64,000 nucleotides of DNA from Roseivivax jejudonensis (lineage in GTDB: Bacteria > Pseudomonadota > Alphaproteobacteria > Rhodobacterales > Rhodobacteraceae), in NCBI RefSeq assembly GCF_900172265.1, contig NZ_FWFK01000004.1, forward strand, positions 186,001 to 250,000. Reading direction: 5' to 3'. The number at the start of each line of letters is the position of its first letter. Position 1 is the first letter of the stretch. Below the pieces are notes generated by a model, which saw only the letters and a program-made list of their open reading frames with translations, ran no database searches and was not told the origin of the DNA. The position numbers and the translations under genes are program-made. Of this stretch, positions 1 to 64,000 are shown in pieces.

Positions 1-111
1 GCTGGCGAAGCTCGGGGTCGCGTAGCTCGCGCTGCGGGTCACGCTGTCGCGCGCACCACAGGCGGACAGCACGACCAGCGCCGCCGCCATCATCACGGGA
101 ATTGCCTTCAT
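1..111 (-). CDS. Small lipoprotein, C-terminus outside the window
   Basis: The first 37 codons of a gene that runs off the left edge. The N-terminus is a short positively charged start, a hydrophobic stretch and a lipobox (LSAC, Cys at about residue 18), so the product is predicted to be exported, lipidated and membrane anchored. The mature part visible here is Ser/Ala-rich and has no recognisable domain. Function unknown. The start is the only ATG that puts the signal peptide at the N-terminus. Confidence 0.6.
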   Translation of the reverse strand, partial: MKAIPVMMAAALVVLSACGARDSVTRSASYATPSFAS

Positions 112-287
112 TGCCTGTCCCTCGTCCGGGCCGGGTCGGCACGCTCTGCGGCGCGTCATCCGTCCCCGGCATCACTGCCATTACGGCACCATGACCCGAA
201 CGAAGGCAATTTTCAATTCACGCGCGCGTTTGGCGGGCGTTTTTGATGCGCCGCGTCGCAAAAATGCGCGGCGCGCGACCCGTCCGG
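112..287. other. Intergenic gap with one GC-rich hairpin
   Basis: No gene seen. An 8-bp inverted repeat (248-255 with 267-274) could fold downstream of the acylphosphatase gene, but no T-run follows it on the minus strand, so it is at best a weak terminator. The rest should contain the promoter of the lipoprotein gene at 1-111; no clear -35/-10 is visible. Confidence 0.3.
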
Positions 288-572
288 TCAGTCGCGGATC
301 TCGACATCCTTGCAGCCGCGCACGGCCTCGAGGTCGCCGGGCTGCGTCTCCACCTCGGCCACCTGCGCCGCGCGGGGGCCGGCGCGCATGTCCGCGACCA
401 CCGCCTCGAGGTCCAGCGCCTCGCCGGCCAGCGCGGCCTCCACGCTGCCGTCCCCGGCGTTGCGGACCCAGCCGCGCACGTGCCGGGCGGCCGCCGCCTC
501 GCGCACGAAATCGCGGTAGCCCACGCCCTGCACCTTGCCGTTCACCATCACCTGCATCGCCGTCTCTGCCAT
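288..572 (-). CDS. acyP: Acylphosphatase
   Basis: Hydrolyses carboxyl-phosphate bonds of acyl phosphates in the cytoplasm. The 94-residue protein has the family signature near residue 11 (GKVQGVGYRDF, with the phosphate-binding Arg) and the second signature with the catalytic Asn (WVRNAGDGSV). Length matches the family, usually about 90-100 aa. A longer open frame extends upstream, but the ATG at 572 gives the normal N-terminus. It is divergent from lepA, with a 214-bp gap in which no clear promoter can be picked by eye. Confidence 0.9.
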   Translation of the reverse strand: MAETAMQVMVNGKVQGVGYRDFVREAAAARHVRGWVRNAGDGSVEAALAGEALDLEAVVADMRAGPRAAQVAEVETQPGDLEAVRGCKDVEIRD

Positions 573-786
573 CGGATCGTCCTTTCGTGTCAAGCCGTGG
601 CGCCGGCCATCGCGGCGCCGCACCGTCCCAACCCGCGCACCGCGCCACCGTTCCCCGATCGCGCCCGGTCCGGCGCCTGGGGCCCCGCGACCACGCGCCC
701 CGCAGGACGCGCTTTAATCCCGCGTCCGAACCCTGTAGGCAGTCGCAAATCCCGCGCCCCCCGCGCCGCAACCCGGATTGCAGGAC

Positions 787-2589
787 ATGACCCCACTCTC
801 GCGCATCCGCAACTTCTCGATCGTCGCGCATATCGACCACGGCAAATCGACGCTGGCCGACCGGCTGATCCAGCTGACCGGCACCGTGTCCGAGCGCGAC
901 ATGCAGGACCAGCTGCTCGACTCGATGGACATCGAGCGCGAGCGCGGCATCACCATCAAGGCCAACACCGTCCGGATCGAGTACCCCGCCAAGGACGGCG
1001 AGACCTACGTGCTCAACCTCATCGACACGCCCGGCCACGTGGACTTCGCCTACGAGGTCGCGCGCTCCATGCAGGCGGTCGAGGGCTCGCTCCTGGTCGT
1101 CGACGCGACGCAGGGGGTCGAGGCGCAGACCCTCGCCAACGTCTACACCGCGATCGACGCCGACCACGAGATCGTGCCGGTCCTCAACAAGGTCGACCTG
1201 CCCGCCGCCGATCCCGACCGCGTGCGCGAACAGATCGAGGACGTGATCGGCATCGACGCCTCCGAGGCCTGCCTGATCTCCGCCAAGACCGGCATCGGCA
1301 TCCCCGACGTGCTCGAGGCCATCGTGCAGAAGCTTCCGCCCCCCGAGGGCGGCGATCCCGACGCGCCGCTCAAGGCGATGCTGGTCGACTCCAAGTACGA
1401 CCAGTATCTCGGCGTGATCTGTATCGTCCGGGTGATCGACGGCACGCTCAAGAAGGGCGACCGCATCCGCATGATCAAGACCGGCGGCACCTACGACGTC
1501 GACGACGTCGGCGTCTACCGTCCCGCGATGAAGGCGGTGCAGACCCTCGGCCCGGGCGAGATCGGCTACCTCAACGCCTCGATCAAGCAGGTGCGCGACA
1601 CCCGCGTCGGCGACACCATCACCCACGAGAAGCGCCCGTGCGAGACGCCCCTGCCCGGCTTCAAGCCGTCGGTGCCGGTGGTCTTCTGCGGCCTCTTCCC
1701 CGTGGACGCCAACGACTTCGAGGACATGCGCGACGCCATCGAGAAGCTCGCGCTCAACGACGCCTCCTTCACCTACGAGATGGAGACCTCGGCCGCGCTC
1801 GGCTTCGGCTTCCGCTGCGGCTTCCTCGGCCTTCTGCATCTCGAGGTGATCCGCGACCGGCTGGAGCGCGAGTACAACATCGAGCTCATCACCACCGCGC
1901 CCTCGGTGATCTACCACCTCTACACCAAGGACGGGGAGCGCAAGGACCTGCACAACCCCGCCGACATGCCCGACCAGACCCACGTCGCGCATATCGAGGA
2001 GCCGCGCATCAAGGCGACCATCATGGTCCCCGACGAGTATCTCGGCGACGTGCTCAAGCTCTGCCAGGAGCGGCGCGGCATCCAGCTCGACCTGACCTAT
2101 GTCGGCGGCCGCGCGATGGCGGTGTACGATCTCCCCCTCAACGAAGTGGTGTTCGACTTCTACGATCGCCTGAAATCGGTAACGAAAGGTTACGCGAGCT
2201 TCGATTACGAGATGATCGGCTACCGCGAGGACAACCTCGTGAAGATGCAGATCCTCGTCAACGACGAGCCCGTGGACGCGCTCGCCATGATGGTCCACCG
2301 CGACCGCGCCGAACAGCGCGGCCGCGCCATGTGCGAAAAGCTCAAGGAGCTGATCCCCCGCCACATGTTCAAGATCCCGATCCAGGCGGCGATCGGCGCC
2401 AAGGTCATCGCCCGCGAGACCCTGTCCGCGATGCGCAAGGACGTGACCGCCAAGTGCTACGGCGGCGACGCGACGCGGAAAAAGAAGCTTCTGGAAAAGC
2501 AGAAGGCCGGCAAGAAGAAGATGCGCCAGTTCGGGAAGGTGGAGATCCCGCAGGAGGCGTTCATCTCGGCGCTGAAGATGGACAGCTAA
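787..2589 (+). CDS. lepA: Elongation factor 4 (LepA)
   Basis: Ribosome-associated translational GTPase. The 600-aa length equals that of typical LepA. G-domain motifs are visible: G1 AHIDHGKST at about residues 16-24, G3 DTPGH at about 80, and G4 NKVD at about 134; the lysine-rich LepA C-terminal tail is present ([16 protein letters not shown]). A TTG at 778 is also in frame, but the ATG at 787 aligns with the usual N-terminus ([14 protein letters not shown]). High GC and regular codon use contrast sharply with the two genes that follow. Confidence 0.97.
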
Positions 2590-2723
2590 CTCTCTACAGG
2601 CGAAACCAACGGCTGTCTGGCGGAAACTCAGCCCTATTAAGATAGGTTTTTTCTTGTACGCTGGTACGGTAGGCCTCAAGCTGATGGAGCGAAGAAAACT
2701 CCACTTAAGCGGCGCCTTTCCTA
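2590..2723. other. AT-richer junction between lepA and the inserted gene pair
   Basis: Base composition drops just after the lepA stop. There is no obvious terminator hairpin after lepA. Around 2653-2672 two GTACG pentamers lie 3 nt apart, possibly an operator. No attachment-site repeat or tRNA end is visible. The promoter for the downstream pair is expected here but cannot be pinned down. Confidence 0.3.
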
Positions 2724-3545
2724 ATGAAATTGTTCCTTTACCGTCTTTCCCTTACAGATCAGTACGCCGGGGGCTTATTTGAAGGTGTCTACGAACCCGA
2801 AATAAGCCGAGAGGAGTTCTTACGACGTAGGCTCAGCTCTTCTTTTGGCTTTGACTATAGAAAGGGAATACGCCTTCGCTACGAGTTCATCCAAGAGGAT
2901 AGAGGCATTATCGCCGCAGCCCTTTGCCGATGGATTCCAGAAACGGCTGAGAACGACCCTGCTGATCCCTTCGCCCAATCTGAGGGCGGCAGGTGGAAAC
3001 GCGCCGCAGTATTCTGCAACATTAGCGATGATCAGCAAGTTGTCGGTCTAGAAGATGTGAACGGTGTTGGAACACCCGATTCCATTCTTGGGGGATTGGT
3101 CGAGACGATAAACGCTTTTACTTTAGGTGAACCGTACCGGATTGACGCCGAAGCACTCCCGCGTTCAGGAAGCTTTCGGGAGGCTGTATCCGGATTCCCA
3201 GGACCGATCACTAGCATCAAATTTGATCTTGTAGTACCAAATCCGCCCGATGCGGAAAAGGAGACGCGCGAAGCTCTGAAGCGACTCAGAGAAGAAACTG
3301 GGATGGAGCGAAGGAAAGAAGAGCTTTCCAGCGAGCACGGTCTCAATGTTGATAGCGAGTATATCAACGGATTCGTCCAGTACTCTGAGGAGGGTGGCGG
3401 AAATATTGTTGCCAAGAGCGCGTCAGAAGAGGTTTACAATTCGAATAAGATGGTACGGTATGCTACAATATCGGACGAACTGCGGCCCACCGGCTCACCA
3501 ATAAAGAACCTTTTCAACGCCCTGATAGAGATACTGATGAAGTGA
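2724..3545 (+). CDS. RexA-like cytoplasmic protein of an AT-rich two-gene unit
   Basis: A 273-aa soluble protein with no signal peptide or membrane segment. From residue about 95 it runs through a beta-rich core (AAVFCNISDDQQVVGLEDV, then a TPDSILGGLVETINAF helix, then ITSIKFDLVVPNP), and it ends in a helical tail. This order, the length and the coupling to a four-helix membrane protein resemble lambda RexA (279 aa), compared from memory and not by alignment. In lambda, RexA senses phage complexes and activates the RexB channel. Base composition and codon use are clearly more AT-rich than in flanking genes, which suggests horizontal transfer. No strong Shine-Dalgarno is seen before the ATG. 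It could instead be an unrelated hypothetical protein. Confidence 0.55.
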   Translation: MKLFLYRLSLTDQYAGGLFEGVYEPEISREEFLRRRLSSSFGFDYRKGIRLRYEFIQEDRGIIAAALCRWIPETAENDPADPFAQSEGGRWKRAAVFCNISDDQQVVGLEDVNGVGTPDSILGGLVETINAFTLGEPYRIDAEALPRSGSFREAVSGFPGPITSIKFDLVVPNPPDAEKETREALKRLREETGMERRKEELSSEHGLNVDSEYINGFVQYSEEGGGNIVAKSASEEVYNSNKMVRYATISDELRPTGSPIKNLFNALIEILMK

Positions 3546-3985
3546 GAAAAGTTCCGCTAATATCTCTCATCGTACTGGCAGGCGTGTTTACATGCCTTTC
3601 CATTATCGAACCCAAACTTCTGGGATCAAATCGGTTCTTAGTGGAGTTCACCAACTACAACTTTATTAATATTCTGACAGTAATTGTGACAGTAAGCTTG
3701 GTGTCTATAACTCAAATTCACCTTGAATACTCCCGGATAGAACGCCGCTTCTCAACCAAAGTCTTTGGCCATGCACGCCGAACTCTTAACACAAGCGCAT
3801 TAATTTTGACGGTGGCACTTATGCTGGGATTCCTCATCTCATTTTTGCGCGCCCAATTCAGCTCAAACATTACTGCTGTATCATTCATTCATAGCTTTTG
3901 CCTCCTAGTGATTTTTGAGGTAGTCTTTGTAATGTATGATGTTATGAGGGCAGTTTATGCATTAGCGGAAGACGAACCGCATTGA
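3542..3985 (+). CDS. RexB-like four-helix membrane protein
   Basis: A 147-aa inner-membrane protein starting at a GTG that overlaps the upstream TGA by 4 nt, so the two are translationally coupled. Hydrophobic helices lie at about residues 5-22, 40-58, 85-106 and 112-135, with a basic cytoplasmic loop (SRIERRFSTKVFGHARR) between the second and third. Lambda RexB is 144 aa with four helices, a basic loop at the same place and, from memory, an SFIH tetrapeptide in the fourth helix; the same SFIH occurs here. If the relationship holds, the protein would act as a depolarising channel during phage infection. AT-rich like its partner. Confidence 0.55.
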   Translation: MRKVPLISLIVLAGVFTCLSIIEPKLLGSNRFLVEFTNYNFINILTVIVTVSLVSITQIHLEYSRIERRFSTKVFGHARRTLNTSALILTVALMLGFLISFLRAQFSSNITAVSFIHSFCLLVIFEVVFVMYDVMRAVYALAEDEPH

Positions 3986-4152
3986 ATCCGGGAGTTATCC
4001 GCGCAGCGCTTATTATACCAAGAAATCTCCGCTACAGCCTCCGGCTACCGTCATAGTGCGACCTCAGCAAAGCAATTCTGAGTCCGCAGGCGAGCGGAAC
4101 CCATCCCCCCTCGACCCTGTTCTCCCGCGACACCGCACAGCAGGAGAAGCCC

Positions 4153-4482
4153 ATGGCGAAGTCGCGTGACGAGATCTGGGACGAGTGGCAGGACCTCGTG
4201 AACATGGCCCCGAAGGAGCTGGAGGACTGGCTCGAGACCGAGGAGTCGAAAGAGGTCGGCGACAGCGAGGACGGAGAATCCACCGGCCACGCCTCGGGGC
4301 GGAAGATCGTGCAGATCCAGCGCACCGACAAGGCCGACCTCTCGGACGACCAGTGGGACCACATGGCCAAGGTCGTGGCCTACATCAAGCGTCACACCGC
4401 GCAGGGCGGCCCGGACGACGACCCCGCGCATTCCGACTGGCGCTATTCGCTGATGAACTGGGGCCACGACCCCTGCAAGTGA
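4153..4482 (+). CDS. DUF3140 family protein
   Basis: A 109-aa acidic cytoplasmic protein with an AGGAG Shine-Dalgarno 7 nt before its ATG. The order MAKSRDEIWDEWQDLVN... GHASGRKIVQI... WRYSLMNWGHDP matches the DUF3140 family, whose function is unknown; some members are annotated as possible DNA-binding proteins. GC content returns to the chromosomal norm here, so it marks the right edge of the AT-rich insert. The 167 bp before it hold no gene that I can see. Confidence 0.75.
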   Translation: MAKSRDEIWDEWQDLVNMAPKELEDWLETEESKEVGDSEDGESTGHASGRKIVQIQRTDKADLSDDQWDHMAKVVAYIKRHTAQGGPDDDPAHSDWRYSLMNWGHDPCK

Positions 4483-4525
4483 GCCGCCGGCGCGCCGTGT
4501 CGCGGGCGCACCGGCCTCCGGTGTC

Positions 4526-4831
4526 TCAGGGCTCGTCGTCGGTGACGATCACCAGGTCGAGGTCGTCGGTGTTCGTGCCCTGGCAGCAATAGGCCTCGCA
4601 GGTCTGGCAGTCCTTGCAGTAGCGCGTACAGGTGAGCGCCGTGCCTTGCGGGCTGACGATGGTCGAGGTCGCGTTGCTCTGGTTCATCCGGTTCAGCAGC
4701 ACCGCCAGCGCATTGACGGCCTGGGACAGCTCCTGCGTCTGGACGGGATTGGCGGTCTGGCCTTCGTTCTGGGCCATCCCACCTGTCGGCAGAACGGCAC
4801 AGCACACGAGGGCGAGCAGAATGCGTCGCAT
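4526..4831 (-). CDS. Small exported cysteine-rich protein
   Basis: A 101-aa protein with a Sec signal peptide (about residues 1-20, ending GGMAQ). The mature part has a hydrophilic Asn/Gln-rich region and then six closely spaced cysteines in a CTRYCKDCQTCEAYCC pattern, followed by an acidic tail. The cluster suggests disulphides or metal binding in the periplasm; no family recognised. The start is chosen because AAGGAG precedes the ATG at 4831; an in-frame start 54 nt upstream lacks this. Confidence 0.6.
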   Translation of the reverse strand: MRRILLALVCCAVLPTGGMAQNEGQTANPVQTQELSQAVNALAVLLNRMNQSNATSTIVSPQGTALTCTRYCKDCQTCEAYCCQGTNTDDLDLVIVTDDEP

Positions 4832-4969
4832 CGGCAATCTCCTTGGGAATATCAATGGGCTAATATCCAAGGAGCTTACGCCCACGCGGACGATTCGACA
4901 ACCTAAAGTAGAGTCACCCCGCGATATTCACCGCATGACGAAAGTTCCACCGCCGGCGCGCCCTGCGCG

Positions 4970-5326
4970 TCAGGCCAGCGCCTTCTCGCGCCCCGCGGCA
5001 TAGACCGCCACGGCCACGATCGCGTAGACGCCGTTCACCACGAACACCATCGTCCACGGCGCCCCGGCGCCCCAGATCAGCTTGGCCGACACCGACGCCA
5101 GCAGGTTCAGCACGACGAAGCCCGTGGCGCCCGCCGCCACCGGCGCCATCCGCGCGAAGATCGGCACCAGCGCGAGCGCGAAGACGATCGACCAGAACTC
5201 CCGCCCCGGGCTCAGGATCAGCGGCCAGAGCGGCGCCCCGAACAGCACGGAGACCGCGATCGAGTTGGCGATGCAGCCGGCGATGCCGGCCAGCGCGGCA
5301 AGGAGGAGGAGGCGCGGGGTGAACAT
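4970..5326 (-). CDS. Small integral membrane protein
   Basis: A 118-aa protein with about four hydrophobic helices (residues about 4-28, 44-60, 64-86 and 92-112) and short loops, ending in a basic tail. No family recognised. It stands alone between two other minus-strand genes with gaps of more than 60 bp, so an operon is not evident. Confidence 0.6.
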   Translation of the reverse strand: MFTPRLLLLAALAGIAGCIANSIAVSVLFGAPLWPLILSPGREFWSIVFALALVPIFARMAPVAAGATGFVVLNLLASVSAKLIWGAGAPWTMVFVVNGVYAIVAVAVYAAGREKALA

Positions 5327-5395
5327 GTCTGAGGGGCCTTTCGTTGTCTGTCGTCCGATCCTAGCGCGGCCCGCGCCCGGACCAAGCCGGTCCGC

Positions 5396-5650
5396 TCAAT
5401 CCTCGTAGCCGGCGTTGCGGCGCAGCGTCTCCCACGCCTTGAGCGCCTCGTGCTGGCGCCGCTGCATGTCGCGCAGCGTCCACGCCTCCACGTCCGCGTA
5501 AAGATCCGCGTGCCAGATCGGCACCAGCGCCGCGACCCGTCGGCCGTGATGCGTGACGTAGATCTGCCCGCCCTCGCGGACGAAGCCCACCTTCTCCGCC
5601 AGCCGGTCGCGCAGGATCGAGATGCTGACCTCCTCGAAGTCCGGCGTCAT
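5396..5650 (-). CDS. Phd/YefM-type antitoxin without a visible toxin
   Basis: An 84-aa protein beginning TPDFEEVSISILRDRL, followed by IYVTHHGRRVAALVPI, the usual N-terminal DNA-binding arrangement of type II Phd/YefM antitoxins (prevent-host-death family). A strong AGGAGG stands before the ATG at 5650. Such genes normally overlap a PIN, Doc or RelE-type toxin, but none lies on either side: the next gene downstream is a membrane protein 69 bp away. It may be an orphan regulator or the remains of a toxin-antitoxin pair. Confidence 0.7.
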   Translation of the reverse strand: MTPDFEEVSISILRDRLAEKVGFVREGGQIYVTHHGRRVAALVPIWHADLYADVEAWTLRDMQRRQHEALKAWETLRRNAGYED

Positions 5651-5935
5651 GGAGCCTCCTTTCGCTCGGCCCCTGCATCCTGCCCTCTCCGCCTTTCGGA
5701 TCCGCGACCGCACCGCGCGGTCCGTCTCTGCGGTGCGCCTCCCGGGCCCGTGCCGCGCGACGCCGTCCGCCCGTCGGACGCTTCGGCCGGCGCGACCGAG
5801 TCCCGGGGGCACATTCCGGCCCCAGGACGACCGCCCGATCGGGGCGCGCGGGGCCGCTCCGCCGGCCATTTCGTACGATTTTCCCGGATTTTGCGCGGGA
5901 TGGCGTACAAACCGCCCCCCGATTTCGGACGAACC
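5651..5935. repeat. Gene-free stretch with a TCGTACGA-type element
   Basis: No gene seen in 285 bp. Positions 5869-5884 read TTTCGTACGATTTTCC and are identical to 38101-38116. Nearby, CGTACAAA followed by TTTCGGAC (about 5903-5930) also has a counterpart at about 38051-38080, in a different order. The core TCGTACGA is palindromic. The function of this shared module is unknown. Confidence 0.5.
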
Positions 5936-6397
5936 TTACGACCTTTTGCGCGCCAGCGCGTCCAGGAGCCCGTCCGCCGCGCGCTCCACCAGCGCCAGCG
6001 CCCCGTCGAAATCCCTTGTATGATAAGGGTCTGGCACGTGATCCGCGTCCTCGTCCACGTAATCCGTGAACATCCCCAGCTCCGCCCGCGCCCCCGCCGG
6101 CGCCATCGCCGCGAGGTCCGACAGGTTCTGCCGATCCATCGCCAGGATCATGTCGAAGTCATTGAAATCGCTCACCGAAACCTGGCGCGCGCGCAGCCCC
6201 GACAGGTCGTATCCCCGCGCCTGTCCGGCCGCCTGCATCGGCCCGTAGGGCGGCTCGCCCAGGTGCCAGTCGCCGGTGCCCGCGCTGTCGAGCTCCAGCC
6301 GCAGCCCCCGCGCCGCCGCCTTCGCCGCCACCACCGCCTCCGCCGACGGAGACCGGCAGATGTTGCCGAGGCAGACAAATAGAATACGCTGTGTCAT
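5936..6397 (-). CDS. Low-molecular-weight protein tyrosine phosphatase
   Basis: A 153-aa cytoplasmic phosphatase with the P-loop CLGNICRSPSAE at about residues 9-20 (nucleophile Cys and phosphate-binding Arg) and the general-acid loop VPDPYHTRD near residue 125. Length fits LMW-PTP. The start at 6397 (MTQRILFVCL) is preferred over an ATG 9 nt upstream because the family begins just before the first strand. It is divergent from the sirtuin gene with only 39 bp between start codons, so the two must share a very compact promoter region. Confidence 0.93.
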   Translation of the reverse strand: MTQRILFVCLGNICRSPSAEAVVAAKAAARGLRLELDSAGTGDWHLGEPPYGPMQAAGQARGYDLSGLRARQVSVSDFNDFDMILAMDRQNLSDLAAMAPAGARAELGMFTDYVDEDADHVPDPYHTRDFDGALALVERAADGLLDALARKRS

Positions 6398-6436
6398 ACC
6401 AACCACATAGCCTCCAACTCAGCCCCGGGGAAGCCC

Positions 6437-7129
6437 ATGCGCGACGGCAAGATCGTGATCCTCACCGGCGCCGGAATCTCGGCCGAGAGCGGCCTCGCCA
6501 CCTTTCGCGACGCCGGTGGCCTGTGGGAGCATGTCCGCCTCGAGGACGTCGCCACGCCGGAGGCCTTCGCCCGGAATCCCGACACCGTCCACGCCTTCTA
6601 CAACATGCGCCGCGCGCAGGCCGCCGCCGCCGCTCCCAATGCCGCCCACGCGGCGCTCGCCCGCCTGCAGGCCGCGCACCCCGACACCGTCATCGTGACC
6701 CAGAACGTCGACGCCCTGCACGAGCGCGCGGGCGCCACGGTGATCCACATGCACGGGGCGCTCGCCGGCGCTCTCTGCGCGGCGTGCGACCACCGCTGGG
6801 CGGCACCGCCCGAGATGGACACGACCACGGCCTGCCCCGCCTGCCAGCACCCTGCCGCGCGGCCCGATGTGGTCTGGTTCGGCGAGATGCCCTATCACAT
6901 GGAGACCATCGCCGGTCACCTCGAAACCGCCGACCTCTTCGTCGCGATCGGCACGTCCGGACAGGTCTACCCGGCCGCCGGCTTCGTGGCCGAAGCGCGC
7001 CGCGCCGGCGCGCGCACCCTCGAGCTCAACCTCGCCGCGTCCGACGTCTCCGCCGCATTCGACGCGCACGAGGTCGGTCCGGCGAGCACGATCGTCCCGG
7101 CCTGGGTTCATGACATGCTCGCCGGCTGA
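6437..7129 (+). CDS. cobB: NAD-dependent protein deacylase (class III sirtuin)
   Basis: Removes acyl groups from lysines using NAD. The 230-aa protein shows GAGISAESGLATFRDAGGLW at about residues 11-30, TQNVDALHERAG with catalytic His at HMHG, and a zinc site of two Cys pairs (CAAC and CPAC). Tyr55 and Arg58 in FYNMRRAQ correspond to the Tyr-x-x-Arg pair that lets SIRT5-type enzymes bind succinyl- or malonyl-lysine, so desuccinylase activity is likely in addition to deacetylation. The gene converges on the copper chaperone gene 5 bp away. Confidence 0.95.
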   Translation: MRDGKIVILTGAGISAESGLATFRDAGGLWEHVRLEDVATPEAFARNPDTVHAFYNMRRAQAAAAAPNAAHAALARLQAAHPDTVIVTQNVDALHERAGATVIHMHGALAGALCAACDHRWAAPPEMDTTTACPACQHPAARPDVVWFGEMPYHMETIAGHLETADLFVAIGTSGQVYPAAGFVAEARRAGARTLELNLAASDVSAAFDAHEVGPASTIVPAWVHDMLAG

Positions 7130-7134
7130 CGCCA

Positions 7135-7662
7135 TCAGCCGCCGTGTCCCGCGTCGTGGTCACCGCCGTGGGCCGAGTCGTGGCCCGTGCCGTGCCCCGC
7201 CTCGTGGGCGCCGCCGTGGGCCGCCTCGTCCGGCTGCCGCGCGTTGTCGACCGGGATCTCCAGCGCGACCTCTCCGGCCCGTTCGAAAGTCAGTGTCACC
7301 GGGATGCTGTCGCCCTGCTCCCAGCCTGCGGTCAGGCCCATGAACATGACGTGGTCGCCGCCACGCCGCAGCGTATGTCGGCTCCCCGCCGGAACGGTGA
7401 GGCCGCCCTCGACAGGACGCATCTGCATCAGGCCGCCCTCGCCCTCGATATGGGTGTGCAATTCGACCATGTCGGCCGCATCCGAGGCGGCACCGACGAG
7501 CGTGTCGTCCGCGTCGCCGGTGTTCTCGATCACGAAGAACGCGGCGCCGGTCCGCGCGGCGGGCGAGGCGCTCCGCGCATAGGCGTCCGTCACGGTGATG
7601 TCGGCCGCGGCGGCACCGGCGGCGAGGGCCAGCGCGGTGCCGGCCATGAGGATCAGTTTCAT
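7135..7662 (-). CDS. Periplasmic copper chaperone PCu(A)C
   Basis: A 175-aa exported protein: signal peptide ending at AAAADI, then the DUF461 fold. The copper ligands appear as ELHTH, MQM and DHVMFMGL, matching the family pattern of two His and two Met. A His/Gly-rich tail of about 30 residues ending GGDHDAGHGG may add a second metal site. PCu(A)C delivers Cu(I) to the CuA site of cytochrome c oxidase. The upstream exported protein (7704-8045) is probably in the same transcript and may work with it. Confidence 0.9.
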   Translation of the reverse strand: MKLILMAGTALALAAGAAAADITVTDAYARSASPAARTGAAFFVIENTGDADDTLVGAASDAADMVELHTHIEGEGGLMQMRPVEGGLTVPAGSRHTLRRGGDHVMFMGLTAGWEQGDSIPVTLTFERAGEVALEIPVDNARQPDEAAHGGAHEAGHGTGHDSAHGGDHDAGHGG

Positions 7663-7703
7663 GTGGGGTCTCTTTCGTCGCAGAATGTCGTGAACCGGAG
7701 GGA

Positions 7704-8045
7704 TCAGGACAGCGACGGCGGCCCACGGGCACGGCAGGGGGGCAATTCGGCCGATCGGAGCGACACGCCGCGTTCGGCCCGATGGACCGAGCGGATGACC
7801 GGGCCCGGCGCGACCTGCGCCCGTGCCTCGGCGGCAAGGTCGAGCAGCGCGCCGAGCGCCTCCGGACAGAGCTGGCTGCGCCGCACCGGGTCGCCGTTTT
7901 CGTCGAGCGTGACGGTCACCACCGCCAATCCGCGGCACAGTACGACCTCTCCGGCCGGCGCCGGCAAGCCGCGCGCGATCGCCGCCTCGACGCTCGTGAA
8001 CGCCAGGACGCAGATCAGGACCAGGGGGGTGACGGCACGCCTCAT
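7704..8045 (-). CDS. Exported protein next to the copper chaperone
   Basis: A 113-aa protein with a signal peptide (residues about 1-23) and three cysteines in the mature part (VVLCRGLA, SQLCPEAL, LPPCRARG). No catalytic motif is visible. Small Cys-containing exported proteins of the DUF2946 kind often sit beside copper genes, and this one lies 41 bp upstream of PCu(A)C in the same direction, so a metal-related role is plausible but not shown. Confidence 0.55.
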   Translation of the reverse strand: MRRAVTPLVLICVLAFTSVEAAIARGLPAPAGEVVLCRGLAVVTVTLDENGDPVRRSQLCPEALGALLDLAAEARAQVAPGPVIRSVHRAERGVSLRSAELPPCRARGPPSLS

Positions 8046-8108
8046 GCGCCCTTCAATCGCAGGGCGCGGTTAAGACGGCAATGCGTCAGAGTGCGCCCGC
8101 AACGCAAA

Positions 8109-8139
8109 GGCCCCGCCACGGACATGCCGCGACGGGGCC
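8109..8139 (-). terminator. Hairpin behind rpmB
   Basis: A 7-bp GC stem (8109-8115 with 8133-8139) followed on the minus strand by CTTTG, a very short T-run. It lies 23 nt past the bL28 stop and is the likely end of that transcript. Confidence 0.5.
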
Positions 8140-8161
8140 CTGACATCACGTTCGGGTCGGC

Positions 8162-8461
8162 TCAGGCGTCGGCGGTGGCCGCGCTCTGCGCCTTGGCGAT
8201 ATCCTGCTTGATCCTGAGCGCCTTCGCCGACAGCTCGCTGTCCTTCGCCTTGGCGAGGAACTTGTCGAGACCGCCGCGGTGATCGACAGAGCGCAGCGCC
8301 GACGCCGAGATGCGCAGCTTCACGCCGCGGCCCAGCGTTTCGGACTGCAGCGTCACGTCGTTCAGGTTCGGCAGGAAGCGGCGCTTCGTCTTGTTGTTGG
8401 CGTGGCTGACGTTGTTGCCAACCATCGGCCCTTTTCCGGTCAGTTCGCAGACACGCGACAT
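8162..8461 (-). CDS. rpmB: 50S ribosomal protein bL28
   Basis: A 99-aa basic protein of the large ribosomal subunit. The N-terminus [20 protein letters not shown] is the bL28 signature, followed by [11 protein letters not shown] and the strand VTLQSETLG. It is monocistronic, with a hairpin after the stop. The C-terminal extension rich in Lys and Ala is usual for alphaproteobacteria. Confidence 0.98.
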
Positions 8462-8590
8462 GGGTTCATCCTCGTCTTGTCGCGAGGGACGAGGCCCCCG
8501 CCAATATCAAAGGGCGCCGCTCTCCGCAGCGCCCGGAATCTCGTCAGCGGCTGTTACGCAGATTGCGCGCCCGCGTCAAGTCCGGGCCCG

Positions 8591-9574
8591 TCAGCCGCCG
8601 AGATACTCGCGCAGAAGCGTGTCGGCGGCGATCGCGGCGGTGATCTCGCCGGCTTCGACCTGGCGCGCCAGCGTCGCCATCGCGCCGCGGACCGGCTCGC
8701 GCCCGAGACGCGCGAGCAGCCCCTCGCGCACCTCTGCCTCGAACCAGTGGCGCGCCTGCTCCGCGCGGCGGCGCTCCCAGTGCCCGCTCTCGCGCCGCCA
8801 GCGCGCAAGCTCGGTCATCTCGTCCCAGACCCGCGCGAGCCCGGTCTCCTCCATGGCCGACACCGTCATCGCCTTGGGAAATCCCTCGGGATCCTGCGGC
8901 CGCTTCCGCAGCAGCCGCAGCGCGCCGGCATAGTCCGAACAGGTGCGCGTCGCCGCCGCCTGCAACTCGCCATCCGCCTTGTTGATCAGCAGGATGTCGG
9001 CCATCTCCATGATCCCGCGCTTGACGCCCTGCAACTCGTCCCCGCCCGCGGGCGCGAGCAGCAGAACGAAGAGATCGGTCATCTCGGCGACCACGGTCTC
9101 AGACTGGCCGACGCCCACCGTCTCGACCAGGACCGCGCCGAACCCGGCCGCCTCGAGAAGCGCGATCGCCTCGCGCGTGCGCCGTGCCACGCCGCCCAGG
9201 TGCGATTGCGCCGGCGAGGGCCGGATGAAGGCCGCCGGCTCGCGCGACAGCCGCTCCATACGCGTCTTGTCCCCGAGGATCGAACCGCCCGAGCGCGCCG
9301 AGGACGGGTCGACCGCAAGCACTCCGACCGCCTCGCCCCGGGCCGTCAGCATCATTCCGAAGGCCTCGATGAAGGTCGACTTGCCCACGCCCGGCGTGCC
9401 CGACAGCCCGATCCGCATCGCCTCGCGGCCATGATCGGCTGCGTTCAGCCGCGCCATCAACTGCGTGGCGGCGTCGCGGTGATCGGCGCGCCCGCTCTCG
9501 ATCAGGGTGATCGCCCTGGCCAGCGCGCGCCGCTCGCCCGCCAGAACCCCCTCCGCCAGTGCCTCGATGTCCAT
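8591..9574 (-). CDS. meaB: Methylmalonyl-CoA mutase-associated GTPase MeaB
   Basis: A G3E-family GTPase that protects and reactivates adenosylcobalamin-dependent methylmalonyl-CoA mutase. The 327-aa protein has Walker [11 protein letters not shown] near residue 59, the [22 protein letters not shown] signature near 85 to 105, ETVGVGQSE, and the NKAD guanine-specificity motif. Length is normal. The mutase subunits are not in this window, so the gene is separated from its partner. The start at 9574 gives the family N-terminus; the long open frame upstream is non-coding GC-rich sequence. Confidence 0.92.
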
Positions 9575-9697
9575 GCCCAGCCCCGTTTTGCGGTCCCGTT
9601 TGTGCCCGCGCGCCACCGCCTTGTCCATGCCGGGCGACCGCCGACCCCGCGCACCGGGCTCCGCACGACGCGCGCTCTCCCGCGCCCCGTTCGATGC

Positions 9698-9745
9698 TTC
9701 ATCTTGCCGGAAACCCCGGGGGTGTGGGGGCAGCGCCCCCACGCC
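9698..9745 (-). repeat. GC-hairpin intergenic element, copy A
   Basis: One of six related elements in the window. Read on the minus strand it has a perfect 8-bp stem with a 3-nt loop (9722-9740), then CCCCGGGG and a purine-rich tail GGCAAGATGAAG. It lies after hrpB and before meaB, both on the minus strand, and probably ends or trims the hrpB transcript. Confidence 0.75.
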
Positions 9746-9771
9746 GTCGTGGCCGCCGGGTGCGGCGCCGA

Positions 9772-12216
9772 TCAGCGTCCGCCGCGCGGCTTCGCGCGCA
9801 GCGTCGGGTCGGCCTGGCGCGGGTCCTCGGGCCAGGGGTGCTTGGGATACCGCGCGCGCATGTCCTTGCGCACGTCGGCGTAGGAGCCCTCCCAGAAGCC
9901 CGGCAGGTCGGTCGTGGTCTGGACCGGGCGGCCCGCCGGCGACAGCAGCGTGACCCGCAGCGGCGTGTCGCCCACGCGCGGATGCGTCACCTGGCCGAAC
10001 ATCTCCTGCAGGCGCAGCGAGATCTCCGGCGCCTCGCCGGAATAGTCGATCGGGATCCCGCGCCCGAGCGGCGTGACGAAGGTCCCCGGCACCGCGTCGT
10101 CGAGCGCCTGCCGCGCGGGCCAGTCGAGCTGCGCCTCGAGCGCGGGCAGCAGGTCGAACCGCTTCCACTCCTCCGCCGTGGTCACGCCGTCCAGAAAGGG
10201 CAGGAGCCACGTCTCGAGCCGCGCCACCAGCGCGGGCTCGGACAGATCCGGCAGGTCGAGCCCCGCGGCCCGGCCCAGCGCCACGCGTGCGGTGAAGCGC
10301 CGCGCGCGGTCCGAGAGCGAGAGCCCCAACTCGCGCACGCCGTCGAGCATGGCGCGGGCCACCACGTCGGCCGGCGCATCGCGCCAGAGCCGGTCATCGA
10401 GCACGAGCGCGCCGAACCGCTCCTGCCGCCGCGCGACGACGCGACGATCGCGCCGCGACCACGCGCAAACGTCGTGCCACGCGATATCGCCCGGAAAGAG
10501 CGTGCGCAGTTCGGCCTCTTCGACCCGCGCGGCCTGACGGATCCGCGCCTCGCGCGGGTTGCCGTCGGTGTCCGTCGCCACGATCAGCCGCGCTCCGGCC
10601 AGCGGATCGTCGGCCGCCATCACCGCGCCCTTCCCGCCCGAGAGCACGAACCGCGGCGCCTCGCCGGGGCGGCGCAGGCCGATCCGGTCGGGATAGGCCA
10701 GCGCCGCCATTGCGGCCGGTCCGGCCGGGTCGGCGCGCCCGGGGGCCAGGCGCGCCAGCCGCCGCGACTCCTGCCGGATCCGCTCGAGCGCCGCGCGGCG
10801 CACCTGGTGCGGCCGCCGCGCGGCGAAGCGTTTGGCATCGGCCAGCGCCTCGAGCCGCAGCGCCAGGTCCGCCGGCGCGCCCCTGAGCGGGTCGCGCTCT
10901 GCCAAAAGCGCGGCGAGCGGTGCCGCGTCGGGGCCGCACCGCGCGAGCATGTGTGCGAGCCGCGGATGCAGCGGCAGCCCCGCGAGCGTCTTTCCGTGCG
11001 GGGTGATCCGGTCCTCGGCGTCGAGCGCGCCCAGCATCCTCAGAAGCGCCCGCGCTTCTCCCAGCGCACCGTCCGGCGGCGGCGTCGGAAAGGGCAGCGC
11101 GTCCGGCCCCGCGCCCCAGAGCGCCAGCTCCAGCGCCAGTCCGGCCAGGTCCGCGACCTCGATCTCAGCCGGCGGATAGGCGGTCAGCGCGCCCTCCTCG
11201 CCCCTGGTCCAGAGCCGGTAGGCCACGCCCGGCGCGACCCGGCCCGCGCGGCCGGCGCGCTGCGTGGCCTCGGCCCGCGACACGCGCTCGGTGACGAGCC
11301 GCGACATCCCCGATCCGGGATCGAACCGGGCACGGCGGGCACGGCCGCCATCGATCACCACGCGGATATCCTCGATCGTCAGCGAGGTCTCGGCGATCGC
11401 CGTCGACAGCACGACCTTTCGGCCCGCCCGCTCGGGCCGGATCGCCGCGCGCTGCGCCTCGGGATCGAGCGCACCGAAGAGCGGCCGGACCACGCAAGTC
11501 CCGGGCAGCCGCGCCGAAAGACGCTGCTCGACGCGCCGGATCTCGCCCTCGCCGGGAAGGAAGACAAGGATCCCGCCCTCGGTCTCCGCGGCCGCCGTGG
11601 CGACGCGGTCCGCCACCGCGTCCTCGAAGCGCGTGTCCTTCGGCACCGGTCGGTCGCGCCAGCGCGTCTCGACCGGGAAGGCGCGGCCCTCCGAGGTGAC
11701 GACCGGCGCGTCCATGAGCGTCGCGATGGCGCCGGAGTCGAGCGTCGCCGACATCGCCAGAAGCCGCAGATCGGGTCGCAGCGCGCCGGCGATCTCGAGG
11801 CAGAGCGCGAGCCCCAGATCGGCGTTGAGCGAGCGTTCGTGGATCTCGTCGAAGATCACGGCGCCGACGCCCTCGAGCTCGGGATCGCGCTGCAGCCGGC
11901 GGGTCAGGATGCCTTCGGTCACCACCTCGATCCGCGTGTCGGCAGACACCTCGGTGGCGCCGCGCATGCGGAACCCGACCGTTCGGCCCACTGGCTCGCC
12001 CAGCGTCTCGGCCATGCGCTCGGCCGCCGCGCGCGCGGCGAGCCGGCGCGGCTCGAGCATGACGAGGCGGCCCTCGAACGCGCCGGCCGCGAGCATCGCC
12101 AGAGGCACGCGGGTGGTCTTGCCGGCTCCCGGCGGCGCCTGGAGGACCGCGCGCCCCTGCGCCGCGAGCGCCTCGAGCAGATCGGGCAGCGCGTCCTCGA
12201 TCGGCAGACCGGTCAT
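9772..12216 (-). CDS. hrpB: ATP-dependent RNA helicase HrpB
   Basis: An 814-aa DEAH-type superfamily 2 helicase. Motif I is [12 protein letters not shown] near residue 31, motif II is DEIH near 118, motif III is SAT, and motif VI is QRAGRAGR. The C-terminal half carries the HrpB-specific helicase-associated region ending with [16 protein letters not shown] and KHPWPEDP, typical of the family. Exact cellular role is not well defined. The ATG at 12216 begins with the usual short N-terminus; codons upstream look non-coding. It lies 103 bp after argF. Confidence 0.95.
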
Positions 12217-12318
12217 CGCGTCCTCATTCCAGTGTATCGCCCCGCCGCGCATCGGCGCGCCGGAACCGGGTCCGGCAGCAGCACACGCAAAGCGGACACG
12301 GGTCGTTCTCGCGCCCGT

Positions 12319-13245
12319 TCAGGCGCCGAGGCACCAGCGCATGACAGCTTTCTGCGCGTGCAGCCGATTCTCGGCTTCGTCCCAGACCACGGAATGCGGG
12401 CCGTCCATGACCTCGCTCGTGACCTCCTCCTCGCGGTGCGCCGGCAGGCAGTGCATGAAAAGCGCGTCGGGTGCCGCGCGCTTCATCAACTCGGCATTGA
12501 CCTGGTAGGGTCGAAGCATGTTGTGCCGCCGCTCGCGGGCCGATTGCGCGTCGTGCATCGACACCCAGGTGTCGGTGATGACCAGATCGGCGCCCTCGAC
12601 CGCCTTGTGCGGGTCGCGCTCGATCGTCACCTGAACGCCAGCCTGCCGCGCCAGCCCGACGAACTCCATCTCCGGGTCGAGCTGGACCGGGCCGGTGAAG
12701 GTCATGTCGAAGCCCATCTGCGCGGCCGCGTGCAGCCACGAGGCGCAGACGTTGTTGCCGTCCCCGGACCAGACGACCTTGCGCCCCTGGATGGCGCCGC
12801 GATGCTCTTCGTAGGTCATCAGGTCGGCCATGATCTGGCAGGGATGGCTGCGATCGGTGAGCCCGTTGATGACCGGCACCGTGGCGTATTCCGCCATCTC
12901 GGTCAGCACGCTCTCGTCGAAGGTGCGGATCATGATGAGATCGACGTAACGGCTCATTACCCGGGCGGTATCGGCGATGGTCTCGCCGTGCCCGAGCTGC
13001 ATGTCGGCGCCCGAGAGAACCATCGTCTCCCCGCCCATCTGGCGCACGCCCACGTCGAACGACACCCGCGTGCGGGTCGAGGGCTTCTCGAAGATCAGCG
13101 CGACCATGTGGCCGGCAAGCGGCTGCTCGGCGTCCGGCGTCGCCTTCGGGGCGCCGTTGCGGGCGGACTTCATCGCCGCCGCCGAAGCCAGGATCGTCCG
13201 GAGGTCGGCGGGGTCGGTCTTGTGGATATCGAGGAAATGGTTCAT
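12319..13245 (-). CDS. argF: Ornithine carbamoyltransferase
   Basis: Makes citrulline from ornithine and carbamoyl phosphate in arginine synthesis. The 308-aa protein has the carbamoyl-phosphate motif STRTR (about residues 55-59), HPCQ near 134, and the ornithine-loop HCLPAHR near 266. The start [11 protein letters not shown] is standard. It follows argD on the same strand with a 76-bp gap that holds a hairpin element, giving an argD-argF unit. Confidence 0.97.
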
Positions 13246-13271
13246 CGGATCTTGCTTTGTGTCGGCCGCGG

Positions 13272-13320
13272 CACCGGGGGCCAGCCCCCGGACCCCCGGA
13301 GTAGTTGTGCCAAGAAGAAG
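13272..13320 (+). repeat. GC-hairpin intergenic element, copy B
   Basis: A perfect 8-bp stem with a 2-nt loop (13274-13281 with 13284-13291), then CCCCCGGAGTAGTTGTG and CCAAGAAGAAGA. Here the element sits inside the argD-argF operon and faces against transcription, so it may shift the ratio of the two messages rather than end transcription. Confidence 0.75.
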
Positions 13321-13321
13321 A

Positions 13322-14512
13322 TCAGGCCGGAGCCTTCGATTTCAGCGACGCGGCCGTGGCGGCGCGGTCGAGACGGGCGGCGGCCTCGGCGATGTCCTCG
13401 TCGGTGAGCGTCAAGGGCGGAAGCAGGCGGATCACGTTGTCGGCCGCGGGCACGGTGATGAGGCCGTGGTCGTAGCCGGCCGCGACCACGTCGGTGTTGG
13501 GCACGAGGCATTTGAGGCCGAGCATCAGCCCCTGCCCGCGCACCCCCTCGAAAACGTCGGCGTGGGTGGCGACGAGGCTTTCGAGCCACTGGACGAGAAG
13601 TGCGGACTTGCGGCGGACCTCCGCGAGGAAATCGGCATCGGCGAGGTGATCCATCACCGCGAGGCCCACCGCGCAGGCGAGCGGGTTGCCGCCGTAGGTC
13701 GACCCGTGCGTCCCGGCGGTCATGCCCGCCGCGGCGGCCTCGGTGGCGAGGACGGCGCCGAGCGGGAAGCCTCCGCCGATGCCCTTGGCGACCATCATGA
13801 TGTCGGGGGTGACGCCGGCCCATTCATGCGCGAAGAGACGCCCGGTGCGGCCCATGCCGCACTGCACCTCGTCGAGGATCAGCAGGATCCCCTTCTCGTC
13901 GCAGAGCGTGCGCAGCCCCTTCAGGCAGGCCTCGGGCAGCGTGCGGATGCCGCCCTCGCCCTGGATCGGCTCGATCAGGATCGCGCCGACGTGGTCGTCG
14001 ATCGCGGCGTGCAGGGCGTCGTGATCGCCCCAGCCGACATGGATGAAGCCGGGCATCAGCGGCCCGAAGCCGTCGGTCATCTTGGGCGAGCCGGCGGCGG
14101 CGATGGCCGCGGTCGAGCGGCCGTGGAAGCTGCCCGCGAAGGTGATGATCCCGGTCTTTTCTGGGTGGCCCTTCGCGTGCCAGTACTTGCGTGCCATCTT
14201 GACCGCCAGCTCGCAGGCCTCGGTGCCGGAATTGGTGAAGAACACGGTGTCGGCGAAGGTCGCGGCCACGAGCCGGTCGGCCAGCGCTTCCTGCTCGGGA
14301 ATCGTGTAGAGGTTCGAGACGTGCCAGAGCTTGCCCGCCTGTTCGGTCAGGGCCGAGACGAGCGCCGGATGGGCGTGGCCGAGCGCGTTGACGGCGATGC
14401 CCGCCCCCATGTCGAGAAAGCGGCGGCCGTCCGCCTCGACGAGCCAGGCACCCTCGCCATGGGTGAACCTGAGGGGCGCGCGCGAATAGGTCGGCAGGAC
14501 GGACGGGATCAT
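13322..14512 (-). CDS. argD: Acetylornithine aminotransferase
   Basis: A 396-aa PLP enzyme of class III aminotransferases; converts N-acetylglutamate semialdehyde to N-acetylornithine and may also serve in lysine synthesis. Visible are [17 protein letters not shown] near residue 100, the [14 protein letters not shown] cofactor-binding strand near 215, and the PLP-lysine in [15 protein letters not shown] near 245. AAGGAG stands before the ATG at 14512. It is first in a two-gene unit with argF. Confidence 0.96.
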
Positions 14513-14777
14513 CGGATCGCTCCTTCGCGATGAAGAGCCCAAGGGGTGCCAAGGGCCCGGGGTCAAGTCAAGCTGGACGGCAGGGAGAAGACGGAACGGG
14601 ACACGGACGCACAGCGGCGGATGCAGGCGCGCGCGGCGCGGCGGAGGCTCAGCGGCCTCGTCGGGTCCGGACAGACGTCGTCATGACGGTGCTCGAAGCA
14701 TGCCGGCGCGCGGATGGCAAGAAATTTCCGTCACGCGGAGGGTTTTCTTCGTCCTCACGGAATGTATAGTCCGGGAC
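14513..14777. other. Divergent promoter region between argD and the leuA leader
   Basis: No gene seen. It should hold the argD promoter (minus) and the leuA leader promoter (plus). Around 14720-14771 the sequence becomes AT-richer (GAAATTT..., ATGTATAGT), and TATAGT at about 14765-14770 could be the -10 of the leader transcript, 8 nt before the leader ATG. Confidence 0.35.
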
Positions 14778-14861
14778 ATGACAGGCCCGGTTCATATCGC
14801 GATGCGCGCCCGCCCCTCGGCGGCGCTTCCGCTCGGCCTGCTTCTCCTTACCCGCCTCTGA
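14778..14861 (+). CDS. leuL: leuA leader peptide
   Basis: A 27-codon reading frame that ends LPLGLLLLTRL, with seven leucines among its last eleven codons. Its stop codon lies inside the first of two alternative hairpins upstream of leuA. This is the classical layout of leucine attenuation: ribosomes that stall at the Leu codons when charged tRNA-Leu is scarce change the folding of the RNA beyond. A second in-frame ATG at 14802 would give a 19-residue form. Confidence 0.8.
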   Translation: MTGPVHIAMRARPSAALPLGLLLLTRL

Positions 14862-14911
14862 GCGCGGCCATCTCGGCGCGACCGCTCAGAGGATACGGGC
14901 CCGCGCCGAGA
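14855..14911 (+). promoter_or_regulatory. leuA attenuator: two mutually exclusive hairpins
   Basis: Hairpin 1 pairs 14855-14864 with 14883-14892 (10 bp, perfect) and overlaps the end of the leader frame. Hairpin 2 pairs 14871-14880, which is in the loop of hairpin 1, with 14902-14911 (10 bp, perfect). They compete. A ribosome at the leader stop would block hairpin 1 and let hairpin 2 form. No T-run follows hairpin 2, so the final step may be Rho-dependent or act on translation; this part is inference. Confidence 0.7.
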
Positions 14912-14979
14912 GAGCCACAGCCGGTCCGGACAGGATACCGCGACCGACAGATGCGACCTCATCCAACGAGTTCCGACCC

Positions 14980-16554
14980 ATGACACAGACCGACAAAGAC
15001 CGCGTGCTGATCTTCGACACCACGCTGCGCGACGGCGAGCAATCGCCGGGGGCGACGATGACCCACGCCGAGAAGCTCGAGATCGCCGAGCTGCTCGACG
15101 AGATGGGCGTGGACATCATCGAGGCGGGCTTCCCCGTCGCCTCCGAGGGCGATTTCCGCGCCGTGAAGGAGATCGCCGAGCGCGCGAAGCAGGCGGTGAT
15201 CTGCGGCCTCGCGCGGGCCAACCCGACCGACATCGACCGCTGCTGGGAGGCCGTGCGGCATGCCGAGCGGCCGCGCATCCACACCTTCATCGGCACCTCG
15301 CCGCTGCACCGGGCCATCCCGAACCTCGACAAGGAGCAGATGGCTGAGCGGATCGAGCACACCGTGAGCCATGCCCGCAACCTTTGCGACAACGTGCAGT
15401 GGTCGCCGATGGACGCGACGCGAACCGAGTGGGACTACCTGTGCCGGGTGGTGGAGATCGCCATCAAGGCGGGCGCGACCACGATCAACATCCCCGATAC
15501 CGTGGGCTACACCGCGCCGGTCGAGAGCGCCGACCTGATACGGCGCCTGATCGCGACGGTGCCCGGTGCCGACGAGGTGGTCTTCGCCACGCACTGCCAC
15601 AACGACCTCGGCATGGCGACGGCGAACAGCCTCGCCGCGGTCGAGGGCGGCGCGCGGCAGATCGAGTGCACGATCAACGGCCTCGGCGAGCGCGCCGGCA
15701 ATACCGCGCTCGAAGAGGTGGTGATGGCGCTGCGCACCCGCGGCGATATCCTGCCCTACGACACGCGCATCGACACCAGGAAGATCATGCACATCTCGCG
15801 CCGCGTCGCGACGGTGTCGGGCTTCCCGGTGCAGTACAACAAGGCCATCGTCGGCAAGAACGCGTTCGCGCACGAGAGCGGCATCCACCAGGACGGGATG
15901 CTGAAGAACGCCGAGACCTTCGAGATCATGCGGCCGGAGGATGTCGGCCTGTCGGCGACCAGCCTCGTGATGGGCAAGCATTCCGGCCGCGCGGCGCTGC
16001 GCTCCAAGCTGTCGGAACTGGGCGTCGAGGTCGGAGACAACCAGCTCAAGGATCTCTTCGTGCGGTTCAAGGAGCTCGCCGATCGCAAGAAGGAGGTCTA
16101 CGACGAAGACATCCTCGCGCTGGTCACCGCCACCACGACGGACGGCATGGCCGACCGCCTGCAGATCATAAACCTCGCGGTCACCTGCGGCACCGGCGGC
16201 CCTGCGCGGGCGGAGCTGGAGATGGAGATCGACGGACAGGAGGTGTCGGCAACCTGCGAGGGCGACGGCCCGGTCGACGCGACCTTCAAGGCCGTGCGCG
16301 AGCTGCATCCCAACGGCGCGCGGCTCCAGCTCTACCAGGTGCACGCGGTCACCGAAGGCACCGACGCGCAGGCCACGGTGAGCGTCAGGCTCGAGGAGGA
16401 CGGAATGTTCGCGACCGGCCAGTCGGCGGACACCGACACCGTGGTCGCCTCGGCGCGGGCCTACGTGAACGCGCTGAACCGGCTGCTCGTGCGGCGTGAC
16501 AAGACCGGGCCCGGCTCGGACGCGCGCGAGATCTCCTACAAGGATGCCGGATGA
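14980..16554 (+). CDS. leuA: 2-isopropylmalate synthase
   Basis: First committed enzyme of leucine synthesis, joining acetyl-CoA and 2-oxoisovalerate. The 524-aa protein has FDTTLRDGEQSPG near residue 9, HCHNDLGMATANSLAAVEGG near 205, GERAGN with active-site residues, and the C-terminal regulatory domain from about 390 that binds leucine (feedback inhibition). The start has only a weak GAG Shine-Dalgarno. Control is expected at two levels: the leader upstream and allosteric inhibition. Confidence 0.97.
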   Translation: MTQTDKDRVLIFDTTLRDGEQSPGATMTHAEKLEIAELLDEMGVDIIEAGFPVASEGDFRAVKEIAERAKQAVICGLARANPTDIDRCWEAVRHAERPRIHTFIGTSPLHRAIPNLDKEQMAERIEHTVSHARNLCDNVQWSPMDATRTEWDYLCRVVEIAIKAGATTINIPDTVGYTAPVESADLIRRLIATVPGADEVVFATHCHNDLGMATANSLAAVEGGARQIECTINGLGERAGNTALEEVVMALRTRGDILPYDTRIDTRKIMHISRRVATVSGFPVQYNKAIVGKNAFAHESGIHQDGMLKNAETFEIMRPEDVGLSATSLVMGKHSGRAALRSKLSELGVEVGDNQLKDLFVRFKELADRKKEVYDEDILALVTATTTDGMADRLQIINLAVTCGTGGPARAELEMEIDGQEVSATCEGDGPVDATFKAVRELHPNGARLQLYQVHAVTEGTDAQATVSVRLEEDGMFATGQSADTDTVVASARAYVNALNRLLVRRDKTGPGSDAREISYKDAG

Positions 16555-16570
16555 TCCGGCGGTAATGCGA

Positions 16571-16614
16571 CGCCCGGGCCGGCCCCTCGCGAGGTGGTCT
16601 TGCCGGCCCGGGCG
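16571..16614. terminator. Bidirectional terminator between leuA and the haloperoxidase gene
   Basis: A perfect 13-bp GC stem (16571-16583 with 16602-16614) and an 18-nt loop in the 69-bp gap between two convergent genes. No T-run on either side, but the position and stem strength argue that it ends both transcripts. Confidence 0.6.
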
Positions 16615-16623
16615 CACGCCCGG

Positions 16624-19047
16624 TCAGGCAAGCATCGCATCCTCGCCGAAGAAGGGCCGGTCCGCGTCCGTCGCCGTGCCGTCGATGAAGCGCTGCGCGA
16701 CTTCGTAGGCGTCGGCGCCGACGATCCGGCCGAGCGCGCGGCCGTTCATGTCGCCGTCATCGAAATGGATGCCGCCGTAGAGCCGAGACCGGCCGGCCTC
16801 GTCGGCCGCGTCAGAGAACGTCTCCCAAATGAGCGTCACTTCTTCCTCGGGCACGCCACGCTCGAACTGGATCGTGTCGATGCCGAACAGGACATGCGCC
16901 CCGAAAGCGTCGCTCCCGGTCATCCGCGACAGGACCTCCGCGCCCGCGGCGCTGAAGGCCGAATGCCCGGAGGTGTATTCGGCGAAGGGCGGCGAGGTAT
17001 TGTCGAAGGGCCGCTGGAACGTGTTGAAGTTCGCCGCGAGGATCGTCTGCGTACCGATGCCGTAGCCCTCGGCGTCGAAGCCGCCGAAGGCCTCGATCAC
17101 GTTGCCGGTCTCGCCCGTCAATGCGTCCGTGCCCGGCTCTCCGATCAGGCCGAGTTCACCCAGCTCGCGGATCGCGCGGACGGGACGCGTGTAGTCGTAC
17201 TCGACCTTGGAGTGCCACGTCGCGATCCCGGCATCCATGACCGCGTTCCCGAGCGCGAGAAACATCTGCGCATCCATGTCGAGCGTGTGGCCGTCGCGTG
17301 CCGACACGAACTCGCCAAACGTCATCCACGTGCCCGGCGGGAAGGCCGTGCCGCCGCCATCCTCCCAGAATTCCGCGATGATCTTCTGCGTGTCGGTGAG
17401 CCCGCCGCTGAACGCGACCACCTCCTCGGCCTGCGCGACGAAGCCCGGGTTGATGACGGGGCCGACCAGCGCCTTGGTCACCGGGATCGTGTCTCCGGCG
17501 GCGAAGGTATCTCCGTCGAGGGACAGGGGCGCCGACAGCGTGATCGTGCGCGCCGCGAGGTCGAGCGTCGACCCCGCGAAGGCCGGCGCGAAGAACGCCT
17601 CCGGCGGCGGCGGGAGGGTGCCGGAAAAGTCGGTCGCCCCGCTGGCGTCCTCGGCCAGCGCGAAGCCCTCCACCTCCCGCCAGTGCGGCGACAGGAAGGA
17701 TTGCTCGACATCGTCGTCCTCGGGATCGATCGGGACGTTCTCCGGCGTCCACAGGGTGATGTCGACGATGGCGTTCGGACCGCCGTTCGCGGGCACGTAG
17801 CCGGTCGTGTCGGCGTAGGCGCCGGACTGGTTCGCCCCGTCGTCGGCGCGCAACGCCAGCAGATCCTCGGCGGCGTCGATGCCGATCTCCGCGATCTTCG
17901 ACGGCGCGCCGAGGTCGTAGCCGAACCGCGTTTCCATGACCTCGGCGTAGAGCGGCGCAACATCCGGAAACAGGTCCATCAGGACGGTATAGGCGGCCCA
18001 GCTCATCGCCTCGGCCTTGTCGGCATCGCTGCCGCTGGTCTCGACGTTGTCGCCTTCGAGGTCGAACGACACGGGCACGGCCGTCGCGTCGAACGCCGAC
18101 CAGGCATCGTACATCGCGGTGTGCACCATGGCGTAGGCACGAGAGGCCACGGTCGGCCCGGTGGGGCTGTCGGTCTCGATCACCGCCTGCTGAACCACAC
18201 GGTCCCAGACCACGGAGGCGGTCGGCGTCGGATCGTTCACGGTCACAGTCTGCGTGCCGCCGCCGACCTGGATCACCGGCAGCGCATCGTCCGGATCGAA
18301 AGACGCGGCCAGTTCCGCCGCGGTAAAGCTCCGATCGGCGAAGACCACGGTCTCGAACCCGTCGATGTCCATCGTGGCGCCGGAAAACCGGCCGGTGAAG
18401 CGGAACCCGTCCTCGAGGATCTCTATGTCGACCTGGCCGGCGTTGATGTCGAGCACGAGCGTGTCGTCCCCGACCCCGCCCGACGCACGATCGACCAGAT
18501 CGCCGAGCCGCAGTTCGTCGTCGCCGGCGCCCAGTCGGACGAGCGCGGCGCCGCCATCGATCTCGACCCGATCGTCGCCGCGGCCGGCCCGGACCTCCGT
18601 CGCGCCGCCGAGCAGCGCCAGCGTATCCGCGCCCGCGCCGCCCACGACACCGTCAACGCGCGCTGTCGCGTTCAGCGTATCGTCCCCCGACCCCAGCGAC
18701 AGGAAGGTCACCGGCGCGGCCTCGATCGTCACGTGGTCATCGTCGCTGCCCGTCACGGCGAACCGGGCGCCGCCCGAGACCGAGAGCGTGTCGGCGCCGC
18801 GTCCCGCGCGCACCTCCTCGACATGCGCGGCGAAGGACAGGCTGTCGTCGCCCCCGCCGGCGCTGACGCCGCCGACGACGGTGCCCGCGCTGAGCACGTC
18901 GTCGCCCGCGCCGAGCGACAGGAAGGTGAGAGGCGCACCCCCGACCGTGGTCACGGTGTCGTCTCCGGCGAAGGTGACGATCATGCGGTGGGGTGTCGTT
19001 ATGTCGAAGACATCATCGGCTTCGGAGCCGGTCAGAAGAAAGGTCAT
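16624..19047 (-). CDS. Secreted vanadium-haloperoxidase-like protein with N-terminal Ca-binding repeats
   Basis: An 807-aa protein without a Sec signal peptide. Residues about 1-210 hold at least eight RTX-like repeats (LGAGDDVLS, GGGDDSLS, LGSGDDTLN, GGVGDDTLV), suggesting type I secretion and Ca-dependent folding. Residues about 285-790 form an alpha-helical PAP2/haloperoxidase domain with the vanadate-binding set: Lys/Arg in KVEYDYTRPVRAI, YTSGHSAFSAAGA, and RLYGGIHFDDGDMNG. RTX repeats are usually C-terminal, so this order is unusual. Activity could be halide oxidation or a phosphatase-like reaction; the motifs cannot separate them. No type I transporter is adjacent. Confidence 0.85.
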   Translation of the reverse strand: MTFLLTGSEADDVFDITTPHRMIVTFAGDDTVTTVGGAPLTFLSLGAGDDVLSAGTVVGGVSAGGGDDSLSFAAHVEEVRAGRGADTLSVSGGARFAVTGSDDDHVTIEAAPVTFLSLGSGDDTLNATARVDGVVGGAGADTLALLGGATEVRAGRGDDRVEIDGGAALVRLGAGDDELRLGDLVDRASGGVGDDTLVLDINAGQVDIEILEDGFRFTGRFSGATMDIDGFETVVFADRSFTAAELAASFDPDDALPVIQVGGGTQTVTVNDPTPTASVVWDRVVQQAVIETDSPTGPTVASRAYAMVHTAMYDAWSAFDATAVPVSFDLEGDNVETSGSDADKAEAMSWAAYTVLMDLFPDVAPLYAEVMETRFGYDLGAPSKIAEIGIDAAEDLLALRADDGANQSGAYADTTGYVPANGGPNAIVDITLWTPENVPIDPEDDDVEQSFLSPHWREVEGFALAEDASGATDFSGTLPPPPEAFFAPAFAGSTLDLAARTITLSAPLSLDGDTFAAGDTIPVTKALVGPVINPGFVAQAEEVVAFSGGLTDTQKIIAEFWEDGGGTAFPPGTWMTFGEFVSARDGHTLDMDAQMFLALGNAVMDAGIATWHSKVEYDYTRPVRAIRELGELGLIGEPGTDALTGETGNVIEAFGGFDAEGYGIGTQTILAANFNTFQRPFDNTSPPFAEYTSGHSAFSAAGAEVLSRMTGSDAFGAHVLFGIDTIQFERGVPEEEVTLIWETFSDAADEAGRSRLYGGIHFDDGDMNGRALGRIVGADAYEVAQRFIDGTATDADRPFFGEDAMLA

Positions 19048-19192
19048 GGTAAAATCCCGCGCAACGAATAGGACGGATCGAATGCATTCCGCTCAATAAC
19101 GTCAATGTTACCAAGTGAAATGGAACCTGCACAGAAAAAGCTGCGCACGGATCCGCATTTTCCACGCCGTCGCCGAGGAACCGGGCTTCAGA

Positions 19193-20002
19193 TCACGGTT
19201 TTCGCCGCTGCAGCACCCAGAGCGCCAGCGACACCACCGCGATGGGCAGGATCAGCGCCTCCAGCAGCAGGAGCCCGATCACCGTGAGCGACGCGTTCAG
19301 GATGGTGTCGGCCTCGCCGAGGAAGAAGGCGACACTGTCGCGGTAGGTCCGCACGGTCCCGAGGATGTCGCCGACCCCCTCGATCGTCCGGTCGAAAAAC
19401 GAGTCCGGGGAGGTCGTGCCGCCGTCGATCGCCGCCTCCGCCGCGCTGATCCCCCGTGCGCGATCCGCGATCTCCGAGAGGTCTGCGCGGGCGGCGGCCA
19501 TGCGCGGCTCGGTCAGCCGGTCGGCAATGCCGGCGCCGGTCCAGAACAGCGCCGGCAGCACGAAGGCCAGCGCCACACCCGCCACAACGGCCCGGTCGAG
19601 GACCCGGCCGAGCCGCCCGCGCCGCGCCAGCAGCCACGGCACCAGGGCCGCCAGGAGCAGCCCGGCCCCGAGAACGCTCAACGGCTCGGCCGCCACCGAC
19701 AGCGTCGCCGCCACCACCGACACCGCGAACACCGTCGCCGCCACGCGCTCCACCGTGTCGTCGACAGGCTCCAGCACCTTGATCGGCTGCGCGTTGGCCG
19801 ACACCACCGCCGACCCGCCCAGCTCGACCTCCTGGGCCACCGACAGCGTGGCGTTGATGGCGCGCAGCGACACGTAGACGGCGCCGGCCGCGACCGCGAC
19901 GCGGCTCGCGGCGCGCTCTGCGCCCGCGACGGCCGGATTGTGGAGCAGAAGCGCCGCGAGCGCCCCCGCGGCGAGGATCAGCGCGAGCGCCGCCCGCCTC
20001 AC
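19193..20002 (-). CDS. Membrane protein coupled to the 2-hydroxyacid dehydrogenase
   Basis: A 269-aa inner-membrane protein starting at a GTG that overlaps the upstream TGA by 4 nt. Hydrophobic helices lie at about residues 5-22, 83-101, 104-122, 135-157 and 235-260, with a periplasmic or cytoplasmic segment of about 75 residues (RMAAARADLSEIADRARG...) between the last two. No family recognised. The overlap implies co-expression with the dehydrogenase, but a functional link is not obvious. Confidence 0.7.
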   Translation of the reverse strand: MRRAALALILAAGALAALLLHNPAVAGAERAASRVAVAAGAVYVSLRAINATLSVAQEVELGGSAVVSANAQPIKVLEPVDDTVERVAATVFAVSVVAATLSVAAEPLSVLGAGLLLAALVPWLLARRGRLGRVLDRAVVAGVALAFVLPALFWTGAGIADRLTEPRMAAARADLSEIADRARGISAAEAAIDGGTTSPDSFFDRTIEGVGDILGTVRTYRDSVAFFLGEADTILNASLTVIGLLLLEALILPIAVVSLALWVLQRRKP

Positions 20003-20985
20003 AGCATCGCCGGCACGACCTGGTCCGGTGGCCGGTGCCCGTCGGCGAAGGTCTTGACGTTGATGATGACCTTCTCGCCCATCTCCAGCCGGCCTTCCCG
20101 CGTCGCCGAACCCATATGCGGCAGCAGAACGACATTCGGCAGGTCGCGCAGTTCCGGGTTCACGTCGGTGCCGTGCTCGTAGACGTCGAGCCCCGCCCCG
20201 GCGAGGTCGCCCGCGCGCAACCGCCGCGCCAGCGCGTTCTCGTCGATCACCTCGCCGCGCGAGGTGTTCACGATCACCGCCGAGGGCTTCATCAGCTTCA
20301 GCCTGCGGGCGTTCAGCAGGTGAAAGGTCGCGGGCGTATGGGGGCAGTTGACCGACAGGACGTCGACCCGCGCCAGCATCTGGTCGAGGCTGTCCCAGTA
20401 GGTGGCCTCCAGCGCCGCCTCGGCCTCGGGCCGGAGCCGACGCCGGTTGTGGTAGTGCACCTGCATCCCGAAGGCGCGCGCGCGCCGCGCCACGGCCTGG
20501 CCGATGCGTCCCATGCCGAGGATGCCGAGCCGCTTGCCGCCGATACGCCCACCCAGGAACGCCGTCGGCGCCCAGCCGCTCCAATGCCCGCCCTGCATCG
20601 TCGCCAGCCCCTCGGGGATCCGACGCGTCACCGCGAGCAGGAGCGACATCACCATGTCGGCGGTGTCCTCTGTCACCACGCCGGGCGTGTTCGACACGAG
20701 GATGCCGCGCGTCCGCGCGGTATCCACGTCGATATGGTCGACCCCCGCCCCGAAATTCGCGATGAGCTTCAGGCGCGACCCCGCCTGCCCGATCAGCCCG
20801 GCGTCGATCGTGTCGGTGACCGTCGGCACCAGCACGTCGGCCTCCTGCATCGCGTCGAGCAGCTGGCCCCGCGACATCGGCGTGTCGTCGTCACGCAGGC
20901 GGACGTCGAACAGCTCCTTCATCCGGGTCTCCACCGCCTCCGGCAGGCGTCGCGTGACGACAACACTCAGCGGCTTTGATGCCAT
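19999..20985 (-). CDS. D-2-hydroxyacid dehydrogenase (glyoxylate/hydroxypyruvate reductase type)
   Basis: A 328-aa NAD(P)-dependent enzyme. The nucleotide-binding motif is GILGMGRIGQAVARRA near residue 154. The catalytic trio Arg-Glu-His is seen as NTSRGEVIDE near 238, DVYEHG near 268 and LLPHMGSAT near 288. The NRRRLRPEAE stretch after the second strand, with Arg rather than Asp, favours NADPH and a GhrB/glyoxylate reductase role. It is first in a two-gene unit with a membrane protein. Confidence 0.9.
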   Translation of the reverse strand: MASKPLSVVVTRRLPEAVETRMKELFDVRLRDDDTPMSRGQLLDAMQEADVLVPTVTDTIDAGLIGQAGSRLKLIANFGAGVDHIDVDTARTRGILVSNTPGVVTEDTADMVMSLLLAVTRRIPEGLATMQGGHWSGWAPTAFLGGRIGGKRLGILGMGRIGQAVARRARAFGMQVHYHNRRRLRPEAEAALEATYWDSLDQMLARVDVLSVNCPHTPATFHLLNARRLKLMKPSAVIVNTSRGEVIDENALARRLRAGDLAGAGLDVYEHGTDVNPELRDLPNVVLLPHMGSATREGRLEMGEKVIINVKTFADGHRPPDQVVPAML

Positions 20986-21094
20986 GCCCGCACCCTCGAT
21001 CTTTCAAGCAACATTCTTTCGAGGCAGAGTGGCCGAAGACGGATCGGGGCACAAGAACCCCGGCCGGAGAAAACCGAGCAGGACAAGACATCAC

Positions 21095-21601
21095 ATGTTG
21101 AGACAAGCCAGGGGTGCGGCGCTGGCGCTGGTCATCGTCAGCCTCGCGGCGGGCGCCGCCGCGGCGGACCGCGTGCGCGGTCCGGTGACGAACCTGCCGC
21201 TGCCGCGCTACGTGTCGCTGAAGGCATCGGAGGGCAACGTCCGGCGCGGCCCGTCGCTGACCCATCGGATCGACTGGGTCTACGTGCGGCGCGACATGCC
21301 GCTCGAGGTCACTGCCGAATTCGGCCACTGGCGCCGCGTGCGCGACCGCGACGGCGCCGGGGGCTGGGTGCACTACTCGCTCCTGTCGGGCGTGCGCACC
21401 GTCCTCATCGAGGAGGACATGATCCCGCTCTACGCCCGCCCGGCGGAGGGCTCGCAGATGATGGCCAAGCTCGGGCTCGGCGTCGTTGCGCGGCTCGGCG
21501 CCTGCGTGCAGACCTGGTGCGAGGTGGAGGCCGGCGGCCAGCGGGGCTGGACGCGCAAGGCGGCGCTCTGGGGCGTGGCCGCGGACGAACTGCGCGACTG
21601 A
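21095..21601 (+). CDS. Exported SH3b-domain protein
   Basis: A 168-aa protein with a signal peptide (about residues 1-24) followed by two SH3-like repeats: YVSLKASEGNVRRGPSLTHRIDWVY near 40-64 and a second one from about 108. This matches the SH3_4 family found in periplasmic proteins that contact peptidoglycan. The start is the ATG at 21095, preceded by GAGCAGGAC. It is divergent from the hydroxyacid dehydrogenase gene. Confidence 0.8.
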   Translation: MLRQARGAALALVIVSLAAGAAAADRVRGPVTNLPLPRYVSLKASEGNVRRGPSLTHRIDWVYVRRDMPLEVTAEFGHWRRVRDRDGAGGWVHYSLLSGVRTVLIEEDMIPLYARPAEGSQMMAKLGLGVVARLGACVQTWCEVEAGGQRGWTRKAALWGVAADELRD

Positions 21602-21628
21602 TCGGGCGCCTGGGCGCGACGACTTCGG

Positions 21629-21690
21629 CTTCATCTTGCCGGAAACCCCGGGGGAGTCGCCGCAGGCGACGGGGGCAGAGCCCCCGCCCC
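21629..21690 (+). repeat. GC-hairpin intergenic element, copy C
   Basis: Starts CTTCATCTTGCCGGAAACC as in copy A and carries two hairpins: 21656-21661 with 21665-21670, and 21670-21676 with 21680-21686. It lies in the gap between two convergent genes and probably stops both transcripts. Confidence 0.75.
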
Positions 21691-21757
21691 GCCCGACGCC
21701 TCGCGCATCGCGCGCAGATCCGGGCGTAAAAACCTGATTTAGAAAAAATTTTGCGCG

Positions 21758-22846
21758 TCAGGCCGCCTCGTGCAGGAGGATCGCGGCCTCTGACGCCGTC
21801 AGGTTGCGGCGCGCGGCGGCGCCGAAGCTCTGCGGTTTGGCCTCCACCTGCGGCATGAGCTGGCGCAGCCGCTCGAAGTCGCGCGGGTCGAGCGAGCCGA
21901 GCGCGGTCTGCGCGGGATGGAAACTCTCGGTCTCGACGCCGTTGGCGAAGACGATCTCGTGGCGGGGCAGCAGGAGGTGGATGTAGGTCACCTCCTTCAC
22001 GTTCATGTCCGTCGTCACGGTATCGCCGTTGACGAGATCGCGCGCCGAGACCAGCACTTCGGGCGTGTTGAAGAGCGCGCGCGCCACGGCGCCGCGCACC
22101 AGCATCCGGTGCTCGGGAGACACGAGGAACTCGTCGTCCGGACGGTCGATCCCGAAGGCGCCTGCGCGGATCCGCACCGGGCGGAGCTTCGGCATCGCGA
22201 AGAGCCGGGCGCCGGACATGCGGCGGCGCCCGATCCAGCGGATCTCCTGCCCGGCGCTGTCCTTGGTCTGGACCCGGTCGCCCTCGGCGAGTTCCTCGAC
22301 ACGCGCCGCGCGTCCGTCGGCGAGCGCGATCCGGGTGCCCGGGGTAAAGCAGATGACCCCGCCTTCGCCCGTCATCGCATCGAGCCCCGGCGGCCCGGCA
22401 TCGAGCGTGTGATGCACGATCCAGAGGTCGGCGCCACGCGGCGGCAGGTCGCCGAGAAACATCAGGAGCGGCGGGACCCCGCGCCCGAGGTCGATCAGCG
22501 TGGCCGTGTAGCTCGCGATGCCGTCGGTGACCACGAAGTTGCGGTCGCCCGCGCCGAAGTCGCCCGCGACCTCGCCGTCCGGCGCGCGTCCCCGCGTCGC
22601 GACGCAATCGTCCATCGCCGCCCCCGCAAGGCGCCGCACCATGCGCGCGGCGCGCTGTCTCAGATCCGCCTCTCCCGAGGTCCGGTCAAGCTGCAGAACG
22701 GAATTCGGGCCGTCGACGCGCACCGCCTCTCCCTGCCAGGCCCACGAGGACCCGACCGCGAGAGCCGACACCGGAGCCGCGCTCAACCCATCCAACACCG
22801 TCTGCGACCAGGAGATGACGAACGTGCCCTTGACGCCCGTTGCCAA
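21758..22846 (-). CDS. Hint-domain (Hedgehog/intein-type) protein
   Basis: A 362-aa protein. Residues about 165-310 form a Hint_2 domain beginning at the reactive Cys in GVICFTPGTRIALADG, with VEELAEGDRVQTKD and an SPEHRMLVRG block following. The N-terminal 160 residues are a beta-rich domain without a known name. Such proteins are common in Rhodobacterales, often exported without a Sec signal. Self-cleavage at the Cys is possible, but the protein continues for about 50 residues beyond the domain and the trailing His/Asn of true inteins is not evident. Confidence 0.85.
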   Translation of the reverse strand: MATGVKGTFVISWSQTVLDGLSAAPVSALAVGSSWAWQGEAVRVDGPNSVLQLDRTSGEADLRQRAARMVRRLAGAAMDDCVATRGRAPDGEVAGDFGAGDRNFVVTDGIASYTATLIDLGRGVPPLLMFLGDLPPRGADLWIVHHTLDAGPPGLDAMTGEGGVICFTPGTRIALADGRAARVEELAEGDRVQTKDSAGQEIRWIGRRRMSGARLFAMPKLRPVRIRAGAFGIDRPDDEFLVSPEHRMLVRGAVARALFNTPEVLVSARDLVNGDTVTTDMNVKEVTYIHLLLPRHEIVFANGVETESFHPAQTALGSLDPRDFERLRQLMPQVEAKPQSFGAAARRNLTASEAAILLHEAA

Positions 22847-23060
22847 TGCTCTGTCCTGCCCGTCGTTTTTATGTTTCTGACCGTGGCATAGCAGAGCGAG
22901 GGCGATTTTTAAACGATCCCAAGGGGATTGCGGCCGTCATTCACGTTAGTGCAATTGCATGGTTGCAGTTGGGCAACATTTCGCTCATGCTATACGTGTT
23001 TCCGCCGAGCCGGCACACCGGCCGGCGCCGGCGCTTCGCGGGGCGCCGAACGGAGACCAC
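22847..23060. other. Gap between the Hint gene and the LpxR-like gene
   Basis: No gene seen. The AT-rich part at about 22900-22990 likely holds the promoter of the Hint gene on the minus strand. A GC-rich inverted sequence (CCGGCACACCGGCCGGCGCCGG region, about 23010-23032) could help end the LpxR-like transcript. Confidence 0.3.
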
Positions 23061-24005
23061 TCAGAACTCGAAGCTGATCCGCGCCGCGCCGACGACCTGG
23101 CCGCCGTCCTGGCCCTCGAACTCCTCGTCCAGCCAAGTGACACCATAGAACGCGCTCTTGCCCGTGCCCTGCCAGTGCAGTCCGGCGCGCAGGCGCTGAC
23201 GGTCGGCCTTGAGCTCCGGTCCGCGATCGTCGGGCAGGTAGATGCTGTCGGCCACCTGTGCGAAATCGGCGCCGAGCATCAGGCTGAAGCCGTTCTCGGG
23301 CACGCCGATGACCTCGTAGCGCTGGCCCGAGACGGTGTCGCGCACCATCAGGCTGTCGCGCCCGAATTGCCCGAAAGACAGGTCGACACCGGCGCGTGCC
23401 AGCGTCTCGTCGCCCCATCGCACCTCCGCGAAGGGGCGCAGGCGGGCATGATCGCCGAGCGGGCGGGTCGATCCGACCTCGGCCACCAGCGTCGGGTGCC
23501 AGCCGTTCTCGATCTGCTCGTCGAGGATCCGCGGGGCCGGCGGCCGAATGCTGATGAGGTCGTGCAGCGCGGTCTGGAACTGGCCCACGCCGGTCTGCGG
23601 GCCGGTCACCACGAGGTCCGCGCCAAGCGTGACTTCCGCCGCGCCGCGCTGAAAATGCGTATGCGCGCCGACCGACAGGATGCCGGCATAGCGGCGATCG
23701 TCGGGGTCGAAGGCCCGCAGTGACGCCGGCGCGATCGCGCGTCCGTGGGTGCGCAGCTCGATCATGTCGCCCGGCGTCGCGGGCAGCGTGCCATCGAACT
23801 GATAGCCCCAGACCCGGCTCGCGGTGATCGAGCCGGATTGCCACCGATCCTGCAATTCGCCGAGCGAGTCGTTCACGAAGAGGCGACCGTATCCGAGCCG
23901 GATCCGGTCCTGCGCGTCGGCGGCGCTGGCCCCGAGCCCGAGGATCAGGGCGGCAGTCGCGAAGACATGCCGGACGGCAGCCGGTCGAGCGCGGTGTCGT
24001 GTCAT
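23061..24005 (-). CDS. LpxR-like outer-membrane lipid A deacylase
   Basis: A 314-aa exported protein: signal peptide to about residue 31 (ASAADAQ), then a beta-barrel of alternating strands ending in Phe (AARISFEF), as outer-membrane proteins do. Residues that match the LpxR/DUF2219 active site are FVNDSLGE and RWQSGS near 43-60 and His in GAHTHFQRG near 113-121. LpxR removes the 3'-acyloxyacyl group of lipid A. It is divergent from the TetR gene. Confidence 0.75.
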   Translation of the reverse strand: MTRHRARPAAVRHVFATAALILGLGASAADAQDRIRLGYGRLFVNDSLGELQDRWQSGSITASRVWGYQFDGTLPATPGDMIELRTHGRAIAPASLRAFDPDDRRYAGILSVGAHTHFQRGAAEVTLGADLVVTGPQTGVGQFQTALHDLISIRPPAPRILDEQIENGWHPTLVAEVGSTRPLGDHARLRPFAEVRWGDETLARAGVDLSFGQFGRDSLMVRDTVSGQRYEVIGVPENGFSLMLGADFAQVADSIYLPDDRGPELKADRQRLRAGLHWQGTGKSAFYGVTWLDEEFEGQDGGQVVGAARISFEF

Positions 24006-24157
24006 GGGGCCTGCGGTATTTTTCTTTTTCGATCTGCTTCTAGGTCCGGTTCTGTACCCGCGCCGTTGCGGGCGCTCCATCAAAAACCGACACGCCGCCG
24101 TTGCACGAAGCGTGGGTGTGGCCGGAACGCCGCCAGAGTCGCGGCACGTCGACTTAC

Positions 24158-24171
24158 TTGACATGTGTCAA
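24158..24171. promoter_or_regulatory. Probable TetR operator
   Basis: Inverted repeat TTGACA-TG-TGTCAA, 22 nt before the TetR start codon and in the gap shared with the divergent LpxR-like gene. The left arm may double as a -35 box. Likely site of autoregulation of the efflux operon. Confidence 0.6.
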
Positions 24172-24193
24172 ATAGCGCCCATCTTCGCCGCTC

Positions 24194-24799
24194 ATGGACA
24201 AGCGCCGCCTCAGATCCCGCCTCCGGCTGCATCGCGCCCTGCGCGAAATGATGGCCGAAACGCAGCCCGACTCGATTTCGGTCGAGGCGCTGGCCCGTCG
24301 CGCGGGCGTCACGCGCCAGACGTTCTATGCGCATTACACGTGCATCGGCGCGATGCTGGAGGAACACCTGCAGGGGCTCCTGACGGAAATCGCGGCGCGC
24401 CACCGTCGCGCGTTCAGCGATGCCGACGACGCCGTTGCGCCGGAGCGGCTGCGTGAACTGATGACGTCGGTCTTTGCCGATCTCGATGCCGACGATCCGC
24501 GGCTGGCCGCACTGCTCGACGGGCCGGTGGCCAGCGAGGTCGAGGCGCGGTTCGCGGATCTCGTGACCCAGTTCCTGACCGACGCCGATGCCGCCGGAAG
24601 CGAGGCGTTGACCCCGCGGGAGAACGCGGCGCAGGCGCGCTTCTTCGCCGGCGGTTTCCTGAGCCTCCTGCGTCACTGGCTGGCGCTCGGGTCGGAGCGT
24701 CCGCCGCCGGAGGTCATGGGCGGCATGCTCGCCGACTTCTGTCTCTACGGCCGCAAGGGCCGATGCCCCTCACTCCAGCTCACGGAGCCCACGTCATGA
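24194..24799 (+). CDS. TetR-family regulator of the RND efflux operon
   Basis: A 201-aa regulator with the N-terminal helix-turn-helix at about residues 28-50 (VEALARRAGVTRQTFYAHY) and an all-helical ligand-binding C-terminal part. Its stop overlaps the start of the membrane fusion protein by 4 nt, so it is the first gene of the operon and probably represses it through the inverted repeat just upstream. Confidence 0.88.
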   Translation: MDKRRLRSRLRLHRALREMMAETQPDSISVEALARRAGVTRQTFYAHYTCIGAMLEEHLQGLLTEIAARHRRAFSDADDAVAPERLRELMTSVFADLDADDPRLAALLDGPVASEVEARFADLVTQFLTDADAAGSEALTPRENAAQARFFAGGFLSLLRHWLALGSERPPPEVMGGMLADFCLYGRKGRCPSLQLTEPTS

Positions 24800-25878
24800 T
24801 CCGCCGCGCCCTTCTGGCCCTGCCTCTTCTGGTCTTCGTGCCCCTTGCCACCGCCGCGCAGGAGAACGGCGAGGCGGCGAACGCGCCCCCGCCGGCGCCC
24901 CGCCCGGCCAAGCTCATGACCCTCGATGCCGGGAGAACGACGGTGGAGCGACAGTTCTTCGGCAGGGTCCGGGCGCGCGAGACGGTCGACCTCGCCTTCC
25001 AGGTCGGTGGCCAGATCGTCGAGTTTCCGGCGTCGGAGGGCACCTCGATCGCCGCAGGCGGCCTCGTGGCGCAGCTCGACCTCGAGCCTTTCGAGCGACA
25101 GCTCGAGGAGGCGCGCGTGCAACTCGACAAGGCGGAGCGCGATCTCGAGCGACTGGAGCGACTGTCCGGGAACGCGGCCTCCGAGGTCCAGATACAGGAC
25201 GCCCGCACGCAGCGCGACCTCGCGCGGATCGCGGTCGCCGACGCAGAGGACCGGCTCGAGGATGCCACGCTGAACGCGCCGTTCGATGCGCTGGTGGCCC
25301 GGCGCGAGGTCGCCAACTTCTCCACCGTGTCCGCCGGCCAACCGGTCGTGAGGCTGCACGACATGTCGGAGAAACAGGTGGCCATCGACGTGCCCGAAGT
25401 TCTGTTCCGGCGCGCTGCGGGCGCGGAGGACCAGATCAAGCTCTCGGCAACGTTCCCCGAAAGCGACACGCGCCACCCGTTGGTGTTCCGAGAGTTCGAG
25501 GCCGAGACCGCGGATGTGGGGCAGACCTATCGCCTCACGCTCGCGTTCACGGAGGATCCCGGCGAACGGGTGCTGCCCGGATCCTCGACGACGGTGAACG
25601 TGGTCACGCCGCTGGGGTCGGGCTCGGGCATCGTGATCCCCGAGACCGCGCTGGTCTTCGACGCCGATCGCGATCCCGCCGTCATGGTCTTCGAGCCATC
25701 GGAGGAGGATCCCGATCGCGGCACCGTGCGCCGGACCCCGGTGACGATCGACATGCGGCCGGACGGTCGGATCTCACTGGCCGAGGGGCCGGAGACCGGA
25801 ACCGAGATCGTCGCCACGGGCGCGTCTCAGCTGGAGGACGGCCAGACCGTCCGCCGGTTCACCGGCATCGGGGAATAG
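24796..25878 (+). CDS. RND efflux membrane fusion protein
   Basis: A 360-aa periplasmic adaptor of the HlyD/AcrA type. Signal peptide at about residues 1-22, then a barrel-sandwich half (QVGGQIVEFPASEGTSIAAG near 75), a coiled-coil hairpin near 100-150 (LEEARVQLDKAERDLERLERL), and the second half (DATLNAPFDALVARREV). The start MIRRALLALP at 24796 overlaps the TetR stop. It bridges the inner-membrane pump to an outer-membrane channel that is not encoded here. Confidence 0.92.
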   Translation: MIRRALLALPLLVFVPLATAAQENGEAANAPPPAPRPAKLMTLDAGRTTVERQFFGRVRARETVDLAFQVGGQIVEFPASEGTSIAAGGLVAQLDLEPFERQLEEARVQLDKAERDLERLERLSGNAASEVQIQDARTQRDLARIAVADAEDRLEDATLNAPFDALVARREVANFSTVSAGQPVVRLHDMSEKQVAIDVPEVLFRRAAGAEDQIKLSATFPESDTRHPLVFREFEAETADVGQTYRLTLAFTEDPGERVLPGSSTTVNVVTPLGSGSGIVIPETALVFDADRDPAVMVFEPSEEDPDRGTVRRTPVTIDMRPDGRISLAEGPETGTEIVATGASQLEDGQTVRRFTGIGE

Positions 25879-25882
25879 GATC

Positions 25883-28800
25883 ATGCAGATCGCACGCGGC
25901 GCCATCGACAAGGCGCTTATCACATGGCTGCTGATGATCGGCTGCCTGCTGGGTGGGCTCTGGGGCTTTGCCACGATCGGCCGGCTCGAGGATCCTGCCT
26001 TCACCATCAAGAACGCGATCGTGCTGACGCAGTATCCCGGCGCCTCGGCCGAAGAGGTGGCGCGCGAGGTGTCGGAGCCGCTCGAGAGCGCGATCCAGCA
26101 GATGGCGGAGATCGACACCATCACGTCGTCGAACAAGCCCGGCGTCAGCCGCATCGACGTCGAGATCGAGTCGACCTATGACGGCACCGAGTTGCCGCAG
26201 ATCTGGGACAAGCTGCGCAACCGAGTGAACGACGCACAGGGCGATCTTCCAGACGGCGCCGGGCCCTCGATCGTGAACGACACCTTCGGCGACGTCTTCG
26301 GCATCTTCTACGCCGTGACCGCGCCGGGCTTCACCGATGCCGAGACGCACGCGCTGGCCGAATTCTTGAGGCGCGAGCTGCTGGCGGTGGAGGGCGTGGC
26401 CGATGTCGAGGTCTCCGGCCTGCCCGAAGAGGCGGTATTCGTGGAGCCCGAGCCGGCGATCACCGCGAACCTGGGGATTCCGCCCGCCGCCATCGTCAAC
26501 GCCATCGCGAACGCCAACGTCGTCACGCCCGCGGGGTCGATCGACCAGAACGGACAGAGCATCCGCATCGCGCCTCCGGTCGGATCCGATACGGTCGAGC
26601 AGATCCAGAACCTCACCGTCGGGGTGCAGGGCGAGGTGGTGGACCTGACCGACATCGCGCGCGTCTATCGCGGCCGCGCCGACGATCCAGACCGGATCAT
26701 CCGGTTCGACGGCGAAGAGGCGTTCACCATCGGCGTGTCGGGAAAGTCCGACCTCAACATCGTCGATATCGGCAAGGCGGCCGATGCGCGCATCGACCAG
26801 TTGATGTCGGACATCCCGTACGGCGTCGAATTCAAGCCGATCTATCAGCAACACGAGGTCGTCGAGGAGAGCTCGAACGAGTTTCTCGTGAACCTCGCAA
26901 CGTCCGTGGCGATCGTCGCCGTGGTCCTCGCGCTGTTCATGGGCTGGCGCGCCGCCATCGTGGTCGGCACGACGCTGCTTCTGACGGTGGTCGGCACCGT
27001 GTTCTTCATGGCAGTGTTCGGGATCGAGTTGCAGCGCATCTCGCTCGGCGCGCTCATCATCGCGATGGGCATGCTCGTCGACAACGCCATCGTGGTGGCC
27101 GAGGGCATGCAGGGCGACATGGCCGAGGGCAAGTCGTCACGGGAGGCGGCGTCGGACGTCGCAGGCAAGACGCAGATCCCGCTGCTGGGCGCAACGGTGA
27201 TCGGCATCATGGCGTTTGCCGGGATCGGCCTCAGCCCGGACGCGACAGGCGAATTCCTATTCTCGCTGTTTGCCGTGATCGGAATTTCGCTGCTGCTGTC
27301 GTGGGTTCTCGCGATCACCGCAACGCCGCTGCTCGGGCACTATTTCTTCAAGCGCGGCGGCACCGAGGCCGGCTCGGCCTACAACGGCCCGATCTTCCGC
27401 GCCTACGCGGCGGTGCTGCGTGTGGCGCTGCGCCTGCGCTGGCTGGTGGTGGCCGGGCTGATCGCACTGACGGTCGTGTGCTACTGGGGCTTCGGACAGG
27501 TCAAGCAGCAGTTCTTCCCGGATTCCAACACGCCGTTGTTCTACGTGCACTACACGCTGCCGCAGGGCGCCGACATCCGGCGCACCGCGTCGGATATGGA
27601 AGTGCTGGAGGACTGGCTCGCCGAGCAGGACGAGGTCGTGTCCGTCGCGACCTTCGTCGGTGGCGGCGCCACGCGGTTCATGCTGACCTACGCGCCCGAA
27701 GAAAGCCTGCCGACCTACGGCCATCTGATCATCCGGACCGAGACGCTGGAACAGATCCCGCCGCTGCGCGCCCGACTCGAGGATTTCGGAGCCACTGCCC
27801 TGCCGCAGGGCGAGTTCCGAAGCGAGCGTCTCGCCTTCGGGCCGGGCGGGGGCGCGCCCGTCGCGGTGCGCTTTTCCGGCTCGGACCCGGACGTGCTGCG
27901 CGCGCTCGCCGACGAGGCCCGCGCCCGCATGGAAGAGGCGTCGGACGACGTGCAGAACCTGCGGACCGACTGGCGCCAGCGCGAACTGGTGGTGCGGCCT
28001 CTTTATGCCGAGAACCGGGCGCAGACCGCCGGGATCGCGCGCGAGGACGTGGCCACTGCGCTGGCGAGCGCGACCGACGGCACGCGCGCCGGGGTGTACC
28101 GCGAAAACGACCGGCTGATCCCCATCGTCGTGCGCGATCCGGCGGCCGCCAGCGGCGGCGGGGCGCACCTGATCGATCAACCCGTCTGGTCCGAACCCGC
28201 CGGAACGTTCGTACCGCTCGAGCAGATCATCGACGGCTTCGGCTACGACGTCGAGGACACGCTCTTTCAGCGGCGCAACCGGGTGCCGACCATCGCGGTC
28301 GAGGCCGACGTCCCCGCCGGCGTCAACGCGAACGCGGTCTTCACCGAGGTGCGCGGCACGATCGAGGCAATGGCGCTGCCCGAGGGCTACTCGATGGCCT
28401 GGGGCGGGGAATACGAGAGCTCGGCGGAGGCGCAGCAGAGCCTCGGACGGCAGCTGCCGCTGTCGCTTCTGGTGATGGTGCTGATCTCGATCCTGCTCTT
28501 CGGCAAGCTGCGCCAGCCGCTCATCATATGGCTGCTCGTGCCGATGGCTGTGAACGGGGTGGCGATCGGGCTTTTGTCGACCGGCCTGCCGTTCTCCTTC
28601 ACCGCGCTTCTGGGGCTTCTGTCGCTGTCGGGTATGCTGATCAAGAACGGCATCGTGCTGGTCGAGGAGATCGACCTGACCCGCGCAGATGGCGTGCCGT
28701 TCCGCGAGGCCGTCGTTCGCGCGTCCACCTCGCGTCTGCGGCCCGTGGTCCTCGCCGCGGGCACGACGATCCTCGGGATGACGCCGCTGCTGACCGATGC

Positions 28801-28939
28801 CTTTTTCGCATCGATGGCGGTGACGATCATGGGCGGGCTCGGCTTCGCCTCGGTGCTCACGCTGATCGCGGCGCCGGTGCTCTACGTGATCTTCTTCCCG
28901 CGTGCCTGGAGGGCCGACGCGCCGACCAAGACGGCCTGA
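25883..28939 (+). CDS. RND multidrug efflux permease
   Basis: A 1018-aa inner-membrane pump driven by proton influx. The two-fold RND layout is clear: an N-terminal helix, a large periplasmic porter loop (about 35-330), helices 2-6 with GMLVDNAIVVAEGM near 400 including the proton-relay Asp, a second loop, and helices 8-12 with SGMLIKNGIVLVEEID near 920. It follows the adaptor by 4 bp. Substrate unknown. A near-perfect GC hairpin at 28950-28977 lies just past the stop and may end the operon. Confidence 0.95.
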   Translation: MQIARGAIDKALITWLLMIGCLLGGLWGFATIGRLEDPAFTIKNAIVLTQYPGASAEEVAREVSEPLESAIQQMAEIDTITSSNKPGVSRIDVEIESTYDGTELPQIWDKLRNRVNDAQGDLPDGAGPSIVNDTFGDVFGIFYAVTAPGFTDAETHALAEFLRRELLAVEGVADVEVSGLPEEAVFVEPEPAITANLGIPPAAIVNAIANANVVTPAGSIDQNGQSIRIAPPVGSDTVEQIQNLTVGVQGEVVDLTDIARVYRGRADDPDRIIRFDGEEAFTIGVSGKSDLNIVDIGKAADARIDQLMSDIPYGVEFKPIYQQHEVVEESSNEFLVNLATSVAIVAVVLALFMGWRAAIVVGTTLLLTVVGTVFFMAVFGIELQRISLGALIIAMGMLVDNAIVVAEGMQGDMAEGKSSREAASDVAGKTQIPLLGATVIGIMAFAGIGLSPDATGEFLFSLFAVIGISLLLSWVLAITATPLLGHYFFKRGGTEAGSAYNGPIFRAYAAVLRVALRLRWLVVAGLIALTVVCYWGFGQVKQQFFPDSNTPLFYVHYTLPQGADIRRTASDMEVLEDWLAEQDEVVSVATFVGGGATRFMLTYAPEESLPTYGHLIIRTETLEQIPPLRARLEDFGATALPQGEFRSERLAFGPGGGAPVAVRFSGSDPDVLRALADEARARMEEASDDVQNLRTDWRQRELVVRPLYAENRAQTAGIAREDVATALASATDGTRAGVYRENDRLIPIVVRDPAAASGGGAHLIDQPVWSEPAGTFVPLEQIIDGFGYDVEDTLFQRRNRVPTIAVEADVPAGVNANAVFTEVRGTIEAMALPEGYSMAWGGEYESSAEAQQSLGRQLPLSLLVMVLISILLFGKLRQPLIIWLLVPMAVNGVAIGLLSTGLPFSFTALLGLLSLSGMLIKNGIVLVEEIDLTRADGVPFREAVVRASTSRLRPVVLAAGTTILGMTPLLTDAFFASMAVTIMGGLGFASVLTLIAAPVLYVIFFPRAWRADAPTKTA

Positions 28940-28949
28940 GTGTGTGTCG

Positions 28950-28977
28950 CTGGCGGGGGGCGGCTGCCCCTCGCCAG
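28950..28977 (+). terminator. GC hairpin behind the RND operon
   Basis: CTGGCG (28950-28955) pairs with CGCCAG (28972-28977), and the inner GGGGC with GCCCC, interrupted by one mismatch. No T-run follows. Eleven nt past the permease stop. Confidence 0.45.
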
Positions 28978-29087
28978 TGCCTCATGTATTCAGCCCGGAG
29001 CGGGATCGGCGCCGCGCTTAGGCGCGTGCGCGAAACGTGCTATGGTTGATCCGGCGCCGCGATGGACGCCTTTTTCGAAGTGGCGCG

Positions 29088-29222
29088 ATGAGGGACGGCG
29101 ACCCCGAGGATGTCGAACGGCAGGATGACGAGCGCGTTGGCGCGCCCGGCAGCACGGTTCTGCTGCTCCTGCTGCTGTCCCTGCTCGGATCGTGCAGCGT
29201 GCTCGCCCTCGTGCTCACCTGA
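29088..29222 (+). CDS. Possible small single-helix membrane protein
   Basis: A 44-codon frame with an acidic N-terminal half ([16 protein letters not shown]) and one hydrophobic helix at about residues 23-43 ([20 protein letters not shown]). Codon use is normal for the genome. No clear Shine-Dalgarno. It could be a real small protein or chance; it lies between the RND operon and the convergent tRNA-Leu. Confidence 0.35.
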
Positions 29223-29258
29223 AGCAGGAGCGGCATCTTGTTCGGGATCCGATCCCGC

Positions 29259-29344
29259 TGGTGCCCGCGGCCGGACTCGAACCGGCACGGCCTCTCGGCC
29301 TAGGGATTTTAAGTCCCCTGTGTCTACCATTCCACCACGCGGGC
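29259..29344 (-). tRNA. tRNA-Leu (anticodon UAA)
   Basis: Acceptor arms 29338-29344 and 29263-29269 pair over 7 bp, and CCA is encoded. The anticodon loop CTTAAAA gives UAA, reading UUA/UUG. A long variable arm (the GGCC...GGCC stem after the anticodon arm) and the T-loop GGTTCGAGTCC are visible. In this GC-rich genome UUA codons should be rare. No integrated element is found next to it. Confidence 0.95.
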
Positions 29345-29388
29345 CCGCGGAGCGCGACCCTAGCGAAGCGCGCAGGCGAGGAAAAGCG

Positions 29389-29925
29389 TCAGAGCGGGGT
29401 GCCCGGAGCGGCATCCAGAAGGTGCCGTTCCGACAGCCAGGGATTGAGGGCGAGCGCGGCGCGCAGCGTCTCTCGCGCGGCCTCGGTCCGGCCGAGACCG
29501 AAAAGGGTCAGAGCCTTGCCGGACAGCGCCGCGACGTGCCGCGGGTTGATTTCCAGCGCCGCCTCGAGATCGGGCAGCGCGGCCGCGTAATCCTGCTGCA
29601 GAAAGGCGATGAAGGCCCGCTGATTGTAGCCTTCGGCGTAGTCCGGGCAGTACGCGACGAGCCGGTCGAATGCCTCGTGGGCGGCGAGAAGGTCATAGAC
29701 CCGCCGCGCCGCCATGCCGCGATCGAGCAGCGCCTGTGCCGCCTCGTCCGGCGCATCGGCCCAGTGGCGCCACATCTCGTTGGAGATGCGCTGGCCCTCG
29801 GCCTCGGTCTCGGCGGCCCGGGCCTCGGCGATCAGTGCATCGAGATCATCACTGTGGTCGGGCGGCGCCGGACAATCGGCCCAGGCCGGCGAGGCGATCA
29901 GAAGACAGGCGATCAGGGCACGCAT
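29389..29925 (-). CDS. Exported TPR protein
   Basis: A 178-aa protein with a signal peptide (about residues 1-17, ending PAWA) and at least two tetratricopeptide repeats: EGYNQRAFIAFLQQDYAAALPDLEAALEINP and the repeat after it, residues about 95-165. Such repeats bind other proteins; the partner is unknown. The ATG at 29925 is chosen because it begins the signal peptide; a frame 36 nt longer is also open. Confidence 0.75.
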   Translation of the reverse strand: MRALIACLLIASPAWADCPAPPDHSDDLDALIAEARAAETEAEGQRISNEMWRHWADAPDEAAQALLDRGMAARRVYDLLAAHEAFDRLVAYCPDYAEGYNQRAFIAFLQQDYAAALPDLEAALEINPRHVAALSGKALTLFGLGRTEAARETLRAALALNPWLSERHLLDAAPGTPL

Positions 29926-30011
29926 CTTCCGAGGATCGCCCGCATGCGCCGCGCCGGTCAAGCGCTGCGCGCTGACGAATTGGGCACCGGATCCGGCCTG
30001 CGCGCGGCCGA

Positions 30012-30488
30012 TCAGGGCCGCCGGGCCATCCCGTCTTCCTTGACCGCCTGCATCGCGACATAGGTGGAGGTGGAGGCGATGTGCGGCAGGGTCGAGATAT
30101 GCTCGGCCAATACGCGCCGATAGCTGCGCATGTCGGCCGTGCGAACCTTGAGGAGATAGTCGAAATTGCCCGCGATGAGATGTGCCTGTTCGATCTCGGG
30201 GATCGCCGCCACCGCGTCGTTGAAGTCGGCGAGCGCCTCTTCACGGGTGTCGGTGAGCCGCACCTCGACGAAGGCCACGTGATCCAGCCCGAGCCGGATC
30301 GGATCGAGGATGGCGCGATATCCCCGTATCGCGCCCACTTCCTCGAGTCGGCGCAGCCGCGCCTGCGTGGGCGATTTCGACAGGCCGATACGGCGCGCCA
30401 ATTCGGTGATCGAACAGCGCCCATCCTCGCCCAAAACCGCGAGAATCGCGCGATCGAAGCGGTCGAGTTCGAGGATATCGGTTTGCAC
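30012..30488 (-). CDS. putR: Lrp/AsnC-family regulator, probable PutR
   Basis: A 158-aa protein with the AsnC-type helix-turn-helix at about residues 18-45 (SITELARRIGLSKSPTQARLRRLEE) and a C-terminal RAM ligand-binding domain (HLIAGNFDYLLKVRTADMRSYRR). The GTG at 30488 is preferred, with GGAG 9 nt upstream; a TTG at 30503 would give 163 aa. Divergent from putA with about 106 bp between starts, as for proline-responsive PutR activators of alphaproteobacteria. Confidence 0.85.
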   Translation of the reverse strand: MQTDILELDRFDRAILAVLGEDGRCSITELARRIGLSKSPTQARLRRLEEVGAIRGYRAILDPIRLGLDHVAFVEVRLTDTREEALADFNDAVAAIPEIEQAHLIAGNFDYLLKVRTADMRSYRRVLAEHISTLPHIASTSTYVAMQAVKEDGMARRP

Positions 30489-30594
30489 GGTCGAACGCTC
30501 CAAAGAAGGCGGATCGGGCAGCTTCGGCCGCCCATTCGGGAAACATCACTCGACGAAGGCGCGTAAGCTAGCACAAATTTGCGGAGGACTTTCA

Positions 30595-33500
30595 ATGCCC
30601 AGAGATATCGCATCCGACCTGCGCCGGACGATCGACGCGCAGACCTACGCCGACGAAGCGCCGCTGGTCGCGTCGCTGGCCGAGACCGCCGAGCTGACTC
30701 CGGCGGATCGTGCGGAAATCTCGAAACGGGCGGCGGCCCTGGTGCGCGATATCCGCGGCAGCGCGCGTCCGGGCCTGATGGAGGTCTTTCTCGCCGAGTA
30801 CGGCCTGTCCACCGAGGAGGGCATCGCCCTGATGTGCCTGGCCGAGGCTCTGCTGCGCGTGCCCGACGCCGAGACGATCGACGCGCTCATCGAGGACAAG
30901 ATCGCGCCGTCCGACTGGGGCAAGCACATGGGCCATTCCGCCTCGCCCCTGGTCAACGCCTCGACCTGGGCGCTGATGCTGACGGGCAATGTGCTGAAGG
31001 ACCGCGACCCCGGCGTCGCCAGCCATCTGCGGGGCGCGATCAAGCGGCTGGGCGAGCCGGTCATCCGCCGCGCCGTCGGTCAGGCGATGCGGGTCATGGG
31101 CCAGCAGTTCGTGCTGGGCGAGACGATCGAGGCAGCGATGAAGCGCGCCGCCAAGCAGGAGTCGCGCGGCTACACCTATTCCTACGACATGCTGGGCGAG
31201 GCCGCGCGCACGGAGGACGATGCGCGGCGCTACCACCTGAGCTATTCGCGCGCGATCAACGCCATCGCGGAGGCCGCGAAGTCGAAGAAGACGCGCGACA
31301 ATCCCGGCATCTCCGTCAAGCTTTCCGCGCTGCATCCGCGCTACGACGAGCTACACTCCGATCTGGTGTTCGAGGTCGTGGTACCGCGGCTGCGCACGCT
31401 GTGTCAGCTCGCCCGCTCGGCGGGCATCGGGCTCAACATCGATGCCGAGGAAGCCGACCGGCTGGCGATCTCGCTCGACGTGATCGAGGAAGTGCTCTCC
31501 GAGCCGTCGCTCAAGGGCTGGGACGGGTTCGGTGTCGTGGTGCAGGCCTACGGCAAGCGCGCGGCCCCGGTGCTCGACTGGCTGCACGACCTGGCGACAC
31601 GGCTCGACAGGCGGATCATGGTGCGCCTCGTGAAGGGCGCCTACTGGGACACCGAGATCAAGCGCGCGCAGGTTCTCGGCGTCGACAGCTTCCCGGTCTT
31701 CACGTCGAAGCCGGCATCGGACGTGAGCTTTATCGCCAATGCGCGCAAGCTGTTGAAGATGACCGACCGCATCTATCCGCAGTTCGCCACGCACAACGCG
31801 CACACCACGATGGCCGTCGTGCACATGGCCGAGTCGATGGAGGTTCCCAACGAGGCGTGGGAATTCCAGCGCCTGCACGGCATGGGCGAGACGCTCTACG
31901 ACCTGCTGATGAAGAAGAACGGCGTGCGCTGCCGGATCTACGCGCCTGTCGGCCAGCACAAGGACCTTCTGGCCTACCTCGTCCGGCGTCTTCTCGAAAA
32001 CGGCGCGAACTCGTCCTTCGTGAACCAGATCGTCGACGAGGACGTGCCGCCGGAGACGGTGGCCGCCGATCCGTTCGATGAGGTTCACGACAGCGGCCTG
32101 ACCACCGGGGCGGAGCTGTTCGAGCCCGAGCGCGTGAACTCGAAAGGCTGGGATCTGCGCCATCGCCCGACGCTCGAGGAGATCGACGCCGCGCGCGGCG
32201 CGTTCGAGCGGCATCGCTGGCAGGCCGGCCCGATCACGGCCGAGGACGCGCCCGCCGGCGCGGAGGAGGTCGTGCCCAACCCGGCACGGCCGCGCGACGA
32301 GGTGGGCACCATCACGTGGGCGACGCCCGAAACCGTGGCGGCGGCGGCTCGCGCCGCGCGACCCTGGGACGCAGATCCGGCCGAGCGGAGCGCGGTGCTG
32401 AACCGGATCGCCGATCTCTACGAGGAGAATTACGGCGAGCTGTTCGCGATCCTGCATCGCGAGGCGGGCAAGTCGCTGCTCGACGCGGTGGCCGAGATCC
32501 GGGAGGCCGTGGATTTCCTGCGCTACTACGGCGCACGAACCGAAGGCGATCCGGCCGTCGGCGTCTTTGCCTGCATCAGCCCGTGGAACTTCCCTCTGGC
32601 GATCTTCACCGGGCAGATCGCCGCGGCGCTGGCCGCCGGCAACGCGGTGCTGTCGAAACCGGCCGAGCAGACGCCGCTGATCGCACACCGCGCGGTGCAA
32701 CTGATGCACGAGGCCGGGGTGCCGCGCACCGCACTTCAACTCGTTCCGGGTGCGGGCGAAGTCGGCGCGGCGCTGACCTCGACGCCCGAGGTCGGCGGCG
32801 TGGCCTTCACCGGCTCCACCGAGACCGCGCAGATCATCCATCGCTCGATGGCCGAGAATCTCGATCCGGGCGCGCCGCTGATCGCCGAGACCGGCGGGCT
32901 CAACGCGATGATCGTCGATTCCACCGCCCTGCCCGAGCAGGCGGTCGCGGCGATCGTCGAAAGCGCGTTCCAGTCGGCCGGGCAGCGGTGTTCGGCGCTG
33001 CGCTGCCTGTACGTGCAGGAAGATATCGCCGAGAGCTTCACCGAGATGCTGACTGGCGCGATGGATGCCATGCGGATCGGCCGGCCGTGGGACGTGTCGA
33101 CCGACGTCGGCCCGGTGATCGACGCCGAGGCCAAGGCCGATATCGACGCCTACATCGCGGAGGCGGACGGTGAGGGCCGCGTGCTCAAGACATGCGACAC
33201 ACCCGATGCCGGGCACTTCGTCGCGCCGACGCTGATCCGCGTGACGGGCATTGGCGAGTTGGAGCGCGAAGTGTTCGGCCCCGTGCTGCACCTCGCCACG
33301 TTCAAGGCGGACGGGATCGACCGCGCCATCGACGCGATCAATGCCAAGGGCTACGGCCTGACGTTCGGTCTGCAGACTCGGATCGACGACCGGGTACAGC
33401 ACGTGTCGGACCGGATTCGCGTGGGCAACGTCTACGTCAACCGCAACCAGATCGGCGCGATCGTGGGCTCCCAGCCGTTCGGCGGCGAGGGCCTCTCCGG

Positions 33501-34032
33501 CACCGGGCCGAAGGCCGGCGGCCCCGACTATGTGGAGCGCTTCCGTGCTCACCCCGCCGACCACGCGGCGGGCGAGTGGTCCAAGGACGACACCGCCAAG
33601 CGGATCGAGACCGCCGCGCGCAAGGCCGCGAAGGAGGTCGTGATCGACAAGACCGAGCTGCCCGGTCCCACGGGTGAGTCGAACATGCTCTCCACCCTGC
33701 CCCGGGACCCGATCCTCTGCCTCGGGCCGGGCGCGGAGGCAGCGGCCGCGCAGGCCAAGGCGATCCGCGACCTGGGCGGCGTCGCCATCGAGGCCGAAGG
33801 GCATGTCACGCCGGAGACGCTGACCACGCTGGACGGGATCGCCGGCGTGATCTGGTGGGGCGATGCGGATACGGCGCGCGCGATCCGTGCGGCGCTCGCG
33901 CGTCGCGAGGGGCCGATCGCGTTCCTCGTGACCGGCCAGCCCGATCGCGGCCACGCGCGGATCGAACGGCATGTCTGCGTCGACACCACCGCGGCCGGCG
34001 GCAACGCGAAGCTGCTCGCCGGGGTGTCCTGA
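30595..34032 (+). CDS. putA: Bifunctional proline dehydrogenase / glutamate-semialdehyde dehydrogenase
   Basis: Oxidises proline to glutamate in two steps. The 1145-aa protein has the FAD-dependent proline dehydrogenase barrel at about residues 60-470 (YTYSYDMLGEAART, VRLVKGAYWDTEIKRAQ, RRLLENGANSSFVNQI) and the aldehyde dehydrogenase domain at about 545-1020 with FTGSTETA and catalytic Cys in SAGQRCSALR. The N-terminal DNA-binding domain of the E. coli type is absent, so control passes to the divergent PutR gene. GGAGG lies 7 nt before the ATG. Confidence 0.97.
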   Translation: MPRDIASDLRRTIDAQTYADEAPLVASLAETAELTPADRAEISKRAAALVRDIRGSARPGLMEVFLAEYGLSTEEGIALMCLAEALLRVPDAETIDALIEDKIAPSDWGKHMGHSASPLVNASTWALMLTGNVLKDRDPGVASHLRGAIKRLGEPVIRRAVGQAMRVMGQQFVLGETIEAAMKRAAKQESRGYTYSYDMLGEAARTEDDARRYHLSYSRAINAIAEAAKSKKTRDNPGISVKLSALHPRYDELHSDLVFEVVVPRLRTLCQLARSAGIGLNIDAEEADRLAISLDVIEEVLSEPSLKGWDGFGVVVQAYGKRAAPVLDWLHDLATRLDRRIMVRLVKGAYWDTEIKRAQVLGVDSFPVFTSKPASDVSFIANARKLLKMTDRIYPQFATHNAHTTMAVVHMAESMEVPNEAWEFQRLHGMGETLYDLLMKKNGVRCRIYAPVGQHKDLLAYLVRRLLENGANSSFVNQIVDEDVPPETVAADPFDEVHDSGLTTGAELFEPERVNSKGWDLRHRPTLEEIDAARGAFERHRWQAGPITAEDAPAGAEEVVPNPARPRDEVGTITWATPETVAAAARAARPWDADPAERSAVLNRIADLYEENYGELFAILHREAGKSLLDAVAEIREAVDFLRYYGARTEGDPAVGVFACISPWNFPLAIFTGQIAAALAAGNAVLSKPAEQTPLIAHRAVQLMHEAGVPRTALQLVPGAGEVGAALTSTPEVGGVAFTGSTETAQIIHRSMAENLDPGAPLIAETGGLNAMIVDSTALPEQAVAAIVESAFQSAGQRCSALRCLYVQEDIAESFTEMLTGAMDAMRIGRPWDVSTDVGPVIDAEAKADIDAYIAEADGEGRVLKTCDTPDAGHFVAPTLIRVTGIGELEREVFGPVLHLATFKADGIDRAIDAINAKGYGLTFGLQTRIDDRVQHVSDRIRVGNVYVNRNQIGAIVGSQPFGGEGLSGTGPKAGGPDYVERFRAHPADHAAGEWSKDDTAKRIETAARKAAKEVVIDKTELPGPTGESNMLSTLPRDPILCLGPGAEAAAAQAKAIRDLGGVAIEAEGHVTPETLTTLDGIAGVIWWGDADTARAIRAALARREGPIAFLVTGQPDRGHARIERHVCVDTTAAGGNAKLLAGVS

Positions 34033-34110
34033 CCCCAGGCCGGGCGCCGCGGCGCGGTGCTCGGTCACGCCACGCTTGACGCGGGCCCGCCCCGCGCCAA
34101 GCTCTGCGCC

Positions 34111-34890
34111 ATGTTCCCGATCCGCGATCACAACCCGTCAGGGTCCACGCCCTTCGTCACATGGGCGCTGATCGTGGCGAACGTGGTGATTTTCCTGAAC
34201 TACTGGCACCTGTTCCAGAACGAGCTGGCGCTGAACCGGTTCTTCTTCGAGTGGGCCATGATCCCGGCGCGCGTGTCGATGGGCGAGGGCTTCGGCGGGT
34301 TGGTGACCTCCATGTTCCTGCACGGCGGCATCCTGCACCTTGCCGGCAACATGCTGTTTCTGTTCATCTTCGGCGACAACGTCGAGGACGAGATGGGCCA
34401 CCTGCCCTACCTCGCCTTCTACCTCGCGTGCGGCGTGGCGGCGGCATTGGCGCAGTACGTGACGGCACCGCTGAGCCAGGTGCCGATGGTGGGCGCCTCG
34501 GGCGCGATCGCCGGCGTCATGGGCGCCTACCTGCTGCTGTTTCCGCGGGCGCGCGTCGATATCCTGATCATCCTCATCATCATCTTTCGCATCGTCACCA
34601 TCCCCGCGTGGATTCTGCTTGCACTGTGGCTTGCCATGCAGGCGTTCGGCGGCATCGGCGCGCCGGCCGATGCCGGTGGTACGGCCTACTGGGCGCATGT
34701 GGGCGGGTTCGTGATCGGCGTGCTGCTCTGCGTGCCGCTCTGGCTTCTGCGCGGCGGGACGGCCTTCTGGCGCCGGTCGCACGGGACGCCGCCGCATCCA
34801 GAAGCGCGCTATCGCTTCGTCACCTCGGACGTTCCGCGCGCGGGGCGGCGGCGGAACGCCGGGCGGCCGCGCGGGCCTTGGGGTCGCTAG
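34111..34890 (+). CDS. Rhomboid-family intramembrane serine protease
   Basis: A 259-aa protein with six hydrophobic helices. The catalytic Ser is in VGASGAIAGVMGAY near residue 130 and the His in YWAHVGGFVIGV near 195; HGGILHLAGNMLFLFIFGDNVED near 72-92 is the loop/helix-2 block. The C-terminal 45 residues are Arg/Pro-rich and cytoplasmic. Cleaves membrane proteins within the bilayer; substrates unknown. Start at 34111 follows the family N-terminus FPIRDHNPS. Confidence 0.93.
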   Translation: MFPIRDHNPSGSTPFVTWALIVANVVIFLNYWHLFQNELALNRFFFEWAMIPARVSMGEGFGGLVTSMFLHGGILHLAGNMLFLFIFGDNVEDEMGHLPYLAFYLACGVAAALAQYVTAPLSQVPMVGASGAIAGVMGAYLLLFPRARVDILIILIIIFRIVTIPAWILLALWLAMQAFGGIGAPADAGGTAYWAHVGGFVIGVLLCVPLWLLRGGTAFWRRSHGTPPHPEARYRFVTSDVPRAGRRRNAGRPRGPWGR

Positions 34891-35006
34891 CGCTCCGATG
34901 CGCGCCGCGACGCAAGCACGGGCACGGACATGCGCACGGAGGACTTGCGCTCGGCGAGAGAGCCGCGATGCTCGGGCGTGACCCACGCCGAACAGGAAGG
35001 CGCCCG

Positions 35007-35384
35007 ATGTCCGACCGGCCAGACCCCCGTACCGCCACCTGCCATTGCGGCGCCGTCGAATTGCGCGTGACGCTGTCGGACCGGCTGGAGGATGCGCGGC
35101 GCTGCGACTGCTCCTACTGCCGCAGGCGTCCGGCGCCGGTAGTTTCCGCGAAGCTTGCCGACCTCACGGTCGTGCGCGGGGCAGATCACCTGACGCTCTA
35201 CCAGTGGGGCACGCACACGGCCGAGCATCATTTCTGCTCGGTCTGCGGGATCTACATGTATCACCGCCGCCGGTCCGACCCGACGGAATACGGCATCAAC
35301 ATGGGTACACTCGAGGGCGTGAACCCGGCCGAGTACGAGCCCGTCCCGTGGAACGACGGGGTGAACCACCCCTCGGACCGCTGA
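35007..35384 (+). CDS. GFA/CENP-V domain protein
   Basis: A 125-aa zinc-binding protein with cysteines in CHCGAVE (residue 12), CDCSYCRRR (33) and HFCSVCGIYMYHRR (76). This is the fold of glutathione-dependent formaldehyde-activating enzyme, but the short form has no defined reaction. A Shine-Dalgarno (AGGAAGG) stands before the ATG. It converges with the inositol monophosphatase gene, 3 bp away. Confidence 0.88.
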   Translation: MSDRPDPRTATCHCGAVELRVTLSDRLEDARRCDCSYCRRRPAPVVSAKLADLTVVRGADHLTLYQWGTHTAEHHFCSVCGIYMYHRRRSDPTEYGINMGTLEGVNPAEYEPVPWNDGVNHPSDR

Positions 35385-35387
35385 CGT

Positions 35388-36179
35388 TCAGGCCTCGCGG
35401 ATGATGCGGGCGAACTGGTCGTAGATGTTGCCGTTCGCGCACAGGATCGTGCCGTCCTCGAGCGGCGTCTGCCCCTCGCGCACGCCGCCCACGAGCGCAC
35501 CGGCCTCGAGCGCGATGAGCGAGCCGGCGGCGAGATCCCACACTTGCAGCTCGCGCTCCCAGTAGCCGTCGTAGCGGCCCGCCGCGACATAGGCGAGGTC
35601 GAGCGCCGCCGAGCCCCAGCGCCGCACACCAGCGCATTGCGGCATGAGCCGGGCGAGATCCTTCAGCGTCGCCGGCAGCGTCGCCTTCGACCCGAAGGGG
35701 ACGCCGGTCGCGAACAGGGCTTCGACCATGCGGGAGCGGCCGGAGACGCGCAGACGCTTGGAGTCGTTGAGCCACGCGCCCGATCCGCGCTCGGCATAGA
35801 ACATCTCGTCCTTGGCGGGATCATAGACGACCGCCGACACGATCGCGCCCTTGTGCTCGAGCGCGATTGAGATGGCCCAGTGGGGCATGCCGTGCAGAAA
35901 GTTGGTCGTCCCGTCGAGCGGATCGACGATCCAGCGGCGGGTCGGATCCTCGCCCGCGATCTCGCCGCCCTCCTCGGCCAGCCAGCCGTAGGTCTTGCGC
36001 GCACCGAGCAGCTCTTCGCGCAGGATCTTCTCGGCCGCGAGGTCGGCGCGGCTGACGAAGTCGCCGGCGCCCTTCATCGAGACCTGCAGGTTCTCGACCT
36101 CGCGGAAGTCCTTGACGAGCGAGCGTCCCGCTTTCCGCGCCGCCTTCATCATGATGTTGAGATTGGCGCTGCCCTGCAT
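35388..36179 (-). CDS. suhB: Inositol-1-monophosphatase family protein (SuhB type)
   Basis: A 263-aa Mg-dependent phosphatase. The metal motifs are seen as LAEEGGEIAGED near residue 67, WIVDPLDGTTNFLHGMPHW near 83 and WDLAAGSLIALEAG near 214. The best match by eye is SuhB, which also acts in rRNA transcription complexes in some bacteria. Single gene. Confidence 0.93.
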   Translation of the reverse strand: MQGSANLNIMMKAARKAGRSLVKDFREVENLQVSMKGAGDFVSRADLAAEKILREELLGARKTYGWLAEEGGEIAGEDPTRRWIVDPLDGTTNFLHGMPHWAISIALEHKGAIVSAVVYDPAKDEMFYAERGSGAWLNDSKRLRVSGRSRMVEALFATGVPFGSKATLPATLKDLARLMPQCAGVRRWGSAALDLAYVAAGRYDGYWERELQVWDLAAGSLIALEAGALVGGVREGQTPLEDGTILCANGNIYDQFARIIREA

Positions 36180-36263
36180 CGACCCGGCCCCTTCGCGTGT
36201 ACGCTGTCGCGTGTCAGGGCGGGCGTATACGCGCGCGCTCCGGGGATGTGAAGGGGCGCGGTG

Positions 36264-36590
36264 TCAGCGGTAGATGATGCCCTTTCGGCCTTCGACCAGC
36301 GCCGGCGCCGGCGCCGGCGGAGCGGCCCGCGTCGGCGCGGGTGCATGTGCGTGGCCGCCGGCACGGTTCACGTAGGGTCCGGCCGTCGGCGTGCCGCACG
36401 AGACCATGCCGCCGAGCGACACCGGCTGCAGCCCGTGCGGGCAGTGGTTCGCGACGCCGGGATAGACATGGACGAGGAAGGTGGAGTTCGGCTCGTTCGT
36501 TGCGTCGCCGCGCCACGCGTCATCGGCCGCAACGACGCCGGCCGACAGGAAAGTTGCGGCGGCCGCCGCGAACAGGTGGGTCGTGCGCAT
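36264..36590 (-). CDS. Exported small protein of unknown function
   Basis: A 108-aa protein with a signal peptide (about 1-22) and a mature part holding PNSTFLVHVYPGVANHCPHGLQPVSLGG, two cysteines, and an Ala/Pro-rich linker before a basic tail. No family recognised. The ATG at 36590 begins the signal peptide; an upstream extension reads as non-coding. Confidence 0.6.
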   Translation of the reverse strand: MRTTHLFAAAAATFLSAGVVAADDAWRGDATNEPNSTFLVHVYPGVANHCPHGLQPVSLGGMVSCGTPTAGPYVNRAGGHAHAPAPTRAAPPAPAPALVEGRKGIIYR

Positions 36591-36718
36591 GTCGGTTGTC
36601 CCCCGGTCTGGTGGGCGCATGCCGGCACCCGTCGCCGCAAAGCGTACACCGCGCCGCATTTCTGTCAAATTTCACCGCCGGACTTGGCAGGACTTGGGCG
36701 GTCGCAACGGGGCAACGA

Positions 36719-37009
36719 TCACGCCGGGTCGCGTTCGTCCCAGTGCTGACCCATCGCGACGATGCAGGAGCGGCCGCTGGCGTAGGTCATCACCAGCGTC
36801 CAGTCGCCGTCCTCGGCGCGCCAGAGCTCCATCACCTCTTCGGGGGAGCGCAGGCCGGTGGCGTGGCGCTCGGCGCCGAACTGGCGGGTCAAACGCTCGG
36901 TCATCGCCGCCTTGGGCGCGCACACGACCTCGGCAATCGGGCTTGCGGCCGGTGCCGGGGCGGCGGCCGCGAGGAGCGGCAAAAGGAGGAGCGTACGGGT
37001 CATCAGCAT
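36719..37009 (-). CDS. Exported small protein of unknown function
   Basis: A 96-aa protein with a signal peptide (about residues 1-22, ending PAAA) and a mature domain with two cysteines (EVVCAPKAAM and GRSCIVAMGQ) that could pair. Sequence such as WRAEDGDWTLVMTYASGRSC suggests a compact beta sheet. No family recognised. A start 6 nt further in (37003) is equally possible. Together with its neighbour it forms a run of small exported proteins before the outer-membrane barrel. Confidence 0.55.
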   Translation of the reverse strand: MLMTRTLLLLPLLAAAAPAPAASPIAEVVCAPKAAMTERLTRQFGAERHATGLRSPEEVMELWRAEDGDWTLVMTYASGRSCIVAMGQHWDERDPA

Positions 37010-37088
37010 CTTTGTAACAGATAGATGACATGCCTCGCAGGACAACGGGACATCGTGGCCGGCAGCGGGCCGCGCGTGATGCAAAAAA

Positions 37089-37114
37089 GCCCCCGCACCG
37101 GCGGGTGCGGGGGC
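37089..37114 (-). terminator. Intrinsic terminator of the outer-membrane barrel gene
   Basis: An 11-bp GC-rich stem (37089-37099 with 37104-37114) and 4-nt loop, followed on the minus strand by a run of six T. It lies 30 nt past the stop. A textbook Rho-independent terminator. Confidence 0.92.
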
Positions 37115-37143
37115 CGTCTGTCCGATTGGCGTCGGAGGTCGCC

Positions 37144-37740
37144 TCAGAAGCGGTAGTTGAGCGTCACGCTCGCCGTCGTGGCGTCGGCTTCGAGGTCGTC
37201 TGCGTCGAAGTCGCTGAACTCGTGGTAGTTCACTTCGGCGCCGGCGGTGATGCTCTCGGTCAGGAAGGTCTCGGTGCCGAGGCCGACATAGTAGCCGTTG
37301 GAATCGCCCACGGCGTCTTCATCGGTGAACGCCTTGGCGTAGCCACCCTGGCCATAGACCATCGTGCGGCCGAGGTCGTAACCGACGCGCGGGCCGGCGC
37401 GCAGCACGCCATCGGCCGTCGCGGCATCGTCGAGGTCGATGTCGGTCGCGTCGTACTGCAGACCGCCGCCGACGATCACGTTGCCGAGGTCGTAGTCATA
37501 GTAGCCGCGCACACCGTACGTGGCACCGTCGCCCTCGAGGTCCGGATCCTCGGTCTCGATGTTGCCGTAACCCAGCTGACCACCGAGCGAGAAGCCGGAG
37601 AAGTCGTACAGAGGCGCGGGATCGGCGGGCACGATCGGCTGCTGGACGGTGGGCTCCTGATAGGTCTCGGTCGGGCCGGCGGCGAAGCCTGCGGTGGCGG
37701 TGGCAGCGAGTGCGGTGGTGATGACGAGAATGCGTTTCAT
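37144..37740 (-). CDS. Outer-membrane beta-barrel protein
   Basis: A 198-aa protein with a Sec signal peptide (residues 1-21, GFAAG) and about eight amphipathic strands (GFSLGGQLGYGNI, GATYGVRGYYDYDL, NVIVGGGLQYDAT), ending VTLNYRF with the terminal Phe that BAM recognises. Similar in size to OmpX/Omp25-type porin-family barrels. AGGAG stands before the ATG, and a strong terminator follows. Acidic loops (DIDLDDAATAD) may face the medium. Confidence 0.85.
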   Translation of the reverse strand: MKRILVITTALAATATAGFAAGPTETYQEPTVQQPIVPADPAPLYDFSGFSLGGQLGYGNIETEDPDLEGDGATYGVRGYYDYDLGNVIVGGGLQYDATDIDLDDAATADGVLRAGPRVGYDLGRTMVYGQGGYAKAFTDEDAVGDSNGYYVGLGTETFLTESITAGAEVNYHEFSDFDADDLEADATTASVTLNYRF

Positions 37741-38043
37741 GCTCGATCTCCTGGTTCCGTGTCTGGGTGGCGGGCTTCGTCGCCCGTCGTCGTGAGGCGG
37801 AAATGTGGAGAGGGCGGGCTTCGTTCCAGACCCCGCGGTTCACGGTGTCGTGGCTGCCAAGTTACCACTTTCATGGGATTTTTCGCATTCGCCGTGGAAC
37901 CGGCGGACATTGGCGCATGACGCGGCGCGACCCGCTCACGCGGGTGAAACGCGCGGCGCCATTCGCTCACGCGCCGGCGGCGGGCCGCCGTCCCGGGGCG
38001 ACCGGCCCGCTTGACGCCGGCGCGACCGGGCCCGGAGTTTCGT

Positions 38044-38116
38044 CAGATTCGTACAAAACAGGGGGGCGGTTCGGACACGCTCCCGCGCATTCGGCGGGGG
38101 TTTCGTACGATTTTCC
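38044..38116. repeat. TCGTACGA-type module, second copy
   Basis: 38101-38116 (TTTCGTACGATTTTCC) is identical to 5869-5884, and CGTACAAA at about 38051 followed by GGTTCGGAC matches the second half of that copy, with the two parts in reversed order. Function unknown. Confidence 0.5.
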
Positions 38117-38211
38117 GGATCGAGGTGCGGCCCTGCGCCCCGCCCTGCCCCCCCGCGGCCGGTCGGGAGCGCGGCGCCGCGGCCCAGCGACGGGACGATG
38201 GCGCCGGGCGC

Positions 38212-38477
38212 GCGTCGTGCCGGGGGCGTGCCTTCCCGAGTCGGTCCGGCGGGTTGGCGCTTTGGTGGGGGTTCGCCCTGCGGTTGGGGCTGGCGCTGGT
38301 CGGGCGCGGTGCCCCGCCCGGTCTCAAGCCGAGGCGCCGGGCGAGCGTCATGCCGGAGGCATGCCTCCGGCTTGACCCGTTCCGGCGAGCTTGCGCTTTG
38401 GTGGGGTTTCGCGCTCCGGTGGGGGCGGGAGAGGCCGGAATATGAAGCGCGCCGCTCCGGGCGGTGTTTGCGCCAAC
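38212..38477. repeat. Degenerate tandem repeat of about 133 bp
   Basis: Two units start with GCGTCRTGCCGG (38212 and 38345); each continues to a shared GCGCTTTGGTGGGG block (about 38258 and 38392). The second unit contains a perfect 20-bp palindrome (38352-38371). No open frame is kept between units, so this may be a decayed duplicated gene or a non-coding repeat. Confidence 0.4.
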
Positions 38478-38529
38478 CCACGGGCCGGCGCTCGCCCGTC
38501 GGCTGCAACCAAACACAGAGACCTCGCGG

Positions 38530-39585
38530 CTAAGGTGCGTCTCCGGTTTCTTGCCATCGCGCTCTGTTTTGAGCGCTGGCGCAAACTTCAAGAAACTCTC
38601 GCGGGCTTTCTTCAGCAAATCGGGCCACCGCCTCCCTTCCGTCACGGAAATAAAATGGCCGCTCTGTCATTGATTGATAGCCTGTATGGCGCTCGTCACC
38701 TTCCTTCGTTTTCCAGAATCCGAGATGAGCGGCAATTTTTCTAAGATGAGTAGAGTTGAAAGGTAAATCGTTAAGAGTAGCCTGCTGCACCCTATGCCTG
38801 ATCTCGTCAGCCGCACGGGATGGCAACATAGGTTGTCGTGGATCGTTAGCAGCAGGCACAGTAAGTTCGATGTTACCCTGTATTTGATACGCAGGAGCTC
38901 CACCATCATCCACAAGATTTGCGCGGTCGATAACGTTTAGATCTTTAGCAGCATCGTAAGGCAAAAAATATGTAACGTCGCCTTCCGCCTCGCCGGGAGA
39001 AGAAGCGTCAGCAATGATTGCTCGATCAAATCCTACTTTTCTACCTCGCGAAAGAAAGCCAAAAATTTGATGCCGTATACTTTCATCCCTTTCTTGCAAT
39101 ATTTGCACAAACTCGCTCCCACTTATCGCGGCAGTCTGACCACGGCGTCGGGCGTATATGACGCCTTGCCTTAACATGTGAGGCTGTCCAGCCCCGGCCG
39201 TTAGGTCTTTGGCTGCAATGCATGGCTTATTAGATAGCGGAGAAACTTGGAGCACGGCAACTCTAATGCCGTGCACCGAGGCCTCACGGAATTCAGTGAT
39301 AGGGTGTGGGACCAAAGAGGTTTTTAGAAGATCTGACTGGATCCCTTCATCCAGCAAGGGTCCAGTCAATCCGATCAAATCACGAGGTCTATCGCAAACC
39401 CCGAAAACAATTATCCCCCCTGACTGATTACTAAACGCCGCGATTGTCTTCATGCATTTCTTGAAAGTCACTTCGTTCAGAATCTGTTTGAACTCTAGCT
39501 CAGTGCTTTCACGCGCGGTTACTCTCAAGACCCCGCCATTTGAGACCACATCCAGACGTTCTTCCAACTCGCCATCTGTAATCAA
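38530..39585 (-). CDS. Schlafen/AlbA_2-type domain protein in an AT-rich insert
   Basis: A 351-aa cytoplasmic protein. Residues about 25-160 form an AlbA_2 (Schlafen-like) domain: ESTELEFKQILN near 27, then FKKCMKTIAAFSNQSGGIIVFGV, and a later RRGQTAAISGSEF. The rest is unknown. Start is TTG at 39585, 3 bp after the thyX stop, with GGAG inside the last thyX codons, so it is coupled to thyX. Base composition is far more AT-rich than thyX. Such domains occur in regulators and in defence genes; here the role is open. Confidence 0.75.
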   Translation of the reverse strand: MITDGELEERLDVVSNGGVLRVTARESTELEFKQILNEVTFKKCMKTIAAFSNQSGGIIVFGVCDRPRDLIGLTGPLLDEGIQSDLLKTSLVPHPITEFREASVHGIRVAVLQVSPLSNKPCIAAKDLTAGAGQPHMLRQGVIYARRRGQTAAISGSEFVQILQERDESIRHQIFGFLSRGRKVGFDRAIIADASSPGEAEGDVTYFLPYDAAKDLNVIDRANLVDDGGAPAYQIQGNIELTVPAANDPRQPMLPSRAADEIRHRVQQATLNDLPFNSTHLRKIAAHLGFWKTKEGDERHTGYQSMTERPFYFRDGREAVARFAEESPREFLEVCASAQNRARWQETGDAP

Positions 39586-39588
39586 TTT

Positions 39589-40500
39589 TCAAGATACTCC
39601 AATCACCCCCTTGAACTCCCGCCATTCCCCCTTCGACATCCCGGAATTCTCCTGCGTCACCTCCTCGCCCGCGAGCATCCGCTTCACGCAATCGAGGCCG
39701 GCGGCGGACAGGACCGCGCCGCCCATGCGGTAGTCCTCGAAGGCCTTGTAGGCGAAGGGGACCCAGTCCTTGACCATCTCGCAGATGGCGTCGGCGTAGA
39801 CGCGGATCTCGTATTGAGCGTGGGAATCCGCGCGGAGGCGGAGGAAATGGAGGAGGTTGTGGAGGTCCACCTTCCAGTACCACTGGGTGTAGATGTTGGC
39901 GGGCAGGTTCATGCGGGCGAGCTCGCGGGCGAGGCCCTGCTGGCCGTCGTCCGAGATCATCGCCTCGTAATGGTCGTAGGCGCGGGTGGCGTCGTCGCGC
40001 AGCCAGCGCAGGACGCGCTCGGCCTCCTCGCCCGAGAGCGCCTCGCCCCGGCCCTGGTTGTTGACCGTCGACTGCGCGGCGAGCGCGTCGGCCTCGGGGA
40101 TGTAGAACTCGCGGTCGAGGATGGAGTAGCGCGCGGAATACTCGTTCACGTTCGCGGTGCGGTGGCGGATCCACTGCCGCGCGACGAAGACCGGCAGCTT
40201 CACGTGCAGCTTGATCTCGCACATCTCGAAGGGCGTGGAGTGCCAGTGCCGCATGAGGTACCGGATCAGCCCCTCGTCGTTCGACACCGACTTGGTGCCG
40301 CGGCCGTAGCTGACGCGGGCGGCCTGGCAGATGGCGCTGTCGTCGCCCATGTAGTCGATGACCCGGACGAAGCCGTGATCGAGCACCGGACGCGCGCGGT
40401 AGAGATGCGCCTCCATCGCCGGAACCGTGGCGCGCAGCGTCTGGACGGGCTGCGCGCGAAGCTCTTCGATCTCGGCCTCTTGTTCGGGAGTCAGGGGCAT
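39589..40500 (-). CDS. thyX: FAD-dependent thymidylate synthase
   Basis: Makes dTMP from dUMP with methylene-tetrahydrofolate and FAD. The 303-aa protein has the ThyX signature [15 protein letters not shown] at about residues 122-136 and the flanking [20 protein letters not shown] block. The length is above that of short ThyX proteins but usual for alphaproteobacteria. AGAGGA precedes the ATG. The downstream gene is an AT-rich acquisition that uses the thyX message. Confidence 0.96.
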
Positions 40501-40705
40501 GGGCGGGGTCCTCTCCACCAGATGAGTCGCGTTTTCACCACATCTTGCATGACGCGCGACAAAAAACCACCATATCGGGTGGCGGCAAATCCGCCGCACT
40601 CGGGCAACATTCGCGGCGGGCGGCGTCCCGCGTCGATTGACTTGGACGACGGGCTCGGGACAATCGCGGGAAAAACACGGCACAGCACAATCGAGGCAGC
40701 GTGAC

Positions 40706-41842
40706 ATGACCCGCATCGTGGCGATGATCCTGACGCTGGCGCTTCTGGGCGCCTGCGGCTCCACCGGCAACGACGGCGAGAACCCGCTCGACCAGGAAGA
40801 GGACGGCGGCGGAGACGGCGGCGACGGCGACGGCGGAGATGACGGCGGCGACGATGGCGGCGACGTCGACGACCCGATCGACAGCGACCGCGACCTGCCC
40901 CCCGGCACCGCGAGCCCGACGCCGAACTCGGCAATCGTGCGCTACGAGCCGCAGGACGGCGACGACGGCGGCGGCTTCGCGCGCAACATCCGCTACAATT
41001 CCGACAGCGACACGTTCGAGGTCGACAACCTGGCCTTCGACGGCGACAACGTCTACCGCCGCGGCGGCACGGCGGCGGCGCAGAACGACGTGGGCTCGCT
41101 TGGGCCCTTCGCGGTCTACGAAAGCGACGTCTCGGGCGTGGACCCGGAGACCGGCAACGTGGTCGACAACCTGTCCTACCGGGCGATCTACGGCGTGTCG
41201 AACAGCGGCCAGACCGAGTTCGCGATCGTGCGCACCGGCTCCTACACCGATTTCGGCTTCGGCGGCTTCGTCTACCAGCGCAACTCCACCGACCGGGCCG
41301 GCAACCCGACGCAGCTGATCCTGCCGACCGAGGGCAGCGCGGGCTATGCGGGCGACTACGCCGGCACGCGGATCTTCGGCGGGCGCAGCGGGCAGGAATA
41401 CGTGACCGGCCGGGCGTCGATGACGATCGACTTCGAGGACTTCAACGACGGCCAGGCGGGCGTGCAGCTCTTCGTGCGGGACCGCCGGCTGTTCGACCTC
41501 GACGGCAACGACATCACGGACGAGTACGTCGCGGCGCTGCAGGAGAACAACCCGGACCTGATCGCCCCGCGCGACGCGCAGGGCAACGTGATCCTGCCGA
41601 ACGTCCGCCCGGTGATCGCGCCCGACAACGCCGACGCGAACGGCGAGATCACGCAGGACGTCTTCGCCTCGGCGACGCAGACCGACGGCACGGTCGTGAA
41701 CACCGCCGAGGGGCAGTACTACGCGATCATGTCGGGCGACGGCGCCGAGGAGATCGTCGGCGTGCTGGTGATGGAAGGCGACGACCCGCGCAGCGACGCG
41801 ACCTTCCAGGAGACCGGCGGCTTCATCGTCTACCGCAGATGA
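40706..41842 (+). CDS. Surface-type lipoprotein with an acidic Gly/Asp linker; predicted Slam substrate
   Basis: A 378-aa lipoprotein: lipobox LLGAC (Cys 17), then a Gly/Asp-rich tether of about 35 residues, then a beta-rich domain. Residues about 195-270 ([14 protein letters not shown], then [22 protein letters not shown]) resemble the C-terminal eight-strand handle of transferrin-binding-protein-B-like lipoproteins. Its stop overlaps the Slam-like gene by 4 nt. In known systems Slam moves such lipoproteins across the outer membrane. The ligand is unknown; a metal or haem role is only inference. Confidence 0.7.
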
Positions 41843-43314
41843 CGGCAGCGGGCGCGCAGGCGACGCATCCCCCGCCCGGCCGCCGCGCGCGGCGGCTGGG
41901 ACGGGTCCTGGCGGCGCTGGTCCTGTGGGCCGGCGCCGCCGGCGCGCAGGGGGCCGATGCGCCGGAGCGCGCCGCGCCGGCGGCCGGCGCGGGCGCCCAA
42001 AGCGTGCTGACGCCGGATGCGCTGCGCGACGTGGCGGGCCGCGCGGCGGTGTCGGGGCGGCCCGACCTCGCCCGGAGCGCGGCGGAGGCGCTGCTCGCGC
42101 GCGATCCCGACGACGTGCAGGCGCTGCTGATCCTGTCGCGCGCCGCGCGCGACGGGCAGGATTTCGACACCGCGCGCGACGCCGCCGGCCGCGCCTTCCG
42201 CGGCGCGGGCGACGCCGACACGCGCTATGCCGCGGCGCTGGCGATGGCGCAGGCGCTGTCGTCGGACGGGGCGCGGACGCGGGCGCAGTTCTGGCTGCGC
42301 CGGGCGATGCAGATCGCGCCGACCGAGCGGCAGAAGGCGCAGGCCGTCGCGGATTTCCGCTACGTGCGGTCGCGCAACCCGTGGTCGACGCGGCTGTCGT
42401 TCTCGGTGGCGCCGTCGTCGAACGTGAACGGCGGCACGACGTCGGAGTCGTTCGACCTCTTCCTGCCGATCGGCAACGGCTATTACGTGCCGGCGCCGGA
42501 CCTCGAGCCCGAGGGCGCGTCGCGCGCGCTGTCGGGGCTGGAGATCGGCACCGGGATCTCGACCGAGCGGGTGATCTTCGAGACTCGGACCCGGCGGATC
42601 TCGCTCGATCTGGGGCTGTCGCGGCGCGACGTGGTGCTGTCGGACGACGCCCGCGACATCGCGCCGGACGCCGAGAACGGCGATTTCGCCCGCACGACCG
42701 TGTCGGCGGGCCTGACGCAGGACTGGACCACACCGTCCAAGCGGGTCGGCGCGAGCATCGGCGCGCGGCTGGCGCGGGACTGGTACGGCGGCGACCTGCT
42801 GTCGCAGACGGTGAGCGCGAACGGCACGCTGCGCGTTGCGCTCGCGCCGCGGCTCCTGGGCCAGGCGGGGCTGTCGGTGGATCACGAGGCGGGCTTCGGC
42901 ACGCGCGAGGACGCGGACGGCTGGCGCGCGAGCCTCGGGGCGACGCACGTGCTCGAGGGCGGGCATCGGCTGAGCCTCGCGCTCAGCCATCGCGACCGCG
43001 AGTCCGACGCCGAGATCCTCGATTTCACCGAGCAGGAGGCGAAGCTGTCGCTCGACCTCGGCCGGCCGGTCCTCGGCACGGGGCTCGCCTTCGGTCTGAG
43101 CGCGTCGGGGCGCGCCTATGAGGAGCATCCCTACTCGCTCGACGGGCGCAACGACCGCCGCTACGGCGCGTGGGCGCGCGCGTCGCTGGACGAGCTCGAC
43201 TACTACGGCTTCGTGCCGGACCTGACGCTGAGCGCCTCGCGCACCGAATCCGACATCGGGCTCTACGACAGCGAGGAGTTCGGCGTCTCGGTCGGGATCC
43301 GCTCGAAGTTCTGA
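41839..43314 (+). CDS. Slam-like outer-membrane lipoprotein translocon (DUF560)
   Basis: A 491-aa protein. After a signal region (about residues 20-38) come TPR-like helices to about 175 (ARSAAEALLARDPDDVQALLILSRAARDG), then a barrel of about 300 residues whose strands start at WSTRLSFSVAPSSNVNGG and end GVSVGIRSKF with a terminal Phe. This two-part layout is that of Slam (surface lipoprotein assembly modifier, type XI secretion). It is coupled by ATGA to the lipoprotein gene, which is the expected substrate. Confidence 0.8.
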   Translation: MTAAGAQATHPPPGRRARRLGRVLAALVLWAGAAGAQGADAPERAAPAAGAGAQSVLTPDALRDVAGRAAVSGRPDLARSAAEALLARDPDDVQALLILSRAARDGQDFDTARDAAGRAFRGAGDADTRYAAALAMAQALSSDGARTRAQFWLRRAMQIAPTERQKAQAVADFRYVRSRNPWSTRLSFSVAPSSNVNGGTTSESFDLFLPIGNGYYVPAPDLEPEGASRALSGLEIGTGISTERVIFETRTRRISLDLGLSRRDVVLSDDARDIAPDAENGDFARTTVSAGLTQDWTTPSKRVGASIGARLARDWYGGDLLSQTVSANGTLRVALAPRLLGQAGLSVDHEAGFGTREDADGWRASLGATHVLEGGHRLSLALSHRDRESDAEILDFTEQEAKLSLDLGRPVLGTGLAFGLSASGRAYEEHPYSLDGRNDRRYGAWARASLDELDYYGFVPDLTLSASRTESDIGLYDSEEFGVSVGIRSKF

Positions 43315-43436
43315 CCGGACGTCCCGTGCCGACGGCACGCGGCGGGCGCGTCGGGCCACGCGACGCTCGACACCGGTTCGGGCGCGCCTATCCTCCGGTC
43401 AGTACCGCAACCACCAGATCCGAGGGCACGCACTCC

Positions 43437-43871
43437 ATGTCGATCGAATACCTGCACACGATGGTCCGCGTGAAGGACCTCGAGAAATCCATGGCCTTCT
43501 ACGAGATGCTGGGTCTCAAGGAGCGGCGGCGCATGGACAACGAGGGCGGCCGCTTCACGCTCGTCTTCATGTGCCCGCCCGGGCAGGAGGACGGCCACAA
43601 CGATGTCGAGCTGACCTACAACTGGGACGGCGACGACCAGCTGCCCGACGACAGCCGCCATTTCGGCCACCTCGCCTATCGCGTCGACGACCTCTACGGC
43701 CTGTGCCAGACGCTGATGGACAACGGCGTGACCATCAACCGGCCGCCGCGCGACGGGCACATGGCCTTCGTCCGCTCGCCCGACAACGTGTCGGTGGAGC
43801 TTCTGCAGAAGGGCGACGCGCTGCCCAAGCAGGAACCCTGGGCCAGCATGGAGAACACCGGGCATTGGTGA
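43437..43871 (+). CDS. gloA: Glyoxalase I (lactoylglutathione lyase)
   Basis: A 144-aa VOC-fold metal enzyme that turns the glutathione adduct of methylglyoxal into lactoylglutathione. Visible ligands and motifs: LHTMVRVKDLEKSMAFYEMLGL near residue 6, LVFMCPPGQ and VELTYNWD near 58, FGHLAYRVDDL near 76 and a C-terminal Glu in SVELLQKG. Length and spacing match the short bacterial form. The next gene begins inside its stop codon. Confidence 0.92.
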   Translation: MSIEYLHTMVRVKDLEKSMAFYEMLGLKERRRMDNEGGRFTLVFMCPPGQEDGHNDVELTYNWDGDDQLPDDSRHFGHLAYRVDDLYGLCQTLMDNGVTINRPPRDGHMAFVRSPDNVSVELLQKGDALPKQEPWASMENTGHW

Positions 43872-44578
43872 GGGCGGCCGCCCTTCTTGCCCTGCTCCTG
43901 TCGCTCGCGACCGCCGGCGCGGCGCGGGCGCAGGAGTGCCGGCTGGCGCTCCTGCTCGCGCTCGACGTGTCGTCGTCGGTCGACGCAAGGGAATACGCGC
44001 TGCAGCGCGACGGTCTGGCCGCCGCGCTGAACGACCCCGACATCCGCGCGGCGCTGCTGTTCGGGCCCGGCCGCGTGGCGCTGTCGGCCTACGAGTGGAG
44101 CGGGCGACAGCAATCGGTCGTGGTGCTCGACTGGACGATGATCGCGTCGGAGCGCAACATCGACGCGGTGATCGCCGGGCTGACGCGCAGCCCGCGCAGC
44201 CAGACCCGGTTTCCCACCGCGATGGGCTTCGCGCTGGGGTTCGGGGCGACGCATCTCGCGCGGGGCCCGGCCTGCGCGCGCCGGGTGATCGACGTGTCGG
44301 GCGACGGGGTGACGAATGACGGTTTCGGCCCGGGCCTCGCCTACCAGCACTTTCCCTTCGAGGGGGTCACGGTGAACGGCCTCGCGGTGCTCGGCGCCGA
44401 CCCGGAGGTCGACCGCTACTACGACGAGGTGGTGCGCCACGGGCCGGGGGCCTTCGTGGAATACGCCGACGGCTACGAGGGCTTCCGCCGGGCGATGACA
44501 CGCAAGCTCCTGCGCGAGATCGGCGGCATGGTCGTGGGCGGACGCGCACGCCCGCATCCCGAGGGATCGGCCGGCTAG
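43868..44578 (+). CDS. Exported DUF1194 (von Willebrand A-like) protein
   Basis: A 236-aa exported protein starting at a GTG that overlaps the glyoxalase stop by 4 nt. After the signal peptide (to about residue 22, ARAQE) comes the MIDAS-like LALDVSSSVDAREY near 32, and then DVSGDGVTNDG near 141. DUF1194 proteins are common in Rhodobacterales, with unknown function; the motif suggests metal-dependent binding of a partner. The end overlaps the convergent SseB gene by 4 nt. Confidence 0.85.
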   Translation: MRAAALLALLLSLATAGAARAQECRLALLLALDVSSSVDAREYALQRDGLAAALNDPDIRAALLFGPGRVALSAYEWSGRQQSVVVLDWTMIASERNIDAVIAGLTRSPRSQTRFPTAMGFALGFGATHLARGPACARRVIDVSGDGVTNDGFGPGLAYQHFPFEGVTVNGLAVLGADPEVDRYYDEVVRHGPGAFVEYADGYEGFRRAMTRKLLREIGGMVVGGRARPHPEGSAG

Positions 44579-45369
44579 CGCAGCTTCGGCGGCGTGTCCG
44601 GATCGCTGCCGGGTGCCGGCCGTTCGCCGCGCGCCCGCGGTTTCGCGCCCTCGGGCAGGTCGAAGCGCAGCGCCACGCGCGCGAGCCGCGCCGCCAGCGG
44701 ATCCTCGTTGCCCAGGAACGCCACGTCGAGCGCCCCGGCATCGAGCCCCGAGAAGATCAGCGCCTCGTTGACCGCGCGGGCCAGCGGCTCCTCGGCGCCG
44801 CGCGCCGTGCCGGTCACCGCCAGCAGGTGCCCGCGCGAGCCATCGTCGTAGCGCACCGAGGCGAGGTAGGCGTGCCGCGCCAGCCCCGCCGCCCGCGCCA
44901 GTTTCGCGTCGAGCGCGGTCAGCAGGTCCTCGGGCAGCGCCCGCGGCGCCTCCACGCTCTCGGGACGGGCGAGCGCCTCTCCGGGCCGGTTCGACAGCAC
45001 CTCGGCCAGCCAGTCGAGCGCCGCCGGCGGCACCAGCCCCGACCCGCCCGGCGCGCCGAGATTGAGCGCGATGCCGACCCCCTGCCCCGCCAGCATGTCG
45101 GCGAGCGTGCGCCCCGGCAGCGCGGCATAGGGCGCGGGCGCGCCGGCGAAGGCGGCCAGCGCCTCGTCGCCCTCGAAGGCCAGAACGTAACGTCCCTCCG
45201 CGGTGTCGAAGACTTCGGGCGACAGCGCGTCCGCGCGGGGTTCCTCGGTCAGGAGCAGGCTGAGCTCGGTCTCCGCCAGCCGGGCGTAGAACGCCATGCG
45301 CAGGCGGTCGTCGTCAGGCGCGGCCTCCATCGCCGCGCGCGCGGCGTCGAGCGGGGTCGGATCGGACAT
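44575..45369 (-). CDS. SseB-family protein
   Basis: A 264-aa cytoplasmic protein. Its first 120 residues match the SseB N-terminal domain (TPLDAARAAMEAAPDDDRLRMAFYARL, then VFDTAEGRYVLAFEGDEALAAFAG), and a second domain follows. The role is undefined; in E. coli SseB is linked to serine sensitivity. The start is the ATG at 45369, preceded by GGAG. It is divergent from the UDG gene across a repeat-rich gap. Confidence 0.8.
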   Translation of the reverse strand: MSDPTPLDAARAAMEAAPDDDRLRMAFYARLAETELSLLLTEEPRADALSPEVFDTAEGRYVLAFEGDEALAAFAGAPAPYAALPGRTLADMLAGQGVGIALNLGAPGGSGLVPPAALDWLAEVLSNRPGEALARPESVEAPRALPEDLLTALDAKLARAAGLARHAYLASVRYDDGSRGHLLAVTGTARGAEEPLARAVNEALIFSGLDAGALDVAFLGNEDPLAARLARVALRFDLPEGAKPRARGERPAPGSDPDTPPKLR

Positions 45370-45537
45370 GGGGTCGCTCCTTCTCCGGTCCCGTCGAGAC
45401 TCCGCCGAAACGCGGGGGGATGCAAGGGCATACCGTCCGACAGGGCCGAGAGCGCGCGCGCCCGCGACGCGCCAACGGGCCACGGCGCCCACCCGCGCGC
45501 CCCGCACCGCCCCGACACCTCCCAGGCAACCGCCCCC

Positions 45538-45603
45538 TCTTCTTCTTGGCGCAAATACTCCGGGGAGCGCGAGGGGCAGCGCCCCTCGCTCCCGTCCGCG
45601 CCA
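45538..45603 (+). repeat. GC-hairpin intergenic element, copy D
   Basis: TCTTCTTCTTGGCGCAAATA, then CTCCGGGG and a perfect 9-bp stem with 3-nt loop (45569-45577 with 45581-45589). This copy stands in a divergent gap where no transcript needs to end, so termination alone cannot explain the family. Confidence 0.8.
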
Positions 45604-45617
45604 CACCCACGCCGCAA

Positions 45618-45766
45618 TGGCCTGCGCGCGCCCGGCGCGGCAGGCATTGCCCGCGCCGGGCGCGCGCCGGGGGATTTGCTTGCGCGCGTCTGGCGCGCCG
45701 GGGGGGGGTTGCCTGCGCGCGTCTGGCGCGACAGGGGTTGCTTGCGCGCGTCTGGCGCGCGACGCT
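45618..45766. repeat. 29-bp tandem repeat, five units
   Basis: Units begin at 45618, 45647, 45676, 45709 and 45738, so the period is 29 bp except for one of 33 bp where a G-run has grown. The consensus starts TTGCYTGCGCGCGTCTGG; the first two units are degenerate. There are no spacers, so it is not CRISPR. It ends 8 nt before the UDG start codon and so lies in that gene's 5' region. Confidence 0.8.
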
Positions 45767-45773
45767 GCCCCGC

Positions 45774-46388
45774 ATGGACCCGACCGCCCCCCTCAAGGCC
45801 GAAATCCGCGCCTGCCGCATCTGCGCCGATCGCTTCGCCGCGACGCGGACCGCGCATGCACCGCGGCCCTGCGTGTGGTTCTCCGCGGATGCGCCGATCC
45901 TCGTCGCCGGACAGGCGCCCGGGATGCGCGTGCACGAGTCCGGCAAACCGTTCTTCGACCGCTCGGGCGACCGGCTGCGCGACTGGATGGGCATCGACGA
46001 GAGCGAGTTCTACGACCTCGCCAAGGTGGCGGTCCTGCCGACGGCCTTCTGCTTTCCGGGCTACGACGCCAAGGGCTCGGACCTGCCGCCGCCGCCGGTC
46101 TGCTGGGAGACGTGGCACCACCGCGCGCTCGACGCGATCGGCCCGGTTCGGCTGCGGCTGGTGATCGGCGGCCACGCCATCCGCCGGCATCTCGGCGACC
46201 GGCGCCCCGTGCGCGAGGCGGTCGCCGACTGGCGCGCCCGCCCGCCCGGCACCTTCGCGCTGCCGCACCCGTCGTGGCGCAACACCGCGTTCCTTCGCCG
46301 CAACCCGTGGTTCGAGGCCGAGGTGGTGCCGCGCCTGCGCCGCGCGGTGGCCGACGCGCTCGACCGGCCGGTGCGGGCGGCGTCATGA
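45774..46388 (+). CDS. Uracil-DNA glycosylase, iron-sulphur (family 4/5-like)
   Basis: A 204-aa repair enzyme. Cysteines 14 and 17 (CRIC) and 93 and 110 match the four ligands of the [4Fe-4S] cluster of family 4 UDGs in number and spacing. VAGQAPGMRVHESGKPFFD near residue 44 is motif 1 and LPHPSWRN near 167 is motif 2 with His. Removes uracil from DNA, which matters in a GC-rich genome prone to C deamination. The start codon follows the 29-bp repeats without a clear Shine-Dalgarno. Confidence 0.85.
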   Translation: MDPTAPLKAEIRACRICADRFAATRTAHAPRPCVWFSADAPILVAGQAPGMRVHESGKPFFDRSGDRLRDWMGIDESEFYDLAKVAVLPTAFCFPGYDAKGSDLPPPPVCWETWHHRALDAIGPVRLRLVIGGHAIRRHLGDRRPVREAVADWRARPPGTFALPHPSWRNTAFLRRNPWFEAEVVPRLRRAVADALDRPVRAAS

Positions 46389-47020
46389 GCGCCGAGCCCG
46401 TCACCGAAGCGGCCCTCGCCGACCGCCTTGCCGCGCTGCCGCGCGGGCGGCGGCACCTCGTCGCGATCGCGGGCGCGCCGGGGTCGGGCAAGTCGACGCT
46501 GGCCGAAACGCTCGTCGCCGGGCTCGCGGCGGCCGGGCGGCCCGCCGCGATCCTGCCGATGGACGGCTTCCACCTCGACGACCGGGTGCTCGAGCCGCGG
46601 GGCCTGCGCCCGCGCAAGGGCGCGCCGGAGACCTTCGATGCCGCCGGCCTCGCCCATCTTCTCGGCCGGCTGAAGCGGAACGACGAGGCGGAGATCGCCG
46701 TGCCGGTCTTCGACCGCGAAATCGAGATCGCGCGCGCCGGGGCGCGAATGATCCCGCAGGCGGTCGAGATCGTCGTGGTCGAGGGCAACTACCTCCTGCT
46801 GGAGCGCGCGCCGTGGGACGCGCTGGCGCCGCTCTTCGACCTCTCGGTGCGTCTCGACGTGCCCGAGCCGGTGCTGCGCGACCGGCTCGCCGAGCGCTGG
46901 CGCGGCTTCGGCCTCGCCGCGCCGGCGATCCGCGCCAAGCTCGAGGAGAACGACCTGCCGAACGGGCGGCTGGTCCTGTCCGCGAGCCGCATGCCGGATC
47001 TGGTCGTGGCGCAGGGCTGA
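46385..47020 (+). CDS. Nucleoside/nucleotide kinase-family protein (phosphoribulokinase/uridine kinase-like)
   Basis: A 211-aa P-loop kinase. Walker A is AGAPGSGKSTLAE near residue 31; PMDGFHLDDRVLEPRGL near 58 is the acceptor region with catalytic Asp; VVEGNYLLLERAPW near 135 is the Walker B strand. Such proteins (FrcK/YggC type) are thought to phosphorylate a sugar or nucleoside; the substrate is unknown. Its ATG overlaps the UDG stop by 4 nt. Confidence 0.82.
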   Translation: MSAEPVTEAALADRLAALPRGRRHLVAIAGAPGSGKSTLAETLVAGLAAAGRPAAILPMDGFHLDDRVLEPRGLRPRKGAPETFDAAGLAHLLGRLKRNDEAEIAVPVFDREIEIARAGARMIPQAVEIVVVEGNYLLLERAPWDALAPLFDLSVRLDVPEPVLRDRLAERWRGFGLAAPAIRAKLEENDLPNGRLVLSASRMPDLVVAQG

Positions 47021-47082
47021 CCCCTTCCGCCGGCGCGCCCGCCTGATTACCTCTGTCCTTCCAGCCGACAGGAGTCCGACCG

Positions 47083-48080
<998 letters not shown>

Positions 48081-48084
<4 letters not shown>

Positions 48085-48623
48085 GCGGCCCGGTGGCACG
48101 GCCCGCGCCCCGCCCCGACGACCTCGTCCTGACCCCGCGCGGCGTGCGCTTCATGGGACGGTTCTGGCCCTGCACGATCGGCCGCGGCGGCGTCACCCGC
48201 GACAAGCGCGAGGGCGACCGCGCGACGCCCGCCGGCGTGCACGACATCGTCGGCCTGCTCTACCGGCCGGACCGCGGCGCACCGCCGGCCGACTGGGCGG
48301 TGCCGATCCGCCCCGGTGACCTGTGGTCCGACGATCCCGCCGACGAGGACTACAACCTCATGGTCCGGGCCCCGCACGCGCATTCGCACGAGGCGCTGCG
48401 CCTGCCCGACCCGCGCTACGACGTCGTTCTCGTCACCGACTGGAACTGGCCGCGGGCCGAGGCCGGCCGCGGCTCGGCGATCTTCCTGCACGCCTGGCGG
48501 CGCCCGGGTCACCCGACCGCCGGCTGCGTCGCGTTCCGCGCCGACCATCTTCGCGCCATCGCCGCCCGCGTGACCGTCACCACCCGCCTGATCGTGCCCG
48601 ACACCCTCGCCGACCGCGCCTGA
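48081..48623 (+). CDS. L,D-transpeptidase-like (YkuD) protein
   Basis: A 180-aa protein with the YkuD active-site block [21 protein letters not shown] near residues 134-154 (His and catalytic Cys). It lacks a signal peptide, unlike most cell-wall L,D-transpeptidases, and belongs to the short family seen in proteobacteria, often as one domain. Coupled to the LLM oxidoreductase gene; the reason is not apparent. Confidence 0.82.
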
Positions 48624-48691
48624 CCCCGGGCGCACCGCCCCCATCTCCGCCCCGCGACGGTCCCGGGCGCCTCCGGCCCCCGGTCCCCTGC

Positions 48692-48758
48692 CTCTTCTTC
48701 TTGGGCAAAATACTCCGGGGAGCGCGAGGGACAGCGCCCCTCGCTCCCGCCCGCGCCA
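48692..48758 (+). repeat. GC-hairpin intergenic element, copy E
   Basis: CTCTTCTTCTTGGG, CAAAATACTCCGGGG, and a hairpin (48723-48742) with one A in place of G compared with copy D. It lies in a gap between two convergent genes. Confidence 0.78.
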
Positions 48759-48786
48759 CAGGCGCGGCCCGGCGCGGGCGCCGGGC

Positions 48787-49827
48787 TCAGGCCGCGCCGG
48801 CCCAGGCCGCCCAGGCGAGGCCCGCCACCAGCGAACCGGCGAAGGCGAAGCCGAGATAGGCGGCGAAGACCCGCGGGCGGACGAGGGCCCAGACCGCGAT
48901 GGCGGCGGGGATGCAGCTGACACCGCCGGCGAGGACGAAGCTCATCGCCGCGCCGGGCGCCATGCCCTGGTCGAGCAGCGCGTCGACGAGCGGGACCGCG
49001 GCGTAGCCGTTGAGATAGGCCGGCGCACCGATGAGCGCGCCTTTCACCACCGGCCAGATGCCGGTGCCGCCGAGCACGCCGGCGACCGCTTCGGCGGGCA
49101 CGTAGCGCAGCATCAGGGCCTCGATCACGTAGGCGAGCGTCAGCCACTTGAGCAGGAAGACGGCGTTGCCGATCCCGGTGTCGCGGAAGGTGGCGCGGCG
49201 CTCGGGCTCGCTCCAGAAGCGCCAGACGGGGCGGCCGCGGAACGGCTGCGCCGCGCCGCAGCAGCCGCCGGTGGCGGGCCGTTCGCGCAGCGGGTCGCGG
49301 AATACCGGCGAGCCGCGCAGCGCCATCGTTCCGGCACCGCCGAGGAGGCCGAGCCCGACCGCGGCGATCGTCTTGCCGATGGCGAAGTCCCAGCCGAGCG
49401 TGCCGGAGGTGATGAGGAACATCGCCGGGTCCATGAGCGGCGAGGCAAGCCAGAACGCCATCACCGCCGAGAGCGGCGCGCCGACCGCGAGCAGCGCGGC
49501 GATGAACGGGATCACCTCGCACGAGCAGAACGGCGAGAGCCCGCCCAGCAGCGCGGCGAGGCCGATCATCCGGACCTCGCGCCCCTCGAAGGCACGCGCG
49601 AGCAGCGTCTCGGCGCCGGTCGCCTTGAGGTACGCGACGGCGAGCACGGCAAAGAGGATGAAGGGCGCGGTATGCCACAGCGCGGTCGCGGTGAAGATCA
49701 CCGCGGGCCCGAGCTCGGCGGGGTCGAACAGCGCCAGCGCGGCGAGGATCAGGAGCGTGGCGAGCCAGGCCTTGCCGGGCAGGCGCAGGCGGGTGCGGCG
49801 CGGCCCGGGCAGCGTGATGTCAGTCAT
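48787..49827 (-). CDS. arsP: ArsP/DUF318-type permease
   Basis: A 346-aa inner-membrane protein with about eight helices. The motif GGLSPFCSCEVIPFIAALL near residue 105 carries the vicinal Cys pair of the ArsP/DUF318 family, which exports trivalent organoarsenicals; a second pair (TGGCCGAAQ near 196) is in a cytoplasmic loop. The downstream half repeats the fold. It overlaps the ArsR gene by 8 nt, which supports metalloid export, though other members move Cu or Zn. Confidence 0.8.
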   Translation of the reverse strand: MTDITLPGPRRTRLRLPGKAWLATLLILAALALFDPAELGPAVIFTATALWHTAPFILFAVLAVAYLKATGAETLLARAFEGREVRMIGLAALLGGLSPFCSCEVIPFIAALLAVGAPLSAVMAFWLASPLMDPAMFLITSGTLGWDFAIGKTIAAVGLGLLGGAGTMALRGSPVFRDPLRERPATGGCCGAAQPFRGRPVWRFWSEPERRATFRDTGIGNAVFLLKWLTLAYVIEALMLRYVPAEAVAGVLGGTGIWPVVKGALIGAPAYLNGYAAVPLVDALLDQGMAPGAAMSFVLAGGVSCIPAAIAVWALVRPRVFAAYLGFAFAGSLVAGLAWAAWAGAA

Positions 49828-50173
49828 GGTGGACGTGCCCTTCCGGTCCGGCATCGGCGCAGCAATTGCGCAGGAGGAAATCCGACAGCGCGCGCGCCTC
49901 GTCGTAGGCCACCGCGGCGCAGATCACGCTGCGGCCGGCGCGCGTCTGCGTCACGAGCCCGGCGCCGGCGAGGATCCGCAGGTGATGGGTGAGGGTCGAG
50001 CCGGTCACCCCGGCGCGGTCGCCGAGCGCGCCGATCGACAGCCCCTCGGGCCCGGCGCGCACCAGCGTGCGCAGGACCGACAGGCGCTGCTCGGAGCCGA
50101 GCGCGGCGAAACGTGAGGCGGCGATCTCGAGCGCGAGGTCGGGGCCGTCGGACGGGAGCGAGTCGTGTTTCAT
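49820..50173 (-). CDS. arsR: ArsR-family metalloid-responsive repressor
   Basis: A 117-aa winged-helix regulator with the DNA-reading helix at GVTGSTLTHHLRILAGAGLV near residues 56-75. The vicinal Cys pair near the C-terminus (LLRNCCADAG), followed by a His-rich end, is a plausible As(III)/Sb(III) site. It is first in the unit with the permease. Inverted repeats in its promoter look like its operator. Confidence 0.88.
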   Translation of the reverse strand: MKHDSLPSDGPDLALEIAASRFAALGSEQRLSVLRTLVRAGPEGLSIGALGDRAGVTGSTLTHHLRILAGAGLVTQTRAGRSVICAAVAYDEARALSDFLLRNCCADAGPEGHVHHD

Positions 50174-50186
50174 GTTTCTAGGGATA

Positions 50187-50233
50187 TCGAAATGTCGCGC
50201 CGTCGCCAAGAGACATTTCGACAGGTCTCGAAA
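50187..50233. promoter_or_regulatory. Probable ArsR operator
   Basis: Three half-sites of the TCGAAA type: TCGAAATGTC (50187-50196) and its exact inverse GACATTTCGA (50212-50221), 15 nt apart, then TCGAAA at 50228-50233, which forms a second inverted pair with the middle one (6 nt apart). It lies 14 nt ahead of the arsR start. Confidence 0.65.
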
Positions 50234-50334
50234 CGTGGGCCGCGCATGATCTGGGCGCTTGCGGTGTCCGCGGCGGCGGTTAATGATCTTTTGATTGCCC
50301 CGCCGGGCAAGCTTTGTTCACATCCGGTCAGGAA

Positions 50335-50352
50335 GGGACGCCGAGACGTCCC
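50335..50352 (+). other. Small hairpin in the leader of the pot operon
   Basis: GGGACG (50335-50340) pairs with CGTCCC (50347-50352), 21 nt before the start codon of the binding protein. It may stabilise the message; not a recognised riboswitch. Confidence 0.35.
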
Positions 50353-50373
50353 GCGACCACAGGGAGCCAATCC

Positions 50374-51459
50374 ATGACGACGAAACTGACGACACTGACG
50401 GCCGTTGCCGCGCTTCTCGCCGGAGCCGCGGCCGCGCAGGAGGTGCGGGTCTACAACTGGTCCGACTACATCGACGAGGATCTTCTGACCGAGTTCGAGG
50501 AAGAGACCGGAATTTCGCTGACCTACGACGTCTTCGATTCCAACGAGGTGCTCGAGACCAAGATGCTCGCCGGCGGGTCGGGCTACGACGTGGTGGTGCC
50601 GACGGGGTCGTTCCTGCAGCGGCAGATCCAGGCCGGGGCGTTCCAGGAGCTCGACAAGAGCCAGCTGCCGAACCTCGACAACATGTGGGAGACCATCAGC
50701 GAGCGCACCTCGCAGTACGACCCGGGCAACACCTACTCGATCAACTACATGTGGGGCACGACCGGGCTCGGCGTGAACATCGACAAGGTGCGCGAGGTGC
50801 TGGGCGAGGATGCGCCGGTGAACTCGCTGTCGCTGATCTTCGATCCCGAGAACATGGAACAGCTCGCCTCGTGCGGGGTGCATGTCCTCGACGCGCCGAC
50901 CGAGGTGATCCCGGCGGCGCTGAAGTATCTCGGCGAGGATCCCGACAGCAAGGATGCCGAGGTCATCGAACAGGTCGGGCCGCTGATGGCCGAGATCCGC
51001 CCGTATATCCAGAAGTTCCATTCGTCCGAATACATCAACGCTCTCGCCAACGGCGAGATCTGCGTGGCGTTCGGCTGGTCGGGCGACGTGCTGCAGGCGC
51101 GCGACCGCGCCGCGGAGGCCGACAACGGCGTGACGGTCGAATACCACATCCCCAAGGAGGGCGCGCTGATGTGGTTCGACCAGATGGCGATCCCGGCGGA
51201 TGCGCCGAACCCCGAGGCCGCGCACACCTTCCTGAACTTCATGATGGACGCGCAGAACATGGCGCAGGCGTCGAACTACGTCTACTACGCCAACGGCAAC
51301 GAGGCGTCGCAGGAGTATCTCAACGAGGACGTGATCGGCGATCCGGCGATCTACCCCGACGAGGAGACGCTGGAGAACCTCTACACCTTCTCGCCCTACG
51401 ATCCGCGGCTGCAGCGCACGGTCACGCGCCTGTGGACCTCGATCAAGTCGGGCGTCTGA
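50374..51459 (+). CDS. potF: Polyamine ABC transporter substrate-binding protein
   Basis: A 361-aa periplasmic binding protein. Signal peptide to residue 21 (AAAAQ), then VRVYNWSDYIDEDLLTEFEEETG, the hallmark of PotD/PotF proteins, and YDVVVPTGSFLQRQ. The putrescine/spermidine ligands appear to include Trp in NWSDY, Asp in YDVFDSNEV and Trp in FGWSGD near 230. AGGGAG precedes the start. First gene of a five-cistron operon. Confidence 0.93.
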   Translation: MTTKLTTLTAVAALLAGAAAAQEVRVYNWSDYIDEDLLTEFEEETGISLTYDVFDSNEVLETKMLAGGSGYDVVVPTGSFLQRQIQAGAFQELDKSQLPNLDNMWETISERTSQYDPGNTYSINYMWGTTGLGVNIDKVREVLGEDAPVNSLSLIFDPENMEQLASCGVHVLDAPTEVIPAALKYLGEDPDSKDAEVIEQVGPLMAEIRPYIQKFHSSEYINALANGEICVAFGWSGDVLQARDRAAEADNGVTVEYHIPKEGALMWFDQMAIPADAPNPEAAHTFLNFMMDAQNMAQASNYVYYANGNEASQEYLNEDVIGDPAIYPDEETLENLYTFSPYDPRLQRTVTRLWTSIKSGV

Positions 51460-51533
51460 TCCCGACGTGACGCGGCCCGGCGCCGGATCCTCCGGCGCCG
51501 GGCGGCCCTTTCCCCCCTGCCCGCCGGAGCCCC

Positions 51534-52655
51534 ATGAGCCAGACGGTCTTCGCCCCCTGGGACGATCCCGACGCGCGCCCGCTGATCGAGTTCCGCGGCG
51601 TGACCAAGCGCTTCGGCGACTTCACCGCGATCGACGATCTCACGCTCGACATCTACGAGCGCGAGTTCTTCGCGCTGCTGGGCCCGTCGGGCTGCGGCAA
51701 GACGACGATGATGCGCATTCTCGCCGGGTTCGAGACGCCGAGCGAGGGCACGATCCGCCTGTCGGGGCAGGATATCGGGCAGGTGCCGCCGAACCGGCGC
51801 GCGGTGAACATGATGTTCCAGTCCTACGCGCTCTTTCCGCACCTGTCGGTGTGGGAGAACATCGCCTTCGGGCTGAAGCGCGAGGGCCAGGACAAGGAGG
51901 CGATCGAGGCGCGGGTCGCCGAGATGCTGCGGCTGACCCGGCTCGAGAAGTTCGGCGCGCGCAAGCCGCACCAGATCTCGGGCGGGCAGCGCCAGCGGGT
52001 GGCGCTCGCGCGGTCGCTGGCCAAGGCGCCGAAGCTCCTGCTGCTCGACGAACCGCTGGGCGCGCTCGACCGCAAGCTCCGCGAGGAGACGCAGTTCGAG
52101 CTGATGGACATCCAGGAGAAGACCGGCACCACCTTCGTGATCGTCACCCACGACCAGGAGGAGGCGATGACCGTCGCCAGCCGGGTCGCGGTGATGAACG
52201 AGGGCCGGCTCGTGCAGGTGGCGACGCCGCCGGTGATCTACGAGCAGCCCAATTCGACCTACGTGGCCGACTTCCTCGGCAACGTCACGATCATCGAGGG
52301 GCGCGCGCGGCGCAGCGAGGACGGCTACACGCTCGACTGGGCCGAGGGCCAGCCGCCGCTGAAGGTGCGCTCGGGTCTCGATGTGCAGGAGGGCGCGCGC
52401 GCCTTCATGGCGATCCGCCCCGAGAAGGTGGAGATCCACCGCAACCGGCCCGAGGACGACAACGTGCTGCGCGGCAAGGTCATCGACATCGGCTATCTCG
52501 GCAACCTGTCGACCTACCACGTGGAGATGCCCGACGGCCGGATCATCCGGGCGCAGAACTTCAACACCGAGCGCGACACACGCCAGCCCTTCACCTGGGA
52601 TGACGAGGTGTGGATCAACTGGACCGCCGCCTGCGGCGTGCTGCTCGAGTCATGA
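51534..52655 (+). CDS. potG: Polyamine ABC transporter ATPase
   Basis: A 373-aa ATP-binding subunit. Walker A GPSGCGKTT near residue 51, Q-loop MFQSYALFPHL, signature ISGGQRQRVALARS near 149, Walker B LLLLDEPLGALD near 170, His in VTHDQEEAM, and a C-terminal TOBE domain from about 290. The last four nt are the start of the next ORF. It powers import by the two permease subunits. Confidence 0.96.
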   Translation: MSQTVFAPWDDPDARPLIEFRGVTKRFGDFTAIDDLTLDIYEREFFALLGPSGCGKTTMMRILAGFETPSEGTIRLSGQDIGQVPPNRRAVNMMFQSYALFPHLSVWENIAFGLKREGQDKEAIEARVAEMLRLTRLEKFGARKPHQISGGQRQRVALARSLAKAPKLLLLDEPLGALDRKLREETQFELMDIQEKTGTTFVIVTHDQEEAMTVASRVAVMNEGRLVQVATPPVIYEQPNSTYVADFLGNVTIIEGRARRSEDGYTLDWAEGQPPLKVRSGLDVQEGARAFMAIRPEKVEIHRNRPEDDNVLRGKVIDIGYLGNLSTYHVEMPDGRIIRAQNFNTERDTRQPFTWDDEVWINWTAACGVLLES

Positions 52656-53029
52656 GCGCGGCGCGCGGGATCGGGCGACGGGACCGGCAGGACGGCGCGA
52701 CGCGCGAGCGGGCGCCGGGACGGGCTGTCGCCGCGGCGGGGCGGACTGGCGCGCGGCCGGCGCGCGATCCTCGGGGCCGCGAGCCCGACATGGCGGGCGG
52801 CCGGTGGGCGCCCGGCCGCCGCGTCGGCGCGGCCGGCCGTCGGTCGACCCCGGTTCGCCGCGTCGCTGCGGCCGGTGCCGGTGTCGCGTCGCCGGTGACT
52901 GCCGGTGACACGGCCCCCGGCGCAGGGAACAGGACAGAGCGACGCGGCGCAGCGCAGCGCCGCCGCACATTGCTCGGCGCGGCGCTCCGGGCCGGGCTCG
53001 GTGACGCGCTCCGGGCGGGGGCGGCATGA
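52652..53029 (+). CDS. Arg-rich ORF between potG and potH
   Basis: A 125-codon frame that overlaps potG by ATGA and potH by ATGA, so ribosomes could pass from one gene to the next. The product is extremely basic and disordered-looking (Arg, Gly, Ala), with a possible amphipathic C-terminal helix (LLGAALRAGLGDALRAG). It has no hydrophobic segment and no known domain. It could be a real small protein, an assembly or RNA-binding factor, or an expanded spacer that stays open to keep translation coupled. Confidence 0.45.
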   Translation: MSAARGIGRRDRQDGATRERAPGRAVAAAGRTGARPARDPRGREPDMAGGRWAPGRRVGAAGRRSTPVRRVAAAGAGVASPVTAGDTAPGAGNRTERRGAAQRRRTLLGAALRAGLGDALRAGAA

Positions 53030-53916
53030 GGCGGCTCGCGGTCATCGCCCTGCCCTATCTGTGGCTCGTGGCGCTGTTCCTGGTGCCGTTCCTGATCGTG
53101 CTGAAGATCTCGCTGTCGGACATCGCGGTGGCGATCCCGCCCTACACGCCGACGCTCGATCTCTCCGAGGGCTGGGCGGGGATCCGCGACTTCCTCGCCG
53201 GGCTCGATTTCGAGAACTTCGTCTTCCTGACGCAGGATTCGCTCTACTGGCGGGCCTATCTGAGCTCGGTCTGGATCGCGCTCGTCTCCACGCTCATCAC
53301 GCTCGCCGTGGGCTACCCGATCGCCTACGGCATGGCGCGCGCGGCGCCCGAATGGCGGCCGACGCTCCTGATGCTGGTGATCCTGCCGTTCTGGACCTCG
53401 TTCCTGATCCGCGTCTATTCGTGGATCGGCATCCTGTCGTCCGAGGGCCTGCTGAACCAGGTGCTGATGTCGGTCGGCGTGATCGATGCGCCGCTGACGA
53501 TCCTCAACACGACCCGCGCGGTCTATGTCGGGATCGTCTACACCTACCTGCCGTTCATGATCCTGCCGATCTACGCGACGCTTGAGAAGATGGACGAGTC
53601 GCTGCTCGAGGCGGCCGAGGATCTCGGCTGCTCGAAGATCCAGGCCTTCTGGCTGGTGACCTGGCCGCTGTCGCGCGGCGGGGTGATCGCCGGGTGCTTT
53701 CTCGTCTTCATCCCGGCGATCGGCGAGTTCGTCATCCCCTCGCTCCTCGGCGGGTCCGACACGCTGATGATCGGCAAGGTGTTGTGGGAGGAGTTCTTCT
53801 CCAACCGCGACTGGCCGGTCGCCTCGGCGGTGGCGATCATCCTGCTGCTGATCCTGATCATCCCCATCGTGCTGTTCCAGCGCAACGAGCAGAAGGCGCG
53901 GGAGCAGGACGGATGA
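53026..53916 (+). CDS. potH: Polyamine ABC transporter permease (PotH)
   Basis: A 296-aa permease with six helices, the first at about residues 9-25. The EAA loop that contacts the ATPase is EAAEDLGCSKIQAFWLVTWPLSRGG near 195. Overlaps the ORF before it and the permease after it by 4 nt each. Confidence 0.94.
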   Translation: MRRLAVIALPYLWLVALFLVPFLIVLKISLSDIAVAIPPYTPTLDLSEGWAGIRDFLAGLDFENFVFLTQDSLYWRAYLSSVWIALVSTLITLAVGYPIAYGMARAAPEWRPTLLMLVILPFWTSFLIRVYSWIGILSSEGLLNQVLMSVGVIDAPLTILNTTRAVYVGIVYTYLPFMILPIYATLEKMDESLLEAAEDLGCSKIQAFWLVTWPLSRGGVIAGCFLVFIPAIGEFVIPSLLGGSDTLMIGKVLWEEFFSNRDWPVASAVAIILLLILIIPIVLFQRNEQKAREQDG

Positions 53917-54734
53917 GACGCTTCTCGTGGTTCAACGTCACCTCGCTGACGCTCGGCTTCGCGTTTCTCTACCTGCCGATGGTCATCCTGGTGATCTACA
54001 GCTTCAACGCCTCGCAGCTGGTGACGGTCTGGGGCGGCTTCTCCACCCGCTGGTACGGCGAGCTCCTGCGCGACGAGGCGTTCCTCGATGCCGCCTGGGT
54101 GACGATCCGCGTCGCCGTCGCCTCCTCGACGCTGGCCACCGTTCTCGGCACGCTGGCGGCGGTCGTTCTGGTGCGGATGGGCCGGTTCCCGGGGCGCACG
54201 CTGTTCTCGGGCATGATCTATGCGCCGCTGGTGATGCCGGAGGTGATCACCGGCCTGTCGCTCCTGCTGCTGTTCATCGGCATCGGGCTCGACCGCGGGA
54301 TCCTGACGGTGGTGCTCGCGCACACCACGTTCTCCATGTGCTACGTGTCGGTCGTGGTGTCCTCGCGGCTGGCGACCTTCGACCGCGCGCTTGAGGAGGC
54401 CGCGCTCGACCTCGGGTGCACGGCGGCGCAGGCCTTCCGGCTCGTGACCCTGCCGATCATCGCGCCCGCGGTCATCTCGGGCTGGCTCCTCGCCTTCACG
54501 CTCTCGCTCGACGACCTCGTGATCGCGTCCTTCACCACCGGACCGTCGGCGACCACCCTGCCGATCAAGATCTTCTCGTCGGTGCGCCTCGGCGTGTCGC
54601 CGCAGATCAACGCGCTGTCGACGATCCTGATCGGGTTCGTGACCGTGGGCGTCATCGCCGCGTCGCTCGCCACCAAGCGCCGCGCGGTGCTGGCCGAGCG
54701 GGACCAGCGGGCGGCGGAGCGCGCCGAGGCCTGA
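53913..54734 (+). CDS. potI: Polyamine ABC transporter permease (PotI)
   Basis: A 273-aa permease with six helices and the EAA loop EEAALDLGCTAAQAFRLVTLP near residue 165. SLDDLVIASFTTGP near 200 is typical of PotC/PotI subunits. It is the last gene of the operon and ends ahead of a hairpin element. Confidence 0.94.
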   Translation: MRRFSWFNVTSLTLGFAFLYLPMVILVIYSFNASQLVTVWGGFSTRWYGELLRDEAFLDAAWVTIRVAVASSTLATVLGTLAAVVLVRMGRFPGRTLFSGMIYAPLVMPEVITGLSLLLLFIGIGLDRGILTVVLAHTTFSMCYVSVVVSSRLATFDRALEEAALDLGCTAAQAFRLVTLPIIAPAVISGWLLAFTLSLDDLVIASFTTGPSATTLPIKIFSSVRLGVSPQINALSTILIGFVTVGVIAASLATKRRAVLAERDQRAAERAEA

Positions 54735-54753
54735 GGGCCGCGGGCGGTCGCGG

Positions 54754-54810
54754 CGGGAGCGAGGGGCGCGGCCCCTCGCGCTCCCCGGAGTATTTCGACC
54801 AAGAAGAATA
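54754..54810 (+). repeat. GC-hairpin intergenic element, copy F
   Basis: A perfect 9-bp stem with 3-nt loop (54759-54767 with 54771-54779), then CTCCCCGGAGTATTTCGA and CCAAGAAGAATA. It stands 20 nt after potI in a gap between convergent genes and probably ends the pot operon. Confidence 0.8.
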
Positions 54811-54951
54811 TGGGGCGCGTCGGGGGGACGCGCGGTGGGTGTCGAGCGGCGCGAGGGGCCGGGCCGTTCTCGCCGCGCGGAGTTCTTGGATCGGGATGGC
54901 GGGAGGGGCGCCGGGGGTGGTCGGGTGTGGCGGGGGCGGGGCTCGCGGCGG

Positions 54952-56049
54952 TCAGAGGAGGTGGCCGGATTTCCGCGCCTTGGTCGCGAGGTAGTGGTGG
55001 TTGAACCGGGTTTCGCCGACCTTGAGCGGCACGCGTTCGGCGACGGCGATGCCGCTTTCCTCCATGCGCGCGATCTTGGCGGGATTGTTCGTCAGCAGCC
55101 GGACCTGGCCGACGCCGAGCCGGCGGAGCATCTCGGCGCCGAGGCGGAAGTCGCGCTCGTCGTCCTCGAAGCCCAGCCGGTGATTGGCCTCGACCGTGTC
55201 GAAGCCCTGGTCCTGCAGCGCGTAGGCGCGCATCTTGTTGGCCAGTCCGATGCCGCGGCCCTCCTGGTTGAGGTAGAGCAGGATGCCGGCCCCGGCCTCG
55301 CCCATCTGGCCGAGTGCCGCGTTGAGCTGCGGGCCGCAATCGCATTTGAGCGAACCGAGAAGATCGCCGGTGAAACAGGCCGAGTGCAGCCGCGCGAGCA
55401 CCGGCGCGGCGCGGTCGGGGCGGCCGATCTCCACGGCGTAATGCTCCTCGGAGCCGTCCTCGGGGCGGAAGATGTGAAGCCGCGTCGCCTCGGCCGCGCG
55501 CAGGGGCACCTGTGCCGTCACGACGTGCGACAGCGGGCTCAGCCGTTCGAGATGCGGCGCCGCGGCGGCGGCGTCGATCAGCCCGAGCCCCTCGGCGGCC
55601 GCGAAGCCCGCGGCGTCGGCGGCGGCGAGGGGCACGACGAGCGCCGCGGGCAGCAGCCGTGCCGATTTCACCAGCGCCAGCGCCAGCCGGTGCAGCGTCG
55701 CGTCGCCGTCGCGCCGGGTGCGCAGCGGGCCCTTCATCGGTTGCGCGAGGTCGTCCTTGGGGTCGGCGACGCTCTGGACCCAGGCGCGGGTCGCCGCGGC
55801 CGGCACCGCGACGCGCGCGACGTCGCCGTCGTAGGCGCGCGCCTTCAGCGTCTCGGCGCGCCGCGCGGTCAGCGCGAGATCGACCTCGGCGTCGAGCCCC
55901 TGCGCGGCGGCCAGGCGGTGCGCGCTCAGCGTTTCGGCGGCGAGAACGAGCGCGGCGCCGCCGGGCCCGGCGAGCACCACCGGCACCCCCATGCGCAGGT
56001 CGCTGCGCGCGCGGGCCAGCGTTTCGGTGAGATCGGGCGCGAAGGACAT
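54952..56049 (-). CDS. ribA: GTP cyclohydrolase II (RibA) with an N-terminal RibB-like remnant
   Basis: A 365-aa enzyme. Residues about 165-365 are GTP cyclohydrolase II: zinc ligands in [20 protein letters not shown] near 217, [12 protein letters not shown] near 259, and [10 protein letters not shown] near 315. The N-terminal 160 residues resemble a dihydroxybutanone-phosphate synthase fold, but I do not see its acidic metal motif, so only the first riboflavin step is likely. The start at 56049 gives the shortest sensible N-terminus. Confidence 0.88.
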
Positions 56050-56210
56050 GGGCCGGCTTTCCGAGGGGGAAGCGGCCGCGCGCGGCGGCCGCGGATTACG
56101 TCTCTGTAACAAAGGTCCGCAGCGGACACGAGGGCGTGAGAGACCTGCCACAATGCTTGTCGGCCGCGCCGGCCCATCACATTTCCGAGAAAACGACGGA
56201 GGACCGCAAG

Positions 56211-56897
56211 ATGGCCCAGCTGAAGAACATTCTTCTTGTCGACGATGACGACGATCTGCGCGAGGCCCTGGCCGAGCAGCTCGTTCTCACCGAGGACTTC
56301 GAGGTGTTCGAGGCCGAGACCGGCGCGGCGGCGATGTCGCGCGCGAAGGAACAGCTCTACGACCTCATCATCCTCGATGTCGGCCTGCCCGATACGGACG
56401 GCCGCGAGGTGTGCCGGCTCATGCGCAAGCAGGGCGTCAAGTCACCGATCCTGATGCTGACCGGGCACGACAGCGACGCGGACACGATCCTCGGACTCGA
56501 TGCGGGCGCGAACGACTACGTGACCAAGCCGTTCAAGTTCCCGGTTCTGCTCGCGCGGATCCGCGCGCAGCTGCGCCAGCACGAACAGTCCGAGGACGCG
56601 GTGTTCCAGCTCGGGCCCTACACGTTCCGGCCCTCGATGAAGCTTCTCGTGGACGAGGCGGAGAAGAAGATCCGCCTGACCGAGAAGGAGACGAACATCC
56701 TCAAGTTCCTCTACCGCGCGCCCGAGGGCGTTGTCCCGCGCGACGTGCTGCTGCACGAGGTGTGGGGCTACAATGCCGGGGTGACGACCCACACGCTGGA
56801 GACGCACATCTACCGGCTGCGCCAGAAAATCGAGCCGGATCCGTCCAATGCACGGCTCCTGGTGACCGAATCAGGCGGATACCGGCTCATTTCCTGA
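56211..56897 (+). CDS. OmpR-family response regulator
   Basis: A 228-aa two-component regulator. Receiver domain at about residues 1-120 with the acidic patch DDDDD, phosphoacceptor in [10 protein letters not shown] near 56 and Lys in VTKPFKFP near 106, then a winged-helix DNA-binding domain ([29 protein letters not shown], then [15 protein letters not shown]). No histidine kinase is adjacent. AGGA lies ahead of the ATG. A strong terminator stands 110 nt after the stop. Confidence 0.92.
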
Positions 56898-57036
56898 GCG
56901 AAGGAAATTCCGACCATAGGCGCGGAACCGAAACCGAGAGACCTCTGTTACCCTGACAGCCCGTGGGCGCGTGCGGGGTATCGCGCGCCGAACCTCCCTG
57001 TTGGACCTGGCCGGGCTTTGTGCCCGGCCTTTTTTT
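56898..57036 (+). ncRNA. Long 3' untranslated region or small RNA ending in the terminator
   Basis: No coding frame is convincing between the regulator stop and the terminator. The sequence includes a CCTCCC motif in AACCTCCCTGTTGG (about 56991-57004) that could pair with ribosome-binding sites. A processed 3' UTR RNA is possible, but no promoter is visible, so this is a low-confidence call. Confidence 0.3.
57009..57036 (+). terminator. Intrinsic terminator of the response-regulator transcript
   Basis: GGCCGGGC (57009-57016) and GCCCGGCC (57022-57029) with a 5-nt loop, then seven T. The clearest plus-strand Rho-independent terminator in the window. Confidence 0.95.
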
Positions 57037-57095
57037 GTCCGCCCCCCCCCGGCTCCCCCGCGTTGGCGGGGGCAGAGGCGCGGGGCGCGACGCGG

Positions 57096-58301
57096 TCAGA
57101 GCGGCGTCGTGTCGACCGACGCGCCGCGTTCGAGCGTGCGGTGCACCGGGCATCGGTCGGCGATCTCCAGAAGACGCGCGCGCTCGGCCTCGCTCAGGTC
57201 GCCGGTGATCTCGATCGCGCGGTGGAAGCGGTCGATCTTCGCGTCGCCCGCGCCGGCGTCTTCGGCGTGGCGCTTGTCATGGGTGATGTCGACGCGCACG
57301 TGGTCGAGCGCCAACCCCTTGTGGCGGGCATACATGCGCATCGTCATCGCGGTGCAGGCGCCGAGCGCGGCCGACAGCAGGTTGTAGGGCGTCATGCCGC
57401 GATCGGTGCCGCCGACGAACGCGGGCTCGTCCGCCTGCACGTGGTGGGCGCCGACATTCACGTCCTGCAGGAAGCCCGCCGGATCGGCCTCGACCACCCG
57501 CACCACGCCCTCGGGCGTGGCGTCGGGCGGCGGCGGCGGCACGAGGTCGACGTAGCGCGCCATCCACGCCGCGATGACGCCGGCGGCGTAGTCGGCATCG
57601 GCCGGGTCGCTGACGAGGTGATCGGAGTCGTCGAGGGTGACGAAGCTCTTGGGATGCCGGGCGGCGGTGAAGATGTCGGAGGCGTTGTCGATCCCGACAG
57701 TGGCGTCGCGCGGCGCATGCATCACGAGGAGCGCCCGGCCGAGGGCGGCGATGGCCGGCGTGAGCGCGGCGGCGCGGATGTCCTCGACGAAGTCGCGTCC
57801 GATGCGGAAGGGCCGGCCGGCGAGCGTGACCTCGGCGACGCCCTCGCGCTCGATCGTCTCGAGCGAGTCGGCGAAATTGTGGGCGACATGGGCGGGATCG
57901 GCGGGCGCGCCGATGGTGACGACGGCCCGGGCCGAGGGGATGTCGGCGGCGGCGCGCAGCACGGCGGCACCGCCGAGCGAGTGACCGATCAGCACGTCGG
58001 GCGCCATGCCTAGCCCGTCGAGATGCCGGGACGCCGCGACGAGATCGCCGACGTTGGAGGTGAAGGAGGTGTTCTCGAACTCGCCGCCGGAATGGCCGAG
58101 GCCGGTAAAGTCGAAACGCAGGACGGCGACGCCCTCGGCCGTCAGGCGCGCAGCGATGCGGCGGGCGGCGGCGATGTCCTTTCCGCAGGTGAAGCAGTGC
58201 GCAAAAAGCGCTGTCGCGAGGTGCGGGCCGGCCGGGCGGTCGAGCCGCGCGGCGAGCGCGTGGCCGCCGCTGCCGGTGAAGGTCAGGCGTTCGGGGGGCA
58301 T
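57096..58301 (-). CDS. Alpha/beta hydrolase fused to an OsmC-family domain
   Basis: A 401-aa two-domain protein. Residues about 1-255 are an alpha/beta hydrolase: RFDFTGLGHSGGEF near 62, nucleophile elbow GHSLGGAAVL near 105, acid and His in HAPRDATVG and DSDHLV near 225. Residues about 265-400 are OsmC-like: LLSAALGACTAMTMRMYARHKG with a redox Cys, and DRCPVHRTL with the second Cys, as in peroxide reductases. The two functions in one chain could detoxify acyl peroxides. The start is the ATG at 58301. Confidence 0.9.
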   Translation of the reverse strand: MPPERLTFTGSGGHALAARLDRPAGPHLATALFAHCFTCGKDIAAARRIAARLTAEGVAVLRFDFTGLGHSGGEFENTSFTSNVGDLVAASRHLDGLGMAPDVLIGHSLGGAAVLRAAADIPSARAVVTIGAPADPAHVAHNFADSLETIEREGVAEVTLAGRPFRIGRDFVEDIRAAALTPAIAALGRALLVMHAPRDATVGIDNASDIFTAARHPKSFVTLDDSDHLVSDPADADYAAGVIAAWMARYVDLVPPPPPDATPEGVVRVVEADPAGFLQDVNVGAHHVQADEPAFVGGTDRGMTPYNLLSAALGACTAMTMRMYARHKGLALDHVRVDITHDKRHAEDAGAGDAKIDRFHRAIEITGDLSEAERARLLEIADRCPVHRTLERGASVDTTPL

Positions 58302-58464
58302 GTCGGGATCTCCTCGGCCGGGGGTCGGCCGGGAGGGTGCCAGCGGCGCGGCGTTTCGGCAATCGCCGGATCGGCCGGGCGGGTGCCGGGGCGCGCCGGA
58401 ACGGCGCGGCCCGTGTCCCGGGCGGGGGGAGCCGCCGCCGGTCGCCCGGCGCCGGCGCGGGCGA

Positions 58465-60843
58465 TCAGAACGGCACGTCGTCGGCGGCGCAGATGAAACG
58501 GGCGACGACCTTCTTGGTGCCGGCCTTCTCGAAATCGACCTCGACCTTGTCGCCCTCGATGCCGGCCACGGCGCCGTAGCCGAACTTCTGGTGGAACACA
58601 CGCTCTCCGATGACGTAGGCCGACACGGCCTCGAGATCGATGACCTGGTTGCGCGACTCGCGCGGCTGGCTCATCGGCCGCTCGGTCGAGCGGGCCTGCA
58701 GCCGCCGCCAGCCCGGCGAATTGTAGACGTCGGCCCGCTGCGCGCGGTCGTCGATGTCGCTCATCTGGCGCGCCATGATCTCGGGCGAGGCGGAGGCCGC
58801 CATGCCGGCCGCGCCGTAGCCGCCGCCGTAGAGGCCGGGCGGGGTCAGGACCTCGACATGCGCCTCGGGCAACTCGTCGATGAACCGCGAGGGCATCTGG
58901 CTCTGCCATTGGCCGAAGACCCGGCGGTTGCCGGCGAAGGAGATGGTGCAGACCTCCTCGGCGCGGGTGATGCCGACATAGGCGAGGCGGCGTTCCTCCT
59001 CGAGGCCCTTGAGCCCCTGTTCGTCCATCGAGCGCTGCGAGGGAAACAGACCGTCCTCCCAGCCCGGAAGGAACACGGCCGGGAACTCGAGCCCCTTGGC
59101 GGCGTGCAGCGTCATCACCGACACCTTGGCCCCGCCGTCGTCGGTCTCGTTGTCCATCACGAGGCTGACATGCTCGAGGAAGCCCTGCAGGTTCTCGAAG
59201 CCCTCGAGCGCCTTCACCAGCTCCTTGAGGTTCTCGAGCCGGCCGGGCGCCTCGGGCGTCTTGTCGTTCTGCCACATCGCCGTGTAGCCGGATTCGTCGA
59301 GGATCTGCTCGGCGAGTTCCATGTGCGTGAGGTCCGCGCTGCCGACGAGGCGGCCCCAGCGGGCGAGGTCGTCGACCAGAACGCGAAGCGCGGCGCCGCC
59401 CTTGCCCTTGATCGCCTCTTCGGCAACGGCGATGCGGGCGCCGTCGACGAGGGTGACGCCGCGGTCGCGGGCGATGCGCTGGATCGTCTGCTGCGCCTTG
59501 TCGCCGAGCCCGCGCTTGGGCACGTTCACGATCCGCTCGAAGGCGAGGTCGTCCTCGGGCGAGGTGACGAGGCGGAAATAGGCCATAGCGTCGCGGATCT
59601 CCATCCGCTCGTAGAAGCGCGGGCCGCCGATCACCCGGTAGGGCAGACCGATCGTCAGGAAGCGGTCCTCGAACGCGCGCATCTGGTGCGAGGCGCGCAC
59701 GAGGATGGCGCAGTCGTCGAGGCTGAAGGCGCGCATGCCGCGGGTGCCCTTCTGCATCGACTCGAGTTCCTCGCCGATCCAGCGCGCTTCCTCGTCGCCG
59801 TCCCAGTGGCCGATGAGGCGGACCTTCTCGCCGTCGTCGGCGTCGGTCCAGAGCGTCTTGCCCAGCCGGCTTTCGTTGCCGGCGATGACCGAGGACGCGG
59901 CGGCGAGGATGTGCGGCGTCGAGCGGTAGTTCTGTTCGAGGCGCACGACGTGCGCGCCCGGGAAATCCTTTTCGAAGCGCAGGATGTTGCCCACCTCGGC
60001 GCCGCGCCAGCCGTAGATCGACTGGTCGTCGTCACCCACGCAGCAGATGTTACGATGTCCGGCCGCGAGCAGGCGCAGCCAGAGATACTGCGCAACGTTG
60101 GTGTCCTGATACTCGTCCACGAGGATGTAGCGGAACCAGCGCTGGTACTGCGCCAGCACGTCCTCGTGGGTCTGGAAGATCGTCACGCAGTGCAGCAGCA
60201 GGTCACCGAAATCGACGGCGTTCAGCTCCTTCAGGCGCGCCTGGTACTCGGCATAGAGCCGCGGCCCCTCGTGGTTGTAGGCGCCGGCCTCGGCGGCGGG
60301 CACCCGGTCGGGAGTGATCGCGCGGTTCTTCCAGCCGTCGATGACGTTGGCGAGCTGGCGCGGCGGCCAGCGCTTGTCGTCGATGTTGGTGGCCGCGACG
60401 AGCTGTTTCATCAGGCGCAGCTGGTCGTCGCTGTCGAGGATGGTGAAGTTCGATTTCAGCCCGACGAGCTCCGCATGGCGGCGCAGGAGCTTGACCGAGA
60501 TCGCATGGAACGTGCCGAGCCAGGGCATCCCCTCGATCGCCTGCCCCAGCATCCGGCCGACGCGGGTCTTCATCTCGCGCGCGGCCTTGTTCGTGAAGGT
60601 CACGGACAGGATCTCGTTCGGGCGGGCCTTGCCCTGGTTCAGCAGGTGCACGATGCGCGCGGTCAGTGCCTTGGTCTTGCCGGTGCCGGCGCCGGCCAGC
60701 ATGAGCACGGGGCCGTCGAGCGTTTCCACCGCCTGGCGCTGCGCGGGGTTCAGCTCGTCGAGGTAGGGGGCGGGCCGCGCCTGCATCGCCCGCGCCGAAA
60801 GCGACGCGGCCTCGAAGGCGTCCATGTCGTCGAAACTGCTCAT
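58465..60843 (-). CDS. uvrD: UvrD/PcrA-type DNA helicase
   Basis: A 792-aa superfamily 1A helicase that unwinds DNA in nucleotide excision and mismatch repair. Motif I GAGTGKTKALTAR near residue 46, Q-motif LNPAQRQAVE near 27, motif II DEYQDT near 235, motif III CCVGDDDQSIYGWRGA, motif IV/V VMTLHAAKGLEF near 570, motif VI AYVGITRAEE near 615. The C-terminal 60 residues form a Tudor-like RNA-polymerase contact region (VIGERVFHQKFGYGAVAGIEGDKVEVDFE). Start at 60843. Confidence 0.95.
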   Translation of the reverse strand: MSSFDDMDAFEAASLSARAMQARPAPYLDELNPAQRQAVETLDGPVLMLAGAGTGKTKALTARIVHLLNQGKARPNEILSVTFTNKAAREMKTRVGRMLGQAIEGMPWLGTFHAISVKLLRRHAELVGLKSNFTILDSDDQLRLMKQLVAATNIDDKRWPPRQLANVIDGWKNRAITPDRVPAAEAGAYNHEGPRLYAEYQARLKELNAVDFGDLLLHCVTIFQTHEDVLAQYQRWFRYILVDEYQDTNVAQYLWLRLLAAGHRNICCVGDDDQSIYGWRGAEVGNILRFEKDFPGAHVVRLEQNYRSTPHILAAASSVIAGNESRLGKTLWTDADDGEKVRLIGHWDGDEEARWIGEELESMQKGTRGMRAFSLDDCAILVRASHQMRAFEDRFLTIGLPYRVIGGPRFYERMEIRDAMAYFRLVTSPEDDLAFERIVNVPKRGLGDKAQQTIQRIARDRGVTLVDGARIAVAEEAIKGKGGAALRVLVDDLARWGRLVGSADLTHMELAEQILDESGYTAMWQNDKTPEAPGRLENLKELVKALEGFENLQGFLEHVSLVMDNETDDGGAKVSVMTLHAAKGLEFPAVFLPGWEDGLFPSQRSMDEQGLKGLEEERRLAYVGITRAEEVCTISFAGNRRVFGQWQSQMPSRFIDELPEAHVEVLTPPGLYGGGYGAAGMAASASPEIMARQMSDIDDRAQRADVYNSPGWRRLQARSTERPMSQPRESRNQVIDLEAVSAYVIGERVFHQKFGYGAVAGIEGDKVEVDFEKAGTKKVVARFICAADDVPF

Positions 60844-60980
60844 GGCGCGAAGATAGCGTGGGCGGCCCCCGAGATAAAGCGGAGTTCTCCATCTGTTCCG
60901 CTCGTTAACGGAAAATCGATACGCTTGTGCATGGTTTCGCCGGCGCGGGGCGGTGGCAGGTCGCGGCGGGGTCCGGCGGA

Positions 60981-61427
60981 TCAGCCGCCGGCATCGGTGG
61001 CGAGGCTGGCGAGATCGCAGAGCGAGCGGACCGGCCCGGCGCGCGGGACGTCCCACCCCGCCACGGCATCGCGCCACGGCTGCGTCGCGCGCCAGCGTTC
61101 GACGACGTGGCCCGCGCAGCGGGCATAGCCGACGCCGACCCGAGCGGCGACGCGGCGCGTCTCGTATTCGTAGCGCCCCTCGACCCCGTCGCGGTCGATC
61201 AGGATCACGAGCGGCGTCTTGCCCGTCAGTTCGGCGGCGAAGATCGCCTGGTGCAGGCTGTCGCGGGAGGACGCCTTGTCGAGGCCGATCTCGATCACGT
61301 GGCGGTCGGTCTCGCAGTCGACGCGGACGTGGCGCGCCTCGCCCACCGCCTCGAAATGGCGGCGGGTCTCGACCTCGCCGCCGGCGAGGAGGCCGCAGAG
61401 CAGCAGCGCGATGTCGACCTCGGACAT
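60981..61427 (-). CDS. Unknown protein behind a CtrA-type box
   Basis: A 148-aa soluble protein. A beta-alpha pattern around residues 30-95 (VRVDCETDRHVIEIGLDKASSRDS, then QAIFAAELTGKTPLVILID) recalls the PD-(D/E)XK nuclease fold: Asp and Glu are placed as expected, but the Lys after Glu is missing. It could be a degenerate nuclease-like protein. The TTAA-N7-TTAAC box begins 36 nt upstream, suggesting CtrA control. The 137-bp gap downstream holds no gene. Confidence 0.6.
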   Translation of the reverse strand: MSEVDIALLLCGLLAGGEVETRRHFEAVGEARHVRVDCETDRHVIEIGLDKASSRDSLHQAIFAAELTGKTPLVILIDRDGVEGRYEYETRRVAARVGVGYARCAGHVVERWRATQPWRDAVAGWDVPRAGPVRSLCDLASLATDAGG

Positions 61428-61452
61428 GGATCCCCGGCAGCGTCGGAACGGG

Positions 61453-61478
61453 TTAACGAAGGTTAATAAAACCTTAAC
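61453..61478 (-). promoter_or_regulatory. CtrA-type binding site
   Basis: TTAA (61463-61466), 7 nt, TTAAC (61474-61478) matches the alphaproteobacterial CtrA box, with a third TTAA at 61453-61456. It lies 26-51 nt upstream of the unknown gene at 60981-61427, in an AT-rich patch in an otherwise GC-rich region. Confidence 0.65.
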
Positions 61479-61503
61479 GCCGCCGGGAAAAACCGCAAGC
61501 GCG

Positions 61504-62253
61504 TCAGCGCTTGGTCATGCCGCCGTCGACGACGTACTCGGAGCCGCTGACGTAGGAGGCATCGCCGGACAGCAGGAAGCACGCGACCGCGGCGACCTCA
61601 TCGGCGGTGCCGACACGCCCGAGCGGGACCGCCTGCTTGACGGTTTCGACGAAGTCTTCCTGCTCGTCCTTGCTCATGCCCGTGCCCTCGAAGAACCGGG
61701 TGTCGATCGGGCCGGGGCAGACCGCGTTCACGCGGATCCCGCGCGGCGCGAGGTCGGCCGCCCAGGAGCGGGCCAGCGCCATGCAGGCGATCTTGGTCGC
61801 GCCGTAGACCGCGCCTTCGGCCTGACCGAGATAGCCGGCGACCGACGAGGTCAGCAGCACGGCGGCGTTGTCGTTCAGCATTGGCTTCAGCCGCGCCATC
61901 TGCAGGACCGGACCGCGGACGTTGACGTTCATGATGTGGTCGAAGCTGTCGGCGTCGGAGTCCTCGGTCGCCCAGAACTTGCCGTAACCGGCGTTGAGAT
62001 AGGCGCCGTCGAGCCCGCCCATCTGGTCCTTCACCTTCTCGGCGAGAACATCGGCCTCGGCCGGGTCGAGCGAGTCGTTGCGCAGCACGAGGCTGCCGGA
62101 AGGAAGCCGGCGGCCGGCCTCGTCGAGATGGTCCTGGCTGGTGCCGGTGACCGCGACCTCGCCGCCTTCGTCGACGATGCGAAGAGCGGTGGCGAGGCCG
62201 ATCCCGGAGGTGCCGCCGGTGATAAGAATGCGCTTGCCGTCGAAACGGGCCAT
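61504..62253 (-). CDS. Short-chain dehydrogenase/reductase
   Basis: A 249-aa NAD(P)-dependent enzyme. TGGTSGIGLA near residue 12 binds the cofactor, NAGYG near 89, catalytic Ser in LTSSVAGY near 135 and Tyr-x-x-x-Lys in YGATK near 149, and the C-terminal SGDASYVSGSEYVVDGG. Substrate unknown. The start matches the normal SDR N-terminus. Confidence 0.93.
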   Translation of the reverse strand: MARFDGKRILITGGTSGIGLATALRIVDEGGEVAVTGTSQDHLDEAGRRLPSGSLVLRNDSLDPAEADVLAEKVKDQMGGLDGAYLNAGYGKFWATEDSDADSFDHIMNVNVRGPVLQMARLKPMLNDNAAVLLTSSVAGYLGQAEGAVYGATKIACMALARSWAADLAPRGIRVNAVCPGPIDTRFFEGTGMSKDEQEDFVETVKQAVPLGRVGTADEVAAVACFLLSGDASYVSGSEYVVDGGMTKR

Positions 62254-62424
62254 CGGATTTCCTTTCGGGAGGGTTGCGTCGCGTGGCCAACGGCGCCGGG
62301 GCCGCCCGCGTTCCGCGCCGCAGCGACGGCGCGCCCGATGTCGTGCCCCGCGCGGCGTCCATTGTTGTTCGGGTGGCCGCGCCCTACCATGCTGCGAAGC
62401 AGAAAAGACCGAGGACAGACCCAG

Positions 62425-64000
62425 ATGGCCGATTTCCAGAAGATCCTCATCGCCAATCGCGGCGAGATCGCCATCCGCGTGATGCGGGCGGCCAACGAGA
62501 TGGGCAAGAAGACCGTCGCGGTCTTTGCCGAGGAGGACAAGCTGGGGCTGCACCGGTTCAAGGCCGACGAGGCCTACCGGATCGGCGAGGGGCTGGGCCC
62601 GGTGCAGGCCTACCTGTCGATCCCCGAGATCATCCGGGTGGCGAAGCTGTCGGGCGCCGACGCGGTGCACCCGGGCTACGGCCTGCTGTCGGAGAACCCC
62701 GAGCTCGTCGATGCCTGCGATGCCGCGGGGATCACCTTCATCGGGCCGAAGGCCGAGACGATGCGCGCGCTCGGCGACAAGGCCAGCGCGCGGCGGGTCG
62801 CGATCGAGGCGGGGGTCCCGGTCATCCCGGCGACCGAGGTGCTCGGCGACGACATGAAGAAGATCCGGGCCGAGGCCGACGAGATCGGCTATCCGATCAT
62901 GCTCAAGGCGTCGTGGGGCGGCGGCGGCCGGGGGATGCGGCCGATCCTGTCGGCCGACGAGCTCGAGGACAAGGTGAAGGAAGGCCGGCGCGAGGCCGAG
63001 GCGGCGTTCGGCAACGGCGAGGGCTACCTCGAGAAGATGATCGAGCGCGCCCGCCACGTCGAGGTGCAGATCCTCGGCGACCGGCAGGGCAACATCTATC
63101 ACCTCTACGAGCGCGACTGCTCGGTCCAGCGGCGCAACCAGAAGGTCGTGGAGCGCGCGCCCGCGCCCTACCTGTCGGACGCCCAGCGCGAGGAGCTGTG
63201 CGAGCTGGGGCGCAAGATCTGCGCCCACGTGAACTACGAATGCGCCGGCACCGTCGAGTTCCTGATGGACATGGACACCGGCAATTTCTACTTCATCGAG
63301 GTCAATCCGCGGGTGCAGGTCGAGCACACGGTGACCGAGGAAGTCACCGGCATCGACATCGTGCAGGCGCAGATCCTGATCGCTGAGGGCAAGAGCCTCG
63401 TCGAGGCGACCGGCAAGGCGTCGCAATACGACGTGGCGCTGAACGGGCACGCGCTGCAGACGCGGATCACGACCGAGGATCCGACCAACAACTTCATCCC
63501 CGATTACGGCCGCATCAGCGCCTATCGCTCGGCGACAGGCATGGGCATCCGGCTCGACGGCGGCACCGCCTATGCCGGCGGCGTCATCACGCGGTTCTAC
63601 GATTCCCTGTTGGTGAAGGTGACGGCGTGGGCGCCGACGCCCGAGAAGGCGATCGCGCGGATGGACCGGGCGCTGCGCGAGTTCCGCATCCGCGGGGTCA
63701 GCACGAACATCGACTTCGTGAACAACCTGCTGCGGCACCCGACCTTCCTGTCGAACCAGTACACGACCAAGTTCATCGACACGACGCCGGAGCTGTTCGA
63801 CTTCAAGCAGCGCCGCGACCGGGGCACCAAGGTGCTGACCTACATCGCCGACATCACGGTGAACGGGCATCCCGAGACCGAGGGCCGCACCCTGCCCCGC
63901 GCCGACCTGAAGGTGCCGAAGGCGCCGGAGACCGAGGGCACGGCGCCCGACGGCACCCGGCAGCTTCTGGAGCGCGAGGGGCCGCAGGCGGTGGCCGACT
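62425..64000 (+). CDS. pyc: Pyruvate carboxylase, N-terminal part (runs off the right edge)
   Basis: Carboxylates pyruvate to oxaloacetate. The visible 525 residues hold the biotin carboxylase part: ILIANRGEIAIRVMRAA near residue 7, ATP-grasp loop KASWGGGGRGMR near 160, HVEVQILGDRQG near 212, and EVNPRVQVEHTVTEEVTG near 292. The length before the break and FIDTTPELFDFKQRRDR near 454 fit pyruvate carboxylase rather than a stand-alone acetyl-CoA carboxylase subunit. The carboxyltransferase and biotin domains would lie beyond 64000. GAGGA stands ahead of the ATG. Confidence 0.95.
   Translation, partial: MADFQKILIANRGEIAIRVMRAANEMGKKTVAVFAEEDKLGLHRFKADEAYRIGEGLGPVQAYLSIPEIIRVAKLSGADAVHPGYGLLSENPELVDACDAAGITFIGPKAETMRALGDKASARRVAIEAGVPVIPATEVLGDDMKKIRAEADEIGYPIMLKASWGGGGRGMRPILSADELEDKVKEGRREAEAAFGNGEGYLEKMIERARHVEVQILGDRQGNIYHLYERDCSVQRRNQKVVERAPAPYLSDAQREELCELGRKICAHVNYECAGTVEFLMDMDTGNFYFIEVNPRVQVEHTVTEEVTGIDIVQAQILIAEGKSLVEATGKASQYDVALNGHALQTRITTEDPTNNFIPDYGRISAYRSATGMGIRLDGGTAYAGGVITRFYDSLLVKVTAWAPTPEKAIARMDRALREFRIRGVSTNIDFVNNLLRHPTFLSNQYTTKFIDTTPELFDFKQRRDRGTKVLTYIADITVNGHPETEGRTLPRADLKVPKAPETEGTAPDGTRQLLEREGPQAVAD

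Follow-up and report, generated by a model that had tools for sequence, protein, structure and literature searches.

The 64,000-nucleotide stretch of the Roseivivax jejudonensis genome analysed in this study (hereafter the window) carries, directly behind lepA, two overlapping AT-rich genes whose arrangement recalls rexA and rexB of phage lambda. The locus raises the question of whether this pair constitutes a Rex-like abortive-infection module residing in a bacterial chromosome. Gene A (positions 2724..3545, plus strand) starts with ATG and encodes a protein of 273 aa, the proposed RexA-like sensor, while gene B (3542..3985, plus strand) starts with GTG and encodes a protein of 147 aa, the proposed RexB-like membrane effector. 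Both ORFs are intact, lie on one strand and have the coordinates given in an earlier note made from the sequence alone, and several other traits that it had listed were also confirmed: (i) hydropathy analysis predicts no membrane segment in A, which is consistent with a soluble protein, (ii) four membrane segments are predicted in B, for which a four-helix structure model was also obtained, (iii) the end of A and the start of B share the four bases GTGA (3542..3545, plus strand), and (iv) the base composition of the pair is unlike that of both neighbours. The G+C content of A is 50% (51% at third codon positions, GC3) and that of B is 42% (GC3 45%), compared with 65% (GC3 95%) for the lepA gene on the left, 66% (GC3 93%) for the DUF3140 gene on the right and 69% for the window. 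The GTGA overlap, whose counterpart in the relative of genome G340 (see below) is ATGA, suggests that translation of A and B is probably coupled.

Scans of the Pfam, NCBIfam, PHROGs and PADLOC libraries did not name either of the window proteins. The best scores (E 0.096 for A; E 0.0044 over 35 residues for B) were far under the cut-offs and were absent for the proteins of G340. No domain was recognised in A in any of these libraries, nor in its relatives, which were scanned against Pfam. That A and B are genes and not chance ORFs follows from their relatives in other loci. When the window proteins alone were used as queries (phmmer; 1,946 ORFs of 19 loci), full-length relatives of A were found with E values of 9.7e-58 to 1.2e-10 and relatives of B with E values of 2.6e-39 to 1.6e-6.

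The pair occupies an AT-rich islet (2590..4092; 1503 bp, 48.2% GC) located between lepA (778..2589, plus strand; assigned with Pfam) and the DUF3140 gene (4153..4482, plus strand; Pfam PF11338, E 7.4e-37). The limits of the islet were defined by a blastn comparison with a genome of the same genus, G002, in which the alignment reaches position 2587 of the window and resumes at position 4093. The lepA stop codon and the ATG of the DUF3140 gene are 150 bp apart in G002, which represents the empty site, versus 1563 bp in the window, and the insert relative to G002 (approximately 1.5 kb) contains only the A-B pair. No phage genes were recognised nearby, in positions 1-7000 of the window, which fits a placement of the pair outside any prophage. 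The gene for the DUF3140 protein is present in three of nine genomes of the genus, and A was not found in any of the eight other genomes of the genus. Another of these, G008, has a gap of 1361 bp between lepA and the DUF3140 gene, filled by a different AT-rich insert (47% GC). The G008 insert (L061:139-1191) contains an ORF of 350 aa, whose ATG overlaps the lepA stop codon (TGATG) and which has no Pfam or PADLOC matches. Given the empty site of G002 and the different cargo of G008, the site behind lepA accepts small foreign inserts, of which the A-B pair is one, and would appear to be a hotspot of insertion.

Inspection of the gap between lepA and A revealed a weak candidate terminator hairpin (2633..2652, plus strand; CCTAT-TAAG-ATAGG followed by six T residues). 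The fold containing it has an energy no better than that of shuffled sequences, and a scan for promoters and terminators found nothing on the coding strand and did not report this hairpin. Since a hairpin with six T residues lies between lepA and A, the latter may have its own promoter. Elsewhere in the window, only one other stretch (38501-39800) falls below 56% GC in 500-bp steps. Its lowest 500 bp have 48% GC, and it contains a lone ORF of 351 aa (38530-39585, minus strand), which we take to be of the Schlafen/AlbA_2 type and which adjoins a gene that is presumably thyX-like. This stretch may be another small foreign islet beside a housekeeping gene.

We then consider how widely the pair is distributed. 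Among 394 genomes of the family, the search with A revealed one full-length relative, located in G340 (contig CANMPK010000001.1 of an uncultured Rhodobacteraceae bacterium; E 1.5e-56). The A proteins of G340 and the window share about 38-39% identity and the B proteins 47%. The same search returned from G359 the first 47 aa of an A protein, located at a contig end (L003:1501-1644). A search of an equal number of family genomes with B added G086 (E 7e-16), in which the frame upstream of B, at the start of the contig, contains a C-terminal part of A (L039:48-413). The partial copies of A in G359 and G086 both sit at contig ends and may be truncated genes or assembly ends alike. Among 347 genomes of the class, the search with A added G815 (E 6e-16), where the start of B overlaps A by 14 bases and B is cut by the contig end. 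The G815 pair (L071:1175-2468) is found in a housekeeping neighbourhood, next to genes that we take to be rimP-like and nusA-like.

A number of candidates were rejected. In the first A search, 24 of 26 genomes (all but G000 and G340) were dropped as chance matches, with G359 kept as a terminal fragment of A. Five of the eight genomes of the family B search were dropped for the same reason, as were G947, G1033 and G1048 of the class A search; the matching frame of G947 presumably belongs to an amino-acid dehydrogenase and that of G1048 to a succinyl-CoA ligase. G483, returned by a search with the B alignment, was dropped because of stops in frame. The B-alignment searches of 398, 176 and 204 genomes revealed no further relatives, and a scan of the genome contigs with a two-row B alignment returned only the G340 contig. 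Single-sequence scans of the genome and viral contigs and three earlier alignment scans of the viral contigs gave no relatives, and tblastn of A, B and their relatives against phage and plasmid records produced short matches only (E 0.09 or worse).

A pattern scan of the viral collection, with an alignment that included the G086 and G815 sequences, identified five relatives of B, in contigs L075-L079, and a repeat scan with an eight-row alignment returned the identical five contigs. All five contain a full-length A immediately 5′ of B; given the starts as chosen, the overlap of the two frames ranges from 14 to 83 bases. The relation between the window pair and the viral pairs is secure: in phmmer searches of the 1,946 ORFs, each window protein, used as a single query, recovered all five of its viral counterparts, with E values of 5e-20 to 1.2e-10 for A and 3.2e-16 to 3.4e-12 for B.

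In total, full-length A was obtained from eight loci (the window, G340, G815 and the five viral contigs), with partial copies in G359 and G086, and B from nine (the window, G340, G086, G815 and the five viral contigs); beyond the window, this amounts to seven loci with full-length A and eight with B, one of the latter (G815) being cut by the contig end. Starting from the two window proteins, homologues of both were thus found in other loci, and the idea that such homologues never occur as a pair is contradicted, because an A-like sequence lies immediately upstream of B in all nine loci with B (with A partial in G086 and B cut in G815). A fair test of this pairing is provided by G086 and the five viral contigs, for which B was the sole means of discovery, and each of these six loci contains an A-like sequence. 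With the starts as chosen, the frames of A and B overlap by 4-83 bases in eight loci and are separated by a gap of 10 bp in G086, where A is partial. These data support the view that A and B form a conserved two-gene unit, which is patchy and mobile. The pair is rare and patchy among the genomes searched.

The neighbourhoods of the relatives point to phages and integrative elements. Two of the five viral loci (L077 and L079) contain a gene of a CI-type repressor directly upstream of the pair and on the same strand, the distance from its end to A being 29 bp (11 bp for an earlier possible start of A in L077). The repressors show similarity to Peptidase_S24 (E 1.6e-14 and 2.5e-16, respectively) and to the PHROG 'transcriptional repressor' (E 1.6e-37 and 8.7e-30), with a helix-turn-helix match above the cut-off in L077 only. 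L077 and L079 are related and have similar A and B proteins; as close relatives, they amount to hardly more than a single case. Such a repressor is absent at the window locus and none was recognised in G340. L075 has a same-strand helix-turn-helix gene 0.5 kb upstream, which is below the Pfam cut-offs and has PHROG repressor matches (best E 1.4e-5). In L078 an integrase gene (PF00589, E 5.4e-12) is located beside A, and the contig ends shortly past B. No neighbour was recognised in L076 among the genes scanned. The L077 contig also contains an ORF of 139 aa (L077:5414-5833) overlapping the end of B by four bases, whose product, we assume, resembles a HIRAN-type domain; it is possibly a third gene of the module in that contig.

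The G340 pair is located inside a 5.6-kb putative integrative element (L037:5604-11214), comprised of genes in the order (i) tyrosine integrase with an Arm-DNA-bind_3 domain, (ii) weak winged-helix protein (under the cut-off), (iii) unassigned 273-aa protein, (iv) A and (v) B. A tRNA-Gly gene is found 0.7 kb past B, and 15 nt of its 3′ end are repeated exactly 157 bp ahead of the integrase gene (18 nt at 94%, E 0.01). A second exact repeat, of 20 nt (E 2e-5), is present just within both ends of the element. Judged by its sequence, this locus appears to be an integrative element of very small size, whose putative main cargo is the A-B pair. Upstream of the element lies a separate locus (L030:44-14149) containing a gene for a 2720-aa protein, which is presumably haemagglutinin-like, a SUKH-type gene and a gene for a ShlB/FhaC transporter; it looks like a two-partner-secretion locus.

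The four membrane helices of B were predicted by Kyte-Doolittle hydropathy at aa 4-22 (helix 1; 3551..3607), aa 41-59 (helix 2; 3662..3718), aa 84-102 (helix 3; 3791..3847) and aa 113-131 (helix 4; 3878..3934), all encoded on the plus strand. Helices 2 and 3 are joined by a basic loop (aa 60-83; 3719..3790, plus strand), which, judging from its charge, probably faces the cytoplasm. This loop had been put forward in the earlier note as a likeness to RexB, and it is indeed shared, with six K+R residues in B and five in RexB. Four hydropathy segments are predicted in all eight complete B proteins (the cut G815 protein was left out), and in all eight the loop between helices 2 and 3 contains 5-8 K+R, compared with 0-3 for every other loop or tail, although this loop is also a long one. 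Conservation in the B family peaks from ahead of helix 2 into this loop. The hydropathy count is a crude one: the same script gives four segments for three RexB proteins and CarolAnn gp43, five for Sbash gp31 and three for Sejanus gp45. Small four-helix proteins are common, which limits the weight of the layout of B as evidence. The SFIH tetrapeptide of helix 4, also proposed as a link to RexB, occurs in B as well as in each of the three RexB proteins used for comparison; of the eight B-family proteins, however, only one has it. It is thus not conserved in the family and carries no weight. The structure model of B consists of four helices with a mean pLDDT of 71.5, and a Foldseek search with this model gave no matches at E 0.001 (best E 1.1 in PDB and 0.4 in the viral library). 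Two of the viral B proteins weakly resemble Pfam Yip1 (E 9e-6 and 4.1e-4, under the cut-off).

Eleven positions are invariant in the eight rows of the A alignment (L10, R34, R69, W91, D103, Q105, F151, P172, N173, G206 and G224). They do not make up a recognised active site, which would suit a binding protein. An AlphaFold model of A, built from an alignment of two sequences, had a mean pLDDT of 34.5, which is too poor for a comparison of its fold with that of RexA, an RdgC-like two-domain dimer that binds DNA non-specifically.

Whether A and B descend from RexA and RexB of lambda was addressed by sequence comparison. The Pfam RexA model (PF15969) did not match A of the window, G340, G815 or the five viral contigs, and the RexB model (PF15968) did not match B of the window or of seven relatives; CarolAnn gp44, which is called a RexA homologue in the available part of PMC11077077, is also without a Pfam match. 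In hhalign comparisons, the A family scored 14.1 against RexA and 12.7 in a repeat, in which 37 of 60 column shuffles scored as high. A control, actinophage Rex versus lambda RexA, was equally negative (15.5, 15 of 60 shuffles as high), and A compared with actinophage A reached 16.5 (13 of 60). For B and RexB the score of 16.6 was not equalled by any of 60 column shuffles (mean 11.0); it is not counted as homology, since hydrophobic runs are broken up by shuffling and hhalign itself gave a probability of 0.9%. Actinophage B against RexB scored 13.2 (20 of 60), and profile comparison revealed no relation between the B family and actinophage B. The eight-row profiles, searched against 1,946 ORFs at E 0.01, missed all of the Rex proteins of lambda, Klebsiella, Hafnia, CarolAnn, Sbash and Sejanus. 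Pairwise alignments were evaluated with 300 letter shuffles. Those of A with four RexA proteins were equalled by 31-76% of shuffles in local mode and by 1-56% in global mode, the global comparison with Hafnia RexA giving 1% for both A proteins. For B and RexB, the local and global values were 2% and 1% (window), 24% and 1% (G340), and 25% and 24% (G086). These pairwise scores are weak and prone to effects of composition, and were not counted as homology.

The negative result of the profiles says little, because accepted actinophage Rex proteins were missed by the same comparison. Of the proposal that the pair is a diverged Rex-like module, the part concerning a module is upheld by the conserved, patchy and mobile pairing and by the viral relatives, two of five behind a CI-type repressor; the part concerning descent is not, the Pfam models giving no match and the A profile scoring within its shuffles. 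The viral and repressor context is stronger support than the match in lengths noted earlier. The pair is Rex-like in its predicted layout and in its context, and A and B may either have descended from lambda RexA and RexB or have arrived at this arrangement separately. It is possible, although we would give it well under even odds, that they represent a separate, undescribed lineage of repressor-linked sensor and four-helix channel, the cI-sensor-channel layout having evolved more than once in temperate phages, and that in this genome the pair has parted from its phage to serve as an independent chromosomal defence module at the lepA hotspot.

We consider it probable that A and B constitute a Rex-like phage-exclusion module of alphaproteobacteria, which is carried by temperate phages and small integrative elements and is present here as a lone chromosomal islet. 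The window copy thus looks like a phage-derived defence pair, now putatively alone in the chromosome. RexA acts in the known Rex systems as the sensor of infection that triggers the membrane protein RexB, upon which membrane integrity is lost and growth stops (PMC12894663, PMC6426606 and PMC6426596, available parts). By analogy, A would reside in the cytoplasm and sense an incoming phage, with DNA binding or a phage protein as the trigger in the known systems. Once activated, A would act on B at the basic loop joining helices 2 and 3; the membrane protein would open as a channel in the inner membrane, the cell would depolarise or leak, and growth would stop, aborting the infection. The choice of A as the proposed sensor and of the loop as its proposed docking site is based on the conservation of this loop in the B family and on Sbash gp31, which no longer defends when its central cytoplasmic loop is altered (PMC6426596, available part). 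The roles might also be reversed, as in phage Butters, with A as the antiviral or toxic protein and the membrane protein B restraining it until infection. The gene layout would then be identical, such roles are reported for Butters gp30/gp31, and a toxic A is compatible with the lack of a recognised domain in this protein; however, the conserved basic loop of B matches by position the one needed in Sbash gp31, and in the remaining described systems the effector role belongs to B (PMC12894663, available part), which makes a reversal unlikely.

The location of the pair beside a repressor gene in two viral contigs, together with the reported ability of lambda RexA to bias a bistable switch (PMC11077077, available part), would fit a function in lysogeny or superinfection immunity without growth arrest, with A, for example, adjusting the repressor switch and B preventing the entry of DNA. 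We doubt this explanation, since the window copy is kept in an islet without a repressor or any phage gene and the small G340 element has no recognised CI repressor. A module unrelated to phage defence, for example a membrane pair responding to stress or a pair of the toxin-antitoxin type that stabilises mobile elements, would agree with the lack of matches in the defence library and with the flanking lepA and DUF3140 genes, but the relatives occur in repressor and integrase contexts, and we regard it as improbable. The least credible explanation is that of a neutral, non-working remnant of a lost prophage. That the islet holds the pair only can be read either way. Although G086 and G359 carry partial copies of A (both at contig ends), both window frames are intact and overlap as they do in G340, from which A and B have diverged to 38% and 47% identity, respectively.

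If the pair is indeed a phage-exclusion module, its distribution is of some significance. The family occurs at repressor-adjacent phage sites, in an element at a tRNA gene and, as a lone pair, in a chromosome, and is thus a compact test case, which reveals the fixed parts of the module, i.e. the gene order, the four helices and the basic loop of B. Lysogeny control is hardly the job of the window copy. Rex-like genes outside prophages have already been noted in print (PMC11077077, available part), whereas no such alphaproteobacterial family was found in searches of the Rex-system literature. The existence of the present family suggests that current sequence models underestimate how common Rex-like pairs are.

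The lambda RexAB system was the first abortive-infection system, and how T4 rII activates it is not yet understood; only five RexAB-like systems have been described, the named ones all encoded by phages or prophages (PMC12894663, available part). In the window pair, as in lambda, the gene of a soluble protein precedes that of a small membrane protein with four helices, the second and third of which are joined by a basic loop. The lengths also agree, as claimed in the earlier note (RexA, structure 8TWQ, 279 aa; RexB 144 aa), and the four segments of RexB are similarly spaced. The cI-rexA-rexB order is repeated, with a CI-type repressor on the same strand, in the two related viral contigs L077 and L079. 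In contrast to the A-B overlap of the window, rexA and rexB are separated by 15 bp, and they reside in a phage, whereas the window copy lies in a small chromosomal islet without a repressor. Lambda, Sbash, CarolAnn and Pseudomonas putida have in common a soluble RexA-like protein that is held to trigger the membrane protein (PMC12894663, available part). CarolAnn gp44/gp43 resembles the family in the repressor-A-B order and in the overlap of A and B. The A proteins of actinophages (CarolAnn gp44, Sbash gp30 and Sejanus gp46) are longer (356-372 aa, compared with 273 aa in the window), and neither they nor their partners (gp43, gp31 and gp45, respectively) have a significant profile match to the window family. 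The actinophage RexA homologues dimerise and bind DNA (PMC11077077, available part), and a DUF4747 motif links Sbash gp30, CarolAnn gp44 and RexA (PMC6426606 and PMC6426596, available parts). Homologues of Sbash gp30 with a downstream membrane protein are present in some actinobacterial isolates, most likely in prophages (PMC6426596, available part).

Three further systems can be likened to the window pair by description. Butters gp30/gp31 also consists of a soluble and a membrane protein of a temperate phage, with the roles reported as reversed (PMC12894663, available part). Orphan RexA homologues of Shewanella khirikhana and Salinisphaera sp. are chromosomal, like the window pair, and are described as lacking an adjacent RexB and/or lying outside a prophage (PMC11077077, available part). 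Finally, RexABpp of P. putida prophage P1 (PP_5643-PP_5644), which defends its host and damages membranes, combines a nearby CI-like repressor, a soluble DNA-binding A and a four-helix B. Its A protein was tied to RexA by HHpred and AlphaFold, with a reported DALI Z of 8.8 (PMC12894663, available part), a tie that the hhalign and Pfam comparisons did not give for A of the window, and it is in the arrangement of a soluble protein followed by a four-helix membrane protein that the two pairs are alike.
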